A stretch of 51,609 nucleotides of DNA from Flavobacteriales bacterium (GTDB lineage: Bacteria > Bacteroidota > Bacteroidia > CAIKAF01): contig JANWWP010000058.1 in the NCBI GenBank assembly GCA_025055575.1, positions 1-51,609 on the forward strand, read 5' to 3'. The notes under the pieces were generated by a model. That model did no database searches and was not told the DNA's origin. It saw nothing but the letters and a program-made list of their open reading frames with translations. Made by a program: the position numbers and the translations under genes. Positions 1-51,609 of this stretch are shown piece by piece. The stretch's first letter is position 1. The number at the start of each line of letters is the position of its first letter.

Positions 1-17
1 AACGACGTCTGAATTCC

Positions 18-578
18 ATGAATACCTTTTCCATGAATTTAGCCAAATATTTGGCGTACAACGCCCAGGCCAACAATTTATTTTTGAAAAACCTGCAGGA
101 ATTTAAAGATCCACCTGAAGTTAAGAACCGTTTAAGCCATCTGATGGCGCATATCCTTTTTGCCCAATATGTGTGGGCAGCGCGCGTGGAAGGCTGGGCG
201 CCCCGGTTTCTTCCCCTGGATGTTGAAAGGGTCATCCTTTCGCCACCAGCAGAATCCGAAGAAGGTCATCAGGAGCCGACAATGGCACACCTAGACCTGG
301 CCCAGTGGTCTGCACCGCCATCCTTTCCCGAATTTTTTAATGAAGTTTTGCTCAGGAAATTCCAAATGCTATTGGAAACGATTCCCGGCGACACTTGGGT
401 TCATTATAAAAATTTGCAGGGCGCCTCTTGCCGGAATATCTTTTCAGATATTGTGCTCCATGTATGTAATCACGGCACCCACCATCGTGCTCAGATGGCC
501 TTTTTAATGCGCCAGGCGGGGTTTCAGCCACCGGCTTCCGATTACATTCTTTTTGCCCGATCGGGGGGATGGATGTGA
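18..578 (+). CDS. DinB-family putative metal-dependent protein
   Basis: A 186-residue protein that looks like a DinB/YfiT-type four-helix bundle. These are usually metal-binding enzymes or thiol transferases of unknown substrate. The supporting signature is an N-terminal helix with His45 in HILFAQYVW and a C-terminal helix with His148, His152, His155 and His156 in HVCNHGTHHRAQ, followed by a GFQPPASDY segment; the family binds metal through three such histidines. There is no signal peptide, so it is probably cytoplasmic. The start is the ATG at 18. The window begins only 17 bases upstream, where AACGACGTCTGA could be the 3' end of another frame, so operon membership cannot be judged. The family call is good; the reaction is unknown. 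Confidence 0.8.
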   Translation: MNTFSMNLAKYLAYNAQANNLFLKNLQEFKDPPEVKNRLSHLMAHILFAQYVWAARVEGWAPRFLPLDVERVILSPPAESEEGHQEPTMAHLDLAQWSAPPSFPEFFNEVLLRKFQMLLETIPGDTWVHYKNLQGASCRNIFSDIVLHVCNHGTHHRAQMAFLMRQAGFQPPASDYILFARSGGWM

Positions 579-619
579 TGTTTTCGTGAAATTTCCGCGG
601 GTCTAAACCCACCCTGCCT

Positions 620-627
620 TAATTTTG
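620..627 (+). promoter_or_regulatory. -7 box TAATTTTG upstream of the C25 peptidase gene
   Basis: An exact match to the Bacteroidota -7 consensus TAnnTTTG. It ends 11 nt before the ATG at 639, so the mRNA leader would be only a few bases. No clear -33 TTTG is visible at the expected spacing. Confidence 0.5.
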
Positions 628-638
628 TAAATACTTAT

Positions 639-3600
639 ATGGGCGTTTCTCCGGACAACCTTAGGAGCCTTTGTGTTCACATTCTAATTTTTGCTTTTTG
701 CAGTGGTTTCTTCTTTCATAGGACATCGGCCCAATCCTATGGAAATGAATGGATTGTTCCGGATCAAGTGTATTTTAAGTGCCCGGTTTTCACGCAGGGG
801 ATTCATAAAATTTCCTACAGCACACTGCAAGGCGCCGGTTTTCCTTTGAATACGGATCCCAGGCAGGTTCAGATGGTGGCCCGTGGTCAGGAAATTCCTG
901 TTTTCATAGCCGGTGAAGCAGATGGTGTGTGGGATCCCGGCGACCATATTCTTTTTTTTGGTGAGCCCAACGACGGTCGGCTTGATACCCTTTTATTCAT
1001 GGATCCTAAGGATCATGCCACCCCGGCGCTCAGCTTGTTTTGTGACACCATCTATTATTTTCTGACGGTATCCGGCAACTTGAGCAACCTGAGATTTATC
1101 CCGGAGACGGACAACAATTTTCAGGCCTACGATGTGGCACCCTTCTACTGGGCTTTGGTTCGGCAGACTTTCAGTTCTGAATACAATCCCGGCCAGGTGC
1201 TGACGCACAATATCTTAAATCCCGCCTATACGGCGGGCGAGGGTTGGGCGGCTATTTTTAACGGAGCACAATTTTACACGCAGGGTTGGTCGGGCGTGTG
1301 GGCTGGCTACCAGAGCACGCTGTTTACGGCCGGTCCCAATGCCGAGTTCCGTATTCACATTGCCGGTGCCAACGATCCCCCAGATGCCGCGCCTTTGGAC
1401 CACCGGTATTTTGTCACTTTTGGCAGTGGCCAAAAAGATACCTCTATTTCTGCTTACGGCTTGGCCAAGATGGTGGTGACTTCTACGGGGGCCGGCTTGG
1501 CTTCCGCCGCCTTTGCCTATCGGGTGCACTTTTCTCCTTTCTATTCCATGAACACGCGCAACGCCTTGCTTCACGCGGAGGCGCGCATGCCCCAGGTGTA
1601 CAACCTTTCCGGTCGCCAAGATCAATATATGGAAATTCCGGACAATCCGGCCCAGTCCAAATACCATCTGAGTATTTCAAACTTTAATACCAATGGTTCG
1701 GTCCCCTGGCTTTTTGACCTGACGGGCCGTCGGATGGTGACGGTATATTCATCGGGCAGCGGGTTCAGTGTTCTATTGCCCAACGGTCCTGCTGGTCTCA
1801 ACCGATGCTTCCTCACTTCAGAGAGCCGTTTTATAGAAGTCACCACGTTGCGGCCTGTTCAGGTGAAGGGCTTTGCCACGGGCCGTTTCAGAAATTTCGC
1901 AGCCGAGTACCGCAATTTCAATTACTTGACCATCACGTCCAAAGCCTTATGGAACGAAGCCGAACAATACACCGACTACCGCCGACTGACGGGCTGGAAG
2001 GCCATCACTCTGGACTTTGAAGAGCTCACCGATCAGTTTGCATGGGGCATTCCGGGGCACCCCCAGGCCGTGCGCAACTTTCTGCGTTTTGCTTTGGATT
2101 CCTGGACCACAAAACCTGAACTGGTGTTTCTGATCGGCAAAGGCTATTCTCCCCCAACGGTGCGCTGGAGTCCGGCCTACTGGGCCATGAATTATGTGCC
2201 GACGCTGGGAAATCCGGCCACGGATAATTTATATGGTTTCAACCTCTACGGCACCAAAAAATTTCATGTGGGCATCGGGCGCTTGACGGCGCGAAATCCC
2301 GGCGAAGTATTAAACTACCTCAAAAAGGTTATGAACAATGAAGCCCAAAAATTTGAGCCCTGGATGAAGAGGGCTCTGCATTTTGCAGGGGGCTTCAGCC
2401 AGCAGGAACAGCAGGCTTTGTTGAATTATTTGAACGGCTACAAAGCCATTTATGAAGACACCCTGATGGGCGGAAGAGTGTACACCTTTTCCAAATCCAG
2501 CAACGCGCCTGTAAGCATCACCCTGGCCGACAGCATCAAAGGCCTTATCAACGGTGGGGTGGCGCTCATGACCTTTTTTGGTCACGCCTCCGGCAGCGGT
2601 TTTGACACCAACATTGACGACCCTGCGGTGTATGAGAATCAGGGAAAATGTCCAGTGGTGCTGGCCAACAGCTGTTTTTCAGGGGATCTTTTTCAGGACT
2701 ATTACACCGTGAGCGAGCGGTTTGTGCACGAGCCCTACAAAGGCGCTGTTGCCTTCATCGCTTCCAGCACAGTGAATTTGACGGCTTTCATCGCTCAATA
2801 TGGTTACGAATTCTACAAAAACATCTGCTGGCGCCGTTATCTAAAGCCTTTAGGGACAGCGGTTTCATTTGCCGGTGAAGCCTTGTATCATCAATCCCCC
2901 AATCCTTTTGGCAGGGCTTTGGCCCTGGAGATGGGCTTACACGGCGACCCCGCGCTCACCACCTATGGACTGCCAAAACCCGACCTGGTCATCACCCCGC
3001 CTTACATCCGCGCCATACCCCAGGTGGTGACCACCGATCAGGATAGTTTTTTACTTCAGGTGGCCGTGTTCAATGCCGGCCGGGCCATGACCGACAGCCT
3101 GGATGTGGAAGTGCGCCGAAAATATGCCAAACCGGGAAAACCGGATGACATTATTCTCAAAAGAATTCCACCGGTGCTCTTCTCCGATACCTTCTTTGTG
3201 AAGCTGCCTACAGATCCTATTCACGGCCCTGGTATTAACTACATCACCGCCACGGCGGACCCGGCCGATGCTGTGGACGAAATGGCCAACAACAACAACA
3301 GCGCCACCATTCCGCTTTTTATCGGGGCTTCAGAAATTTTTCCGGTGTATCCGCCGCGGTTTGCCGTTATTCCCAATAATACCACGTGGCTCAAGGCTTC
3401 CACGGGCGATCCTTTTGCGCCTGTAAAAAAATATAAATTTCAGTTGGACACCACCGACCTTTTTAACACGCCCTTTCTACGGGATACAGTGATCCAGCAA
3501 TCCGGAGGTGTGGTGAAATGGAAGCCGCCCGTTCTGTTCCAGGACAGTACTGTGTACTTCTGGCGGGTGGGCGTGGATTCTGCCAACACAGGGGTTTTTC

Positions 3601-5699
3601 ATAAGTGGCGCGAAAGCTCCTTTGAATACATTCAGGGAAAGTATGGCTGGGGACAATCCCATTTTTATCAGTTTAAAGACAATGACTATCTCTACACGGT
3701 GTACAACCGGCCTTTTCGGCGCTTTGATTTTTCTCCGAATCTGAAACAACTGAAAGTGGTAACCATTGGCCAGCCCGGCGGGTTGGCGGCGCTCAATTAC
3801 TGCAAATACGACCTGGATGGCGTGTTGCAGGAATATGGCACGGGATGCGGCTTTGTACCTCTGCTGGCTGTGGCCGTCATCGACCCCACCACGCTGGAGC
3901 CCTGGGGAAGCCGTTGTAACGGATTGAACCCCAACAATGGATTTGGAAATCTCAACGACAACTGTGCCTGTCGCAACCGGGTGGAAAAACTTTTTTATTT
4001 CAGGCCTGACGTCACACCTTCAAGGGAAGCCCTCAAAGACATGCTGAACAACAGTGTACCCCTGGGCTATTATGTGCTGGTATTTACCTTGAACTCCACC
4101 AATTTTCAATATTTCAGCGGAGCCCAACTGCAGGCCTTTTTAAATCTGGGGGCAGATACCATTGTGCACCTGGCGGCCAATGCCACCAATGTACCCTATA
4201 TCTTTTTTGCTCGTAAGGGTTTTCCCGCCACCGCGCAGGAAGTGGTGGGCAGCGGACCTAATGACATGATCACCCTGACCACGGTGCTTCAAAACGACTG
4301 GAAATTCGGAAGAATCCAATCGCCCCTTATTGGAGCGTCCACGTCCTGGAAGTCCTTCCATTGGCGCACCCGCAGCGTGGAGCAGCCCACACAGGACAGC
4401 ATCAGTATGACCGTTTTTGGCATTTCGGGGGCGGGTAATTCCACGCCTCTGCTCACGATTGTCAATCCGGCCCAGGTGGACATCCCGGATTTATTTAACT
4501 ACGCCAATGCGGCTCAATATCCTTATTTGAGGCTGAGTTTCTTCACGCGCGACGACAGCCTCTACACGCCTTCGCAATTGCGGAGCTGGCGCATCCTTTT
4601 TGACGGGGTGCCGGAGTGCGCCCTCAATCCGGCCCTGGGTTACACCTTCCAGGACGATACTCTGCCCCAGGGCACTACACTCCGGTTGGCCGTGCCGGTT
4701 GAAAACATCGGCGACTATCCGATGGACAGTCTGGCCATGAAATATTTTATTGTGGATCCATCCAACGTATCGCATACCTACCTCAAAACCTTGGGACCTC
4801 TACCTGTGGGAGCTGTGCTCACGGACACTTTTAAGGTGAGCAACATGAGCTATCCGGATTTAAATGTGCTTTGGATGGAAGCCAATCCCTTTGATCATCC
4901 AAAACGGCAGCCTGAGCAGTATCATTTCAACAACATCGCCAGCCGGACTTTTCTCACCCTGAAAGATAAAATAAATCCCTTGCTGGATGTCACTTTTGAC
5001 GGGGTGCGCATCATGAACGGCGACATCGTGTCGGGAAGGCCCGAAATTCATATCTATCTTAAGGATGAAAATAAGCTGCTGTGGCTCAACGATACTTCTC
5101 TTTTTGAAATCTTTCTCAAAAAACCTACCGATAATGCACCTAAAAAACTGAGTTTCTCCCAGCCCGACCTCACTTTTTATCCCGCCACCTCTGCCCAAAA
5201 CCAGGCCCGTGTGGAGTACCGGCCTGACTTCACCGACCTGGATGGTGTATATCGGTTGAGCGTAAGGGCCCGGGACAGAAGTCAGAATGCCAGCGGGATG
5301 GGCAACGGGGATTTCGATTACAACGTGGAATTCCGCGTCGTCAACAAATCCACCATTACAGAGGTTTTGAATTACCCCAACCCTTTTTCCACAAGCACGC
5401 GTTTTGTTTTTACATTAACGGGAAATCGAATTCCCACTTTCATGAAAATTCAAATCCTTACGACCGACGGCCGCATCGTGCGCGAAATTTTTCAGGATGA
5501 GTTGGGGCCCATCCGCATCGGGCGTAACATCACGGAGTTTGCCTGGGATGGCACCGATCAATTTGGTGACAAATTGGCCTCTGGAGTCTATCTGTACCGG
5601 GTGATAACGGAGATGGAGGGAGAACAAATAGAAAAATCTTCCACGGCGGCCGACCGCTTTTTCCGAAAAGGATGGGGCAAAATGTATCTGATGCGTTAA
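639..5699 (+). CDS. porU2: Gingipain-family C25 peptidase, PorU2-like T9SS-associated surface protein
   Basis: A 1686-residue exported protein. Residues 1-32 form a signal peptide (hydrophobic core ILIFAFCSGFFF, cleavage near TSAQS). An N-terminal prodomain-like region contains ILFFGEPNDGR. The C25 cysteine peptidase domain spans about residues 430-760; the catalytic pair is visible as His649 in FFGHASG and Cys679 in ANSCFSGD. A CARDB-like beta domain follows at about 770-870, then long beta-rich regions, and finally a FlgD/T9SS type A-like C-terminal domain from about 1570 (LNYPNPFS to GVYLYRV). PorU proteins are sortases that cleave T9SS C-terminal signals. The length of about 1700 residues and the architecture fit the longer PorU2 type better than PorU itself (about 1100), so substrate and role are inferred. 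The gene converges with lspA and overlaps its end by 4 nt. Confidence 0.82.
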   Translation: MGVSPDNLRSLCVHILIFAFCSGFFFHRTSAQSYGNEWIVPDQVYFKCPVFTQGIHKISYSTLQGAGFPLNTDPRQVQMVARGQEIPVFIAGEADGVWDPGDHILFFGEPNDGRLDTLLFMDPKDHATPALSLFCDTIYYFLTVSGNLSNLRFIPETDNNFQAYDVAPFYWALVRQTFSSEYNPGQVLTHNILNPAYTAGEGWAAIFNGAQFYTQGWSGVWAGYQSTLFTAGPNAEFRIHIAGANDPPDAAPLDHRYFVTFGSGQKDTSISAYGLAKMVVTSTGAGLASAAFAYRVHFSPFYSMNTRNALLHAEARMPQVYNLSGRQDQYMEIPDNPAQSKYHLSISNFNTNGSVPWLFDLTGRRMVTVYSSGSGFSVLLPNGPAGLNRCFLTSESRFIEVTTLRPVQVKGFATGRFRNFAAEYRNFNYLTITSKALWNEAEQYTDYRRLTGWKAITLDFEELTDQFAWGIPGHPQAVRNFLRFALDSWTTKPELVFLIGKGYSPPTVRWSPAYWAMNYVPTLGNPATDNLYGFNLYGTKKFHVGIGRLTARNPGEVLNYLKKVMNNEAQKFEPWMKRALHFAGGFSQQEQQALLNYLNGYKAIYEDTLMGGRVYTFSKSSNAPVSITLADSIKGLINGGVALMTFFGHASGSGFDTNIDDPAVYENQGKCPVVLANSCFSGDLFQDYYTVSERFVHEPYKGAVAFIASSTVNLTAFIAQYGYEFYKNICWRRYLKPLGTAVSFAGEALYHQSPNPFGRALALEMGLHGDPALTTYGLPKPDLVITPPYIRAIPQVVTTDQDSFLLQVAVFNAGRAMTDSLDVEVRRKYAKPGKPDDIILKRIPPVLFSDTFFVKLPTDPIHGPGINYITATADPADAVDEMANNNNSATIPLFIGASEIFPVYPPRFAVIPNNTTWLKASTGDPFAPVKKYKFQLDTTDLFNTPFLRDTVIQQSGGVVKWKPPVLFQDSTVYFWRVGVDSANTGVFHKWRESSFEYIQGKYGWGQSHFYQFKDNDYLYTVYNRPFRRFDFSPNLKQLKVVTIGQPGGLAALNYCKYDLDGVLQEYGTGCGFVPLLAVAVIDPTTLEPWGSRCNGLNPNNGFGNLNDNCACRNRVEKLFYFRPDVTPSREALKDMLNNSVPLGYYVLVFTLNSTNFQYFSGAQLQAFLNLGADTIVHLAANATNVPYIFFARKGFPATAQEVVGSGPNDMITLTTVLQNDWKFGRIQSPLIGASTSWKSFHWRTRSVEQPTQDSISMTVFGISGAGNSTPLLTIVNPAQVDIPDLFNYANAAQYPYLRLSFFTRDDSLYTPSQLRSWRILFDGVPECALNPALGYTFQDDTLPQGTTLRLAVPVENIGDYPMDSLAMKYFIVDPSNVSHTYLKTLGPLPVGAVLTDTFKVSNMSYPDLNVLWMEANPFDHPKRQPEQYHFNNIASRTFLTLKDKINPLLDVTFDGVRIMNGDIVSGRPEIHIYLKDENKLLWLNDTSLFEIFLKKPTDNAPKKLSFSQPDLTFYPATSAQNQARVEYRPDFTDLDGVYRLSVRARDRSQNASGMGNGDFDYNVEFRVVNKSTITEVLNYPNPFSTSTRFVFTLTGNRIPTFMKIQILTTDGRIVREIFQDELGPIRIGRNITEFAWDGTDQFGDKLASGVYLYRVITEMEGEQIEKSSTAADRFFRKGWGKMYLMR

Positions 5700-6343
5700 T
5701 CCTGGGCGGCTGGCTGCCCTAAGGACTGAAATTGGCGGCGAAACAGGAGGCCCAAAACCACCCCGCATGTGATGGCGGCATCCGCCAGATTGAATACGGG
5801 TCGGAAAAACACAAAATGACCGTCAGGTCCGAATAAAAAATCGGGAAACCAGGAGGGCGCCTGCTCTCGGGAGAAATTTACCAGTTCCACATACAACATG
5901 TCCACCACACGGCCATGTAAGAAGCCATCGTAGCCACCTTCGGGCGGAAACATTCGGGCCACGGTTTCAAAATCAGAAGCTGAAAACAACAAGCCGTAAA
6001 AAGTGCTGTCGATCATGTTTCCTAAAGCGCCCGCCATAATGAGGCTCAGAGGAATAATGACACCCGGACCAGAGTTTTCACGGATATAGCGCGACAGCAG
6101 GTATCCTAAAAAAACGATGAGGCCCAGACGAAAGAGGCTCAGAAGGATTTTGCCCAAGGCGCCGCCAAATTCCATGCCGAAAGCCATGCCATAGTTTTCC
6201 ACAAAATGAAGCTGAAGGTAAGAACCCAGAACCGGCCGGGTTTCTCCGAGCGTGAAAGATGTTTTCACCCAAATTTTCAGAGCCTGGTCTAGTAAAATAA
6301 TGGAAGCCGTAATGGCTCCTGCCAGGCCCGCTTTTCTTCGGAT
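5696..6343 (-). CDS. lspA: Lipoprotein signal peptidase (signal peptidase II), non-canonical start
   Basis: This inner-membrane aspartyl protease cleaves prolipoproteins just before the lipidated cysteine. Motifs seen are VENYGMAFG, GALGNMIDS (first catalytic Asp) and FNLADAAIT (second catalytic Asp), with several membrane helices. The first conventional start in frame is a GTG at 6268, but it falls after the first helix and after the conserved LLDQALKIWV segment. The frame is open upstream to a stop at 6398-6400 and encodes IRRKAGLAGAITASIILLDQALKIW, a normal LspA N-terminus. No ATG, GTG or TTG exists there. I placed the start at an ATC (6343); an ATT at 6313 preceded by GGCAGGAG is the alternative. 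It lies downstream of the dksA-like gene, about 40 nt after its stop, and is probably cotranscribed. Family identity is firm; the exact start is not. Confidence 0.85.
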   Translation of the reverse strand: MRRKAGLAGAITASIILLDQALKIWVKTSFTLGETRPVLGSYLQLHFVENYGMAFGMEFGGALGKILLSLFRLGLIVFLGYLLSRYIRENSGPGVIIPLSLIMAGALGNMIDSTFYGLLFSASDFETVARMFPPEGGYDGFLHGRVVDMLYVELVNFSREQAPSWFPDFLFGPDGHFVFFRPVFNLADAAITCGVVLGLLFRRQFQSLGQPAAQD

Positions 6344-6383
6344 GGATAAGGAATCAGCGCCTGGATTCAGAGGCGGACTGTTT

Positions 6384-6767
6384 TTAACGGTTTTGTTTCA
6401 GCTTGGCTTCCATGCTCAGGGTGGCATGTGGCACTGCCAGCAGCCGTTCCTTAGGGATCAGTTTGCCTGTTTCGCGGCAAATGCCGTAGGTTTTGTTTTG
6501 GATGCGCACCAATGCGGCTTCCAGATTCTGAATGAATTTTTTTTGACGCATGGCCAACTGTCCGATCTCCTCACGGGTCATGATTTCGGAACCGTCTTCC
6601 AAAAGTTTGAATGTGGGGGATGTATCGTCGGTGGAATTGCTGTCTTTGTAATTGAAGGCACTTTGCAGGAGATCCAGTTCCTGACGCGCCTTTTGCAATT
6701 TTTTTTCAATCAGCTGGCGAAATTCTTCCAGTTCCTGATCGCTGTAACGGGTTTTTTCAGTGCTCAT
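6384..6767 (-). CDS. TraR/DksA-family regulator with degenerate zinc finger
   Basis: A 127-residue DksA-like protein. A charged coiled coil covers about residues 10-90. The C-terminal finger region begins YGICRETGKLIPKERL and ends VPHATLSMEAK. DksA proteins insert a coiled coil into the RNA polymerase secondary channel and tune initiation with ppGpp. Of the four zinc-ligand positions only the first is Cys; the others are Thr, Ser and Ala, so the finger probably folds without zinc. As far as I know, this degenerate form is common in Bacteroidota. The start ATG overlaps the end of ileS by 11 nt, so the two are translationally linked. The gene lies upstream of lspA. Confidence 0.88.
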   Translation of the reverse strand: MSTEKTRYSDQELEEFRQLIEKKLQKARQELDLLQSAFNYKDSNSTDDTSPTFKLLEDGSEIMTREEIGQLAMRQKKFIQNLEAALVRIQNKTYGICRETGKLIPKERLLAVPHATLSMEAKLKQNR

Positions 6768-9700
6768 AATGTGCTTTTTTAAGATTCAGACTAAACGATT
6801 CATTTTCTCCAATATCAAATTTATAGTCAAGATGTTCCTTGTCGCTCCATACCATTTTTTCGCCTAAAACCTCGGCGCAAATATAGTGGGAATACTCCTG
6901 AAGCGCGTCCCGGGTGAGGCCTTCTCCATACACTTCCAGAACGATCCGGTCGCTGACGTGCAGATTTAATTCTTTGCGCAGGTTCTGAATGCGGTTGACA
7001 ATGTCGCGGGCCAGGCCTTCTTTTATGAGTTCTGGAGTAAGTTGTACATCCAGGGCTACGGTGACGGTGCCACTGCTGGCAGAATGAAAGCCTTCCACAT
7101 CGGTGGCTATTATTTCAATATCCTCTTTGCTGAGGGTAAGCCTTTCTCCGTGGACGCTCAAGGTCACATGACCTTCTTTTTCCAGGCGGTGGAGTTCTTC
7201 CGTACCAAGACTTTTAATGGCCTCCGCCACAGCTTGCATCCGCGGTCCGAACCGGGGTCCTAAATTCTTAAAGTTGGGTCGGGCGCTTTTTTTAATCCAT
7301 GCGCTGTCATCCCGGGCGGCTACCACTTCTTTAACGTTGATTTCAGTTTTTAAAAGAGGAGCTATTTTTTCCACTCGAGCCGCTTCCCTTTCATCACGAA
7401 CAGGGATTATTAAGCGGGATAAGGGCTGGCGCACCCGGATTTTCAACTTTTTGCGGATGGCCAATGCCAGGGATGCAGATTCCCGGGCCAGTTGCATTTC
7501 GGCTTCCAGTTCCTCGTCTTTCTGAAGTGGCACTTCCTCCGGAAAGGAGGCCGCGTGGACACTCTGCCGGTCTTCCGGCTTTAGGCCCCGAAGCATTTGA
7601 AACAATTTTTCCGAATAAAACGGGGCCACAGGGGCCATCATGCGGCTCAGGGCATCCAGGCAGGTAAAAAGTGTATCATACGCCTCCACTTTGTCGGTTT
7701 CTTCTTCCGATTTCCAGAAACGGCGTCGGTTGAGACGAATATACCAATTGCTAAGGTCTTCGTTGATAAAATTCTCGATAGCGCGACAGGCCGGCAGGGG
7801 CTCATAATTTTCCAAGGCCTGGTCCACGGTGCGCAAAGTGTGATTCAGACGCTGCAAAATCCATAAATCAAAACGGTGGCTGCCTGTATAAGGGCGGTGG
7901 GTACTATAAGCTTGCGGACTATAACGGTCCACGTTGGCATAGGTGGCCAAAAAAAGGTAGGCATTGTGCACTGTGCCCATCACGCCGCGCAGCACTTCTC
8001 CAGGGCCTTCTGGATCAAACTTTAGATTTTCCCATGGATGGGCGTTAGACATCATGTACCACCGTATGGCGTCGAAACCTGTCTTCTGGGCCAGCGCCAG
8101 GGGCTCAATAGCATTGCCCAGACGTTTGGACATTTTGTTGCCGTTTTTGTCCAAAACCAGACCGTTGGCCACCACGTTTCGGAAAGCAGGCTGGTCAAAG
8201 AGAAGGGTCGCCAGCACATGCAAGGTAAAAAACCACCCGCGCGTTTGATCCACCCCTTCTGCGATGAAATCAGCCGGGAAATGCACCCTAAACTCAGCTT
8301 CATTCTCGAAAGGCCAATGCCATTGGGCATAAGGCATGGCGCCGCTGTCGAACCATACATCAATGAGATCGGATTCCCGTCGCATCGGCCGGCCCGATGG
8401 CGCTACCAGAACCCATTGATCGGCAAAAGGCTTGTGCAAGTCAATGCGGGCATAATAAGCCTCTTGAGATTCACCTGGGAGCCGTTTCAAGGGATTTTTT
8501 TCCATGAAACCAGCCTGGACGGCTTCGTCTAATTTTTCTTCCAGCTCGCTCAGCGACCCTATACAAATTTCTTCTGTTCCGTCTTCCGTGCGCCAGACCG
8601 GCAGAGGTATACCCCAAAATCGGCTGCGGGAAAGATTCCAGTCCACCAGATTTTCCAGCCAGTTGCCAAAGCGACCGGTGCCCGTGGAGGCAGGTTTCCA
8701 GCGGATTTGGGCGTTGTTCTTTATGAGGGCTTCCCGCGCTGCGGTGGTGCGTATAAACCAGGAATCCAAAGGATAATAGATGATGGGCTTATCTGTGCGC
8801 CAGCAATGGGGATAATTGTGTTCATACCAACCGGCCTGGAGTGCTTTACCTTCTTTTTTTAGCCGGATAACAATCCGTTCGTCCACGGTCAGGTATTTGT
8901 CGCGTCCTTGGCGCCGTGCCATTTCTTCCCGCTCTTCAGGGCTGTAATACTCCGCCTTGACGAATTCACCGGCGAAATCCGTCACTTCTTTTGTAAAGCG
9001 GCCCTGGCGGTCCACCAAAGTGAGCGCGCCCAGATTTTTTTGGCGGGCCGTGCGAAAATCGTCGGCGCCAAAAGATGGCGCCAAATGGACAATGCCTGTG
9101 CCCTCTTCTGTCGAAACAAAATCGGCCGTTACGATCCGGAAATTGTCGCCGGTATCAGGTGTTGCATAAGGAAGCAAGGGGTGGTAATACAGCCCTTCCA
9201 GAAGGCTTCCTTGGAAGGAGGCCAAAAGGCACCAGGATTTTTGGAATTCGCGGGAAGATAGGTGAATTTGATTCAAGAAGGTGCTTGCATCCACTTGATC
9301 TTCGGGCTTCAGGTAGCGGGGCAAGGCATCGGTGGCAATAATTATAGCTTGAACATCAGTTGTATATGGGTTCCTTATGCCCACCAGCTGATATTCTATT
9401 TCGGCATGAACTCCAAGCCCTGTGTTGGAAGGCAGAGTCCATGGCGTGGTGGTCCATGCTGCAGCGCCAATAGGGAGATCCAAAACCAGGCCGGCAGTTT
9501 CAAGAAGCCTTTTGCGGCTGGCCTCGTCCAGAAAAAATAAGGCGGTCACGGCCAGATCTTTCACCGGGCGGTAGCATCCGGGCTGGTTGAGCTCGTGGGT
9601 GCTCAAACCTGTTCCGGCGGCCGGAGAAAACGGTTGAATGGTGTAGCCTTTGTACAAAAAACCTTGAGAATGCAGGCGTTTGAGGATGTACCAAACCGTT

Positions 9701-10173
9701 TCAATATAAGTCGTTTCAAAAGTGATGTAGGGCTTCTTCAGATCCAACCAAAACCCCATGCGTTCCGTAAGGCTATTCCACTCTTCTGTGTAGCGCATCA
9801 CGGCTGTGCGGCATAATCGGTTGTATTCCTCTACGGATATTTTTTCTCCGATGTCGTCTTTGCGGATTCCAAGCGACTTTTCGACTTCCAGCTCCACGGG
9901 AAGTCCATGGGTGTCCCAGCCGGCGCGGCGCTCCACCAAAAAACCCTTCATGGTCTTGTATCGGCAGAAAAGGTCTTTAACGGTGCGGGCCATCACATGG
10001 TGTATGCCCGGTTTTCCATTGGCGCTGGGAGGGCCTTCATAGAACACAAAGCGCGGCGCTCCATGGCGGTGTTCCAAAGTTTTTTTGAAAATTTCCGATT
10101 CTTTCCACCAAGTCAGGATTTCCTCTTCCAGTTTTGACCAGTCCTGTATTTTAATTTCTTCAAAAAGGCGCAT
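6757..10173 (-). CDS. ileS: Isoleucyl-tRNA synthetase
   Basis: This 1138-residue class I synthetase charges tRNA-Ile with isoleucine and edits mischarged valine. The HIGH-type motif is PPSANGKPGIHH at residues 48-59; the WDTHGLPVE segment follows; the KMSKS motif appears as NKMSKRLGN near residue 680; the tail contains the anticodon-binding domain. The long C-terminal half without an obvious zinc finger fits the longer IleS type. I chose the ATG at 10173 (MRLFEEIKIQDW). The frame stays open to a start at 10251, but that lies inside tRNA-His and would cross a terminator-like hairpin. The gene follows tRNA-His and overlaps the dksA-like gene by 11 nt. Confidence 0.97.
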   Translation of the reverse strand: MRLFEEIKIQDWSKLEEEILTWWKESEIFKKTLEHRHGAPRFVFYEGPPSANGKPGIHHVMARTVKDLFCRYKTMKGFLVERRAGWDTHGLPVELEVEKSLGIRKDDIGEKISVEEYNRLCRTAVMRYTEEWNSLTERMGFWLDLKKPYITFETTYIETVWYILKRLHSQGFLYKGYTIQPFSPAAGTGLSTHELNQPGCYRPVKDLAVTALFFLDEASRKRLLETAGLVLDLPIGAAAWTTTPWTLPSNTGLGVHAEIEYQLVGIRNPYTTDVQAIIIATDALPRYLKPEDQVDASTFLNQIHLSSREFQKSWCLLASFQGSLLEGLYYHPLLPYATPDTGDNFRIVTADFVSTEEGTGIVHLAPSFGADDFRTARQKNLGALTLVDRQGRFTKEVTDFAGEFVKAEYYSPEEREEMARRQGRDKYLTVDERIVIRLKKEGKALQAGWYEHNYPHCWRTDKPIIYYPLDSWFIRTTAAREALIKNNAQIRWKPASTGTGRFGNWLENLVDWNLSRSRFWGIPLPVWRTEDGTEEICIGSLSELEEKLDEAVQAGFMEKNPLKRLPGESQEAYYARIDLHKPFADQWVLVAPSGRPMRRESDLIDVWFDSGAMPYAQWHWPFENEAEFRVHFPADFIAEGVDQTRGWFFTLHVLATLLFDQPAFRNVVANGLVLDKNGNKMSKRLGNAIEPLALAQKTGFDAIRWYMMSNAHPWENLKFDPEGPGEVLRGVMGTVHNAYLFLATYANVDRYSPQAYSTHRPYTGSHRFDLWILQRLNHTLRTVDQALENYEPLPACRAIENFINEDLSNWYIRLNRRRFWKSEEETDKVEAYDTLFTCLDALSRMMAPVAPFYSEKLFQMLRGLKPEDRQSVHAASFPEEVPLQKDEELEAEMQLARESASLALAIRKKLKIRVRQPLSRLIIPVRDEREAARVEKIAPLLKTEINVKEVVAARDDSAWIKKSARPNFKNLGPRFGPRMQAVAEAIKSLGTEELHRLEKEGHVTLSVHGERLTLSKEDIEIIATDVEGFHSASSGTVTVALDVQLTPELIKEGLARDIVNRIQNLRKELNLHVSDRIVLEVYGEGLTRDALQEYSHYICAEVLGEKMVWSDKEHLDYKFDIGENESFSLNLKKAHYEH

Positions 10174-10177
10174 ACCC

Positions 10178-10204
10178 AAAAAATGAAAGGCGCTTGCGCG
10201 CCTT
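10178..10204 (-). terminator. Hairpin with T-run between tRNA-His and ileS
   Basis: On the minus strand the stem AAGGCGC pairs with GCGCCTT around a GCAA tetraloop (10187-10204). It is followed by TCATTTTTTGGG, with six T at 10178-10183. This fits an intrinsic terminator for tRNA-His. It ends 4 nt before the ileS start codon, so it sits in the ileS leader and could attenuate read-through. Confidence 0.55.
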
Positions 10205-10208
10205 GGTT

Positions 10209-10286
10209 TGGGGTGAGTGACCGGATTTGAACCGGCGGCCTTCAGAGCCACAATCTGACGCTCTAACCAGCTGAGCTACACCCACC
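10209..10286 (-). tRNA. tRNA-His (GTG anticodon)
   Basis: A full cloverleaf can be drawn on the minus strand. The acceptor GTGGGTG pairs with CACTCAC (one G-T). The anticodon stem TCAGA/TCTGA encloses TTGTGGC, giving anticodon GTG. The T arm is CCGG-TTCAAAT-CCGG. An extra G lies at position -1 (10286) opposite discriminator C73, the identity mark of tRNA-His. CCA is encoded at 10209-10211. In this genome segment the -1 G is already present in the DNA. Confidence 0.95.
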
Positions 10287-10296
10287 GTTGGGGCGG

Positions 10297-10304
10297 CAAA
10301 ATTA
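10297..10304 (-). promoter_or_regulatory. -7 box TAATTTTG upstream of tRNA-His
   Basis: An exact TAnnTTTG match on the minus strand, ending 10 nt before the tRNA 5' end. That spacing fits transcription starting a few bases upstream of the mature tRNA. No good -33 element is seen. Confidence 0.5.
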
Positions 10305-10329
10305 TAAACTTTTACAATAAGCTCAGAGA

Positions 10330-10578
10330 TTAACCCTGGATTCTTTGCAAAAAACCATCCTGGATTTCTTTGAGCGCGAGAAAATTTTTTTTAATGATTT
10401 CCAAATTCTGTGGGTCTTCAAAAAATTCTGCGCATCGTTCAGGATCCTCTAAATCTTCAATCCGGAAGCGAAGACTTTGCTCAAAATCTCCCAGCTGGAT
10501 TTTCAAAATGTAATGATCATTGAATTGAAATACAGTAATATGGAAATGCGGGTGGGGGATACGTGATACAATTCGCAT
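10330..10578 (-). CDS. Small hypothetical protein
   Basis: An 82-residue protein that I do not recognise. It starts MRIVSRIPHPHFHITVFQFNDHYILKIQ, which resembles a beta-rich N-terminus, and continues into an acidic helix-prone half (EDLEDPERCAEFFEDPQNLEIIKKNF). It has no signal peptide or membrane segment. The ATG at 10578 lies 15 nt after the stop of the tyrosine kinase gene, so it is probably the last gene of the polysaccharide export operon. The context suggests, but does not prove, a link to that operon. The composition and codon use look like real coding sequence. Confidence 0.65.
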   Translation of the reverse strand: MRIVSRIPHPHFHITVFQFNDHYILKIQLGDFEQSLRFRIEDLEDPERCAEFFEDPQNLEIIKKNFLALKEIQDGFLQRIQG

Positions 10579-10593
10579 GGTGAGAGGGCGCGG

Positions 10594-13155
10594 TTAGTTT
10601 CTGAAAGTCTTTGTTCTTAAAAACTTTCTCATAATGTTCTTCTTCTTTTTCCGCATCTTTTTCTCATCTTCTACATAATAACCGCCGCCCGATTCATTCT
10701 CTTTGTAGTACCCGCTCCCTGAGCCATAGCCATACCCATAACCGTATCCATAGCCATAGCCATACCCATAACCGTACCCATATCCATAACCGTACCCATA
10801 ACCATAGCCGTAAGTGTCCTTCCTGGCGTTATAATCATTAAGAAGAATGTACAATTTTTCAATACCCGCATTCCGCATCATTTCGTCCAGATGGGAAATC
10901 ATAGCTAATGGCGTGTAATCCTGACGTGTAACATACAGGTTGATGTCCGTCTTTTTCATGATGGTGAACGCATCCGAAACAAGACCTAAAGGCGCGCAGT
11001 CCACAATCACGTAATCATATCTTTCCCGGGCTGTTTTTAAGAAATTTTCAAAAGCAGGGGTCTCTAATAGTTCGGCCGGGTTGGGAGGAATAGGACCCGA
11101 GACCACCACATCAAAATTTTCGTAACCGGACGGAAACACCACTTCATCAAAAGTCTTTTGGCCGCTGAGATAACTGCTGAGTCCCACGCTGTTGTCCAGG
11201 TTAAAATCCGCGTAGATCCGCGGTTTTCTTAAATCGGCGCCCACCAACAGCACTTTAAGCCCGGAGAGTGAAAAAACGCCGGCAAGATTGATGCTGATGT
11301 ACGTTTTTCCCTCCCCTGAGATGGAGGATGTCGTGGCAATGATAGCTTTTTCTTTGCCTGAAGTGAGAAATTTAAGATTCGCGCGCACAGCCCGGAAGCT
11401 TTCCGAAACCATCGATTTGGGATGGTGGAGCACCGGCAGATTGGTATCGTAATGGTTGTGGGGAAGCAAATTAATGATAGGAAATTTTGTGCGTTGCGTG
11501 ATATCCTGTCTTGAGTTGACCCGGGTGCGGATGGAGGATTTTATGAATAAAAAGAGGGAGGGAATTGTAATGCCAAGCAAAGAGCTAAATAAATAAATAA
11601 AAGTAGCTTTGGGTTTTACAGGGGAAGTGCTCTTGAGCCGGGCTGTTTCAATAATTTTTTTATTGATAACATTCGAGGCCAGAATGAGCTGGGCTTCCGC
11701 CTTTTTTTGTAAAAGGTAATTAAAGACGTTTTCATTCACGGAATACTTGCGTTGAATGTTAATCAACTCTCTCTGATTGTAGGGCAGAGCCGCTACTTTA
11801 CTTTCCAGGTCTGCAAGTTTTGACCTCAAAATCCGGAGATTTTCGTTTTCATTTTTCAGTTTAAATGAAATATTTTGAACGATTTCATCTCTCAGGCTGG
11901 TGAAACGAAGACGATACCTTTCAATCAAATTATTGTCTTTTGTAAATTCGATTTTAGATTTAAGTTCGTTTTGGGCTACTACAAATTCGCTAAGCAGTTT
12001 GTTGAGATAAGGATCATTATTAAAGCTCAGGGAAGGGGTCACATAGCCGCTGGTATTTTTTTCGTCGGATAAATAATTTTTTAGGTCTTCCAGTTCCTTA
12101 ATGGCCATTTGGGTCTGCATGATCCGGGCATCCTGCTCCTTAATGGTATTGAGAAGCTGGCCGGCCTGGAAATTCAGATCAAATATTTTTTTCTGACTCT
12201 TAAAATTTTCTAATTTATTTTCAAAAGCATACAAAGAATCGCTCACAAAGCTGAGCTGATTATCAATAAATTTTATGGTGTTTAAAACCGACTGATTTTT
12301 TTCTTTTAGGGATTCCCGCAGATAAGCCGTGGTGAGGGAATCCAGAAAAGCCAAATCTTTTTTTACGCTGGGTGTTCTTAGCTTGATTTGAATGATGGAG
12401 GATTCTTTGAGGGTGGGTGAGGCGTTGATTTTTGACAAGTAAGCCGTGGTGGCGGCTTCAGGATCTTGAAGAACAAAAGAAAAAGAGCGGCCTCTTATGA
12501 TTTCATTGCCGTTGTTTTTTGAAGGCCGCAGCATCAGCCTGAATTTAAAATGGGGTGTTTCCACCAAATCTCCGAACAAAAACTTACCTTTATAAGCCAG
12601 CGAAAAAGGCTTTTCATCTAGAGGCATTCCGGAACTGAAATCAAACAAACGTCCTTTTTTTGAATCCGTACTGAGCTCGTAATAATTGCTGTCGATGACT
12701 TCAATTTTAAATTCGGCACCCGCAACCTGCGGATGGTTAAGGTCCAGCACCAACTCAAAAGGCACTTCCTCGCGGGCAATTTCGCTTTTCTTGATGCGGC
12801 CATACGATTGAAACTTTATATAAAACTGATTTTCCAAAATCACCTTTCTTACAAAATTGTAACTGGTGATGCGGGCGATTTCATTGTTCAGGCTTTTGTT
12901 GGTCCCGCTGATCTGAAAAGTTTCAAAAACGGCGCTTTCCAGAATATCGGACCCCTTGCTTTTGTCTTCAATTAATATTTGGCTCGAAATATCATAATAA
13001 TAAATAGAATACCTTAAATATAAATGAGCTAAAATGAGGGCCAAGAGGATACAAATGGCGTAAAGAAATTTATTTTTTACTACGATTCCTAGGGTTCTAA
13101 GGAGAAACGCAAGCCCTTGGTTATCCTTTAAATTCTCAGTTTTGTTTTCTGACAT
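10594..13155 (-). CDS. Wzc-like polysaccharide co-polymerase / tyrosine autokinase
   Basis: An 853-residue inner-membrane protein combining a Wzz chain-length domain with a BY-kinase domain. The first membrane helix is at about residues 29-50 (FLYAICILLALILAHLYL). A long periplasmic coiled coil covers about 290-500, and the second helix lies near 515-535 (FIYLFSSLLGITIPSLFLF). The cytoplasmic kinase has Walker A in SISGEGKT (Lys617), Walker A' in LLVGADLRKP and Walker B in YVIVDCAPLG. The C-terminal tyrosine cluster, where such kinases autophosphorylate, is here an extraordinary run of 15 Tyr-Gly dipeptides at residues 782-811, followed by GYY motifs and a lysine-rich end. Partner: the Wza-like lipoprotein encoded 26 nt upstream. 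No polymerase or flippase gene is in the window. Confidence 0.93.
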   Translation of the reverse strand: MSENKTENLKDNQGLAFLLRTLGIVVKNKFLYAICILLALILAHLYLRYSIYYYDISSQILIEDKSKGSDILESAVFETFQISGTNKSLNNEIARITSYNFVRKVILENQFYIKFQSYGRIKKSEIAREEVPFELVLDLNHPQVAGAEFKIEVIDSNYYELSTDSKKGRLFDFSSGMPLDEKPFSLAYKGKFLFGDLVETPHFKFRLMLRPSKNNGNEIIRGRSFSFVLQDPEAATTAYLSKINASPTLKESSIIQIKLRTPSVKKDLAFLDSLTTAYLRESLKEKNQSVLNTIKFIDNQLSFVSDSLYAFENKLENFKSQKKIFDLNFQAGQLLNTIKEQDARIMQTQMAIKELEDLKNYLSDEKNTSGYVTPSLSFNNDPYLNKLLSEFVVAQNELKSKIEFTKDNNLIERYRLRFTSLRDEIVQNISFKLKNENENLRILRSKLADLESKVAALPYNQRELINIQRKYSVNENVFNYLLQKKAEAQLILASNVINKKIIETARLKSTSPVKPKATFIYLFSSLLGITIPSLFLFIKSSIRTRVNSRQDITQRTKFPIINLLPHNHYDTNLPVLHHPKSMVSESFRAVRANLKFLTSGKEKAIIATTSSISGEGKTYISINLAGVFSLSGLKVLLVGADLRKPRIYADFNLDNSVGLSSYLSGQKTFDEVVFPSGYENFDVVVSGPIPPNPAELLETPAFENFLKTARERYDYVIVDCAPLGLVSDAFTIMKKTDINLYVTRQDYTPLAMISHLDEMMRNAGIEKLYILLNDYNARKDTYGYGYGYGYGYGYGYGYGYGYGYGYGYGYGSGSGYYKENESGGGYYVEDEKKMRKKKKNIMRKFLRTKTFRN
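10723..10812 (-). repeat. Hexanucleotide repeat coding for (Tyr-Gly)15
   Basis: Fifteen 6-bp units encode alternating Tyr and Gly in the kinase tail. All four Gly codons and both Tyr codons occur, so wobble bases have diverged while the peptide stayed fixed. A 30-bp block (10723-10752) recurs at 10753-10782 with one base changed, showing expansion by tandem duplication. Confidence 0.95.
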
Positions 13156-13181
13156 GATAATTTCTTAAATCTTAATTCAAT

Positions 13182-13997
13182 TTACCGATTCCTGTAAATA
13201 ATTAAAGCTGTAATATTAACTACTGTAGCTAACACCGATATGACGGATAAAATGGGAGTGATTTGCCGAAATGTGGTGTTGATAGGCTTAGATTTAAGTT
13301 GTTCCACATAGATGACGTCATGCGGCCACACCACTGTATGGTCTGCCGAGAGAACGTCTTCGCGTGTGAGGTCAATTTTTATAACCCGGTTTTCGTGGCC
13401 TATGCGCCGTATGATTTTAATGCGCTGGGCGTTGGCATACTCTGAGGTGCCCCCTGCCTGGGCCAGGGCATCCAGCAAGGATACTTTTTCATTGAAAATA
13501 AAGTGCAGCCCCGGATTGTTCACCTCTCCCAAAACGGAAACTTTAAAACTTACAAATTTTACGTTGACCTCAGCATAAGGAAATTTTTCCTTAACTTTTT
13601 GTTTTATAATATTCTGGGCTTCTTCGACCGAAAAGCCTCCCACTTTTATTTTTCCAATGTTAAAGACGTCGATGGTGCTGTCCTGATTCACTCTGTAACC
13701 CCGCGCATAGAAACCACTGGGTGTGTTGAAATAATTGTTATTTGCTCTTTCCACATCCAACAGCTGTTTTATGTTTTCGTCTTTTTCATTGAACGTGAGG
13801 TCCAGAATGTCCTGAGGTTGAATTTTATATTCTTTCAGAAAATACGAATAAGAAGCCTCTTTTTTTAGTAATTGATCATCTGGCTCTCTCAAGAGAACGG
13901 TGCGCTTGAATGGAACACAAGCCCAAAAAGTACAAAGGATGGTCAGCGGGAGAAAAACATTCAGAAATGTCCTGATGTGCTCTTTAAAATTAATCAT
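13182..13997 (-). CDS. Wza-like polysaccharide export lipoprotein
   Basis: A 271-residue outer-membrane export protein of the Wza/BexD family. The N-terminus is a lipoprotein signal peptide with lipobox TFWAC (Cys27). The Poly_export domain begins near residue 55 (YKIQPQDILDLTF), and an SLBB domain follows (VSVLGEVNNPGLHFIF). A hydrophobic C-terminal helix (PILSVISVLATVVNITALIIY) precedes YRNR. These proteins form the outer-membrane channel for capsule or exopolysaccharide and dock on the Wzc-like kinase, which is encoded next. The ATG at 13997 overlaps the maf stop by 4 nt, so translation is coupled. The protein is shorter than E. coli Wza, which is usual for Bacteroidota versions. Confidence 0.92.
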   Translation of the reverse strand: MINFKEHIRTFLNVFLPLTILCTFWACVPFKRTVLLREPDDQLLKKEASYSYFLKEYKIQPQDILDLTFNEKDENIKQLLDVERANNNYFNTPSGFYARGYRVNQDSTIDVFNIGKIKVGGFSVEEAQNIIKQKVKEKFPYAEVNVKFVSFKVSVLGEVNNPGLHFIFNEKVSLLDALAQAGGTSEYANAQRIKIIRRIGHENRVIKIDLTREDVLSADHTVVWPHDVIYVEQLKSKPINTTFRQITPILSVISVLATVVNITALIIYRNR

Positions 13998-14596
13998 TTT
14001 GTAATAGACAAAGAGGATTTGAATAGTTGCCCAAGTTCAAAAAAAATACGGCTTACAGGCAGCCCCATCACGTTGTAAAAGCAGCCCTGAATGGCTTGGA
14101 TACCCAAAATTCCGAAAGCGTCTTGTGCACCGTAGGAACCGGCTTTGTCAAGCCCTTGTCCGGATTGGGCATAGGCTCGGAGAAAAGCTTCGGGCAGCTG
14201 GCGGAATGTGACTTCTGTCGTTTCCACAAAGGCCATTTCCCCGGCATCTGTGAGCACGCAGACTCCCGTCATGACTTGATGGGTGCGGCCGTTGAGACGC
14301 TGCAACATATGAAAAGCATCTTCCGCGTCGTGGGGTTTGTTGAGCACTTCATTGTCCAGCACCACGGTGGTATCTGCGGTCACCAATACAGAGCCGGAGG
14401 GTCTTTTTGAGCGAAACCACTCGGCCTTTTTGCGCGCAGCCATTAGGCCCCAGGAGGCCGCCGGGGTGTCTTCCGGCAGGTTTTCGTCCGGTGCCCCCTG
14501 CCAAACTTCGGGCCGCACGCCGGCCATTTCCAGCAGAAGCCTCCGACGGGGGGACGCCGAGGCCAAAATCCAACGCAGGGCCATTAGTTCCAGCAT
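13994..14596 (-). CDS. maf: Maf-family nucleotide pyrophosphatase
   Basis: A cytoplasmic house-cleaning enzyme that hydrolyses non-canonical or dTTP/UTP nucleotides to monophosphates. It has the Maf signature LASASPRRRLLL near the N-terminus, the catalytic region VTADTTVVLDNEVLNKP, the LNGRTHQVMTGV segment, and SGQGLDKAGSYGAQ, which matches the dTTP/UTP-type (YhdE-like) subgroup. The length of about 200 residues is normal. The true start may be the second Met (MALRWILASASPRR), four codons in. The gene overlaps the end of the prenyltransferase gene by 13 nt and the start of the export lipoprotein by 4 nt, so it lies inside an operon with no obvious functional link. Confidence 0.93.
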   Translation of the reverse strand: MLELMALRWILASASPRRRLLLEMAGVRPEVWQGAPDENLPEDTPAASWGLMAARKKAEWFRSKRPSGSVLVTADTTVVLDNEVLNKPHDAEDAFHMLQRLNGRTHQVMTGVCVLTDAGEMAFVETTEVTFRQLPEAFLRAYAQSGQGLDKAGSYGAQDAFGILGIQAIQGCFYNVMGLPVSRIFFELGQLFKSSLSITK

Positions 14597-15462
14597 ACAA
14601 GGCTCAGTATTCCGGTGGCCATAGAACTTTTCAGCCAGCGCGAAAGCTTTACTGGACCACCGGTTTCGGAAAGTTGATTAAGTTTTATCAGTGTGCGGCC
14701 AAAGAAATACCCTGACGTCCCTAAAGCCAACCATCCGACCGGATTTAGGGAATGGTTTTCGCGGGCTATAAGAACCAACACCAAAGCCAGTAAAATGCTG
14801 AGGAGAATGCTCAATAGAAACTGAGTTAAGCGCAGCCCGGCAAGGCTCAGGAGGGTATGCTTTTGACGGAACACATCGCCGGGGTGGTCCTGGATACTTT
14901 TGATGAGTTCTCGGGAAAGATGGCTAAATAATATGAACAGAAAATACACCGCTAAAACCTCTGTGGGCCGCACCTTATCCCCGATGCCCTCTCCTTGAAG
15001 CCATAGCATGCTGAAAGGTACCACTGAGGCAGCCATCAAAGCCACACAAAAATTACCCACCAGAGGAATTTTTTTCAGCCAAAAATTGTATAAAAAAAGA
15101 AGAAAGAAGATGCCGCTGCCCAGCAGAACCAAGGCCGTGTTATGAATTTGTTTCGACGACAACATGAGAATTGCAACGCAAGCCATGAGAACTACTAAAT
15201 AAGCCCAGGCCTGGGAACGCCGTTCCGGGTAGCGCGCCAGGAATCGATGGGGGTGGTTTTTTTGATCCGGCACGACATCCAGAAGGTCATTTAATATGTT
15301 TCCTGCTCCCAGGGTGGCAGCCACAACGAGTGCGGCCGTTAAGCTTTTAGTAAACTGGAATTCCAAGGGATTTAAAAAATACTGCAGGGCCATCACAGCG
15401 GCGCCGCTCAGGAGCATATTCAGCGGGCGGGGAAGACTCAGAAAATGCAGAAAAACCCGCAT
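14584..15462 (-). CDS. UbiA-family prenyltransferase
   Basis: A 292-residue polytopic membrane enzyme of the UbiA superfamily, which transfers an isoprenoid chain to an acceptor. Seen: the N-terminal LSLPRPLNML, the first Asp-rich motif NDLLDVVPDQKNHPHR, and eight or so membrane helices. The second Asp motif is represented by SIQDHPGDVFRQKHTL. In Bacteroidota such genes are often annotated geranylgeranylglycerol-phosphate geranylgeranyltransferase; the acceptor here is not determined. I chose the ATG at 15462 because the frame upstream to 15702 covers the promoter region and encodes non-membrane sequence. An exact -7 box ends only 7 nt upstream of this ATG. It is the first gene of the operon running to 10330. 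Confidence 0.85.
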   Translation of the reverse strand: MRVFLHFLSLPRPLNMLLSGAAVMALQYFLNPLEFQFTKSLTAALVVAATLGAGNILNDLLDVVPDQKNHPHRFLARYPERRSQAWAYLVVLMACVAILMLSSKQIHNTALVLLGSGIFFLLFLYNFWLKKIPLVGNFCVALMAASVVPFSMLWLQGEGIGDKVRPTEVLAVYFLFILFSHLSRELIKSIQDHPGDVFRQKHTLLSLAGLRLTQFLLSILLSILLALVLVLIARENHSLNPVGWLALGTSGYFFGRTLIKLNQLSETGGPVKLSRWLKSSMATGILSLVCWN

Positions 15463-15469
15463 GGGCCGA

Positions 15470-15477
15470 CAAAAGTA
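15470..15477 (-). promoter_or_regulatory. -7 box TACTTTTG for the prenyltransferase-maf-export operon
   Basis: An exact TAnnTTTG match on the minus strand, 7 nt upstream of the ATG at 15462. It supports that start and predicts an almost leaderless mRNA. It is separated by 2 bp (GC) from the opposing box at 15480-15487. Confidence 0.6.
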
Positions 15478-15479
15478 GC

Positions 15480-15487
15480 TAAATTTG
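15480..15487 (+). promoter_or_regulatory. -7 box TAAATTTG for the protease-TonB receptor operon
   Basis: An exact TAnnTTTG match on the plus strand, 4 nt before the TTG at 15492 and 13 nt before a GTG at 15501. With the minus-strand box at 15470-15477 it makes an 18-bp dyad, so the two promoters cannot be occupied at once. Confidence 0.6.
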
Positions 15488-15491
15488 CTCG

Positions 15492-17618
15492 TTGGCCCGA
15501 GTGACTCTTTCTGCCAGCTTTTGGTGCCTTGTGCATGCGATTTTTCCATCGCTGGCCGTCTCACAGTCTCTGGCGTCGTGTCCAATCCTGACACTACCCG
15601 TTCCCTCCCTTCCGGATGACACATTGAGAGGTTGGGAAAAGTGGGAACAATTCGGTGTGGAACTTCCCGTAAGGCAAGTGCTTCAGGGAGGCAAAGCCCC
15701 ATGTTTTGGCTTCGCAGCCCCTGGGGCGGTGAGTCTGAGTCTTAACTTTGGTCCGGGCTCCTGGACTCGCAACGGGCGGGTGGTGGTGCGCAACAGCCGG
15801 TGGGAGGTCCACCAGGTTCTGCCTGCGGCCTTGTGGCATCGAAGGGACATTTGGCCGGCCACCCTGCCGTGCTATGGGGATACCTTGTATGTGGCTTTAG
15901 AAGGCAGCGACAGCGCCTGGGTGGAGGTAAATTCCGTGGTCTTCGGTTACAGAGATTGGCAGAGCACGCCTCGAGGTTTTGGAGACAGCGGCCCATGCAA
16001 TCAGGATGTAAATTGTGGTTTTCCGGCTTGGACCAACGAAAAACGCAGTGTGGTGCTGATGCTCACAGCGGGCAACACACGCAAATGTAGCGGCGCCCTG
16101 ATCAATAACACGGCCCAGGATGGCCGGCCTTTGCTCCTCACGGCCCGCCATTGCAATGTTCAAAGCAACAATATTTATTTATTTAACTATGAGAGCCCAG
16201 GATGTGAAGATGTGGATGGTCCTCTGCATCAATTTATTCAGGGGGGAACCATATTGGCGCAGTGGGCGCCCTCAGATTTTACATTGGTAGAACTCTCGGA
16301 GCCCCCGCCGGCCGATTTTTATCCCTTTTATGCCGGCTGGAACCGCACTCTTGTGCTTCCGGACTCCGGTGTGACGGGCATTCATCATCCGCGGGGAGAT
16401 GTTAAAAAAATCAGTCAGGACTTACAAAGTCCTTTGCCGGCCCCTTATTTGGGCGTTTCCGACACCACGCGCAACCATTGGCATGTAGCGGCTTGGGATT
16501 CGGGCACCACCGAACCGGTGTCTTCCGGATCGCCTCTGTTCGATGCCCAACATCACATCATTGGTCAATTGCATGGTGGCCAGGCCTCTTGTAATTTCAA
16601 TTTTAATGATTTCTATGGAATGCTGTATCACTCCTGGACAGGCGGGGGCACCCCAGCCACCTCACTGCAACCCTGGCTGGATCCTTTGGGCACTGCCCCC
16701 GGCCAATGGAATGGCCTGGACCCCTACCAGCCTGTCTGGAACAAAGACATCGGCTTCCTGAGTCCCAGTGTCGATTTGGAGGTGTGTGAAAATGACCCTG
16801 CGGTGATGATTCAGCTGCGCAATTTTGGATTCGATACAGTGCCCGGTCTGCGTCTTTGGCGGGTGCACCCCAGCGGTTTGGAATTGCTTTTGGATACCAT
16901 CCTTCAGCTGCCTTACAGTCAGATTTTTGCAACTGCGGTGCCCGTGGGGCCTTTGGAGCCTGGAGAATTGAGGAAGGAAATCTGGATAGCCCAAATGGTT
17001 CCTCAGGGAGATGAAAATCCCCTGAACGATTCACTGCAATTGAGCATTCGGCGGTTGAACGGCGAAAAAATCAAAATAAATATTTTTTCGGATGCCTATC
17101 CTTCGGAAACCGGCGCATTTGTTTTGAGCAGGCAGGGCGACACGCTTTGGAAAGCCCCGCCTTTGGCTTCTCAGACTCTGAATTCCTGGACACTGTGTCT
17201 TCCTTTTGATTGTTACGAGCTGCGCGTCACAGACAGCGGAGGAGATGGTTTGTGCTGTCAATATGGCGCTGGTTTTGTGGAAGTCGAGGACGCCCGGGGC
17301 CGGATTATGGGACGCCTGGACCAGTTTCAGAACGTAGGGGCCGTTCCATTCTGTATTCCTTTTGCGGAGGAATCCACGCGGCCTCTGACCCTCTTTCCGG
17401 TGCCTGCGCGGGATGTTGTTATGGTGCTGGTGCAGCCCGATGGGTCGGGAAATCCTTTTCGATGGCGCATCGTTTCTTCAGAAGGCCGGGTAGTGGCCGA
17501 AGGTGTGTGGGATAAATATTTCCATACATTTGACATTTCGGGTCTTGCCTCGGGGGTTTATTTGTTCACAATCTGGGATGAAGAAAAGCGTTTCTGCAAA
17601 AAATTTGTAAAGCTGTAA
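15492..17618 (+). CDS. Secreted trypsin-like serine protease with T9SS sorting domain
   Basis: A 708-residue exported protease resembling lysyl endopeptidase-type S1 enzymes. A signal peptide ends near AVSQS. The triad is visible as His220 in LTARHCN, Asp262 in APSDFTLVEL and Ser347 in SSGSPLFD, followed by IIGQLHGG. Cysteine-rich flanks suggest disulfides. After the catalytic domain come beta domains, including a region with DSGGDGLCC, and a C-terminal T9SS type A sorting domain (FPVPARDVVMV to ASGVYLFTI). The protein should cross the outer membrane through T9SS. The start is ambiguous: TTG at 15492 supplies an Arg to the signal peptide but sits almost at the predicted transcript start; GTG at 15501 leaves a short leader. 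First gene of a plus-strand operon. Confidence 0.88.
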   Translation: MARVTLSASFWCLVHAIFPSLAVSQSLASCPILTLPVPSLPDDTLRGWEKWEQFGVELPVRQVLQGGKAPCFGFAAPGAVSLSLNFGPGSWTRNGRVVVRNSRWEVHQVLPAALWHRRDIWPATLPCYGDTLYVALEGSDSAWVEVNSVVFGYRDWQSTPRGFGDSGPCNQDVNCGFPAWTNEKRSVVLMLTAGNTRKCSGALINNTAQDGRPLLLTARHCNVQSNNIYLFNYESPGCEDVDGPLHQFIQGGTILAQWAPSDFTLVELSEPPPADFYPFYAGWNRTLVLPDSGVTGIHHPRGDVKKISQDLQSPLPAPYLGVSDTTRNHWHVAAWDSGTTEPVSSGSPLFDAQHHIIGQLHGGQASCNFNFNDFYGMLYHSWTGGGTPATSLQPWLDPLGTAPGQWNGLDPYQPVWNKDIGFLSPSVDLEVCENDPAVMIQLRNFGFDTVPGLRLWRVHPSGLELLLDTILQLPYSQIFATAVPVGPLEPGELRKEIWIAQMVPQGDENPLNDSLQLSIRRLNGEKIKINIFSDAYPSETGAFVLSRQGDTLWKAPPLASQTLNSWTLCLPFDCYELRVTDSGGDGLCCQYGAGFVEVEDARGRIMGRLDQFQNVGAVPFCIPFAEESTRPLTLFPVPARDVVMVLVQPDGSGNPFRWRIVSSEGRVVAEGVWDKYFHTFDISGLASGVYLFTIWDEEKRFCKKFVKL

Positions 17619-17622
17619 GCCG

Positions 17623-18345
17623 GTGTTTTTTCACTCTGTTGTCAAAAAATTTTTTACCATTAAAATATCTTCCATGGTGCCCGCTGGTTTTACATCGGGC
17701 ATGCTTCCTGTGGGGTGGATTGTATTGTCGTCTTCCATTACAGTGCAAGCCCAGGAAACGACACCGCCCGAACGGCGGGTAGTGCAGTTTTCCGGCCTAG
17801 TACAAAATGAAAAAGGGGAAGCCCTGCCTTTCACAAATATTAGCATAAAAAATTCCTCCCGAGGCACCACCTCGGATGTCAATGGTTTTTTTACGCTCGT
17901 CTTACGGGAGAGGGATACCGTTATTTTTTCTTCCGTAGGTTACAAGATTTCTGCGGCGGTGATTCCTTCCGATATTCCCAACCAACGGTACTATCTGACC
18001 AAGACTCTCATACGCGACACGGTGTATTTGCGAAAAGCCACCGTTGGGCCTTTTTCCAAGGAGCAATTTGATGAAGCTTTTTTGAATTTGCGGTTGAAAG
18101 ATGATGATTACGAACGCGCCCTCCGCAATCTTCAGCAGCAAGAGATGGAACGCGTGCGCCAGGGCACCCCGATAGACGCCGGCGTGGCTTACAAAAACTA
18201 CATGGCAGAGCAATATCGCCAGTATTATTATGCCGGAGGCCTTCCCCCGCTGAATATTTTAAATCCTTTTGCCTGGTACCAATTTATTGATGCACTTAAA
18301 AAAGGAAAATTTAAGGATCCGTCCAAAACCTCCCGGAAAAAATAA
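17623..18345 (+). CDS. Secreted protein with carboxypeptidase-like regulatory domain
   Basis: A 240-residue exported protein. A signal-peptide-like stretch (GWIVLSSSITVQAQ) is followed by a CarboxypepD_reg-like beta sandwich at about residues 55-120 (FSGLVQNEKGEALPFTNISIKN, then TSDVNGFFTL). The second half is charged and helical and ends NPFAWYQFIDALKKGKFK. The domain is the same type as that on the N-terminus of the TonB-dependent receptor encoded 4 nt downstream, so the pair is probably cotranscribed and may act together at the outer membrane. The start is a GTG at 17623, 4 nt after the protease stop; later starts are possible because the n-region is long. The specific function is unknown. 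Confidence 0.8.
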   Translation: MFFHSVVKKFFTIKISSMVPAGFTSGMLPVGWIVLSSSITVQAQETTPPERRVVQFSGLVQNEKGEALPFTNISIKNSSRGTTSDVNGFFTLVLRERDTVIFSSVGYKISAAVIPSDIPNQRYYLTKTLIRDTVYLRKATVGPFSKEQFDEAFLNLRLKDDDYERALRNLQQQEMERVRQGTPIDAGVAYKNYMAEQYRQYYYAGGLPPLNILNPFAWYQFIDALKKGKFKDPSKTSRKK

Positions 18346-18349
18346 GGCT

Positions 18350-20857
18350 ATGGTCTGGCGGGCAGTGACGGCCTGTTTTCTGGGTTTTATTTTTTGGGGA
18401 AAAGCAGAAGCTCAGGTGAAAGCTGAGTTATACGGCCGGGTTACGGATGATAAAGGTGCGCCTGTGGAAGCGGTTTCTATCGGCGTACCGGGCGTAGCGG
18501 GTGTGGCTACGGATGCCAACGGGTCTTTTTCCCTCCTTCTCCCCCCCGGCACATACGAGCTGGTGGTTTCCCACCTGAATTACGAGCGTCTGACTTTGGC
18601 CGTTACGCTGCAGAATGGTCAACGTAAAAAAATGAATCTCCGGATTTTGCCACGATCTAATGAAATTACAATTATTGATATCGAATCGGAACGTTTTGAG
18701 GGGAGCACCATCCGGGCCTTGGATCCGGAAAATGCCCGCCTGGTAAGCACACCAGGGGATCCGCTCATCGGACTGCTGAAAAGCAGTGGAATGGGCGTGG
18801 CCTCCAACAACGAATTGAGCACCGGCTACTCTGTGCGTGGCGGCAATTTTGATGAAAATCTTATCTATATTAATGATATCGAAGTGTACCGGCCTTTTTT
18901 AGCCAGATCCGGTCAGCAGGAAGGCCTCAGTTTCATAAACAGCGATATGGTATCGGCCATCAGTTTTTCCACGGGTGGATTTCCGGCCCGCTACGGGGAG
19001 AAAATGAGCAGCGTGCTGGATATCGAATACCTGAAACCCACCCGTTTTCGGGCGTCGGTGTCGGGCGGCATCACGGGCGGCAGCCTTCTGCTCCAGGACG
19101 CCTGGTGGCACAAGCGCCTCCGCATGAATCTGGGAGCCCGATACCGCGCCAACAACTACATTTTGCGGGGTTTGGATACCCGGGGCGATTATCAGCCCCG
19201 CTTTGGGGATTTTCAAGGCCAACTGACCTTTGATATCACGGAAAACTTAGACATCACAGCTCTTGGAATATATAGCCTGAATCAATTCATTACTGTGCCG
19301 CGTACACGCGAAACCGCCTTCGGATTGATCAATCAGGCCTACCGCTTCACTGTATATTTTGAAGGGCGGGAAAAAACTCAATTTCGCACAGGCCTGGGCG
19401 CCCTCACTCTCAACTGGCGCCCCCGGCGCGAACACCAGATAAAATTCATAGGATCCTACACCGACACGCGCGAATCGGAAACCTTTGATGTGCTTGGCCA
19501 ATACCGCCTCAGCGATTTGGAAATTAACCTGGGGAGCGAAGAATTTGGTCAGGAAACACAGGCCCGTGGTGTGGGAGGTTTTCTGAACCATGCCCGCAAC
19601 TATCTCGATGCCCGCGTAATGACCGGCCAGGTGCGGGGCATGCACAGCCTTCCTGCCGGCACCTTACGCTGGGGAGCCGACTGGCGCACCGAACATATCC
19701 GTGATCGGATGCGGGAATGGAACATGCAGGATTCTTTGGGCTTTTTAATTCCCTATTTCGGCCCCCGCGATACCCAAAATTTGAGGGCGCCTTATGTCTT
19801 AAAGTCGGCTCAGGAATTGAACTCACACCGCTTTATGCTGTTCGTGGAACACACATTCAATTGGCGTACCCGCGACTCCCTGACCATCCTATTGAATGTG
19901 GGTGCGAGGGCCCAGTACTGGACCTACAATCAGGAATGGATGCCCGCGCCCCGGCTGTATTTTTCGCTCAGGCCCAAATGGCGGCGCCCCACAGTGTTCA
20001 GGCTGGCGGCGGGGGTGTATTATCAGGCGCCTTTTTATAGAGAATTTAGGGATCCCTGGGGCCGGCTCAATCCCCACATCCGGGCGCAGCGTTCGCTCCA
20101 TTTCATTGCCGGCGTGGATTACATCTTCAGAATGTGGGACAGGCCTTTCAAATTTGTCACCGAGGTGTATTACAAAGCTATGGACCGCCTGATCCCTTAC
20201 CAGCTGGACAATGTGCGCATCCGCTACTACGCCACCAACAACGCGCGCGGCTTCGCCACAGGCGTGGATATGAAACTCCATGGGCAATTTGTAAAAGGGG
20301 TGGAATCCTGGTTCACACTGTCCGTAATGTCCACAAAAGAGGATCTGAAGGATGACGTGTATTTTAAACGCCTCGACGCACAGGGCCAACCTGTGCCTCC
20401 GGCCAGCAATGTGCCTGTGGCCGACAGCGTGGCGGTGTATCCTGGCTACCTGCCCAGGCCCGTGGATCAGAGAGTAAGTTTAAGCATTTTTTTTCAGGAC
20501 TACATCCGGAACAATCCTAACTACAAGGTGCATCTGAACCTTTTGTTTGGAACCGGCTGGCCTTTTGGTCCTCCTACGTTTCGCCGTTACCAGGACGTGT
20601 TTCGAATGCCGTTTTACAGGCGGGTGGATATTGGTTTTTCATTCCAGCTTCTGCAGGCCGGGCGCAATAAAGAAAAAGAAAAGCGCCTCACACGCATCAT
20701 CAAAGCGGCCTGGCTTTCCCTTGAAGTTTTCAATCTTTTGGGTATTCGGAACACGGTATCCTACACTTGGATTCGGGACAACTATGGTCTGTACTATCCG
20801 GTGCCTAATTACCTGACACCCCGACTCTTCAATGCCAGGTTTGTTCTTGATTTTTGA
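18350..20857 (+). CDS. TonB-dependent outer-membrane receptor
   Basis: An 835-residue receptor. A signal peptide (AVTACFLGFIFWGKAEAQ) precedes a CarboxypepD_reg domain at about residues 25-105 (YGRVTDDKGAPVEAV). A plug domain contains STGYSVRGGNFDENLIYINDIEVY, and a 22-strand-type barrel ends in Phe (RLFNARFVLDF). It should import or bind a large substrate using TonB energy. No SusD-like partner or degradative enzyme is adjacent, so the substrate is unknown. I chose the ATG at 18350 because it gives a good signal peptide. An upstream ATG at 18269 lies inside the previous gene and would add a charged extension. It lies 4 nt after the preceding stop. Confidence 0.93.
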   Translation: MVWRAVTACFLGFIFWGKAEAQVKAELYGRVTDDKGAPVEAVSIGVPGVAGVATDANGSFSLLLPPGTYELVVSHLNYERLTLAVTLQNGQRKKMNLRILPRSNEITIIDIESERFEGSTIRALDPENARLVSTPGDPLIGLLKSSGMGVASNNELSTGYSVRGGNFDENLIYINDIEVYRPFLARSGQQEGLSFINSDMVSAISFSTGGFPARYGEKMSSVLDIEYLKPTRFRASVSGGITGGSLLLQDAWWHKRLRMNLGARYRANNYILRGLDTRGDYQPRFGDFQGQLTFDITENLDITALGIYSLNQFITVPRTRETAFGLINQAYRFTVYFEGREKTQFRTGLGALTLNWRPRREHQIKFIGSYTDTRESETFDVLGQYRLSDLEINLGSEEFGQETQARGVGGFLNHARNYLDARVMTGQVRGMHSLPAGTLRWGADWRTEHIRDRMREWNMQDSLGFLIPYFGPRDTQNLRAPYVLKSAQELNSHRFMLFVEHTFNWRTRDSLTILLNVGARAQYWTYNQEWMPAPRLYFSLRPKWRRPTVFRLAAGVYYQAPFYREFRDPWGRLNPHIRAQRSLHFIAGVDYIFRMWDRPFKFVTEVYYKAMDRLIPYQLDNVRIRYYATNNARGFATGVDMKLHGQFVKGVESWFTLSVMSTKEDLKDDVYFKRLDAQGQPVPPASNVPVADSVAVYPGYLPRPVDQRVSLSIFFQDYIRNNPNYKVHLNLLFGTGWPFGPPTFRRYQDVFRMPFYRRVDIGFSFQLLQAGRNKEKEKRLTRIIKAAWLSLEVFNLLGIRNTVSYTWIRDNYGLYYPVPNYLTPRLFNARFVLDF

Positions 20858-20859
20858 TT

Positions 20860-21246
20860 ATGCGTCGATTTTGGCTTGGCTTTGTTTTTGCTTTTCGGGG
20901 TCTGCGCCATGCAGCTGTCACCCAAAGAAACATGCGTTTTCATTTCTTTTCCTTGGGCGTGGTGCTGTTAGCGGGGTGGTGGGTCCAATTGTCCAGACTG
21001 GAGTGGGCTTTGGTGTTGTCCGTTTCGGCCGGCGTTTTTTGTGCTGAAATGTTCAATACTGCCGTGGAATGGCTTTGCGACCATGTGAGCCCCGGGCATA
21101 ACGAACAAGTAGGCCGTATTAAGGATGTTGCTGCCGCTGCCGTATTGGCTGCCGCCCTGGGGGCGCTGGCTACAGGCTTATTGGTTTTTGGACCGCATAT
21201 CGGACGTTTAGGGAAAATGGTTTATCATGCCCTATTCGCATCTTAA
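20860..21246 (+). CDS. Diacylglycerol kinase family membrane protein (DgkA type)
   Basis: A 128-residue protein with three membrane helices, the size and shape of prokaryotic DgkA/undecaprenol kinase. The active-site motif is AEMFNTAVEWLCDHVSP, corresponding to the conserved E-x3-NTA-x-E, followed by GRIKDVAAAAV. These enzymes phosphorylate diacylglycerol or undecaprenol with ATP in the inner membrane and feed phospholipid or carrier-lipid recycling. The ATG at 20860 lies 2 nt after the TonB receptor stop, making it the last gene of the plus-strand operon. An upstream start at 20854 would overlap the receptor. After its stop, the same frame remains open for about 58 codons without a start codon. 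Confidence 0.9.
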   Translation: MRRFWLGFVFAFRGLRHAAVTQRNMRFHFFSLGVVLLAGWWVQLSRLEWALVLSVSAGVFCAEMFNTAVEWLCDHVSPGHNEQVGRIKDVAAAAVLAAALGALATGLLVFGPHIGRLGKMVYHALFAS

Positions 21247-21342
21247 ATTTTTTTCAGATTTGAGATTCTTCAGGAACCAGAAGCCACGCATTTCCAACTC
21301 ATTGCAGAACAAATTCTGCTTCAATCCTACCGGAAAAATGGG

Positions 21343-21990
21343 TCACCGGATACGCCAGATTTCCCGAACAAACGGCTGAAGACCGTCAAAAAACAACTCC
21401 ACGGCAATCACCATAACGATTAACCCCATGATGCGCATCATCACTTTGTTGCCCGTGTCGCCAATCAGGGATTTTATGGTGCCGGCCAACAACAAAGTGA
21501 TCAGGGTGTTCACGCAAATAAGGAAAATGACGCCCACCAAAATGAGTTTTTCCTGGGTATCGCGGGCTTTGTCCATCATAATAACGGAGTTGGTGATGGC
21601 GCCGGGTCCTGCGATCATGGGGATGCCCAGGGGCGTAATGGACACATCGCTGATGTATTCTTTCACCTCTTCGCTGCGCAAGCGAATGGAAGAAAATCGG
21701 GCCTGCAGCATATCAAAACCAATTATAAAAAACAGGATACCCCCCACCACCCGGAGACCGTTGGTGGAAATATGAAAAAAGCCAAAAATGAAATTCCCGA
21801 AAAACCCAAAAAACATCATAATCAAAAAGGCTGTGATGGTGGCTTTGAGCGCGGTCTTCCGGCGTTCGGGCCGCGTGAGGGGCGCCGTCATCGTCAGGAA
21901 TACCGGAATCAGGCTCAGCGGATTAATAATGGTGAGGAAAGAAGTGAAAGTGTAAAAAAAGTAGTTGAGATAGCTTTGTGAAGCGGCCAT
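21343..21990 (-). CDS. MarC-family integral membrane protein
   Basis: A 215-residue protein with six hydrophobic segments and the MarC signatures FLTIINPLSLIPVFL near the N-terminus and PLGIPMIAGPGAITNSVIM in the middle. MarC proteins are inner-membrane proteins of unknown transport function; an older link to antibiotic resistance is not supported for the family. The start is the ATG at 21990. It overlaps the divergent glycosyltransferase ATG (21989) within CATG. Its own -7 box at 22007-22014 lies inside the coding region of that divergent gene. It converges with the diacylglycerol kinase gene; 21304-21319 contains a 6-bp hairpin (GCAGAA/TTCTGC) of uncertain use. Confidence 0.92.
   Translation of the reverse strand: MAASQSYLNYFFYTFTSFLTIINPLSLIPVFLTMTAPLTRPERRKTALKATITAFLIMMFFGFFGNFIFGFFHISTNGLRVVGGILFFIIGFDMLQARFSSIRLRSEEVKEYISDVSITPLGIPMIAGPGAITNSVIMMDKARDTQEKLILVGVIFLICVNTLITLLLAGTIKSLIGDTGNKVMMRIMGLIVMVIAVELFFDGLQPFVREIWRIR
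21971..21978 (+). promoter_or_regulatory. -7 box TAGCTTTG for the glycosyltransferase, inside marC
   Basis: An exact TAnnTTTG match on the plus strand, 10 nt before the ATG at 21989. It lies within the first codons of marC on the other strand. Confidence 0.5.
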
Positions 21991-22792
21991 GGAAGAGAAG
22001 CCTGCGCAAAATTACACCGTCCCCTCCGAAGGCGGCCTTTCCGGTGTTATCATCACGCACAATGCAGAAAGATATCTGGAAAAAGTGCTGATTGCCCTAC
22101 GTCAAATATGCGACGAGGTGGTGGTGGTGGATTGTGGCAGCCAGGATGCCACGGAAAGGATAGCCCGGCGCATGGGAGCCAGGTTTTTTCTGAAAGCCTG
22201 GCAAGGCTACGGCGCCCAGAAAAACTGGGGCATTCAGCAGGCGAGGGGGGGCTACATTTTATCCATAGACGCAGACGAAGTGCCGGATGAAACCTTGTTA
22301 CAAAGTATCCGGGCTGCCCGCCAAGCCGGATTGAAGGGGGTGTACAGGATTAACCGACTGCCTTTCTGGTGCGGGCGGCCTGTGCGGCACAGCGGCTGGT
22401 ATCCAGACCGCAAGGTCCGGTTATTTCCTAAAGGCCAGGCCTGTTGGAGCCAGGACCCCGTGCACGAAAGACTCTTGTATCCTCCCCATGTTCCCGTGCA
22501 GGATCTGGAAGGGCATCTCTTCCATTTCACCTACCACAGTATTCAAGAGCATGAAGAGCGAACCCAGAACTATGCCCGGCTGGCTGCGGGAAAGCTTAGC
22601 ACTCAGAACACATGGCGCCTTCGGTGGGGAATGTGGGTGAAACCACCCCTAAAATTCATCACCCACTGGCTTGTGCGGGGTGGCTTTCTGGACGGTACAG
22701 CGGGCTGGCATATCGCCCGTATTTCTGCTCTGGGGGTGTGGTGGCGTTACCAGGAAGCCTGGACCCTGAAAACTCAAAAAAGCGCTCTGTAA
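21989..22792 (+). CDS. Family 2 glycosyltransferase (WaaE/KdtX-like)
   Basis: A 267-residue GT-A glycosyltransferase. The nucleotide-binding start is GVIITHNAERYLEKVL. The metal-binding and donor motifs are VVVDCGSQDAT and SIDADEVP, and RPVRHSGWYPDRKVRLF matches the LPS core glycosyltransferases of the WaaE/KdtX group. A likely role is adding a sugar to a lipopolysaccharide core or other surface glycan, at the cytoplasmic side. The ATG at 21989 overlaps the marC ATG; the -7 box at 21971-21978 supports it. The 3' end overlaps the convergent BamA-like gene by 19 nt. The sugar and acceptor cannot be told. Confidence 0.9.
   Translation: MEEKPAQNYTVPSEGGLSGVIITHNAERYLEKVLIALRQICDEVVVVDCGSQDATERIARRMGARFFLKAWQGYGAQKNWGIQQARGGYILSIDADEVPDETLLQSIRAARQAGLKGVYRINRLPFWCGRPVRHSGWYPDRKVRLFPKGQACWSQDPVHERLLYPPHVPVQDLEGHLFHFTYHSIQEHEERTQNYARLAAGKLSTQNTWRLRWGMWVKPPLKFITHWLVRGGFLDGTAGWHIARISALGVWWRYQEAWTLKTQKSAL
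22007..22014 (-). promoter_or_regulatory. -7 box TAATTTTG for marC, inside the glycosyltransferase gene
   Basis: An exact TAnnTTTG match on the minus strand, 16 nt before the marC ATG at 21990. It lies within codons 7-9 of the divergent glycosyltransferase. Confidence 0.5.
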
Positions 22793-24489
22793 GCTACGTG
22801 AATTCGGGGTTCTCTCCACCGCAGCGGCGCCCCTTGAAGGACTCCATAGGCATAATACAATTCTAACTGACCGGCTTTGGTGTTCAAAGCTCCTCCGGCC
22901 CCAAAACCCAAAGGCCATGCGTAAACGCCGTTTTGATATTTCAAAAGGCCCCCGTTGGCGAAAAGGCAAATAAAAGACTGGCGTTCAAACCGGAGGCGCG
23001 GCTCCACGGTAAGCACCCCAAAGCGGGAGGCAAAGAGGCTCTCCTCATTAAAACCCCTGAGCTGCCTCAGCCCGCCCAGTCTGTATAATTGATTTTGAAA
23101 AACAGCCGGCCCTCCGACCAAGCCTCCGGCCAACGCGAGCCGAAGCACCCAGGGATGAACGACGCCGAGAAAGGATTCTGCGCGGAATGTGCTGTTCCAA
23201 AAGGGCGCTTTAAGCGGGGTACCACGGTATAATGTGTCCGGAAGTTCCGGCAGGCGTGGCATGTTTCTTAATCCGGCTGAGGCTTCTCCTTCCACAATAA
23301 AGCCAGAACCAGGATTGTACAAATTGTCGGTGTTGTGCCAATGCACCCCCAGGGAGGCCAGATTCATGGTGACATCGTGCGCCTGAGGCAGTGTTTTTAA
23401 TCCCGAAAGCTGGCTGCGCTCAATGAGTTGGCTTATAAAACGCTGATAACTAAATCTTAAATAATTCTGGCCGGGAAAAAGATATCGAATCCCCAGGGCC
23501 AGTTGAATATTTTGGAAGGAGGAATCTTTTCTGTAGTAATCAAAGCGGCCATCCAATCCTAAGGGGGTGTTAAAAATATAAGGCCATGCCAGGCCGGCGC
23601 GGAGGCTTTGGGTCCTCACCTGCAGCCGTCGCCATTCCAAATCTACAGACTCCCCAAAACCCAAGGCGTGATATAGCTGCAGCCGCGCTTCGCCCATCAA
23701 GAGCAGTCGGGCGTTAAAGGGGCTGGCCGGCGCTATGCCCAGGAATCCATAGACCGAACTGCAGGGCCGTTTGTTCAGGAGGACCCGAATGCGGGCCAGG
23801 CTGTCCACAAAATAAATTTTTGCGGGTTCCGCGGCTGTTGCAAAGGGCAGACGTTCCAACCGCTGGCGTGCGGCCCGAATGATTTTTTCGCGGTATGGAG
23901 ACCCTTTTCGGATGCCTAAATAGGCTTCAAGAAAGCGGGGAGAAACCTGGGCGCTGCCAGCCACCGAAATGCTGTCAAAATAAATACGCGGTCCTTTTTC
24001 CCACCTTCCGAATACTTCCATCGCGCCGAGTGATGTTCGGAGGGAATCCACCCAAAACTGTGAAAAAGGAAATCCTGAATTTTCTTCCCGTTGAAGATAG
24101 GGCATCACGTAGCGGGCGTATAGCGCACCCACTGAATACCGCATGGCCATGCGTCTTTCGGGGGTAATTAGAATAAAGTTCCGGTTGGGATGCCCTTTCA
24201 GCAGGCCTATCTCCAGGGTGTCGGCGGAACGTCGCGTGGCGTGCAACTCCGTATTCAGGAAACCCTGTTGCCAGAGACCCCGCAACTGGTTATCAATCCA
24301 GGCGAGAGCTGCCAGGCTGTCCTGGAATTTCAGGATGGTAGATTTCTGAGCTTTTGAGCCTTTGTCTGGAAGGACGCGCAGCACAAACGGAAGGCTCTGG
24401 GCGCCGGCTCTTAAAAATCCGGCGGCCAGAAAGGCCGCCGTCAGGGCAGCGACCAGTCCACGGGTTCTATCCCTTGTTCCAGTAGCCAT
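22774..24489 (-). CDS. BamA/TamA-like outer-membrane barrel protein
   Basis: A 571-residue Omp85-superfamily protein. A signal peptide ([19 protein letters not shown]) is followed by a periplasmic part with POTRA-like segments at about residues 80-245, including [32 protein letters not shown] 16-stranded barrel follows, with the family LRGFNEES (RGF) motif and a final aromatic residue (HVAYRALF). It is shorter than BamA and has fewer POTRA units, so it may be a TamA-like or specialised assembly factor rather than the essential BamA. The ATG at 24489 overlaps the ung gene by 49 nt; a later start is unlikely because it would remove the signal peptide. It converges with the glycosyltransferase gene. 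Confidence 0.85.
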
Positions 24490-25142
24490 TGGTTGGCTTT
24501 AGAAAAATGCCGGCAACCCAGAAAACCGGAGGCGGAAAACGGTGAAGGGTGGGCCGCTTCAAGCACCAGATGCCGCCGTGTGTCCAATAAATCTTTTTTA
24601 GACCGGGCATCACGGCCCCAGAGCATAAAGCAGACGGGTTCGGCCTTTTCATTGACGGCTTGAAGGACGGCATCCGTAAATACCTCCCAGCCTTTGCCGG
24701 CATGCGACCGGGGTTGATTGGCCCGCACAGTCAGAACGGTGTTCAGCAATAAGACACCGCGTTCAGCCCAGGCCTGGAGGCACCCATGGGTTGGTGGCGG
24801 CAAACCCAGATCCGCCTCCAGCTCTTTAAAAATATTTTGAAGTGAAGGCGGCTGAGCTACACCTGGCAGTACAGAAAAACATAATCCGTGGGCCTGGCCT
24901 TCTCCATGATAGGGGTCCTGCCCTAAGATGACCACTTTTATCCGGCTGGGAGGGGTGGTGTTCAGAGCATTAAAAATCAGGCTTCCAGGCGGAAAAATGC
25001 GGTACTGTTTTTTTTCTTCCCGAAGAAAAAGTTTCAAGCGTTCGAAATAAGGTTTGTGAAATTCTTGTTCCAGGAGTGCACGCCACTCCGGATGCAGTTT
25101 AATGTTGTTGACAGGCGGGGTTACCGGGGTTTCCATATCCAC
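24441..25142 (-). CDS. ung: Uracil-DNA glycosylase
   Basis: A family 1 UDG that excises uracil from DNA and starts base-excision repair. The catalytic water-activating loop is [11 protein letters not shown] (Asp76), followed by [16 protein letters not shown] is present, and the DNA-intercalation loop [16 protein letters not shown] closes the active site. The length of 233 residues is normal. The ATG at 25142 is the only sensible start. It overlaps the downstream BamA-like gene by 49 nt and is presumably cotranscribed with it. I see no exact -7 box in the 124 nt upstream. Confidence 0.97.
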
Positions 25143-25209
25143 AGACAGGCAATTTTTTGATAGACGGAACGTTTATGTCTTACGTGTTGAAAAAATCACA
25201 TGGGATTCA

Positions 25210-25240
25210 TTTGCCTGAAACAATTCTCTGTGTACCTTTG
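25210..25240 (+). promoter_or_regulatory. Complete Bacteroidota-type promoter for the small lipoprotein
   Basis: A -33 TTTG (25210-25213) is separated by 19 bp from a -7 TACCTTTG (25233-25240). Both elements and the spacing fit the Bacteroidota housekeeping sigma consensus. The start codon at 25267 lies 26 nt downstream. Confidence 0.7.
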
Positions 25241-25266
25241 AACAAGATTTTTTTCTAAAATATTCC

Positions 25267-25398
25267 ATGAAAAAATTCCTTTTTGTTGTGGCTCTTCTGA
25301 TGGGCGTTGTGCTAGTGAGCGGTTCCTGCAAAACACGTGAAAATTGTCCTGCGTACGGCAAATTGAATAACTCTGAAAACCCATCAGGTCGTTTCTGA
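25267..25398 (+). CDS. Small lipoprotein, 43 residues
   Basis: A very short gene with a classic lipoprotein signal: MKKFLFVVALLMGVVLVSGSC, with the lipidation Cys at about residue 21, leaving a mature peptide of only about 23 residues (CKTRENCPAYGKLN and a polar tail ending in PSGRF). The complete promoter at 25210-25240 lies just upstream, which makes expression likely. The gene stands alone on the plus strand between ung and osmC, and its 3' end overlaps the convergent osmC gene by 15 nt. Bacteroidota genomes carry many tiny lipoproteins of this type; their roles are mostly unknown. I do not assign a function. Confidence 0.75.
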   Translation: MKKFLFVVALLMGVVLVSGSCKTRENCPAYGKLNNSENPSGRF

Positions 25399-25809
25399 GG
25401 CTGTCTTCCATTTAAAACAAATTTCCTTTTTAATTTCGGGATTAAGGCTCAGAATCACGGGGCAGTTTCGAGCGGCTTCCTCCAGAACGGTGCGCCATTG
25501 AGCTGTGTCCGGCGCGATGCGCAGCTGCACTTCAATTTCCAGTCCCACGATTCTGCGCGGCGGGCCTCCCATAATTTTTTTGACAGTGCAGGACATTTCC
25601 AGGATTTCAACGGCAGATTGAGCAGCCCGAATGCCTATAATAGTGAGCATGCAGGCGCCGGTGGCAGCGCTCACAAGATCGGTGGGCGAGAAGGCAGAGC
25701 CTTCGCCTTGGTTGTCTTTTGGAGCGTCTGTCACGACGATGGCGCCGCTTTCATCGTGTTGCATTTCGGTGCGGAGCCGGCCCAGGTAGCGTACAGTGTA
25801 AGTGTTCAT
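25384..25809 (-). CDS. OsmC-family peroxiredoxin-like protein
   Basis: A 141-residue OsmC/Ohr-fold protein. The two conserved cysteines are in SAATGACMLTIIGI and in EEAARNCPVILSL, which matches the peroxidatic and resolving positions of the family. FSPTDLVSAA is also typical. OsmC-type proteins reduce organic or hydrogen peroxides as dimers in the cytoplasm. The more general OsmC/YhfA subgroup fits better than Ohr, so the substrate is open. The ATG at 25809 lies 12 nt after the pbpC stop, so it is likely cotranscribed with pbpC. It ends within the tail of the convergent small lipoprotein gene. Confidence 0.92.
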   Translation of the reverse strand: MNTYTVRYLGRLRTEMQHDESGAIVVTDAPKDNQGEGSAFSPTDLVSAATGACMLTIIGIRAAQSAVEILEMSCTVKKIMGGPPRRIVGLEIEVQLRIAPDTAQWRTVLEEAARNCPVILSLNPEIKKEICFKWKTASETT

Positions 25810-25821
25810 TTTTGTTCAAAA

Positions 25822-28152
25822 CTAACGCACGAAAATGTCCTGGGATAAAAAATGACCATTTTCATCCGCCAGAACCAATACATGCCTGCCCTGGTCCAGT
25901 CGAAGATTCATTTTGTGCGGGGCCTCGGTGAAGCCCAAGAGGCGGCTGTTTAGAAACCACCACAAACGGCGCCCTGACTGCGGCTGAACTGCTTCAAATA
26001 CAATAGGAAGGGGCATTCCCATAGCATCTTTTTCAGGAATCAAACCGCGCGGATTCATGGGTGTTACGAGACGGATGGGCTGACTTTCTTCGTCCGCCGG
26101 CAAACATTGCGGATCCCAAGAAGGCGGTGCGGAGTATTCAGGATGTGCCGAAAAAAAATAATGGGCCATTAGGGGAGGTAAGTCGAATAGGATTTGGGTC
26201 ACGACGTCCTTTTCGTCCCTGCAATCTCCCAAAACCCTTTGGCCTGTGGCCCGATCCAGGAGGATGGGTTTATGAAAGGGGCACTGGGGGGTTTTTTTTC
26301 CTGATTTTGGAATAAGCTGAAGCCTTCCATGAGGGCAGTATGGGCCTTGGCGGTATCCGCTTTCCTGACATATTTCTGTCTCCGTCATATCCTTCACAGG
26401 CATTGGAAAAGGGGATTGTGGAGGCAGGCAGGCCAGAACATCCCATAGAAGGGGCGCAGCTGTATGAAGCCCTGTGAGACCGAAGCGCCCTGTACCGTCT
26501 GCGTTGCCGGTCCACACCACGAGGGTATAGCCGGGTGTCAATGCGGCAGCCCATCCGTCGCGGTGTCCGTAGCTGGTTCCGGTTTTCCAGGCAATACGGC
26601 CCGCCTGCTCATCGGCCATTCTGAAAGCAAAGACATCGGGCAAATTCACGCGTCCCATGGCCTCCGTCATACACCAAAGTGCCGCAGGACCTGGAAATTG
26701 TGGACTCAGCTTCTGGGTACCCGGTCCTGGTTTTTGCAGAAAAATTTCCTCTGTTACGGAATCCCTTCCAGACAAGCGCTGGCCAGCTTTTACAAACAAA
26801 GAAGCCACTTCCCAGGGTGTGCTTTCGCCTCCTCCCAAAATAAGCGATAGTCCGTAGTAGTCCGCAGGTTTGTTGAGATGATGAATACCGGCTTCGCGCA
26901 AAAGATTTAAAAACCGTGCCGTACCATAATTTTTCAACATCCATACGCTGGGAACATTCAGGGAACGGCTCACCGAACGATCTGCCGGGACGGCGCCCTG
27001 AAAAGTATAATCAAAATTGCGCGGGGCATAACCGCTAAATGCCATGGGATGGTCCGGGATCAGAGTTTGCGGAAGAAACAATCCCTGCTGCAGGCTGGCA
27101 GCATACAAAAAAGGTTTAAAAAGACTGCCGTAACTGCGCGGCGCCTTTAGTACATCCACATCGCCCTGGGCTTCGCCGGCAGCCAGTGGGTTATTGCCCA
27201 CATAGGCCACCACACGCCCCGTGGAAGTTTCGGCCACAAGGACCCCGAGGTGATTCACACCTGCGGTCTTCAACCGGAGCCCATGCATCTCCGCCAGGCG
27301 CATCACTTGCTCCTGAAGCGCGGCGGACAGAGTGGTGTGCATCAAGCCTTTTCCGGGATGTGCTGCTAAATGGGGCGCCAGAGCTGGCAAAGGGCGTGGC
27401 GCCTCAGGCAGGGGTTCTTCTAAAGCCAACCTGAATTCTGAAGACGTCAAAAGGCCACGGGAAAACAGTTGGTTCAGAAGAAAGTCCCTGCGTTTTTTCA
27501 AAAGTCCAATATTGCGACCTGGATGGAGAAGTCCTGGCTTGTTGGGCAAAACCGCCAGCATGGCGGCCTCGGCCCAGGATAAGTCCGCCGGGGCTTTCTC
27601 AAAGTACCGCCAGGAGGCGGCTTCCACACCGGCCACGTTGCCGCCGAAGGGTGCGTGGTCACTCCAGAATTTTAAAATGTCTTCTTTGGAATACCGCCAT
27701 TCGATGGCTAAAGCCTTTATCATTTCCAGAATTTTTCGGCCCAGGGTACGGGGTTGATTGCCATGCATTTCCATGCGGGCCAGTTGCATGGTGAGGGTGC
27801 TTCCGCCTCTTTGAGGCCCCTTACCGGTGATCCGTCCCCACAGCGCCGCTGCCAGTGCCGGAATATCTACACCAAAATGCACGTCAAAGCGCCGGTCTTC
27901 AAAGGTGGTGATGCAGGCGCTCAAACGTCGGGGTAGGGTCCTCTCTCGGCTGAGAAAATACCACTCACCGTGAATAGAAACATGTCCGCCCAGTACCTGG
28001 TCTAGAGAATCCGTAACCAAAGTAGCTTGGGGACGCTGAGGTAGCTGGGTCAGGCCGCCCCAAATCCATAAGCTCAGGCCAACACTTATCCAGAAAGCGC
28101 TGGTAATCAGAATAGTGATTCGGAGGGTTGGGGATGGTACCGGGTCTTTCAT
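25822..28152 (-). CDS. pbpC: Penicillin-binding protein 1C
   Basis: A 776-residue bifunctional peptidoglycan synthase anchored by one N-terminal helix (ITILITSAFWISVGLSLWIW). The glycosyltransferase domain has EDRRFDVHFGVD and RGGSTLTMQLARM. The transpeptidase domain has SLFKPF (SxxK), and the KTG triad WKTGTSYGHRDGW. A C-terminal PBP1C-specific domain follows. It polymerises and crosslinks glycan strands at the outer face of the inner membrane. The frame is open to a TTG at 28236, but the ATG at 28152 gives a normal short cytoplasmic tail, so I chose it. It is the likely first gene of a pbpC-osmC unit. No alpha-2-macroglobulin gene, its common partner, is in the window. Confidence 0.95.
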   Translation of the reverse strand: MKDPVPSPTLRITILITSAFWISVGLSLWIWGGLTQLPQRPQATLVTDSLDQVLGGHVSIHGEWYFLSRERTLPRRLSACITTFEDRRFDVHFGVDIPALAAALWGRITGKGPQRGGSTLTMQLARMEMHGNQPRTLGRKILEMIKALAIEWRYSKEDILKFWSDHAPFGGNVAGVEAASWRYFEKAPADLSWAEAAMLAVLPNKPGLLHPGRNIGLLKKRRDFLLNQLFSRGLLTSSEFRLALEEPLPEAPRPLPALAPHLAAHPGKGLMHTTLSAALQEQVMRLAEMHGLRLKTAGVNHLGVLVAETSTGRVVAYVGNNPLAAGEAQGDVDVLKAPRSYGSLFKPFLYAASLQQGLFLPQTLIPDHPMAFSGYAPRNFDYTFQGAVPADRSVSRSLNVPSVWMLKNYGTARFLNLLREAGIHHLNKPADYYGLSLILGGGESTPWEVASLFVKAGQRLSGRDSVTEEIFLQKPGPGTQKLSPQFPGPAALWCMTEAMGRVNLPDVFAFRMADEQAGRIAWKTGTSYGHRDGWAAALTPGYTLVVWTGNADGTGRFGLTGLHTAAPLLWDVLACLPPQSPFPMPVKDMTETEICQESGYRQGPYCPHGRLQLIPKSGKKTPQCPFHKPILLDRATGQRVLGDCRDEKDVVTQILFDLPPLMAHYFFSAHPEYSAPPSWDPQCLPADEESQPIRLVTPMNPRGLIPEKDAMGMPLPIVFEAVQPQSGRRLWWFLNSRLLGFTEAPHKMNLRLDQGRHVLVLADENGHFLSQDIFVR

Positions 28153-28296
28153 AACTTTTTTCCTTGTTTCCAATGCAGGCTGGCCCAGCGCCTTTTGTTG
28201 TGCTAAATTTTTAACGTCATGGCGGCGATTTTTCAAGCATGTTCTGTCATTTGTCTGAAGGATTGATAAACTTCTTAGAAAAATCCATTCTGTATT

Positions 28297-28689
28297 CTAG
28301 GGAATGCTTTTCTTTACAAAGGCTACGGCCATCATCAGCCAGGCGGTGATCCAGCACAAGCCACCCAAGGGTGTCACAGGGCCCAGCCAGGCAGGGTTCC
28401 ACCCGGAAATATCCCGGGTGCTGAGAAGATACAGCGAACCACTAAAGAAGACGATACCGGCCACCATGAGCCAAGCCGCCAGGATCCACAGGCTTGGGCG
28501 CTGTGTGCGTGACTGTACAAGCAGAAGCCAACCCAGCGCCAGGGTATGAAACAACTGGTAATGGACCGCTTTTTCCCATATTTTCAGTTGTGGCGGGGCA
28601 ATCTGCGGTTCCAAAACATGTGCTCCCATGGCGCCCAAAGCCACGGCCGTTAGGCCAGAGCAGGCAAAAAGTATTCCCAAAACACGCAT
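28297..28689 (-). CDS. DUF423-family membrane protein
   Basis: A 130-residue protein with four membrane helices and the DUF423 (YgdD-like) signatures: AVALGAMGAHVLE near residue 20, KAVHYQLFHTLALGWL, and PVTPLGGLCWITAWLMM at the end. The function is unknown; the family is widespread as a small inner-membrane protein. The ATG at 28689 is the natural start. The gene stands alone between pbpC (same strand, about 145 nt downstream) and the divergent HAD phosphatase. No exact -7 box is seen upstream. Confidence 0.92.
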   Translation of the reverse strand: MRVLGILFACSGLTAVALGAMGAHVLEPQIAPPQLKIWEKAVHYQLFHTLALGWLLLVQSRTQRPSLWILAAWLMVAGIVFFSGSLYLLSTRDISGWNPAWLGPVTPLGGLCWITAWLMMAVAFVKKSIP

Positions 28690-28759
28690 GAATTTGATTT
28701 TACTTTAGAGATTTCAAGTTGGCTAAATTCTAAAAAATCCGGCATTTCCGGGTTCATTT

Positions 28760-28789
28760 TTTGCCCGCAGGAGCCTGCTTTTATTTTTG
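28760..28789 (+). promoter_or_regulatory. Bacteroidota-type promoter for the HAD phosphatase
   Basis: A -33 TTTG (28760-28763), an 18-bp spacer and a -7 TATTTTTG (28782-28789) match the consensus. The box ends 7 nt before the TTG start at 28797, which supports that unusual start and predicts a leader of only a few bases. Confidence 0.65.
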
Positions 28790-28796
28790 ACCGGCT

Positions 28797-29405
28797 TTGG
28801 ACTCAAGAAAAACGCTGGCCTTTTTTGACTTGGATGGTACGCTCACCCGGCGGGACACCATGTTTGATTTTTTGTTCTTCGCCACGGGGCCTTTCGGATT
28901 TATTCAAAAAATGCTCAGGGTTTTGCCTGCTCTTGTGTGGTACTACATTTTTCGAGGGCAGGAGTCTCAGGCCAAAGAAATTCTTCTCAGTGCTTTTCTC
29001 AAAGGGCAGTCCCGTGCTGAAATAGAATCGTTAGCGAAGCGCTACGCCGATCGGATGGATCAGCTGCTCAGGCCGGAAGTTTGGGAGGTCTTGTTGCAAT
29101 GGCAGCGCCGAGGAGCCCACGTGGTGGTGGTAACAGCCTCTCTCGACCTCTGGACGTCGGCCTGGTGCCAGCGGCATGGTCTTGATTTGATCAGCAGCCG
29201 CGGCCTGTGGGAAGGGAATGTTTTCAGCGGCCGGCTGAACGGGCCTAACTGTCGCGGAGAAGAAAAAGTGCGCCGCATCCGTGAAAAGATTCATCTGGAA
29301 TCCTATGATACCATTTTGGCCTGGGGCGACAGCCGGGCTGATGAACCCATGCTTCGCTTAGCTCAGCAGGCCTATTTTAGAGGTAAAATTTGGAATCCGG
29401 ATTAA
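28797..29405 (+). CDS. HAD-IB family phosphatase (SerB-like)
   Basis: A 202-residue haloacid dehalogenase-type phosphatase. Motif I is AFFDLDGTLTRRDT, motif II VVTASLDLW, and motif III/IV the Lys in GEEKVRRI with AWGDSRADEPML. A helical cap occupies about residues 25-85 (FFATGPFGFIQKMLRVLPALVWYYIFRG) and is hydrophobic, so membrane association or a lipid-phosphate substrate is possible. The subfamily contains phosphoserine phosphatase and similar small-molecule phosphatases; the substrate is not determined. The start is TTG at 28797; there is no other start codon before motif I, and the promoter at 28760-28789 ends right before it. Confidence 0.88.
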   Translation: MDSRKTLAFFDLDGTLTRRDTMFDFLFFATGPFGFIQKMLRVLPALVWYYIFRGQESQAKEILLSAFLKGQSRAEIESLAKRYADRMDQLLRPEVWEVLLQWQRRGAHVVVVTASLDLWTSAWCQRHGLDLISSRGLWEGNVFSGRLNGPNCRGEEKVRRIREKIHLESYDTILAWGDSRADEPMLRLAQQAYFRGKIWNPD

Positions 29406-29498
29406 AGGGAAAAGTAAACCCAAAAATTTTGGATTATTTTTAAATTTTGGACCTTTGGTAGAAATTCACTTGTAAGATATTCTCTCCTATTTGATTCC

Positions 29499-30248
29499 AT
29501 GAGCGAACGTGTGGACTTGGATTCCTGTGCTTTGGTGACCGGCGCTTCCCGAGGCATTGGCCGGGCTATTGCCTGCCGATTGGCACGACCGGGCCGCTTG
29601 ATCCTGATACATTACCATCAGCAACGGGAGGCCGCCAATGAAACCCGTGTGCAAGTGGAAGCACTGGGCGCATCCACCCATCTTGTATCTTTTGATTGTG
29701 CCCGGCCCCAGGAGGTGGAGGCGGCCATAAAAAACCTGGAAAGCATCCTGCCCGAGAGCGGAATAGATATATTGGTGAACAATGCCGGCCTGCGAAAAGA
29801 CCAGCTGATGATGTTGATGCCAACAGAAGATTGGCACCATGTGCTGGATGTGCACCTCAACGGTTTCTTTTATGTAACACGTGCGGTGCTTCCGATGATG
29901 GTGCGCCGTCGCCGCGGCCGTATTGTTAATGTCGTGTCATTGAGCGGTGTCCAGGGGATGCCCGGCCAAACCAATTATGCAGCTGCCAAGGCCGGCATCA
30001 TCGGCGCCACTAAGTCCCTGGCCCGTGAGCTGGCGCGTCGTAACATCACGGTGAACGCGGTGGCGCCGGGATTTATCCGCACCGATATGACCGCCGACAT
30101 AGACGAAAACCAATACAAAGCCCTGATTCCGGCCGGCCGATTCGGAACTGCGGAGGAAGTGGCCGGCGCCGTGGCCTTCTTATGTTCCGAAGAAGCTTCA
30201 TACATTACGGGAGAAGTGTTAAATGTGAATGGCGGTTTATACACTTAA
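29499..30248 (+). CDS. fabG: 3-oxoacyl-ACP reductase (SDR family)
   Basis: A 249-residue short-chain dehydrogenase that reduces 3-oxoacyl-ACP with NADPH in fatty acid synthesis. The cofactor motif is TGASRGIG (residues 14-21), NNAG is present, and the catalytic set includes Ser in VVSLSGVQG, Tyr160 and Lys164 in YAAAKAG. The C-terminus (SEEASYITGEVLNVNGGLY) is that of FabG. Other SDR enzymes can look alike, but the length and tail favour FabG. Bacteroidota often carry a second FabG-like copy in flexirubin or aryl-polyene loci; no such locus is visible here. The MerR gene follows by 32 nt, suggesting one unit. AT-rich near-matches to the -7 box lie upstream, but none is exact. Confidence 0.9.
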   Translation: MSERVDLDSCALVTGASRGIGRAIACRLARPGRLILIHYHQQREAANETRVQVEALGASTHLVSFDCARPQEVEAAIKNLESILPESGIDILVNNAGLRKDQLMMLMPTEDWHHVLDVHLNGFFYVTRAVLPMMVRRRRGRIVNVVSLSGVQGMPGQTNYAAAKAGIIGATKSLARELARRNITVNAVAPGFIRTDMTADIDENQYKALIPAGRFGTAEEVAGAVAFLCSEEASYITGEVLNVNGGLYT

Positions 30249-30280
30249 CTTTTAATTATTACATTCGCTGGACGCTCCCT

Positions 30281-30754
30281 ATGCCGCTCAAAGAGATCCG
30301 CGACGAAGATTTAAAAATATTTTTTTCCATCAGCGAGGTGGCGCGTCATCTGAACGTCAATCCTTCTCTCATTCGTTTCTGGGAAAAAGAATTTCCCCAG
30401 ATTAAACCTCGGAAAAATACCCGGGGGGAAAGGCTGTACACAAAAAAAGACATTCAGCTGTTGGAAGAAATTTACCGCCTTGTGAAGGTAGAAGGTTTCA
30501 CTTTGGAGGGCGCCCGTCGGCATTTGAACCACCGTCGCACGGCCCATGCGCCCGCGAAGGATACCTTGAAGCCAGAGGAATCCTCAGGGCCTTTGGCTCC
30601 CGCTGCTTCCGAGTCCTTCCCGCCGCTTGAGATGGAGGGCTTGCGGGAGCGGCTTCTGGATGCCTACAGAGGCATTCTGAAAATTCAGAATTGCTTGCAG
30701 GATGCTCTCGGTAAACTTCCCGATAAGACGGCTAAAAAAACGCTTTTTGATTAA
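30281..30754 (+). CDS. MerR-family transcriptional regulator
   Basis: A 157-residue regulator. The winged-helix DNA-binding domain covers residues 10-80: FFSISEVARHLNVNPSLIRFWEKEF and TRGERLYTKKDIQLLEEIYRL are the MerR HTH and wing. A proline-rich linker and a C-terminal helix that likely dimerises follow. There are no cysteine ligands, so it is not a metal sensor. This short type is a standard single copy in Bacteroidota and its target is unknown. I chose the ATG at 30281; an earlier start at 30182 lies inside fabG. It converges with lpxD, with 43 nt between. Confidence 0.9.
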   Translation: MPLKEIRDEDLKIFFSISEVARHLNVNPSLIRFWEKEFPQIKPRKNTRGERLYTKKDIQLLEEIYRLVKVEGFTLEGARRHLNHRRTAHAPAKDTLKPEESSGPLAPAASESFPPLEMEGLRERLLDAYRGILKIQNCLQDALGKLPDKTAKKTLFD

Positions 30755-30797
30755 TGACCAGGTGTCCTAAGGCGAAACTTTGAATATCATAAAGATT

Positions 30798-31838
30798 CTA
30801 AAATTCATCTTGTCCGGCCTTTTGTATTTGAACGCTAAGATTTTCTAAACGGGCCTGCAGTTCTGGAAGTTTCCGGAAAAGTACATAACATTTCCTGTAG
30901 TCATTGATGCAAAAGGCAGGAGATCCCTGAACCACCGAGCCTGGTTTTGTAATGGATTTGCCCACCCCAGACTGAGCGGCAATTTTCACATCATCAGCAA
31001 TGGTCAGATGGCCAATGATGCCCACCTGGCCCCCCACACTGCATCTGCGGCCCACCCGCGTGGAACCTGCAATGCCGCTTTGGGCAGCCACCACAGTGTG
31101 TTCTCCGATTTCCACGTTGTGCGCCACCTGAATCAGGTTATCCAGTTTCACGCCCCGACGTATAACGGTACTTCCTAAAGTGGCCCTGTCAATGGTGGTG
31201 TTGGCGCCCACTTCCACGTCGTCCTCAAGGACCACATTGCCGACCTGGGGAATTTTTACGTATTGGTCATCTTTTTGTGGGGCGAAACCAAATCCATCGC
31301 TGCCAATGACTGCGTTGGCATGAATAATGCAGTGGCGCCCCACCTCACAATAATCCAGAATGCGCACCCCAGGATAAATGATCGTGCCTTCCCCGATTTT
31401 CACATGTTCTCCAATATACACTTGAGGATAAATTTTTACCTTGTCTCCAATGTGACTGTGATCTCCAATGTAAGAAAAAGCGCCCACATACACTTGTTGT
31501 CCGAGATGGACGCATTTGCCCACGTGGCAGGGCGATTCAATGCCTAGGCGCTGGGGTGGGGTATGTATTTGTTTAAGAACCTGGATAAAGGCTTCGTAGG
31601 GATTGGCCACCCGGATCAAGGAAGCGGTGACAGGTTTCCGCGGGGCAAAATCCCGTTCCACAAGCACAGCGGCAGCTTGGGTGGTATATAAGAATTCTTC
31701 GTACTTTGGATTTGCCAAAAAACTCAAGGATTTGGGCCCGGCTTCCTCAATCTTGGATAACGTTTCCACCGGCCTGTCGCCGGCGCCTTCCACCTTTCCG
31801 CCCAGGATACGGGCCAGTTCGGCCACAGTGGTTTTCAT
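30798..31838 (-). CDS. lpxD: UDP-3-O-(3-hydroxyacyl)glucosamine N-acyltransferase
   Basis: A 346-residue trimeric left-handed beta-helix enzyme that adds the second hydroxyacyl chain in lipid A synthesis, using acyl-ACP. The N-terminal uridine-binding domain contains LSFLANPKYEEFLYTT. Hexapeptide repeats run from about residue 105 to 315 (for example HLGQQVYVGAFSYIGD). The catalytic region is LIQVAHNVEIGEHTVV. The C-terminal helix (RKLPELQARLENL) closes the trimer. No lpxC/fabZ or lpxA is adjacent. The HD hydrolase gene lies 48 nt upstream on the same strand; this lpxD-HD neighbourhood is, as I recall, common in Bacteroidota. Confidence 0.96.
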   Translation of the reverse strand: MKTTVAELARILGGKVEGAGDRPVETLSKIEEAGPKSLSFLANPKYEEFLYTTQAAAVLVERDFAPRKPVTASLIRVANPYEAFIQVLKQIHTPPQRLGIESPCHVGKCVHLGQQVYVGAFSYIGDHSHIGDKVKIYPQVYIGEHVKIGEGTIIYPGVRILDYCEVGRHCIIHANAVIGSDGFGFAPQKDDQYVKIPQVGNVVLEDDVEVGANTTIDRATLGSTVIRRGVKLDNLIQVAHNVEIGEHTVVAAQSGIAGSTRVGRRCSVGGQVGIIGHLTIADDVKIAAQSGVGKSITKPGSVVQGSPAFCINDYRKCYVLFRKLPELQARLENLSVQIQKAGQDEF

Positions 31839-31886
31839 AAACTGTTAAGCAACTGTTTTGTAGGGATTACAAAGGTGTGAAATAAG

Positions 31887-33116
31887 TTAAATAATACTAT
31901 CTTTCCAAGCAAAATCGGGGGCTGTTACGAAATATTTTTCCACTGCAACGTGGTGGGCCAGCGCCCGGATAGTGGGGCTGTACTCTGTGGCTTCCATCCG
32001 CCGGCCTGCGCGCGTTCGAATGAATACGGGCTGTCCGTGGCTATCGTAAAAGCGGTTGGTGAGGGGGCCGTGCTTTAAATAATACAGATGGGCACCGGCA
32101 CCCAAACGCTCATCAATACGCACCTTCAACCGCTCGAGAAGTGAATTGTCGGGAGAAGTTTCCCAGAGAAGGGTTTTAAAAAGTCGTCTTTCCAGAAGCC
32201 TGCGGGAAAGGTCTCCCAGCCAAAGGTCGTCGCATGGTTGGGCCCATAGCTTCAAGCCATAGCTAATGTCCGCATCATCCAGCCGGGTGAAGGCTTCCAG
32301 ACGAGCCAACTCTGACTCTGCCTCCAGCAAAGCTTTTAAGGACTCGGGCACCGGAGGTCTCTGGCCTTGAGCCCAAAGATCTTTTAAGCGCCTGAGAACT
32401 AAAAGTAGTTGAAACTCAGCGCTCAGAACGGTTTTGTGTAAATATACCTGCCAATACATCAGATGCCGGGCTAAAAGGAATTTTTCAATGCTGTAAATGC
32501 CCTTTTCCTCAATGGCCAGGCGCTCCTCGGCCACGGTCAAAAGAGATAATATGCGTTCCGCACCGATGACGCCCTCCGATACCCCCGTAAAAAAGCTGTC
32601 CCGGGCCAGATAATCCAGACGATCCATGTCCAGCTGAGAAGCCACCATGTCATTGAGCCAGGGTTTGGGGTAGGTGCCCCGGAGCATCGCAAGACACATG
32701 GACCGGATGGGCTCAGGGAGGGGAATGAATTGTTCAATAATTTTTCCGGATAATGTTTCATGAGAGTCCGGACCTATGAGACTGCCCTCCAAAGCGTGGG
32801 AAAATGGCCCGTGGCCCACATCATGCAGTAAGACGGCCAGCAGCAGGGCCAGGCGCTCTTCCGGCGTGAATGGAATTTCCTTTTCTCTCAGATTCTGGAG
32901 TGCGCGGGCGGCCAAATGCATAGCGCCCAGGGCATGCAGAAAACGGGTATGGTGGGCCCCGGGATACACCAGGTGCGCCAGGCCCATCTGGCGGATCCGC
33001 CGCATTCTCTGCACCACAGGATGATCCAGGATGTTTAAAATCAGTGGATCCGGCAGGGAGATAAAGCCATACACAGGGTCATTAATGAGCTTGGTGGTGG
33101 CCCTCACAAAGGACAA
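31887..33116 (-). CDS. HD-domain phosphohydrolase (dGTPase-like superfamily)
   Basis: A 409-residue HD superfamily protein. The N-terminus NDPVYGFISLPDPL and IRQMGLAHLVYPGAHHTRFLHALG include the first metal His, and LLHDVGHGPFSHALEG is the HD motif. Related proteins are dNTP triphosphohydrolases or uncharacterised metal-dependent phosphatases; the substrate is open. The start is a TTG (33116), as no ATG or GTG occurs in frame before the upstream stop, and it matches the family's usual N-terminus. The gene is divergent from the Dps-like gene, 85 nt apart, and lies 48 nt upstream of lpxD. Confidence 0.9.
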   Translation of the reverse strand: MSFVRATTKLINDPVYGFISLPDPLILNILDHPVVQRMRRIRQMGLAHLVYPGAHHTRFLHALGAMHLAARALQNLREKEIPFTPEERLALLLAVLLHDVGHGPFSHALEGSLIGPDSHETLSGKIIEQFIPLPEPIRSMCLAMLRGTYPKPWLNDMVASQLDMDRLDYLARDSFFTGVSEGVIGAERILSLLTVAEERLAIEEKGIYSIEKFLLARHLMYWQVYLHKTVLSAEFQLLLVLRRLKDLWAQGQRPPVPESLKALLEAESELARLEAFTRLDDADISYGLKLWAQPCDDLWLGDLSRRLLERRLFKTLLWETSPDNSLLERLKVRIDERLGAGAHLYYLKHGPLTNRFYDSHGQPVFIRTRAGRRMEATEYSPTIRALAHHVAVEKYFVTAPDFAWKDSII

Positions 33117-33201
33117 ATTAATAATATGAAAGGCTGTCAGCCCGAATAATGTCCTTTACTACCTGGCATAGATTTTGAAATAACCCTGGAAAACAATTCA
33201 T

Positions 33202-33690
33202 ATGGGTGAAAAAATCAATCGAATTGGCCTCGAAGCCAAAGCCTCAAAAAAGCTGGCTGAAGATCTGAACACACTGTTGGCATCCTATCAAATTTTTTAC
33301 ATGAATGTCCGCGGATATCATTGGAACATCCGAGGAGATAAATTTTTTGAATTACACCTCAAATTTGAAGAGCTGTACAATGATCTTTTGATAAAAGTGG
33401 ATGAGGTGGCCGAGCGCATTCTGACACTGGGGCACTCCCCTCTGCATAGTTTCAGTGAATACCTGAAGGAATCGCCCGTGCCGGAGCGGCGTAATGTGAG
33501 CGACGGCCAGGAGGCTGTGGGTCAGATTTTAGAAGCTTTTCGCATCATCCTACCCTTGCAGCGCAAATTGTTGAAAGCCAGCGACGATGCCGGGGATGAG
33601 GGCACCCATGCGCTCATGAGCGATTACATCCGGGCTCAGGAAAAATTGGTGTGGATGTACTCAGCTTACCTGGGCGAAGCAAAAAACTGA
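33202..33690 (+). CDS. Dps-like ferritin
   Basis: A 162-residue Dps-family four-helix protein that should form a 12-mer, oxidise Fe(II) with peroxide and protect DNA. Interface ferroxidase residues are visible in VRGYHWNIRGDKFFELHLKFEELYNDLLIKVDEVAERI (the His and the Asp/Glu set), and the last helix includes the DEGTHALMSDYI segment. There is no lysine-rich N-terminal DNA-binding tail beyond GEKINRIGLEAKASKK. A near-consensus -7 box (TAGATTTT, 33169-33176) lies 25 nt upstream. The 3' end overlaps the convergent SAM hydrolase gene by 25 nt. Confidence 0.93.
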   Translation: MGEKINRIGLEAKASKKLAEDLNTLLASYQIFYMNVRGYHWNIRGDKFFELHLKFEELYNDLLIKVDEVAERILTLGHSPLHSFSEYLKESPVPERRNVSDGQEAVGQILEAFRIILPLQRKLLKASDDAGDEGTHALMSDYIRAQEKLVWMYSAYLGEAKN

Positions 33691-34463
33691 ATGCGCACCT
33701 GATCCCCCGGTTCCAGCCCACAGTATTGCCGGGCAGATCCCCTATGGATGGCGATTTCCAAATGATTTACAGAATTAAAAAGAGCTAACAATTCCCCATC
33801 CGGCACTTCAGCATAACTTCTATGGATACGCCGAAGGGTATTGGACGGTCTTTTCAATAAAATTTCCATAGGTCGTCCGGCCCCTACGCGCTGAAAAAGG
33901 TCTTTCGTGATATTGGTGCAGGCGTTGCCCCATGGATCCGTGTAGAGAACGGCCCCTTGGATATGGTCCGGGCCGAAGGTGGGGGCCACCAGTAATTTGG
34001 GTGTTAATTGCGGACGGGGCAGGCCGATGGATTGTAAAGGTGTGCCGGAGAGAATCAGGGCCGCCACTTTAACGTAAATATCGCGGGCCGCGAAAAGAGG
34101 TGTGTAACCTGGAGGGACAACATTTGAAATATCCATCAGAATTTCAGGCTCTTCGCCATTGAGCATCATGGATAAAAAACCATCATCCTTACATAAAAAA
34201 TATTGTCCTCCAAACTTTGCGGCGACGTAGGGAAAATTCCCATGGGGCGCTGCGTCCACTGAAACAAAATGGAGGGTGTTGGCCGGAAAATGGGGCCAGG
34301 CATATCTCAGAACCAAGGCCGCCAATGTATTGTCTTCAAATTTCAGATCATGGCTAATGTCCACCACATGGGCTCCAGGAATCACCCTTTCGATGGTGCC
34401 TTTGAGCGCCGCCACATGCCAATGCCGGGTTCCAAAGTCGCTCAGGAGGGTAATTATCGCCAT
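33666..34463 (-). CDS. SAM hydrolase (DUF62 / SAM hydroxide adenosyltransferase)
   Basis: A 265-residue member of the DUF62 family, which hydrolyses S-adenosylmethionine to adenosine and methionine. The N-terminus ITLLSDFGTRHWHVAALKG and VVDISHDLKFEDN hold the conserved Asp residues; VSVDAAPHG and FLCKDDGFLS are in the core; the C-terminal beta domain contains DPWGNACTNI. The ATG at 34463 is preceded by an exact -7 box (34477-34484) 13 nt upstream. Family members are fluorinase relatives, but the loop specific to fluorinases is not evident. The gene ends inside the 3' end of the Dps-like gene. Confidence 0.92.
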   Translation of the reverse strand: MAIITLLSDFGTRHWHVAALKGTIERVIPGAHVVDISHDLKFEDNTLAALVLRYAWPHFPANTLHFVSVDAAPHGNFPYVAAKFGGQYFLCKDDGFLSMMLNGEEPEILMDISNVVPPGYTPLFAARDIYVKVAALILSGTPLQSIGLPRPQLTPKLLVAPTFGPDHIQGAVLYTDPWGNACTNITKDLFQRVGAGRPMEILLKRPSNTLRRIHRSYAEVPDGELLALFNSVNHLEIAIHRGSARQYCGLEPGDQVRIQFFASPR

Positions 34464-34476
34464 GTTTTGTCAGCGT

Positions 34477-34484
34477 CAAAAATA
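34477..34484 (-). promoter_or_regulatory. -7 box TATTTTTG for the SAM hydrolase gene
   Basis: An exact TAnnTTTG match on the minus strand, 13 nt before the ATG at 34463. It directly follows the hairpin at 34485-34501, so the T-tract of the terminator and the -7 box are the same bases. Confidence 0.5.
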
Positions 34485-34509
34485 CAGGCTGCATTGGCCT
34501 GCTTTTTTT
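34485..34509. terminator. Bidirectional terminator-like hairpin
   Basis: The stem CAGGC pairs with GCCTG around 7 nt (34485-34501). On the minus strand it is followed by TATTTTTG, and on the plus strand by CTTTTTTT (T-run 34503-34509). It would end the minus-strand transporter operon, 7 nt after its stop codon. Confidence 0.5.
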
Positions 34510-35920
34510 ATTCACTAATACTTTTAAAAAGGTTTCGATTGGAATTTCCAACCCACAAATAATAAAAGCATATGGCAATCACAAATAAATAACCTGCATC
34601 CGAGAAAATATAATTGGTCTTTATAAAATTATCAGGAATATTTAATAAGACTCTCGTACCTGAGCTAATGCTCAGCAAACTGGATAAGGCTAAGCGGGAA
34701 TGATTAGTGCTTTGGAAAATCATTAATACCAAACCTGGCCAAAGAACCGATCTGAAAAGACTGCTGCTGAATAGGGAGGCCGCCTCAAATGTGGTGCCTT
34801 TTAACAGAATGTAAGTGATGAAATATTGAATGATAAGAGATAGAATTAAAATATTATAGATATGTAAATAATTGGTGGGGCTAAAATATAGTATCAGTAA
34901 AAAAATAAAAAAAATAATTAAATTTAGAAGAATTATTTGAAAAGGGGTGTCCATAATGATAAGGAACCATGAAATGAAAAATATTATTGAGAGTGGTATC
35001 AGAAATATAAAAATGTTTTTGAACGAAAAAGGAAGATGGGATAATTTTAGTGAAATCGAAAACCGACCCACCACCATATTGCCCGTGACAATTGCAAGCC
35101 CAGAAGCCAGGGCCAGAATCTCCCCGTAGGAGGTCAGCTGATTGTGAAGTAATAATTCTGAACGTCCCGTTATGAAAAATTCAAAAGAAACCAACAACGA
35201 TGCTCCAATAATACCTGTAATAACAGAAGGTGTGAAAAAGTATCCAAGTCTTATTTTCTGGCCTGGGTTATGTATAAATCCAGTAAGATGAAGAGATCTT
35301 GAAGATATTAAAAAAATTGTAATTAATGTAATACAGCATAGAGCTAAATAAAAGTGACCAACAATATTTGGATTAACTTTGCTTTCATAAACTTCTGGAG
35401 TCATTGAAAAGTATGTGACAGGATACGCAATAAACCGCCCTAAAGAAGAAAATCCCAGGATAAAAAAAACCCAAAATGCATGAAAATGAGAATCCTGGGT
35501 TGCGAATATGATAGGCAGTAAAGCAATATTGACCAAGGTGAAGCCCACGCCCAAAAACCATCGAGCCCAAAATAACGTCCATACCGAATGGCTTTGAATG
35601 GCAAAAACTGTAAGAGCCATTCCGGCCAAGCCTGATAGGAGGCCGGTTAATAGAATTTTTTTGTAATGACGCGGTTCATCCCATGAAGGTTTATTGTAAT
35701 AAATAATGAATGCTATGCATGCTGTGATGATGGAACCAATATTTGAGGCGCCCAAGGTTAAATTTTTTTGCCATGCTGGTGCCGAGAATTCATCGAGGAA
35801 AAGGCGGGGGAGCAGAAAATCCATACTGAGATTGAATCCAAAGACCAGTATGGGCAGGATAAGGAAAATGAGACTTGAGTATTCTGAAACTTTATGAGAT
35901 TCGGTTCGGCCCCAGCCCAT
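34508..35920 (-). CDS. Multi-pass membrane protein, MFS-transporter-like
   Basis: A 470-residue protein with about 12-14 hydrophobic segments and little else. Segments such as WARWFLGVGFTLVNIALLPIIF resemble a major facilitator superfamily fold, but I do not recognise the subfamily or substrate. The middle and C-terminal part (FLIPLSIIFFISWFLIIMD, LILYFSPTNYLHIYNILIL) is very Ile/Phe/Leu-rich. The DNA is clearly more AT-rich than its neighbours, with AT-ending codons, suggesting recent acquisition or relaxed constraint. The ATG at 35920 overlaps the stop of the PLP enzyme (TAATG), so it is translationally coupled and may transport a compound related to that enzyme's chemistry. Confidence 0.7.
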   Translation of the reverse strand: MGWGRTESHKVSEYSSLIFLILPILVFGFNLSMDFLLPRLFLDEFSAPAWQKNLTLGASNIGSIITACIAFIIYYNKPSWDEPRHYKKILLTGLLSGLAGMALTVFAIQSHSVWTLFWARWFLGVGFTLVNIALLPIIFATQDSHFHAFWVFFILGFSSLGRFIAYPVTYFSMTPEVYESKVNPNIVGHFYLALCCITLITIFLISSRSLHLTGFIHNPGQKIRLGYFFTPSVITGIIGASLLVSFEFFITGRSELLLHNQLTSYGEILALASGLAIVTGNMVVGRFSISLKLSHLPFSFKNIFIFLIPLSIIFFISWFLIIMDTPFQIILLNLIIFFIFLLILYFSPTNYLHIYNILILSLIIQYFITYILLKGTTFEAASLFSSSLFRSVLWPGLVLMIFQSTNHSRLALSSLLSISSGTRVLLNIPDNFIKTNYIFSDAGYLFVIAICFYYLWVGNSNRNLFKSISE

Positions 35921-37074
35921 TATTCAAGATATTTGAGCAAATTTAAAAGATCTTCTAAAAGGGCCGTGGGCTCGTCCAAGCCGCAGTAAAAGCGGGCCAT
36001 GTTTGCGGGCAAGCCGGCTTGGGGCGGAAAAACACAGTATGGCAGGGCCAGGCTTTCAAAGCCCCCCCAGGATACCGCCAATTTGAAGCGCTGGAGCCGC
36101 CGAAAGGCATCCTTCACACGTGCTGGATCTTGCGGGTAAAATTCCAGAGCAAAAAGGCCCCCGGGATAACTCATTTGCCGTCGTGCAAGAGCCTGTGTTT
36201 CCGTTGTGCCATACCAGGGATGGCGGATGCTTTGCACCATTGGATGCCCCACCAGGGCATCTAGAATCACTTGAAGGTTTTCGCAGGACTTTTTGAAGCG
36301 CAAAGGAAATGTTCGAAGTCCCCGTAAAATTTTCCAGGCATCCTCAGCCGAGCAGACGGCTCCCAGTGTCATGTAGGGGCCATAAAAAATTTTTTGGATC
36401 CTGTCTTTCGAACCGCACACCACCCCCGCCACCACGTCGCCGTGGCCATTGAGGTACTTCGTCACAGAATGCACAACGGCATCGGCCCCCAGACTTAATG
36501 GCCGTTGGCCCAGAGGCGTGCAGCAACTGTTGTCCACCACCACCGGAATACCCAGTTCCTTGCACCGCGTGGTAATGTATTGGATATCTTGAATGTTAAA
36601 GAACAAACTGGTAGGACTTTCCAGAATCACCAGCCGGGTGTGGCTTTGGATCCCCTTCAGAAAAGCCGACGCCTCACAACCATCAGCAAAGGAATACGTC
36701 ACGCCGTAGCGCGATAAAAAATCCCGTAAGAGCCGGGTGGTCCAGCTGTACGCCTCCTGCACACACAGCACATGGTCTCCGGCGTGGACATAGCTCATGA
36801 CGGTGGCGGCCATTGCTGCGCTACCGCTGGAAAATACCAAACTGTCTTCGGCGCCTTCCAGGGCAGCTAATTTGCGCCGCAAGAGGGCCACGGTGGGATT
36901 GTTGCCACGGGTGTACAGCGGCCGTTCCAGTTCGTGGGCTAAGCGCTCTGCCAGGGCTTCCGGGTCTTTGTCGCCGTAATTCACGGAATGGAATACCGGC
37001 GGCAAAATGGCGCCATAAGGAAATTCTTCTTCCCCCAGATGGAAAAGAATGTCCTCAATTTCACCGGGTTTCAT
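35920..37074 (-). CDS. Cys/Met metabolism PLP-dependent enzyme
   Basis: A 384-residue trans-sulfuration-type enzyme (cystathionine gamma-synthase / gamma-lyase family), fold type I. The PLP-binding Lys is in HSVTKYLNGHGDVVAG; the ring-stacking Tyr lies in RPLYTRGNNPTV; phosphate-binding VFSSGSAAMAA and DNSCCTPLG are also present. Whether it makes cystathionine, cleaves it or a related sulfur amino acid, or sulfhydrylates homoserine cannot be decided from these motifs. It overlaps DUF3109 by 4 nt upstream and the transporter by 1 nt downstream, so it sits in the operon mscS - DUF3109 - this gene - transporter. Confidence 0.9.
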   Translation of the reverse strand: MKPGEIEDILFHLGEEEFPYGAILPPVFHSVNYGDKDPEALAERLAHELERPLYTRGNNPTVALLRRKLAALEGAEDSLVFSSGSAAMAATVMSYVHAGDHVLCVQEAYSWTTRLLRDFLSRYGVTYSFADGCEASAFLKGIQSHTRLVILESPTSLFFNIQDIQYITTRCKELGIPVVVDNSCCTPLGQRPLSLGADAVVHSVTKYLNGHGDVVAGVVCGSKDRIQKIFYGPYMTLGAVCSAEDAWKILRGLRTFPLRFKKSCENLQVILDALVGHPMVQSIRHPWYGTTETQALARRQMSYPGGLFALEFYPQDPARVKDAFRRLQRFKLAVSWGGFESLALPYCVFPPQAGLPANMARFYCGLDEPTALLEDLLNLLKYLE

Positions 37075-37664
37075 GGGGAGGGTATTTCCTTATTTTGGCA
37101 ATAATAAACATACGCCGCCTCAAGAGCCTCGTAAAACGAAGATCCGTAGGCGCGCACCAGGGCTTCCTTCAGGAAACGAAAAAGAGGCATCTCCAGGGAG
37201 CAGCCGTTTTCGCAGGCAGATGAACAAATCTCCCAGCGATGGTAGTTCAGCAGGTCAAAATCGCCGGACTTTGTGATGCGTAAGGGGTACAAATGGCAGG
37301 AAAGCGGCTTTCGCAGGGATGTAGCGCCATTTTGCCATGCCACTTCGATGCCACACCGGGCTCGGCCATCAGGACTCACGAGCGCATAGGCGCAGGGGCC
37401 ATTGTGCACCAACGGGGTGCATGGTTTGCCGTCGCTTCCCTGTACCCAACGACCTTCTTTTTCCAGAAATTCACGGGAGGCTCGGTCCAAAAAAGGTTGA
37501 AGGGATTCAAAGTCTCTTTCTAATAGGTGGGTTTCTTCCTCGAGCAAGGGCGCTCCCTCATCTCCCTCCACACAGCAGGCGCCTTTGCAGCGGGAAACAT
37601 CACAGGCAAAAAACTGGCTGAAAAGGTCCTCTGAAAGAATTTTATTGTCAATTTCAAATATCAT
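37071..37664 (-). CDS. DUF3109 cysteine-rich protein
   Basis: A 197-residue protein of the DUF3109 family, typical of Bacteroidota. Conserved cysteines occur as FFACDVSRCKGACCVEGDEGAP near the N-terminus, CAYAL/RCGIE in the middle and LSCHLYPLRI then ICSSACENG toward the end. The spacing recalls YkgJ-type zinc or iron-sulfur cysteine clusters. Function is unknown; metal binding is an inference from the cysteines. The gene is coupled to both neighbours by 4-nt overlaps (mscS upstream, PLP enzyme downstream). Confidence 0.9.
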   Translation of the reverse strand: MIFEIDNKILSEDLFSQFFACDVSRCKGACCVEGDEGAPLLEEETHLLERDFESLQPFLDRASREFLEKEGRWVQGSDGKPCTPLVHNGPCAYALVSPDGRARCGIEVAWQNGATSLRKPLSCHLYPLRITKSGDFDLLNYHRWEICSSACENGCSLEMPLFRFLKEALVRAYGSSFYEALEAAYVYYCQNKEIPSP

Positions 37665-38530
37665 ACACTCGAAATCTTAGCATCGTCCTGAGGGAAAACT
37701 TTCTGTGTGACAAACAATTCCCGCTGAGGTAAAGTGATGCTGATGCCGGCTTGGGCAAAAGTTTTCAGAATTTCGAATCGGATGTCGCTGCGGATGAGGG
37801 ACACATTAAAAACATCCCGGGTGAAAAACCACAACCTGAAGTGCAAGCCCCTGTCACTAAAGTCCGCCAGCGTGACAAAAGGAGCGGGTTCTTTAAGCAC
37901 GGAAGGATGTGCCGCCGCACATTGCTTCAGCATCATGCGTACGCGCTCCACAGGGCTTTCGTAGCTCACATGAATGGAAATATCAAAGCGGGCCACATGG
38001 CGGGAGTGGGTGTAGTTGACCACCTGGTCCGTAACAAATTTGGAATTCGGCACAATCACCCGAAATCCCTCACGGGTTTCAATCAGACTGGTGCGCAAAC
38101 CGATTTTTCGTACCAAACCAATTTCGTTTTGAACCAGCAAAACATCGTTCACTTTAATGGTGCGCTCAAACAACAGGATGATACCGCACACTATGTCGTT
38201 GAAGGTGGCCTGAAGCCCCAGCCCAATGCCCACGAAAAGAGCCGCCGAACTGGCCAGGAGAAGGGTGATTTGGATCCCTAACAGATCCAATGTAAACACC
38301 AAGGCCAGAGTGTATAAAAGGTATTTGGCCAATTGATAAAAAGCCCGTGCACTGCCTTTGTCCAGATTGTTGCGCTTTTCATACCGAAGCACAGCCACCC
38401 GGAGGAAGCCGGAAAGAATCCGTGTGAGGACCAAGGCTACAAGGAGCACCAGAAGGTGGCGTGGCCTGAATTGATAAGTCCCAATTGAAAATATTTCTAC
38501 ATCCAAAAATTGTTGCCACCAGTTTTTCAT
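37661..38530 (-). CDS. MscS-family mechanosensitive channel
   Basis: A 289-residue inner-membrane channel that releases solutes on hypo-osmotic shock. Three membrane helices are followed by the pore-lining TM3 (ASSAALFVGIGLGLQATFNDIVCGIILLFE) and the beta domain starting IKVNDVLLVQNEIGLVRKIGLR; then the cytoplasmic vestibule with FRVIVPNSKFVTDQVVNYTH. The start is the ATG at 38530 (MKNWWQQFLD). A longer open frame reaches 38872 but runs over the divergent TraB gene and has no membrane character. Its -7 box at 38567-38574 lies 36 nt upstream. First gene of the four-gene minus operon down to 34508. Confidence 0.93.
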   Translation of the reverse strand: MKNWWQQFLDVEIFSIGTYQFRPRHLLVLLVALVLTRILSGFLRVAVLRYEKRNNLDKGSARAFYQLAKYLLYTLALVFTLDLLGIQITLLLASSAALFVGIGLGLQATFNDIVCGIILLFERTIKVNDVLLVQNEIGLVRKIGLRTSLIETREGFRVIVPNSKFVTDQVVNYTHSRHVARFDISIHVSYESPVERVRMMLKQCAAAHPSVLKEPAPFVTLADFSDRGLHFRLWFFTRDVFNVSLIRSDIRFEILKTFAQAGISITLPQRELFVTQKVFPQDDAKISSV

Positions 38531-38556
38531 GCCCCGCAAATTTTTTAAGGCTTCCC

Positions 38557-38564
38557 TACATTTG
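38557..38564 (+). promoter_or_regulatory. -7 box TACATTTG for the TraB-MarR-recR unit
   Basis: An exact TAnnTTTG match on the plus strand. A GTG start (38583) lies 18 nt downstream, while the ATG at 38529 lies upstream of the box and would not be in the transcript. It is 2 bp from the opposing box. Confidence 0.6.
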
Positions 38565-38566
38565 CG

Positions 38567-38574
38567 CAAAAGTA
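38567..38574 (-). promoter_or_regulatory. -7 box TACTTTTG for the mscS operon
   Basis: An exact TAnnTTTG match on the minus strand, 36 nt upstream of the mscS ATG. Together with the box at 38557-38564 it forms an 18-bp dyad with a 2-bp (CG) centre. Confidence 0.6.
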
Positions 38575-38582
38575 AACGTCTG

Positions 38583-39464
38583 GTGAGCCGAACGACAGCA
38601 TGGTGGTCCTTTCTTCCTTTTCTGACTTTCTGTTTTTGGCATTTCCCTTTCCTTTTAAATGCCCAAGGCGATAGAGCCTCCGCCCTTCTATGGAAGGTGG
38701 AACCTCCAGACAAATCCGCGCCTTCTTTTTTATTTGGCACGATCCATCTGATTCCCGCCCAGGATTTTAGCTTCAGCCGGGCTGCGGATTCGGCTCTGAG
38801 TCTGACGGAAAAAATATTTTTTGAAATGGATATTTCCGATCCCGCTTTGCAGTTGCGTGTGCTCAAGAGCATGAAGCTGGATTCGGGGCTTACGCTCAGC
38901 AGTCTTTACAAACCTACCGAATATAAAAAAATCAAGAAAAAACTCGAGAAAGCTGGCGTCCCCCTGGATATGTTTCAAAGTTTCCTGCCAATCATGATCC
39001 AGCAGAATTTCCTGATCAAGAATGTATTCGGAGGCGACACACGGTCCTATGAATTATTTCTGCTGGAAAAAGCGCGTCAAGCCGGGCTCCAGATCGACGG
39101 CCTGGAAACGGTGGACGACCAGGTGAAGGCCCTGCGGGCGATTTCATTGGAACGTCAGGCCCGTATGCTGAAGGAGGGTGTTTTGAAACCGGGCCGTTCC
39201 CGCCGGCAGTTATTGAAACTTGTGCGTACGTATCGGAGAGGCGACGTGGAAGCCATGTACCGCCTTACCACGCGCGAAAAAAGCATGAAGGAAGGGGTGG
39301 AGGCATTGCTGGTGGAGCGCAATAGAAAATGGGCCGAAAGATTACAGTCAGAAATGCGACAACGCCCCGTATTTGTGGCCGTGGGGGCTGCCCACCTGGG
39401 AGGTCCGGAAGGTTTGATTGCGCTGCTGCGTCGTCAGGGGTTTCGCCTCACCCCCATTCCTTAA
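38583..39464 (+). CDS. TraB/GumN-family protein, exported
   Basis: A 293-residue protein of the TraB/GumN (PrgY) superfamily. A signal peptide (TTAWWSFLPFLTFCFWHFPFLLNAQ) is followed by SFLFGTIHLIPAQDF, with the catalytic-type GxxH, and EKIFFEMDIS. The C-terminal conserved block is PVFVAVGAAHLGGPEGLIALLRRQGF. The fold is related to EreA-type hydrolases and metalloproteases of the Tiki family; substrate unknown. I chose the GTG at 38583, because the ATG at 38529 lies upstream of the -7 box and would give an unusually long charged extension. With the ATG it would be 311 residues. MarR and recR follow at 9 and 12 nt. Confidence 0.85.
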   Translation: MSRTTAWWSFLPFLTFCFWHFPFLLNAQGDRASALLWKVEPPDKSAPSFLFGTIHLIPAQDFSFSRAADSALSLTEKIFFEMDISDPALQLRVLKSMKLDSGLTLSSLYKPTEYKKIKKKLEKAGVPLDMFQSFLPIMIQQNFLIKNVFGGDTRSYELFLLEKARQAGLQIDGLETVDDQVKALRAISLERQARMLKEGVLKPGRSRRQLLKLVRTYRRGDVEAMYRLTTREKSMKEGVEALLVERNRKWAERLQSEMRQRPVFVAVGAAHLGGPEGLIALLRRQGFRLTPIP

Positions 39465-39473
39465 AAAAATATT

Positions 39474-39911
39474 ATGAAAAAGCAGGATACGGTGGACTTT
39501 AATGTGAAATACACCTGGCACCTCATTTCCAGGATGTACAATGAGGAAGCCCAGAAACACGGGATCACGGCGGCCACGGGTTTTGTGTTGCTCAACATCG
39601 ATCCTGAAAAAGGAACACCCGCCACAAAAATCGCACCGCTCCTCGGCATGGAATCCCGTTCCTTGACCCGTATGCTGCGCAGTCTGGAAGAACGGAAACT
39701 CATCGTCAGAAAACAGGATAAGCAAGACAAGCGTTTGGTGATTATACACCTCACGCCGGAAGGTCGAAAAAAAAGGGAAATCGCGCGCTATACGGTGCGC
39801 CACTTCAACAATTATCTGAAAATCAGCATTCCGGAACACGAATTTCAGACCTTTTTTAAGGTGTTGCACAAGATCAACGACATGATCGAAAACCGAAAAA
39901 TCATTTTTTGA
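39474..39911 (+). CDS. MarR-family transcriptional regulator
   Basis: A 145-residue winged-helix regulator. The HTH and wing are seen in GTPATKIAPLLGMESRSLTRMLRSLEERKLIVRKQDKQDKRLVIIHLTPEGRK, flanked by dimerisation helices. MarR proteins usually repress a nearby gene and are released by small ligands. Neighbours are TraB (9 nt upstream) and recR (12 nt downstream), neither an obvious target. There is no cysteine at typical redox-sensor positions. The ATG at 39474 is the natural start. Confidence 0.93.
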   Translation: MKKQDTVDFNVKYTWHLISRMYNEEAQKHGITAATGFVLLNIDPEKGTPATKIAPLLGMESRSLTRMLRSLEERKLIVRKQDKQDKRLVIIHLTPEGRKKREIARYTVRHFNNYLKISIPEHEFQTFFKVLHKINDMIENRKIIF

Positions 39912-39923
39912 TTTTAACACATC

Positions 39924-40547
39924 ATGAGTGAGTTTTCTTCACGCTGGCTGCAGCAAACGGCTGAGCTTCTGGCCTCCTGGCCCGGCGTGGGAAAGCGGAC
40001 GGCTCTGCGCTACGTGTTGTATTTGATGCGCCAGCCGCCCGAATATCTTCAAAGTCTCGCCCGCCGTATTGAAGGGTTGGGCACCGAGGTGCGTTCCTGT
40101 AGGCGCTGCGGCAATTTCGCCGATGAAGATCTGTGCGCCATTTGCGCCCAGCCCCGACGCAGCCAGCAAGGCCTTCTGTGCGTGGTGGAAGACCTGCCCG
40201 ACCTTCTGGCCCTTGAAAACACAGGCTCCTTCAGCGGCGTCTATCACATTCTGGGGGGATGTATCAACCCTTCCGAGGGGGTGGGGCCCGAACAACTCCG
40301 CATCCGGGAACTGGAGGAACGCATCCCTTTGGAAAATCCTTCTGAGATAATTTTGGCCCTCAGCGCCACGCCGGAAGCGGACACCACGGCATTTTACCTG
40401 CACCGGCGTCTGGCTTCATTCGGCATTCCCATCACCACCCTAGCCCGTGGCATTGGATTCGGCAGCGAACTGCAATATACCGATGATCTCACCCTGGCGC
40501 GTTCCATGCTTCAGCGCGTGCCCTACCAGCCGTCCGGTCTCAGTTGA
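39924..40547 (+). CDS. recR: Recombination mediator RecR
   Basis: A 207-residue ring-forming protein that works with RecO (and RecF) to load RecA at gaps. The N-terminal HhH motif is WPGVGKRTALRYVLYL, the zinc finger has CRRCGNFADEDLCAIC, and the Toprim domain begins LLCVVEDLPDLLALE and includes LSATPEADTTAFYL. The C-terminal signature is ITTLARGIGFGSELQYTDDLTLARSM. Length is normal. The gene is last in the TraB-MarR-recR unit. The 111 nt after it (to the convergent mannosyltransferase gene) hold no gene I can support. Confidence 0.97.
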   Translation: MSEFSSRWLQQTAELLASWPGVGKRTALRYVLYLMRQPPEYLQSLARRIEGLGTEVRSCRRCGNFADEDLCAICAQPRRSQQGLLCVVEDLPDLLALENTGSFSGVYHILGGCINPSEGVGPEQLRIRELEERIPLENPSEIILALSATPEADTTAFYLHRRLASFGIPITTLARGIGFGSELQYTDDLTLARSMLQRVPYQPSGLS

Positions 40548-40658
40548 TGGCAGGCGGGGCTTGCTGTTCCTACATTATGAAATTTTTTCCGGACCAAGAA
40601 AAAATAAACTAGGAGATTGTGCCGGCTTTGAAGGATTCGGAATTTTTCGAATAATCCA

Positions 40659-42023
40659 TTACGCTGCGCTTAGAAATCTTTTCCTGAAATTCCAAAACAG
40701 CAGGGCCACACCCCAGGCCACCAGGATGGCTGTGAGAGCTTGCGTAAATAAATGCTCCGGCTGGGCATACTGAATGAGGCCCTGAGCCATATACACAGCG
40801 GTGATGGTCAGATACCAATGGCGCCAAATTTCTGGCAGGCCCGGCCACCAAAATGGAATAAAAAGTAGAAAATACCAGGCCATGATACGGTGGGAGAAGA
40901 AGCACAAAAACACGGCCGTCAGCCACCAGAGGCTGTGTGGAACGAGACGGTGACGACGGACTCGCAGGATATACGCCGCCAGACCTATTGAAAAAATCTG
41001 AAGGCCGCGGCTCATCCACTGATTTACTTGGCCGGCTGTTTCCTCATTCAACAACAAACGGGTGAGGGTAAAAAAAATATCTGTTAAACTGCTGCTGGGG
41101 CCCAGGCTGGAGAGTGTTTTTAATGGGCCTGTAAGGCCGATTTCAGGAGAAATACCGGGGAAAAGCCACCGCCACATCGCCAAATACAAAGCAGCCGTCA
41201 CGCTTAGGGCCAAAAGGCACGACAGGGCTATGGGCAAGCCATAGGTGCGCCGGTAAGAATGAAAGATCGGCCACAGAAACACCAGCCCCCAGCTCCATTT
41301 GCACCAGGTGGCCAGAGCCCACAATAAGAAGGCGCCAAAGAACCAGCGGTATTCAAACCACAAAATCCCCAGTACCACCAAAGGCAGAAGCAAAAATTCG
41401 TTGTGCAGATTGGCCAAGCCTTCTATCCACAACACAGGCAAGGAAAGCAAAAAGGGGACAAGGGGCCGGCTTCCGAAGCGCCATCTGAACAGCTGCCACA
41501 AAAAGATCCAGGCCAAAGCGTGAATCCCTTTCAAAACCATAATTCCCACCGCCAGATTATGCTGACTGATAAGATCAATGCCGGCATATAGCAACAGCAG
41601 GGGCAGTCCATACACGGCGGGCGTGTCTTTATAGCGAAGGCCCACGGCAGTCCACGTGTTCAAATGGGTTCCATCAAAGGGGGCATACACATTCATCCCG
41701 GCATGGAGCGCTTCCCCATAGTAGAAATACGAAAAAACATCATTGGACAGAAAGGGGGGTGTACACAATGCCAGGAGGCCCACATAGGCCCACCCGGACC
41801 GGGCTGCCGCGCCGTCACCGCGGAGCAGGGGCCATGTGGATAAGCCCAGACCCAAAACAACGGCGGCACATAAAAAATACACTGCGGGAGCGCTTATGAA
41901 ATTCTCATCCACTTTCAGGTTTCCCGTAAATCCAAGGCGCAGCCAGGCGGCCACCAGAAGAAGGGCCGCACCCGCAAGGCCGGCGCGGTAATCTGAGGTA
42001 ATTTTTTTTAAAAGCCCAGACAT
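40659..42023 (-). CDS. GT-C family membrane mannosyltransferase-like protein
   Basis: A 454-residue polytopic protein with about 11-12 membrane helices. The first extracytoplasmic loop has SNDVFSYFYYGEALHAGMNVYAPF, and a later one has GLANLHNEFLLLPLVVLG; both recall the GT-C/GT87 and MptA/B-type alpha-mannosyltransferases that use polyprenyl-phosphate sugars. It probably adds a sugar to a lipid-linked or surface glycan at the outer face of the membrane. Donor and acceptor are unknown. The ATG at 42023 overlaps the end of trpS by 16 nt, so the two are coupled. Confidence 0.75.
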   Translation of the reverse strand: MSGLLKKITSDYRAGLAGAALLLVAAWLRLGFTGNLKVDENFISAPAVYFLCAAVVLGLGLSTWPLLRGDGAAARSGWAYVGLLALCTPPFLSNDVFSYFYYGEALHAGMNVYAPFDGTHLNTWTAVGLRYKDTPAVYGLPLLLLYAGIDLISQHNLAVGIMVLKGIHALAWIFLWQLFRWRFGSRPLVPFLLSLPVLWIEGLANLHNEFLLLPLVVLGILWFEYRWFFGAFLLWALATWCKWSWGLVFLWPIFHSYRRTYGLPIALSCLLALSVTAALYLAMWRWLFPGISPEIGLTGPLKTLSSLGPSSSLTDIFFTLTRLLLNEETAGQVNQWMSRGLQIFSIGLAAYILRVRRHRLVPHSLWWLTAVFLCFFSHRIMAWYFLLFIPFWWPGLPEIWRHWYLTITAVYMAQGLIQYAQPEHLFTQALTAILVAWGVALLFWNFRKRFLSAA

Positions 42024-42973
42024 TCCCTGATGCGGCGAAGTTTGTCATCGGCCAGCTGGCGGGCTTTTTCCTCACCTTGGGCCAAAGCACGGTCCAGCTC
42101 TTCGGGATGGGCCATCAGTTCAGAGAATCGCCGCCGTTCTTCACGGAAGGTATCCAACAACTTTTCAAACAACAAATTTTTTGCCTGACCATATCCAAAG
42201 CCTCCGGCCAGGTAGCGCGAACGCAGTTCCTGGGTTTCCTCCTCCGGAGCCACCAGGGCAAACAATTTGAAAACGGTGCATGTGTCCGGGTTTTTGGGAA
42301 GCTCCAGCGGTGTGCTGTCCGTGATGATGGACATCACCGACTTGCGCAAAGCTTTTTCTTCGAGAAAAATGTTGATGGTGTTGTTGTAGCTTTTGCTCAT
42401 TTTCTGTCCGTCTGTGCCGGGGATCACCTTCACTTGTGCGTCCACCTCAGCCGCCGGCACAACGAATAAAGGCTCGTAAAGACGGTTGAATGTGTGGGCC
42501 AGATCGCGCGTGATTTCCAAATGTTGAATTTGATCCTTGCCGACAGGCACTTTTTCGGCGTCAAACAACAAAATATCGGCAGCCATGAGCACCGGGTAAG
42601 TAAAGAGGCCGGCGTTCACTTCGGCCAGCCGGGCGCTCTTGTCTTTAAAGGAATGAGCATTCGCCAGCATGGGGTAGGGGGCCAGGCAAGCCAGATACCA
42701 CATAAGTTCGCACACCTGAGGCACGCGGCTTTGCCTGTAAAAAACGTGGCGCGAAGTATCAAAGCCACAGGCCAGCCAGGCGGCGGCCACTGCGCGGGTG
42801 TTGTGCAGTCGGGTGTGGGCATCGCGCAGCGCGGTGAGGGAGTGCAGATCTGCAATGAAGGCAAAGGCCTCCACCCCGGCTGGGCGGCTGCGTTCAATCA
42901 TGGGACGAATGGCGCCCAGAATATTGCCCAAATGGGGTACACCTGTGCTTTGAATTCCAGTGAGGAGGCGCAT
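42008..42973 (-). CDS. trpS: Tryptophanyl-tRNA synthetase
   Basis: A 321-residue class I synthetase. The N-terminus MRLLTGIQSTGVPHLGNILGAI carries the HIGH-type motif (HLGN), and KMSKSYNN near residue 190 is the KMSKS loop; GTDGQKMSKS is typical. I chose the ATG at 42973. A TTG at 42991 is in frame, but it falls inside an exact -7 box (42989-42996), so it cannot be in the main transcript. The stop overlaps the start of the GT-C gene by 16 nt. The length is close to the usual 320-340. Confidence 0.97.
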   Translation of the reverse strand: MRLLTGIQSTGVPHLGNILGAIRPMIERSRPAGVEAFAFIADLHSLTALRDAHTRLHNTRAVAAAWLACGFDTSRHVFYRQSRVPQVCELMWYLACLAPYPMLANAHSFKDKSARLAEVNAGLFTYPVLMAADILLFDAEKVPVGKDQIQHLEITRDLAHTFNRLYEPLFVVPAAEVDAQVKVIPGTDGQKMSKSYNNTINIFLEEKALRKSVMSIITDSTPLELPKNPDTCTVFKLFALVAPEEETQELRSRYLAGGFGYGQAKNLLFEKLLDTFREERRRFSELMAHPEELDRALAQGEEKARQLADDKLRRIRECLGF

Positions 42974-42988
42974 GGGATTTCGAGGTCC

Positions 42989-42996
42989 CAAAGTTA
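42989..42996 (-). promoter_or_regulatory. -7 box TAACTTTG for trpS
   Basis: An exact TAnnTTTG match on the minus strand, 15 nt before the trpS ATG at 42973. It excludes the in-frame TTG at 42991 as the main start. Confidence 0.55.
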
Positions 42997-43015
42997 CACG
43001 CGCCCGACCACCTGC

Positions 43016-43420
43016 TCAGCGCTCGTTTTCAAACCGGATGACCCGAACGAGTTCGCGCTGGCTTTGTGCGTCGCGGAATGTCTGGATCACCACGCGGTAA
43101 GCCTGTCCTCCTTGCATGCGCACTTGACCAATGTAGTGGCGGGCGCCGTTGGTTTCAACCAAAGACCGCTGTACCAGTTCGGTGGGGCGCTGACCATTGA
43201 AGAAACCGGCCAGGATTTCCCGCGCCTGGCGTTGTCCAAAATTGCCGGCATAATCCGGCGTCGCCACTTCCACCGTGGCCGACAGATGTTCTGCGATTTG
43301 AGCGGCATTGCCTTCTCTCACGGCACGCATCACTTCGGTGATTTGAGCCGGGAGGCTGAAGGGCATCCAAACCATCCAAACCATCCAAAGTATTATTAGA
43401 GACAGTGCGCGAGATTTCAT
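43016..43420 (-). CDS. DUF4783 exported protein
   Basis: A 134-residue protein with a signal peptide (LSLIILWMVWMVWMPFSLPAQ) and a DUF4783 domain resembling an NTF2-like fold (ITEVMRAVREGNAAQIAEHLSATVEVATPD to the end). The family is found mostly in Bacteroidota and its function is unknown. The hydrophobic core of the signal peptide contains a three-unit repeat (WMV) from a 9-bp tandem repeat at 43364-43390. It lies upstream of trpS on the same strand, but trpS has its own -7 box. It is divergent from rlmH, 44 nt apart. Confidence 0.88.
   Translation of the reverse strand: MKSRALSLIILWMVWMVWMPFSLPAQITEVMRAVREGNAAQIAEHLSATVEVATPDYAGNFGQRQAREILAGFFNGQRPTELVQRSLVETNGARHYIGQVRMQGGQAYRVVIQTFRDAQSQRELVRVIRFENER
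43364..43390 (-). repeat. Three tandem 9-bp units in the DUF4783 signal peptide
   Basis: On the plus strand CATCCAAAC occurs at 43364-43372 and 43373-43381, with CATCCAAAG at 43382-43390. It encodes three copies of a Met-Val/Leu-Trp step. The 9-bp unit keeps the frame, so copy-number change would only alter the length of the hydrophobic core. Confidence 0.9.
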
Positions 43421-43464
43421 TTTCCATTCTTAAATTGCAAAAAACAAGCCAAATTATTTTTTTT

Positions 43465-43932
43465 ATGTTTCATGTATGGTTGATGGGCAGAACACAAGGC
43501 GGTTTTTTAGAAGCCGGCGTCGCGGAATATATCCGGAAACTGGGCCGCTGGCGCCGTCTCCGTTGGCATGAACTGCCCGCCCCCTCGACGCCGTCTTCGG
43601 CAGGCCCGAACTTTATTTTAGGCAAAGAAGCGGAGGTATGGAAAAAACACTGGCCCGAAAAGGGCCGGGTAGCGCTTCTGCACAACGATGGCTTAGCCTT
43701 TGACTCGGAGCGCTTTTCACAGCACATTTTTCATTTGATGGACACCTGGGGACAGGTTCATTGGATGGTGGGAGGTCCCTATGGTTTTGCTCCCGAAATC
43801 CGTGCGCGGGCCCACGAGGTGATATCCTTGTCGCCCATGATTTTCAACCACCAACTGGTGCGTCTTATTTTTTTGGAACAATTGTTCCGTGCCTTTTGCA
43901 TACGCCATGGGGTGCCCTACCACCACCCTTGA
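43465..43932 (+). CDS. rlmH: 23S rRNA pseudouridine-1915 N3-methyltransferase
   Basis: A 155-residue SPOUT methyltransferase that methylates pseudouridine 1915 in helix 69 of the 70S ribosome. The knot region contains LHNDGLAFDSERFSQHI and WMVGGPYGFAPEI (SAM site), and the family's C-terminal block is LSPMIFNHQLVRLIFLEQLFRAFCIRHGVPYHH. The ATG at 43465 gives the usual length; an upstream ATG at 43405 would overlap the divergent DUF4783 gene and add 20 unrelated residues. The 3' end lies 5 nt from the end of the convergent GT39 gene. Confidence 0.96.
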   Translation: MFHVWLMGRTQGGFLEAGVAEYIRKLGRWRRLRWHELPAPSTPSSAGPNFILGKEAEVWKKHWPEKGRVALLHNDGLAFDSERFSQHIFHLMDTWGQVHWMVGGPYGFAPEIRARAHEVISLSPMIFNHQLVRLIFLEQLFRAFCIRHGVPYHHP

Positions 43933-43937
43933 TCCTT

Positions 43938-45476
43938 TCAGGGGCATCGGTAGGCCACGTAGCCGCCGGCCACCACACTGTCAGGGCAGCCCGGCAAGGT
44001 GTAGGAAGAATGGATTTTTCGCACCACAAGGGCCGGCCCGGGGGGGCTGCCCTCGTGCCAATCCACTTCAGGCCAGCCAGGATATTTGGTTTGCCCGTAA
44101 AAAAAAGGCGCATAGGATTTGAAGCCCAAGGTGTACACAGGCATGTTCTCTTGCGCTGCTTCTTTGCAAATTTTTAAAAGGGCGCCTTGGGAGATGTGTG
44201 CGATGGGTCCTGTGAAAGCGGCGATGGCCAAAAACAAAGTGAGGCTCCCTCCGACAAGCGCCCGCACAAGGTATCTGATGGAAGCCGCTTTCCAATAAAA
44301 AATCGTAGTGACAATTCCCGCCACCCATGCCAAAGGCATGAAAAAATTCCAACGCGGTTGGGCCCAGGCCATGTGGGCCCGGGCAAAGGGATCCTGCACC
44401 CAGCCCAGGAAGGTTTCGGGCTTGAGAAAAAACACGAAGGCTGCGCCCAGAGCCAGTGTCAGCAAAAGCCATTGGAAGGTAGCCAGGCGCCGGCCCCAGA
44501 TAGAAACTTCCAGAGTTTTTTCAAGACTCCAGGCCGCCAGCCAGGTGATGGGAAAGTAAGCTAAAGACGAATAATGGATGATTTTAGTTTTTACCAGCGA
44601 AAACACCAAAACAACCATCAGCGTCAGCAGCGCAAACGGCAGCACCTCAGGTTGGCGGTACGATTTTAGCGCGGGCCCCAGATATGCGGTGGCCGGCATC
44701 ACGCCCAGGAACAGCACCACGACATGAAATCCCGGAAACCCCCGGTGCCCGGCATCCGGCGTGGAGAACAGACGCCACTGGTAACGCAGGAAGTCCCACA
44801 GCACCTCGGTGCCGTAGCGCCAGCCATACGCCAAGTACCACGAAAGGCCCGTCACCGCGAAGGCGGCAAGGCCCAGCCAGATGGGACGGCGTCGCAGTTG
44901 GAATAATGAATTCGTCAGCAGGGTATGCAGACCCAACGTCAAAACCACCACTCCCGGCACCGCCGGACCTTTGGTCAGCAGAGCCAAGCCGCCTGCCACT
45001 CCCGCTTTAAGCGCCGCGGCAGAAGACGTTTCGCGCAGGGCTTGCAATCCATACCAGAACATCCAAAAACCAAAGAGGTTATACCAGGGGTCCAGGATGC
45101 CGGATCGGAAATACAGATGGGGCAGGAGGGAGCCGGCATATAGAAGGGCCCACAGGGCGCCGCGCGCACCCCCGCACCGCACCATCCAGAGAAGGGTTAC
45201 CATCCCGCACAGGACGTTGGGCAGGCGCGCTGCCCATTCCGAAATACCAAAAATCCGGAAGCAGCCTGCCTGAAGCCAAAAAAACAACGGGGGTTTTTCC
45301 CAGAACGGACGAAAGTTGATGGTGGGCTGGAGGTAATTGTCGCTCAGCACCATTTCGCGGCTGATTTCTGCAAAGTTGATTTCATCCCAATCGAACAAAG
45401 GCACCGCACCCAGCCCGGGCAGCCACAGAAGAGCCGCCCCCACTAAAAACCATATCCAGGGCTTGGGGGTCTTCAT
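43938..45476 (-). CDS. Family 39 glycosyltransferase (ArnT-like)
   Basis: A 512-residue GT-C membrane enzyme of the PMT/ArnT family, with about 11 helices. The first periplasmic loop contains the catalytic-type acidic motif in PLFDWDEINFAEISREMV followed by FRPFWEKPPLFFWLQA, which is typical. The family moves sugars from polyprenyl-phosphate donors onto lipids or proteins. The GT2 encoded just upstream (overlap 4 nt) is of the type that makes such donors, so the two may form a pathway. The C-terminal part is a soluble domain. Confidence 0.9.
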   Translation of the reverse strand: MKTPKPWIWFLVGAALLWLPGLGAVPLFDWDEINFAEISREMVLSDNYLQPTINFRPFWEKPPLFFWLQAGCFRIFGISEWAARLPNVLCGMVTLLWMVRCGGARGALWALLYAGSLLPHLYFRSGILDPWYNLFGFWMFWYGLQALRETSSAAALKAGVAGGLALLTKGPAVPGVVVLTLGLHTLLTNSLFQLRRRPIWLGLAAFAVTGLSWYLAYGWRYGTEVLWDFLRYQWRLFSTPDAGHRGFPGFHVVVLFLGVMPATAYLGPALKSYRQPEVLPFALLTLMVVLVFSLVKTKIIHYSSLAYFPITWLAAWSLEKTLEVSIWGRRLATFQWLLLTLALGAAFVFFLKPETFLGWVQDPFARAHMAWAQPRWNFFMPLAWVAGIVTTIFYWKAASIRYLVRALVGGSLTLFLAIAAFTGPIAHISQGALLKICKEAAQENMPVYTLGFKSYAPFFYGQTKYPGWPEVDWHEGSPPGPALVVRKIHSSYTLPGCPDSVVAGGYVAYRCP

Positions 45477-46213
45477 CCGTACCGGTGGTGTCGGACCAAC
45501 CCCCAGCGGTGCAGCATGTGTTGTGCCGTCACACGCACCACCCCCAGCCCATACACCACACTGCGGCTTAAGCTGATGGAGCTGCTGTCGGCAGCGTAGC
45601 GCGTGGGACAGGTGATTTCCGCAATGGGATAGCCCTTCATGATAATTTGCGACAGCACCTCGTTGTCAAAAATAAAATCGTCCGAATTTTCGTGGAACCG
45701 GATATCTTCCAGCACCTTGCGGTGATAGGCCCGATAGCCGGTGTGGTATTCCGATAATTTGGCTCCGAGAAATAGGTTTTGCACCAGTGTCAGGAAGCGA
45801 TTGGCCAGATATTTCACCAGCGGCATTCCACCTTTTAGCGCCCCGTTCCCCAAGATACGCGAACCCAAAACCACCGGATACAGACCCGAGGCAATCAAAT
45901 GCCCCATGGCCGGAATCAACTTGGGGGTATACTGGTAGTCCGGATGCAGCATGATGATGATGTCGGCGCCCAAATCCAGCGCCAGGCGGTAACAGGTTTT
46001 TTGGTTGGCGCCATAGCCCAGGTTCCGGGGATGGCGCCGGATGTGGCGAATCCCCAGCCTTCGCGCCACTTCCACCGTATTGTCTTGGCCGCCGTCTTCC
46101 ACCAGAATCACGTCATCCACCAAATCCAGGGGAATTTCGCGGTAGGTTTTTTCTAACGTGGCGGCCGCATTGTAGGCTGGCAACACCACCACCACTTTGA
46201 GCCCGTTCAGCAT
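45473..46213 (-). CDS. Family 2 glycosyltransferase (polyprenyl-phosphate mannose synthase-like)
   Basis: A 246-residue GT-A enzyme of the dolichyl-phosphate mannose synthase type. Motifs: VVVLPAYNAAATLEKTYREI, VILVEDGGQDNT, RRHPRNLGYGANQKT, the metal-binding IIIMLHPDYQYTPKLI, and SEYHTGYRAYHRKVLE. It has no membrane anchor, so it would be a peripheral membrane enzyme loading a sugar on a polyprenyl phosphate. HPDYQ replaces the more usual DADLQ. The downstream GT39 overlaps its stop by 4 nt, and the beta-propeller gene ends 6 nt upstream. Confidence 0.9.
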   Translation of the reverse strand: MLNGLKVVVVLPAYNAAATLEKTYREIPLDLVDDVILVEDGGQDNTVEVARRLGIRHIRRHPRNLGYGANQKTCYRLALDLGADIIIMLHPDYQYTPKLIPAMGHLIASGLYPVVLGSRILGNGALKGGMPLVKYLANRFLTLVQNLFLGAKLSEYHTGYRAYHRKVLEDIRFHENSDDFIFDNEVLSQIIMKGYPIAEITCPTRYAADSSSISLSRSVVYGLGVVRVTAQHMLHRWGLVRHHRYG

Positions 46214-46219
46214 GACTAT

Positions 46220-47116
46220 TCAGGGTATCAGCACTTCAAACACAGCCGGTCCCACCGGCGTTTTCTTCTTTCCGCTGCGCTCCCGCGCCATCCAAAACCT
46301 GTGGCCATCCAGCGCCACGAGGCTTTCAATTTGACTGGCCTGCGGCGGGGTGATGGAGAGCCGCCGGAAAGCCGGACGTTTCAGGGATTGAAGAGAAAAA
46401 TCCGGCCACACCAGTAAAAAAATTTCCGGCGCCATGTCCCGCGGCTGATAGCCGCACAAGGCCAGGAGTTTCAGGTCTTCATGGTAGGTGGCCCCGGTCA
46501 CCAGTCCGCGGCTGGGCAGAGCCACCCGGGGTCCCACGCGGTAGGTACCGGGTTGTTTGGGCAGCACATACAGGCGCGTTTGCCCGTCCAGCCAGTTTTT
46601 TGAAAACACCAGCAGGCTGTCGTCCCACACAGCCAAAGCTTCAAAATCATAATTGTGCTGGTAGGGCCGCGCATAAAATTCCTTTTGGTCGGTGCATTCA
46701 AAACGGATGTATGCGCCGGGGCAGGCTTCTTTTTTGAATACACAATCCAGCTCCACCCGAACGATGGACAGATTCTGCCGGACGCCGGCATTGTTGCCAA
46801 AGTCGCCGATATACAGGTAGCGGTCGTCGGCTGCCAGGTCCTCCCAGTCCACATTGGCGACTTTCAGAATGGCACAACTGTGGACCAATTGGCCCTGAAG
46901 GGTGTCCCACACATACACCCGCGCTTCGTTTTTGCTGTCGTTGATAAATATCAGTTTCCCCCGCGCCAGAACCATGCCGCTGTTTTCGTCCAGCAGGGGA
47001 GAGGGCAACGTCCAGCGCAGGCGCACCTCCGGCGCCTGGGGCCGCCCCGGCGGTCCCGCAAATAAGGCGGTTGCCAACAAAAAAAACTTCTTTAAAAAAT
47101 TTAAAAAAATCGGCAT
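46220..47116 (-). CDS. Predicted exported beta-propeller-like protein
   Basis: A 298-residue protein with a signal-like N-terminus (FLLATALFAGPP). The pattern includes LDENSGMVLARGKLIFINDS, NVDWEDLAADDRYLYIGDFGNNAG, NYDFEALAVWDDSLLVFSKNW and TGATYHEDLKLLALCGYQ. Recurring Glu/Asp-containing blades (ENSG, DWED, FEAL, TGA) resemble a phytase/SdiA-regulated type beta-propeller often called 'T9SS-exported' or hypothetical in Bacteroidota. I do not assign a catalytic role. It overlaps the SpoIIE phosphatase gene by 16 nt upstream and lies 6 nt upstream of the GT2 gene, so it belongs to this operon. Confidence 0.7.
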   Translation of the reverse strand: MPIFLNFLKKFFLLATALFAGPPGRPQAPEVRLRWTLPSPLLDENSGMVLARGKLIFINDSKNEARVYVWDTLQGQLVHSCAILKVANVDWEDLAADDRYLYIGDFGNNAGVRQNLSIVRVELDCVFKKEACPGAYIRFECTDQKEFYARPYQHNYDFEALAVWDDSLLVFSKNWLDGQTRLYVLPKQPGTYRVGPRVALPSRGLVTGATYHEDLKLLALCGYQPRDMAPEIFLLVWPDFSLQSLKRPAFRRLSITPPQASQIESLVALDGHRFWMARERSGKKKTPVGPAVFEVLIP

Positions 47117-48288
47117 GTCAGCAGCGCGATGTCATCCCGGAAGGGCGATTCCCCCCGGAAGCTGTTCAGATGGCGTGCGATGAGGCTGTTCAGTTCGGCC
47201 GGAGGCAAAATTCGGTTTTCCAGCACTATGTTTTTAAGCCGTTCCAGGCCAAAGAGTTGATTGTCTTCGTTATGCAACTCCGTCAGCCCATCCGTGTAGG
47301 CCACCAGCAGGTCGTCCGGGGCAATGCTCAGACTCTGCGTAGCAAAAGAGGGCAACTCCGGCAGCATACCCAAAGCCGGGGCCTGGGCATCCAGTGTAGA
47401 AAGTTCAGTTCCGCTCAGAAAGAGGGGCGGATTATGCCCCAGGTTAGCATAGTGCAGGAGCCGGCGGCGGGGATCGTAACGGGCGATGAAGCAGGTGATA
47501 AATTTTTCGCCCTGGGCCGATTCGTCCACTTTTTTGTTCAATGTGTGCCCCAGTTGCGCCAAATCAGGAACATAAGGAAACAAGGCCCGCACATTGGCCT
47601 GAAAATTGGCCATCAACAGGGCCGCGGCCATGCCTTTGCCCGACACATCCGCAATGCACAGCGCCACATCCCCGTCCGGCAGGGGAAAATAATCATAATA
47701 ATCGCCCCCCACCTCATCAAAGGTCTTATGGCTGCCACTCACAGCCACGCCCGCCAGGCCTTCCGTACTTTGCGGAAACAGGAGCGCCTGCAGTTCGCTG
47801 GCCAGTTCTATCTCTTTGCGCAGGGCCTCCTGGCGCAGGGCTTCCCGCGCCAGCATTTTGTTTTCCAGCGCCACGAACACCACATTGTTCAGCGTTTGCA
47901 GAAACTCGCTCTGCATCTGGGCCGAATCCGGATCCTCCGGCCCCGCCTCCGGGTTGGAGTCCAGCCGGGCCAGCAGGTAGCCCAGCACCCGCTCCTTGTG
48001 ATAGGACGGAATCACCACATTGAAGGGCAGTTCCGAATCCGGCAAATGATAAGGGATTTGCAGTTCTCCCAGCTGTTCCAGGTAGTTCTCTAACGAAAAA
48101 GGCAACGACGCGCCTTCAAAATCCCAGTCCGAAAACTCGCAGCGGAGCTCTCCGTTCTGGCGGCTGTACAGCGCCACGCCCCGCACACTCGGAAACTGCC
48201 GCAGGATGTTTTCATAAATGCGCAGAATTTGCGCCCGGCTGAAATTTTCATTCACAGCCTGCGTCACCTGCTGCAGCGCTTTCAGCAT
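47101..48288 (-). CDS. SpoIIE/RsbU-type PP2C serine phosphatase
   Basis: A 395-residue regulatory phosphatase. The N-terminal 150 residues form a GAF-like sensor domain (ILRIYENILRQFPSVRGVALYSRQ). A linker helix (EIELASELQALLFPQ) leads to the PP2C domain with FDEVGGDYYDYFPLPDGDVALCIADVSGKGMAAALLMA, NLGHNPPLFL, DDLLVAYTDGLTE and FRDDIALLTC, holding the metal-binding Asp residues. Such enzymes dephosphorylate anti-sigma antagonists or similar proteins. No anti-sigma partner is adjacent. The ATG at 48288 is used here; the frame is open further upstream and an ATT at 48327 would add a family-like N-terminus. It heads the operon leading to GT39. Confidence 0.9.
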   Translation of the reverse strand: MLKALQQVTQAVNENFSRAQILRIYENILRQFPSVRGVALYSRQNGELRCEFSDWDFEGASLPFSLENYLEQLGELQIPYHLPDSELPFNVVIPSYHKERVLGYLLARLDSNPEAGPEDPDSAQMQSEFLQTLNNVVFVALENKMLAREALRQEALRKEIELASELQALLFPQSTEGLAGVAVSGSHKTFDEVGGDYYDYFPLPDGDVALCIADVSGKGMAAALLMANFQANVRALFPYVPDLAQLGHTLNKKVDESAQGEKFITCFIARYDPRRRLLHYANLGHNPPLFLSGTELSTLDAQAPALGMLPELPSFATQSLSIAPDDLLVAYTDGLTELHNEDNQLFGLERLKNIVLENRILPPAELNSLIARHLNSFRGESPFRDDIALLTCRFF

Positions 48289-48347
48289 CAGCCGCAGCGT
48301 CAGTTCCGAAGAGATGGATGTTTTAATGGCCGGCAGTTTTCTGTGGC

Positions 48348-48355
48348 CAAAAGTA
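48348..48355 (-). promoter_or_regulatory. -7 box TACTTTTG for the SpoIIE-propeller-GT operon
   Basis: An exact TAnnTTTG match on the minus strand. It lies 59 nt before the ATG at 48288 and 20 nt before the possible ATT start at 48327. The unit lies downstream of gdh, whose stop is at 48400. Confidence 0.5.
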
Positions 48356-48399
48356 GGCAGCCCGGTCCAATTTCCGGACCTTTCTCTACCGGCCGTGAT

Positions 48400-49836
48400 T
48401 TAGGGGAAGATGCCCAGCAGTTTGTAGGACTCCACGATTTTTCGGATAGCCGTCACAAAGGCCGCCGTCCTCAGATCTTCAATTTTTTTGTCCGAAAGAT
48501 ACGTTTCGCGGATTTTGTCGTAGGCCACCACCATCGTTTCTTCCAGACCAGAGTACACCAGGTCCAGCTCATCCGGACCGTTCTCCAGGGCTTTCACCAG
48601 AGCCTCGGGTATGCCGTTGTTCTTCGGTGCAATGCTGCGGATGGCTTCCAGAAGTTTGCGGTTGTTGGCCGCTTCGTAGCGTTTCTCCATCCGACCGAAG
48701 CGCACGTGCGAGAGGTTTTTCAGCCATTCAAAATACGATACCGTCACGCCGCCGGCATTCAGGTAGATGTCCGGAATAATCATCACCCCCTTTTTATTGA
48801 GGATGGCTTCCGCTTCCGGCGTCACGGGGCCGTTGGCGCCTTCGGCGATGATGCGGGCTTTTATGCGCGCCGCGTTGTCTTTATGAATTTGATTTTCCAG
48901 AGCCGCCGGCACAAGTATATCGCATTCCAGTTCCAGCCCTTCCTCCGGATTCTTTAGGTCTTTGCAGCCCTTGAAGCCGTAGAGCGTCCCCTTTTCGCGG
49001 AACCACCGGCTCAGCGCCTCCGGATCCACGCCTTTCGGGCAGTGCACCGCGCTGTTGTATTCCACCACACCCACAATGCGGGCCCCCGCCTCATGCAGAA
49101 ATTTGGCCGCATGGTAGCCCACATTGCCCAGCCCCTGCACCACCACGGTTTTGCCTTCCAGGCCCGGGCTCAGCTTCAGTTTTTTCAAATCTTCTGCATA
49201 GCTCAGCGCGTGGCGCACACCATAGAACAGCCCCAGCCCCGTGGCTTCGCGCCGGCCCCGGATGCCGCCCTGTCCCACCGGTTTTCCCGTCACGCAGGCC
49301 AGCCCGTTCACGTCCATCGGGTTGAAGGCCATGTACGTGTCCGCTATCCAGGCCATTTCCCGTTCCCCTGTGCCATAGTCCGGCGCCGGCACATCAATGC
49401 CCGCCCCGATAAAGTTTTTCTTAATCAGCTCAGCCGTGTAGCGCCGCGTCACCTTTTCCAGCGTCTCCACATCATACTGCCGCGGATTGATCTTAATGCC
49501 GCCTTTGGCCCCGCCAAACGGCACGTCCACCAGCGCGCATTTGTATGTCATCAGCGCCGCCAGGGCCATCACCTCGTCCTGCGTCACGTGTTCGCTGTAG
49601 CGGATGCCGCCTTTGGTCGGCGTTTTGTGGTGGCTGTGTTCGGCCCGGTACGCCTCTATCACTTCCACCCGGTTTCCGATGCGCACCGGAAAGCGCATCC
49701 GGTACACGCTGTTGCAGAATTTAATCTGATCCAGAATGCCCTGATCCGCGTCCACAAACCGCGACGCCTTATCAAAATAAATCAGGACGTCCTCAAAAAA
49801 TGATTTTTCGCGCTGTTGGTTGAGCTTTTTTCCCAT
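48400..49836 (-). CDS. Glutamate dehydrogenase (Glu/Leu/Phe/Val family)
   Basis: A 478-residue hexameric dehydrogenase that interconverts glutamate and 2-oxoglutarate with ammonia. Substrate motifs: [44 protein letters not shown], with the catalytic Lys, and [22 protein letters not shown]. The nucleotide domain has [17 protein letters not shown]. The 2-oxoacid-binding end is normal in length. The coenzyme cannot be decided by eye. The ATG at 49836 is preceded by an exact -7 box (49853-49860). Confidence 0.95.
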
Positions 49837-49852
49837 GATTCAAAATTCAGGG

Positions 49853-49860
49853 CAAATGTA
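49853..49860 (-). promoter_or_regulatory. -7 box TACATTTG for glutamate dehydrogenase
   Basis: An exact TAnnTTTG match on the minus strand, 16 nt before the ATG at 49836. Upstream TTTG copies at 49876-49879 and 49882-49885 (minus) bracket the usual -33 distance. Confidence 0.6.
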
Positions 49861-49987
49861 TAGCCGCCTTTTCCGCAAATGCAAAACACCCGCCCTCCGG
49901 CCTTCCCACAGGACTTTCCGCGCCGCCGGGTCTTGCAGATGGAAGACCACCGGTGCCCATACCCTGCAACAAATTTTTTTTTCATTT

Positions 49988-50149
49988 TGGGCGTGCCCCC
50001 CGGCGCCTTTTCCAGGCGGCCGGGGGTCGGGCTGCTCCGGGCTCCGCGGCGCTCCGGCAATCCCTTCGGCCGCTCCGCGGCCTCAGGGCAGTGCCGGCGC
50101 GGTAGGCCCCCGGCGGCGCCCCACGCGCCGCCCTCCGCATCCCTCACGC
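49988..50149 (+). repeat. GC-rich structured intergenic element with three hairpins
   Basis: The 368 nt between gdh and tRNA-Pro hold no gene I can support. Within them is a very GC-rich block with three strong stems: 49997-50026 (CCCCCGGC-GCCT pairing with AGGC-GCCGGGGG), 50068-50082 (GGCCGC/GCGGCC) and 50112-50132 (GGCGGCG/CGCCGCC). It begins TTTGGGCGTGCCCC and ends CCGCATCCCTCACGC. From memory, blocks with this start and end and variable hairpins recur between genes in many Bacteroidota genomes; I could not check this. The composition is much richer in G and C than the flanking genes. Confidence 0.6.
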
Positions 50150-50185
50150 ACACCCCCGCCCCGCTTTCGCCTTCCTCTTTTGCGC

Positions 50186-50193
50186 TATATTTG
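50186..50193 (+). promoter_or_regulatory. -7 box TATATTTG for tRNA-Pro
   Basis: An exact TAnnTTTG match on the plus strand, 11 nt before the tRNA 5' end. A TTTC at 50165-50168, 17 bp upstream, is a weak -33 candidate. Confidence 0.6.
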
Positions 50194-50204
50194 CCCTCCC
50201 TTTT

Positions 50205-50279
50205 CGGGGTGTAGCGCAGCCCGGTTAGCGCGCCACGTTCGGGACGTGGAGGCCGGAGGTTCGAATCCTCTCACCCCGA
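50205..50279 (+). tRNA. tRNA-Pro (CGG anticodon)
   Basis: A complete cloverleaf. The acceptor CGGGGTG pairs with CACCCCG. The anticodon stem CCACG/CGTGG encloses TTCGGGA, giving anticodon CGG. The T arm is GAGG-TTCGAAT-CCTC. The discriminator is A (50279). CCA is not encoded. CGG reads only the CCG codon, so other proline tRNAs must lie elsewhere. Confidence 0.95.
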
Positions 50280-50306
50280 CTCCGTACGCCTTTTTTCCTT
50301 CCAAAA

Positions 50307-51317
50307 ATGTGCGCCGCTATGCCAAACCATACCTATGCGGTTTCTGTAAATTTAAAGTCTTACCTTGACGGCTCTGCACCCCACCCACCCAAACACCTCA
50401 AAGCATGGATCCTTAGAATTTCATCTTCTTCTGCCTGCATTTCTTCGGGGCTCATCATGTTCTTTTGCAGCCTTGGCAGCCCCGCCTTTTTGCTGCGCGG
50501 GCAGAACAATCCCTCCATCACCACCCAGGACATCCTCTCCACCTCCACCTGTTCCGGACAGTTTCTGGCCGTCACCTACAGCGCCTCCGGCTCTTTCGCA
50601 CCTGGCAACCAGTTCCGCGCCGAGTTGTCCAACGCCTTAGGGCAATTCAACAACCCGGTGGTCATCGGCAGCATTCCTTTCAACTTGGGGATCATTCCGG
50701 CCCAGGTGCCGCTCACCACCGGCCTGGGGCTCTACCGCATTCGGGTCGTCAGCACCAATCCGCCCGTCATCGGCACCCCCGCCCAGCAGCCCCTGCTCAT
50801 CACCAACATTCCCCAGGCCACGCAGATTTTCCTCTGGCCCTCCGACTCCGCCTGCCTGGGCGATTCCATCCGGCTGTCCGTGGCCCCCGTGTTCAGTTCC
50901 GTGCAGTGGTCCAACGGCCTCAGCGGCAATCCTGTGTATGTGCACAGCACGGGCACTTACGCCGTCAAAACCAAAGACCTGGCCGGCTGCGAAGGCCGCG
51001 ACACCGTGCAGGTCACTTTTCACGCCTGCCCCACGGTGCATCTTCCCCACATCCCCTCAGATTCCGGCGGGTGGCTGTTCCCCAACCCGGCCCGCCAGCA
51101 AGTGCAAGTTCAGCCGCCCTCCGCCAGCGCCGGGAGGCTAGAACTGCGCGCCGCCTCGGGCGCTTGGGTGCTCCGCCAGGCGGGCGGCCCGGAGGCCTTC
51201 ACCCTGCACCTGGCCCATCTGCCGCCCGGCGTGTACACCGCCCTATGGTATCCTGCATCCGGCGCCCCACCCCTCCACACCCGCCTTATCCTCGCCTCAG
51301 CACCCCCCGGTCCCTGA
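50307..51317 (+). CDS. Secreted protein with T9SS C-terminal sorting domain
   Basis: A 336-residue protein of unknown function. A hydrophobic stretch near residues 48-63 (LIMFFCSLGSPAFLLR) suggests a signal peptide, so the real start may be a later ATG, for example at 50457. Two beta-sandwich Ig-like regions follow (about 70-165 and 170-240, including SACLGDSIRLSVAPVFSSVQWSNGLSGNPVYVHSTGTYAV). The C-terminus (WLFPNPARQQVQVQ to LPPGVYTALW) is a T9SS type A sorting domain. The codons are strongly C-ending and GC-rich compared with earlier genes. The last residues (PPGP) and the TGA stop come from the first copy of the palindromic repeat array. Confidence 0.75.
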   Translation: MCAAMPNHTYAVSVNLKSYLDGSAPHPPKHLKAWILRISSSSACISSGLIMFFCSLGSPAFLLRGQNNPSITTQDILSTSTCSGQFLAVTYSASGSFAPGNQFRAELSNALGQFNNPVVIGSIPFNLGIIPAQVPLTTGLGLYRIRVVSTNPPVIGTPAQQPLLITNIPQATQIFLWPSDSACLGDSIRLSVAPVFSSVQWSNGLSGNPVYVHSTGTYAVKTKDLAGCEGRDTVQVTFHACPTVHLPHIPSDSGGWLFPNPARQQVQVQPPSASAGRLELRAASGAWVLRQAGGPEAFTLHLAHLPPGVYTALWYPASGAPPLHTRLILASAPPGP

Positions 51318-51596
51318 GTAGCCGCACGAAGTGCGGCGTATCGCCAACCGGTCCCTGAGTAGGCTTGCACCGCAAGCCGTATCGAAGGGCCGGTAGTACA
51401 AACCCCAGGGTTACATGGGAAAAAGGCATAGACCGCACCGCGGCCCTGCAGGCCGCGCCAGGGCGGGGCTTCGATACGGCCCCTTCAGGGCCTACTCAGC
51501 CACCGCCCGCCGGCCCCTGAGTAGCCGCGCTTTGCGCGGCGTATCGCCAACCGGTTCCTGAGTAGCCGCACAAAATGCGGCGTATCGAAGGACCGG
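51307..51596. repeat. Array of five palindromic intergenic repeats
   Basis: Five related units: 51307-51351, 51348-51393, 51468-51499 (inverted), 51510-51554 and 51551-51596. The direct units read CCGGTCCCTGAGTAG, a variable hairpin, CGTATCG, then AAGG or CCAA and CCGG. Hairpins differ in sequence but stay paired: GCCGCAC/GTGCGGC, GGCTTGC/GCAAGCC, GGCCC/GGGCC, GCCGCGC/GCGCGGC and GCCGCA/TGCGGC. CCGG ends are shared between neighbouring units. No T-tract follows, so intrinsic termination is not shown. Confidence 0.9.
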
Positions 51597-51609
51597 CCTA
51601 AACCCCACC

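Follow-up and report, generated by a model that had tools for sequence, protein, structure and literature searches.

The window analyzed here, a 51,609-nucleotide stretch of contig JANWWP010000058.1 from a Flavobacteriales bacterium (assembly GCA_025055575.1), codes on its reverse strand for a Wzc-like tyrosine kinase of the PCP-2a type, which carries fifteen consecutive Tyr-Gly dipeptides near its C-terminus, and for a Wza-like polysaccharide export protein directly upstream (Table 1). The identification of the kinase as Wzc-like, made in an earlier note on this DNA, holds: it scores 154.2 bits against the NCBIfam model for polysaccharide biosynthesis tyrosine autokinases (TIGR01007; cutoff 108.05), its nearest solved structure by sequence is E. 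coli Wzc (PDB 7nhr, E=3.6e-45), and a fold search with its AlphaFold2 model recovered E. coli Wzc at rank 1, the top matches being full-length Wzc proteins. This model, built from 42 sequences (mean pLDDT 80.4, pTM 0.54), describes the fold of the kinase and is unable to show ring or tail contacts. Among Pfam profiles, GNVR (43.1, cutoff 27.7) and AAA_31 lie above their cutoffs and Wzz (23.0) falls just below its cutoff of 25.5; the Wzz-type N-terminal part, the GNVR region and the two predicted membrane helices expected of PCP-2a (Wzc) proteins are all present. The kinase and its upstream neighbor constitute a Wza-Wzc pair. The start of the Wza-like gene overlaps a gene for a Maf-like protein by four bases, which suggests that the export pair may be co-transcribed with the latter. 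Elsewhere in the genome we found two homologs of low-molecular-weight tyrosine phosphatases (LMW-PTP), and a search of the genome for a phosphatase of the CpsB/CapC type returned none. On its forward strand the window also codes for a 1686-aa protein with a gingipain-type Peptidase_C25 domain (639-5699) and for a 708-aa ORF (15492-17618) in which a type IX secretion sorting tail and a weak trypsin-like domain were recognized.

Table 1. Coordinates of the export genes and of the features of the kinase in the window
Feature	Position	Strand	Residues	Basis or remark
Maf-like protein gene	13994-14596	-		overlaps start of Wza-like gene
Wza-like polysaccharide export protein, 271 aa	13182..13997	-		directly upstream of kinase; Pfam Poly_export, SLBB_2, SLBB over cutoffs
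Wzc-like BY-kinase (PCP-2a type), 853 aa	10594..13155	-		NCBIfam, Pfam, PDB, fold
First predicted membrane helix	13009..13071	-	29-49	hydrophobic helix, AF2 model
Second predicted membrane helix	11533..11607	-	517-541	hydrophobic helix, AF2 model
EX2RX2R ring-interface motif	11383..11403	-	E585-R588-R591	invariant in nine-row alignment
Walker A, SSISGEGKT	11302..11328	-	610-618	G614, E615, G616, K617 invariant in nine-row alignment
Walker A', VLLVGADLRKP region	11221..11253	-	635-645	first Asp of DxD is Gly639
Walker B	10999..11013	-	715-719	alignment
(Tyr-Gly)15 run	10723..10812	-	782-811	translation; predicted disordered, pLDDT below 50
Two adjacent 30-bp blocks, five YG units each	10753-10782 and 10723-10752	-		29/30 identical; sequence, TRF
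Basic C-terminal helix	10606..10671	-	829-850	after acidic GYYVEDE; AF2, modest confidence; strongly basic end

The kinase domain retains both the Walker A (SGEGKT) and the Walker B (YDYVIVD) motifs, along with the EX2RX2R motif described for the ring interface of these enzymes (PMC3795738), and Lys617, Asp641, Arg643 and Asp719 are invariant across a nine-row alignment. The Walker A' motif of BY-kinases has been defined as four hydrophobic residues followed by DxDxR (PMC8517177). In this strict form it is absent from the kinase, which reads LLVGADLR, that is, a GxDxR with the second Asp and the Arg retained; because of this departure we classify the protein as a Bacteroidota variant related to the BY-kinases, and not as a canonical member. 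The substitution is frequent: among 115 related kinases the position of the first Asp is occupied by Gly in 73, Asp in 28 and Glu in 10. Across Bacteroidota Wzc-like kinases this residue is mostly Gly, with Glu or Asn in others. Judging from the sequence, catalysis in the Gly-type Bacteroidota kinases may depart from the proteobacterial model.

The C-terminal tyrosine cluster of the kinase comprises 20 Tyr within the final 79 residues. As the earlier note had read it, the run is an exact (YG)15 that uses both Tyr codons (TAT, TAC) and all four Gly codons (GGT, GGC, GGA, GGG), and it is the sole match to the searched YG pattern in the 2.44-Mb genome. With a letter for each kind of hexamer unit, its coding order is a b c d e, c d c f f, e d c f f. 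The 30-bp internal duplication described in the same note is real, the last two blocks differing at one base (TRF period 30, 92% matches; periods of 6, 18 and 30 were reported for the array). A specific test for an adjacent 30-bp match of this quality gives P=0.003, and a general one that covers all shifts gives P=0.12; as its significance varies with the test, we dropped the duplication as sole evidence. A second kinase of the same genome (L032, G000:C31:65615-67990) has an interrupted YG tail with a longest run of 5, and its sister-species counterpart (L050, G001:C48) has a longest run of 12; repeat number hence differs within the genus of the window. In most relatives the YG run is followed by a short acidic stretch, often GYYEED, and then by a basic end, with a mean charge of +4.4 and a charge of at least +3 in 88% of 49 tails. 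The helical moment of these ends exceeds that of their own shuffles (mean z 0.95, s.e. 0.17), so that a basic, mildly amphipathic end after the tyrosine tail is a feature of most relatives. It is our guess that this helix might contact the membrane or phosphates and hold the tail end there.

The earlier note proposed a search of kinases of this family for YG repeats, and most of the 115 Bacteroidota kinases that we collected do carry YG tails. A homolog of the kinase occurs in 40 of the 40 genomes searched, and nearly all of the fetched kinases have YG runs in their tails. In a phylum-wide draw, runs of at least (YG)5 were found in 35/73 genomes of the same class versus 15/223 genomes of other classes, the reversed pattern, used as a control, matching in three genomes only; most of the inspected runs are C-terminal in BY-kinases. 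The longest pure runs of the 115 kinases span 1 to 15 units and are mostly 5-10, the kinase of the window holding the maximum and two others standing at 14. The tail is therefore not exceptional in kind: YG tails are the norm in the class, which rules out a feature unique to this genome, and (YG)15 is just the longest pure run of the 115. Class-wide kinases (L003, L005, L009, L019 and L041, and those of genera g27 and g34) share the domain order, the YG ladder, the acidic stretch and the basic end with the kinase of the window, but their pure runs are mostly of 2-14 units. Near-pure hexanucleotide YG arrays also exist, in L018 (G039), whose gene match contains an in-frame stop, and at G138:C22:4085-4143, so that perfect tandem forms are part of the natural range. 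The same-genus ortholog in G001 comprises the N-terminal part only, at a contig end, and as it lacks the tail the comparison had to do without a near relative of this gene itself; its place was taken by the second kinase and by two other genera. A literature search returned no paper on YG or YxY repeats of Bacteroidota kinases, its one match to 'YG repeat' concerning glucosyltransferases, and in the library searched we found neither a gap-free ladder series nor codon alternation described.

In genus g27, 59 of 59 orthologs end in a pure (YG)n, with zero interrupting residues in 882 run codons. The codons themselves are diverse inside the run (about 0.5 for Tyr and 0.7 for Gly) and less so at invariant positions of the kinase domain (0.31 and 0.62, respectively). 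The claim of the earlier note that the peptide is kept by selection is thereby strengthened: the peptide is under strong selection while its codons drift. As for length, six g27 species have 6 units, 24 have 7, 25 have 8, three have 9 and one has 10. That note also suggested that the number of units may be tunable, and in the corresponding explanation it would shift fast within species, in the manner of a contingency locus, and thereby set polymer length. Comparing species, with one genome for each, we found whole-unit differences in keeping with part of this proposal: the number changes at least 22 times on the 59-species tree, about 40-50% of near pairs already differ, and tail codons turn over somewhat faster than Gly and Tyr codons elsewhere (149/312 vs 184/592). 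Free tunability of the array is nevertheless not supported. Squared differences in unit number climb fast and then plateau, and the variance is 0.66 against 2.9 for a symmetric unbounded walk, with 0 of 2000 simulations as low, an effect whose size is rough since the walk was calibrated on the 11 nearest pairs, which are few. Further, the range is held at 6-10, four g5 species from the window's own family have tails of nearly equal length, and the codon alternation presented below should lower slippage. Because the number changes often yet stays bounded, we conclude that the repeat is not a free-running contingency repeat, and regard a hypervariable tail as unlikely. Within g27, the tails of two pairs of near-identical species (L148/L151 and L154/L156) look rephased by unit gain and loss, one of these pairs having an equal total unit number all the same. 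Runs in genus g34 are shorter, at 2-8 units, falling as low as 2-4 and to none in one species, and interruptions occur at times; hence, a long ladder is not essential everywhere.

The best-characterized counterpart is E. coli K30 Wzc (PDB 7NHR; PMC8285477, PMC11986026), which like the kinase of the window is described with two membrane helices, a periplasmic part, a C-terminal P-loop kinase domain, a Tyr-rich YxY tail and the partner Wza. Successive cryo-EM states of K30 Wzc are reported to show a subunit's tail docked in the active site of the adjacent subunit, with the Tyr two residues before the target occupying a tyrosine pocket; phosphorylation proceeds in the C-to-N direction, and the fourth phosphate coincides with loss of the ring (PMC11986026). 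N711 is the sole gap in its YxY pattern and leaves its tail disordered; the N711Y substitution, which completes the pattern, orders the tail and rescued the function of a mutant (PMC11986026). The K30 tail (YYRYGHNHYGYSYY) has a longest YxY chain of 3, whereas the kinase of the window has 15 Tyr in one register, the maximum in the 115 kinases being 16. K30 Wzc has DxD in Walker A' where the present kinase has GxD, and in the parts of the K30 Wzc papers drawn on here no counterpart of the basic C-terminal helix is described. Among Bacteroidota, six Tyr within 16 residues of the P. gingivalis BY-kinase Ptk1 are reported to be autophosphorylated (PMC8863745). This enzyme is alike in its Tyr-rich cluster and in the presence of an LMW-PTP phosphatase in the species (PMC4082711, PMC8863745), a likeness drawn from published description and not from sequence, and its phosphorylated region is shorter than (YG)15. 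S. aureus CapAB (PDB 3BFV, 2VED) shares the kinase fold (TM-score of about 0.9 across the kinase domain) and inserts a Tyr cluster into the neighboring subunit but, unlike the kinase of the window, consists of two separate polypeptides with a short Tyr cluster.

By analogy to these systems, we posit that the tail is probably the C-terminal autophosphorylation cluster of a Wzc/BY-kinase, in the form of a YxY ladder without breaks. Since the YG run is a gap-free YxY, each step has the next Tyr at the right distance. If the homology with Wzc of E. coli and Ptk1 of P. gingivalis is a guide, the tail would feed the active site of the neighboring subunit as a long phosphorylation ladder, with one Tyr undergoing phosphorylation and the Tyr at i-2 held in a second site, and would advance by one YG step per round from the C end towards the N end. 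Rising phosphorylation would loosen the ring and a phosphatase, perhaps one of the LMW-PTP homologs, would reset it, so that the polymer would be made, and exported through the neighboring Wza-like protein, in cycles. With fifteen units the tail would have 14-15 equivalent steps in one register, as against about four phosphorylations in E. coli. Substitutions within the tails affect Gly about twice as frequently as Tyr (48/833 YxY vs 22/746 GzG), as is expected if the spacing of Tyr matters most, although the bias is a modest one and the counts lack phylogenetic independence; YAY and YSY in genus g5 keep the Tyr where Gly is lost. Of the residues that line the E. coli pocket (A534-P536, P645-L647, E675 and S679), only P645 was matched (P722) in the alignment with PDB 7nhr, P536, L647, E675 and S679 corresponding to Ser613, Gly724, Met752 and Leu756. 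The pocket would hence have to be different, and the tail may work like the E. coli ratchet without being the same, possibly with another pocket. R778 aligns with Wzc K701, the basic half of the K701-D28 pair, which is the half that was mapped.

Two other explanations of the tail were weighed. In the first, it would mainly be a sticky, disordered Tyr-Gly segment by which kinases or other proteins are brought together, phosphorylation being of lesser importance. Its Tyr-rich low-complexity sequence, the disorder in the model and the basic end after the acidic stretch would all suit such a role; yet the segment belongs to a kinase family whose phosphorylation targets are just such segments, and neither strict alternation nor bounded length is obviously needed for stickiness, making this rather improbable in our view. 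In the second, the kinase would be weak or inactive owing to the Walker A' Gly639, a replacement found likewise in 73 of the 115 relatives, and the tail would be a structural plug holding the ring. We hold this to be distinctly improbable, given the invariance of Lys617, Asp641, Arg643 and Asp719 and the long YG tails kept by Gly-type and Asp-type kinases alike. An active kinase with phosphorylation of the tail is the likely reading.

The coding of the tails was compared in a combined set of 168 tails from three data sets, with overlapping members removed, with the codons shuffled tail by tail as the reference. Of 1000 pairs of adjacent YG units, 112 (11.2%) are identical, where 183 (18.3%) are expected (z -7.0), while units two and three apart are more alike (z +4.6 and +4.0) and those four to six apart show nothing. 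For the set of 61 kinases obtained by clustering at 75% identity, the share of identical neighbors is 16.0%, versus 22.3% in shuffles (z -3.8), and units two and three apart are identical more often (z 3.2 and 3.7); outside the tails of these 61 proteins, consecutive Gly or Tyr codons have no such effect (z 0.4 and -0.9). The g27 (6.5% vs 13.7%, z -4.5) and g34 (9.7% vs 17.0%, z -3.5) sets agree, their z values being upper limits because congeneric species are not independent, though tail codons turn over fast. The window's own array is neutral in this respect, with 2 identical neighbors against 2.1 expected. A plain hexanucleotide microsatellite that arose by slippage, its peptide unselected, would account for the whole-unit changes between species and for the few near-pure hexamer tails (L018, G138), but we reject it as highly improbable in view of the 59/59 pure peptides with highly diverse synonymous codons, the bounded length and the avoidance of identity between neighbors.

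Since single-unit slippage would generate identical neighbors, the pattern indicates that single-unit copies are rare or removed and that copying involves blocks of two or three units. The arrays have the look of scrambled codons propagated in blocks of 12-18 bp, with either selection or a mutational preference for larger blocks as the cause of neighbor avoidance, which works against slippage. Bacteria normally read both Tyr codons with one tRNA, and the alternation of TAT and TAC consequently points to a cause at the DNA level. Tentatively, we propose that the YG ladder might be a genetically protected counter, whose length would set the number of phosphorylations before the ring collapses, with selection keeping neighbors different at the DNA level against slippage and rare 12-18-bp block copies resetting the count.

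The E. coli ratchet has been described for a tail that holds about five tyrosines and has a single gap in its pattern (PMC11986026). The Bacteroidota offer a natural series of gap-free ladders, with 2 to 15 steps, on one type of kinase, which opens to direct test the question of whether step number sets polymer length or yield. Codon alternation, as three separate data sets show it, would be nature's version of the scrambling that protein engineers use deliberately to stabilize repetitive genes. Thus, our findings furnish a class-wide series of ladder lengths together with a coding pattern that should resist slippage.
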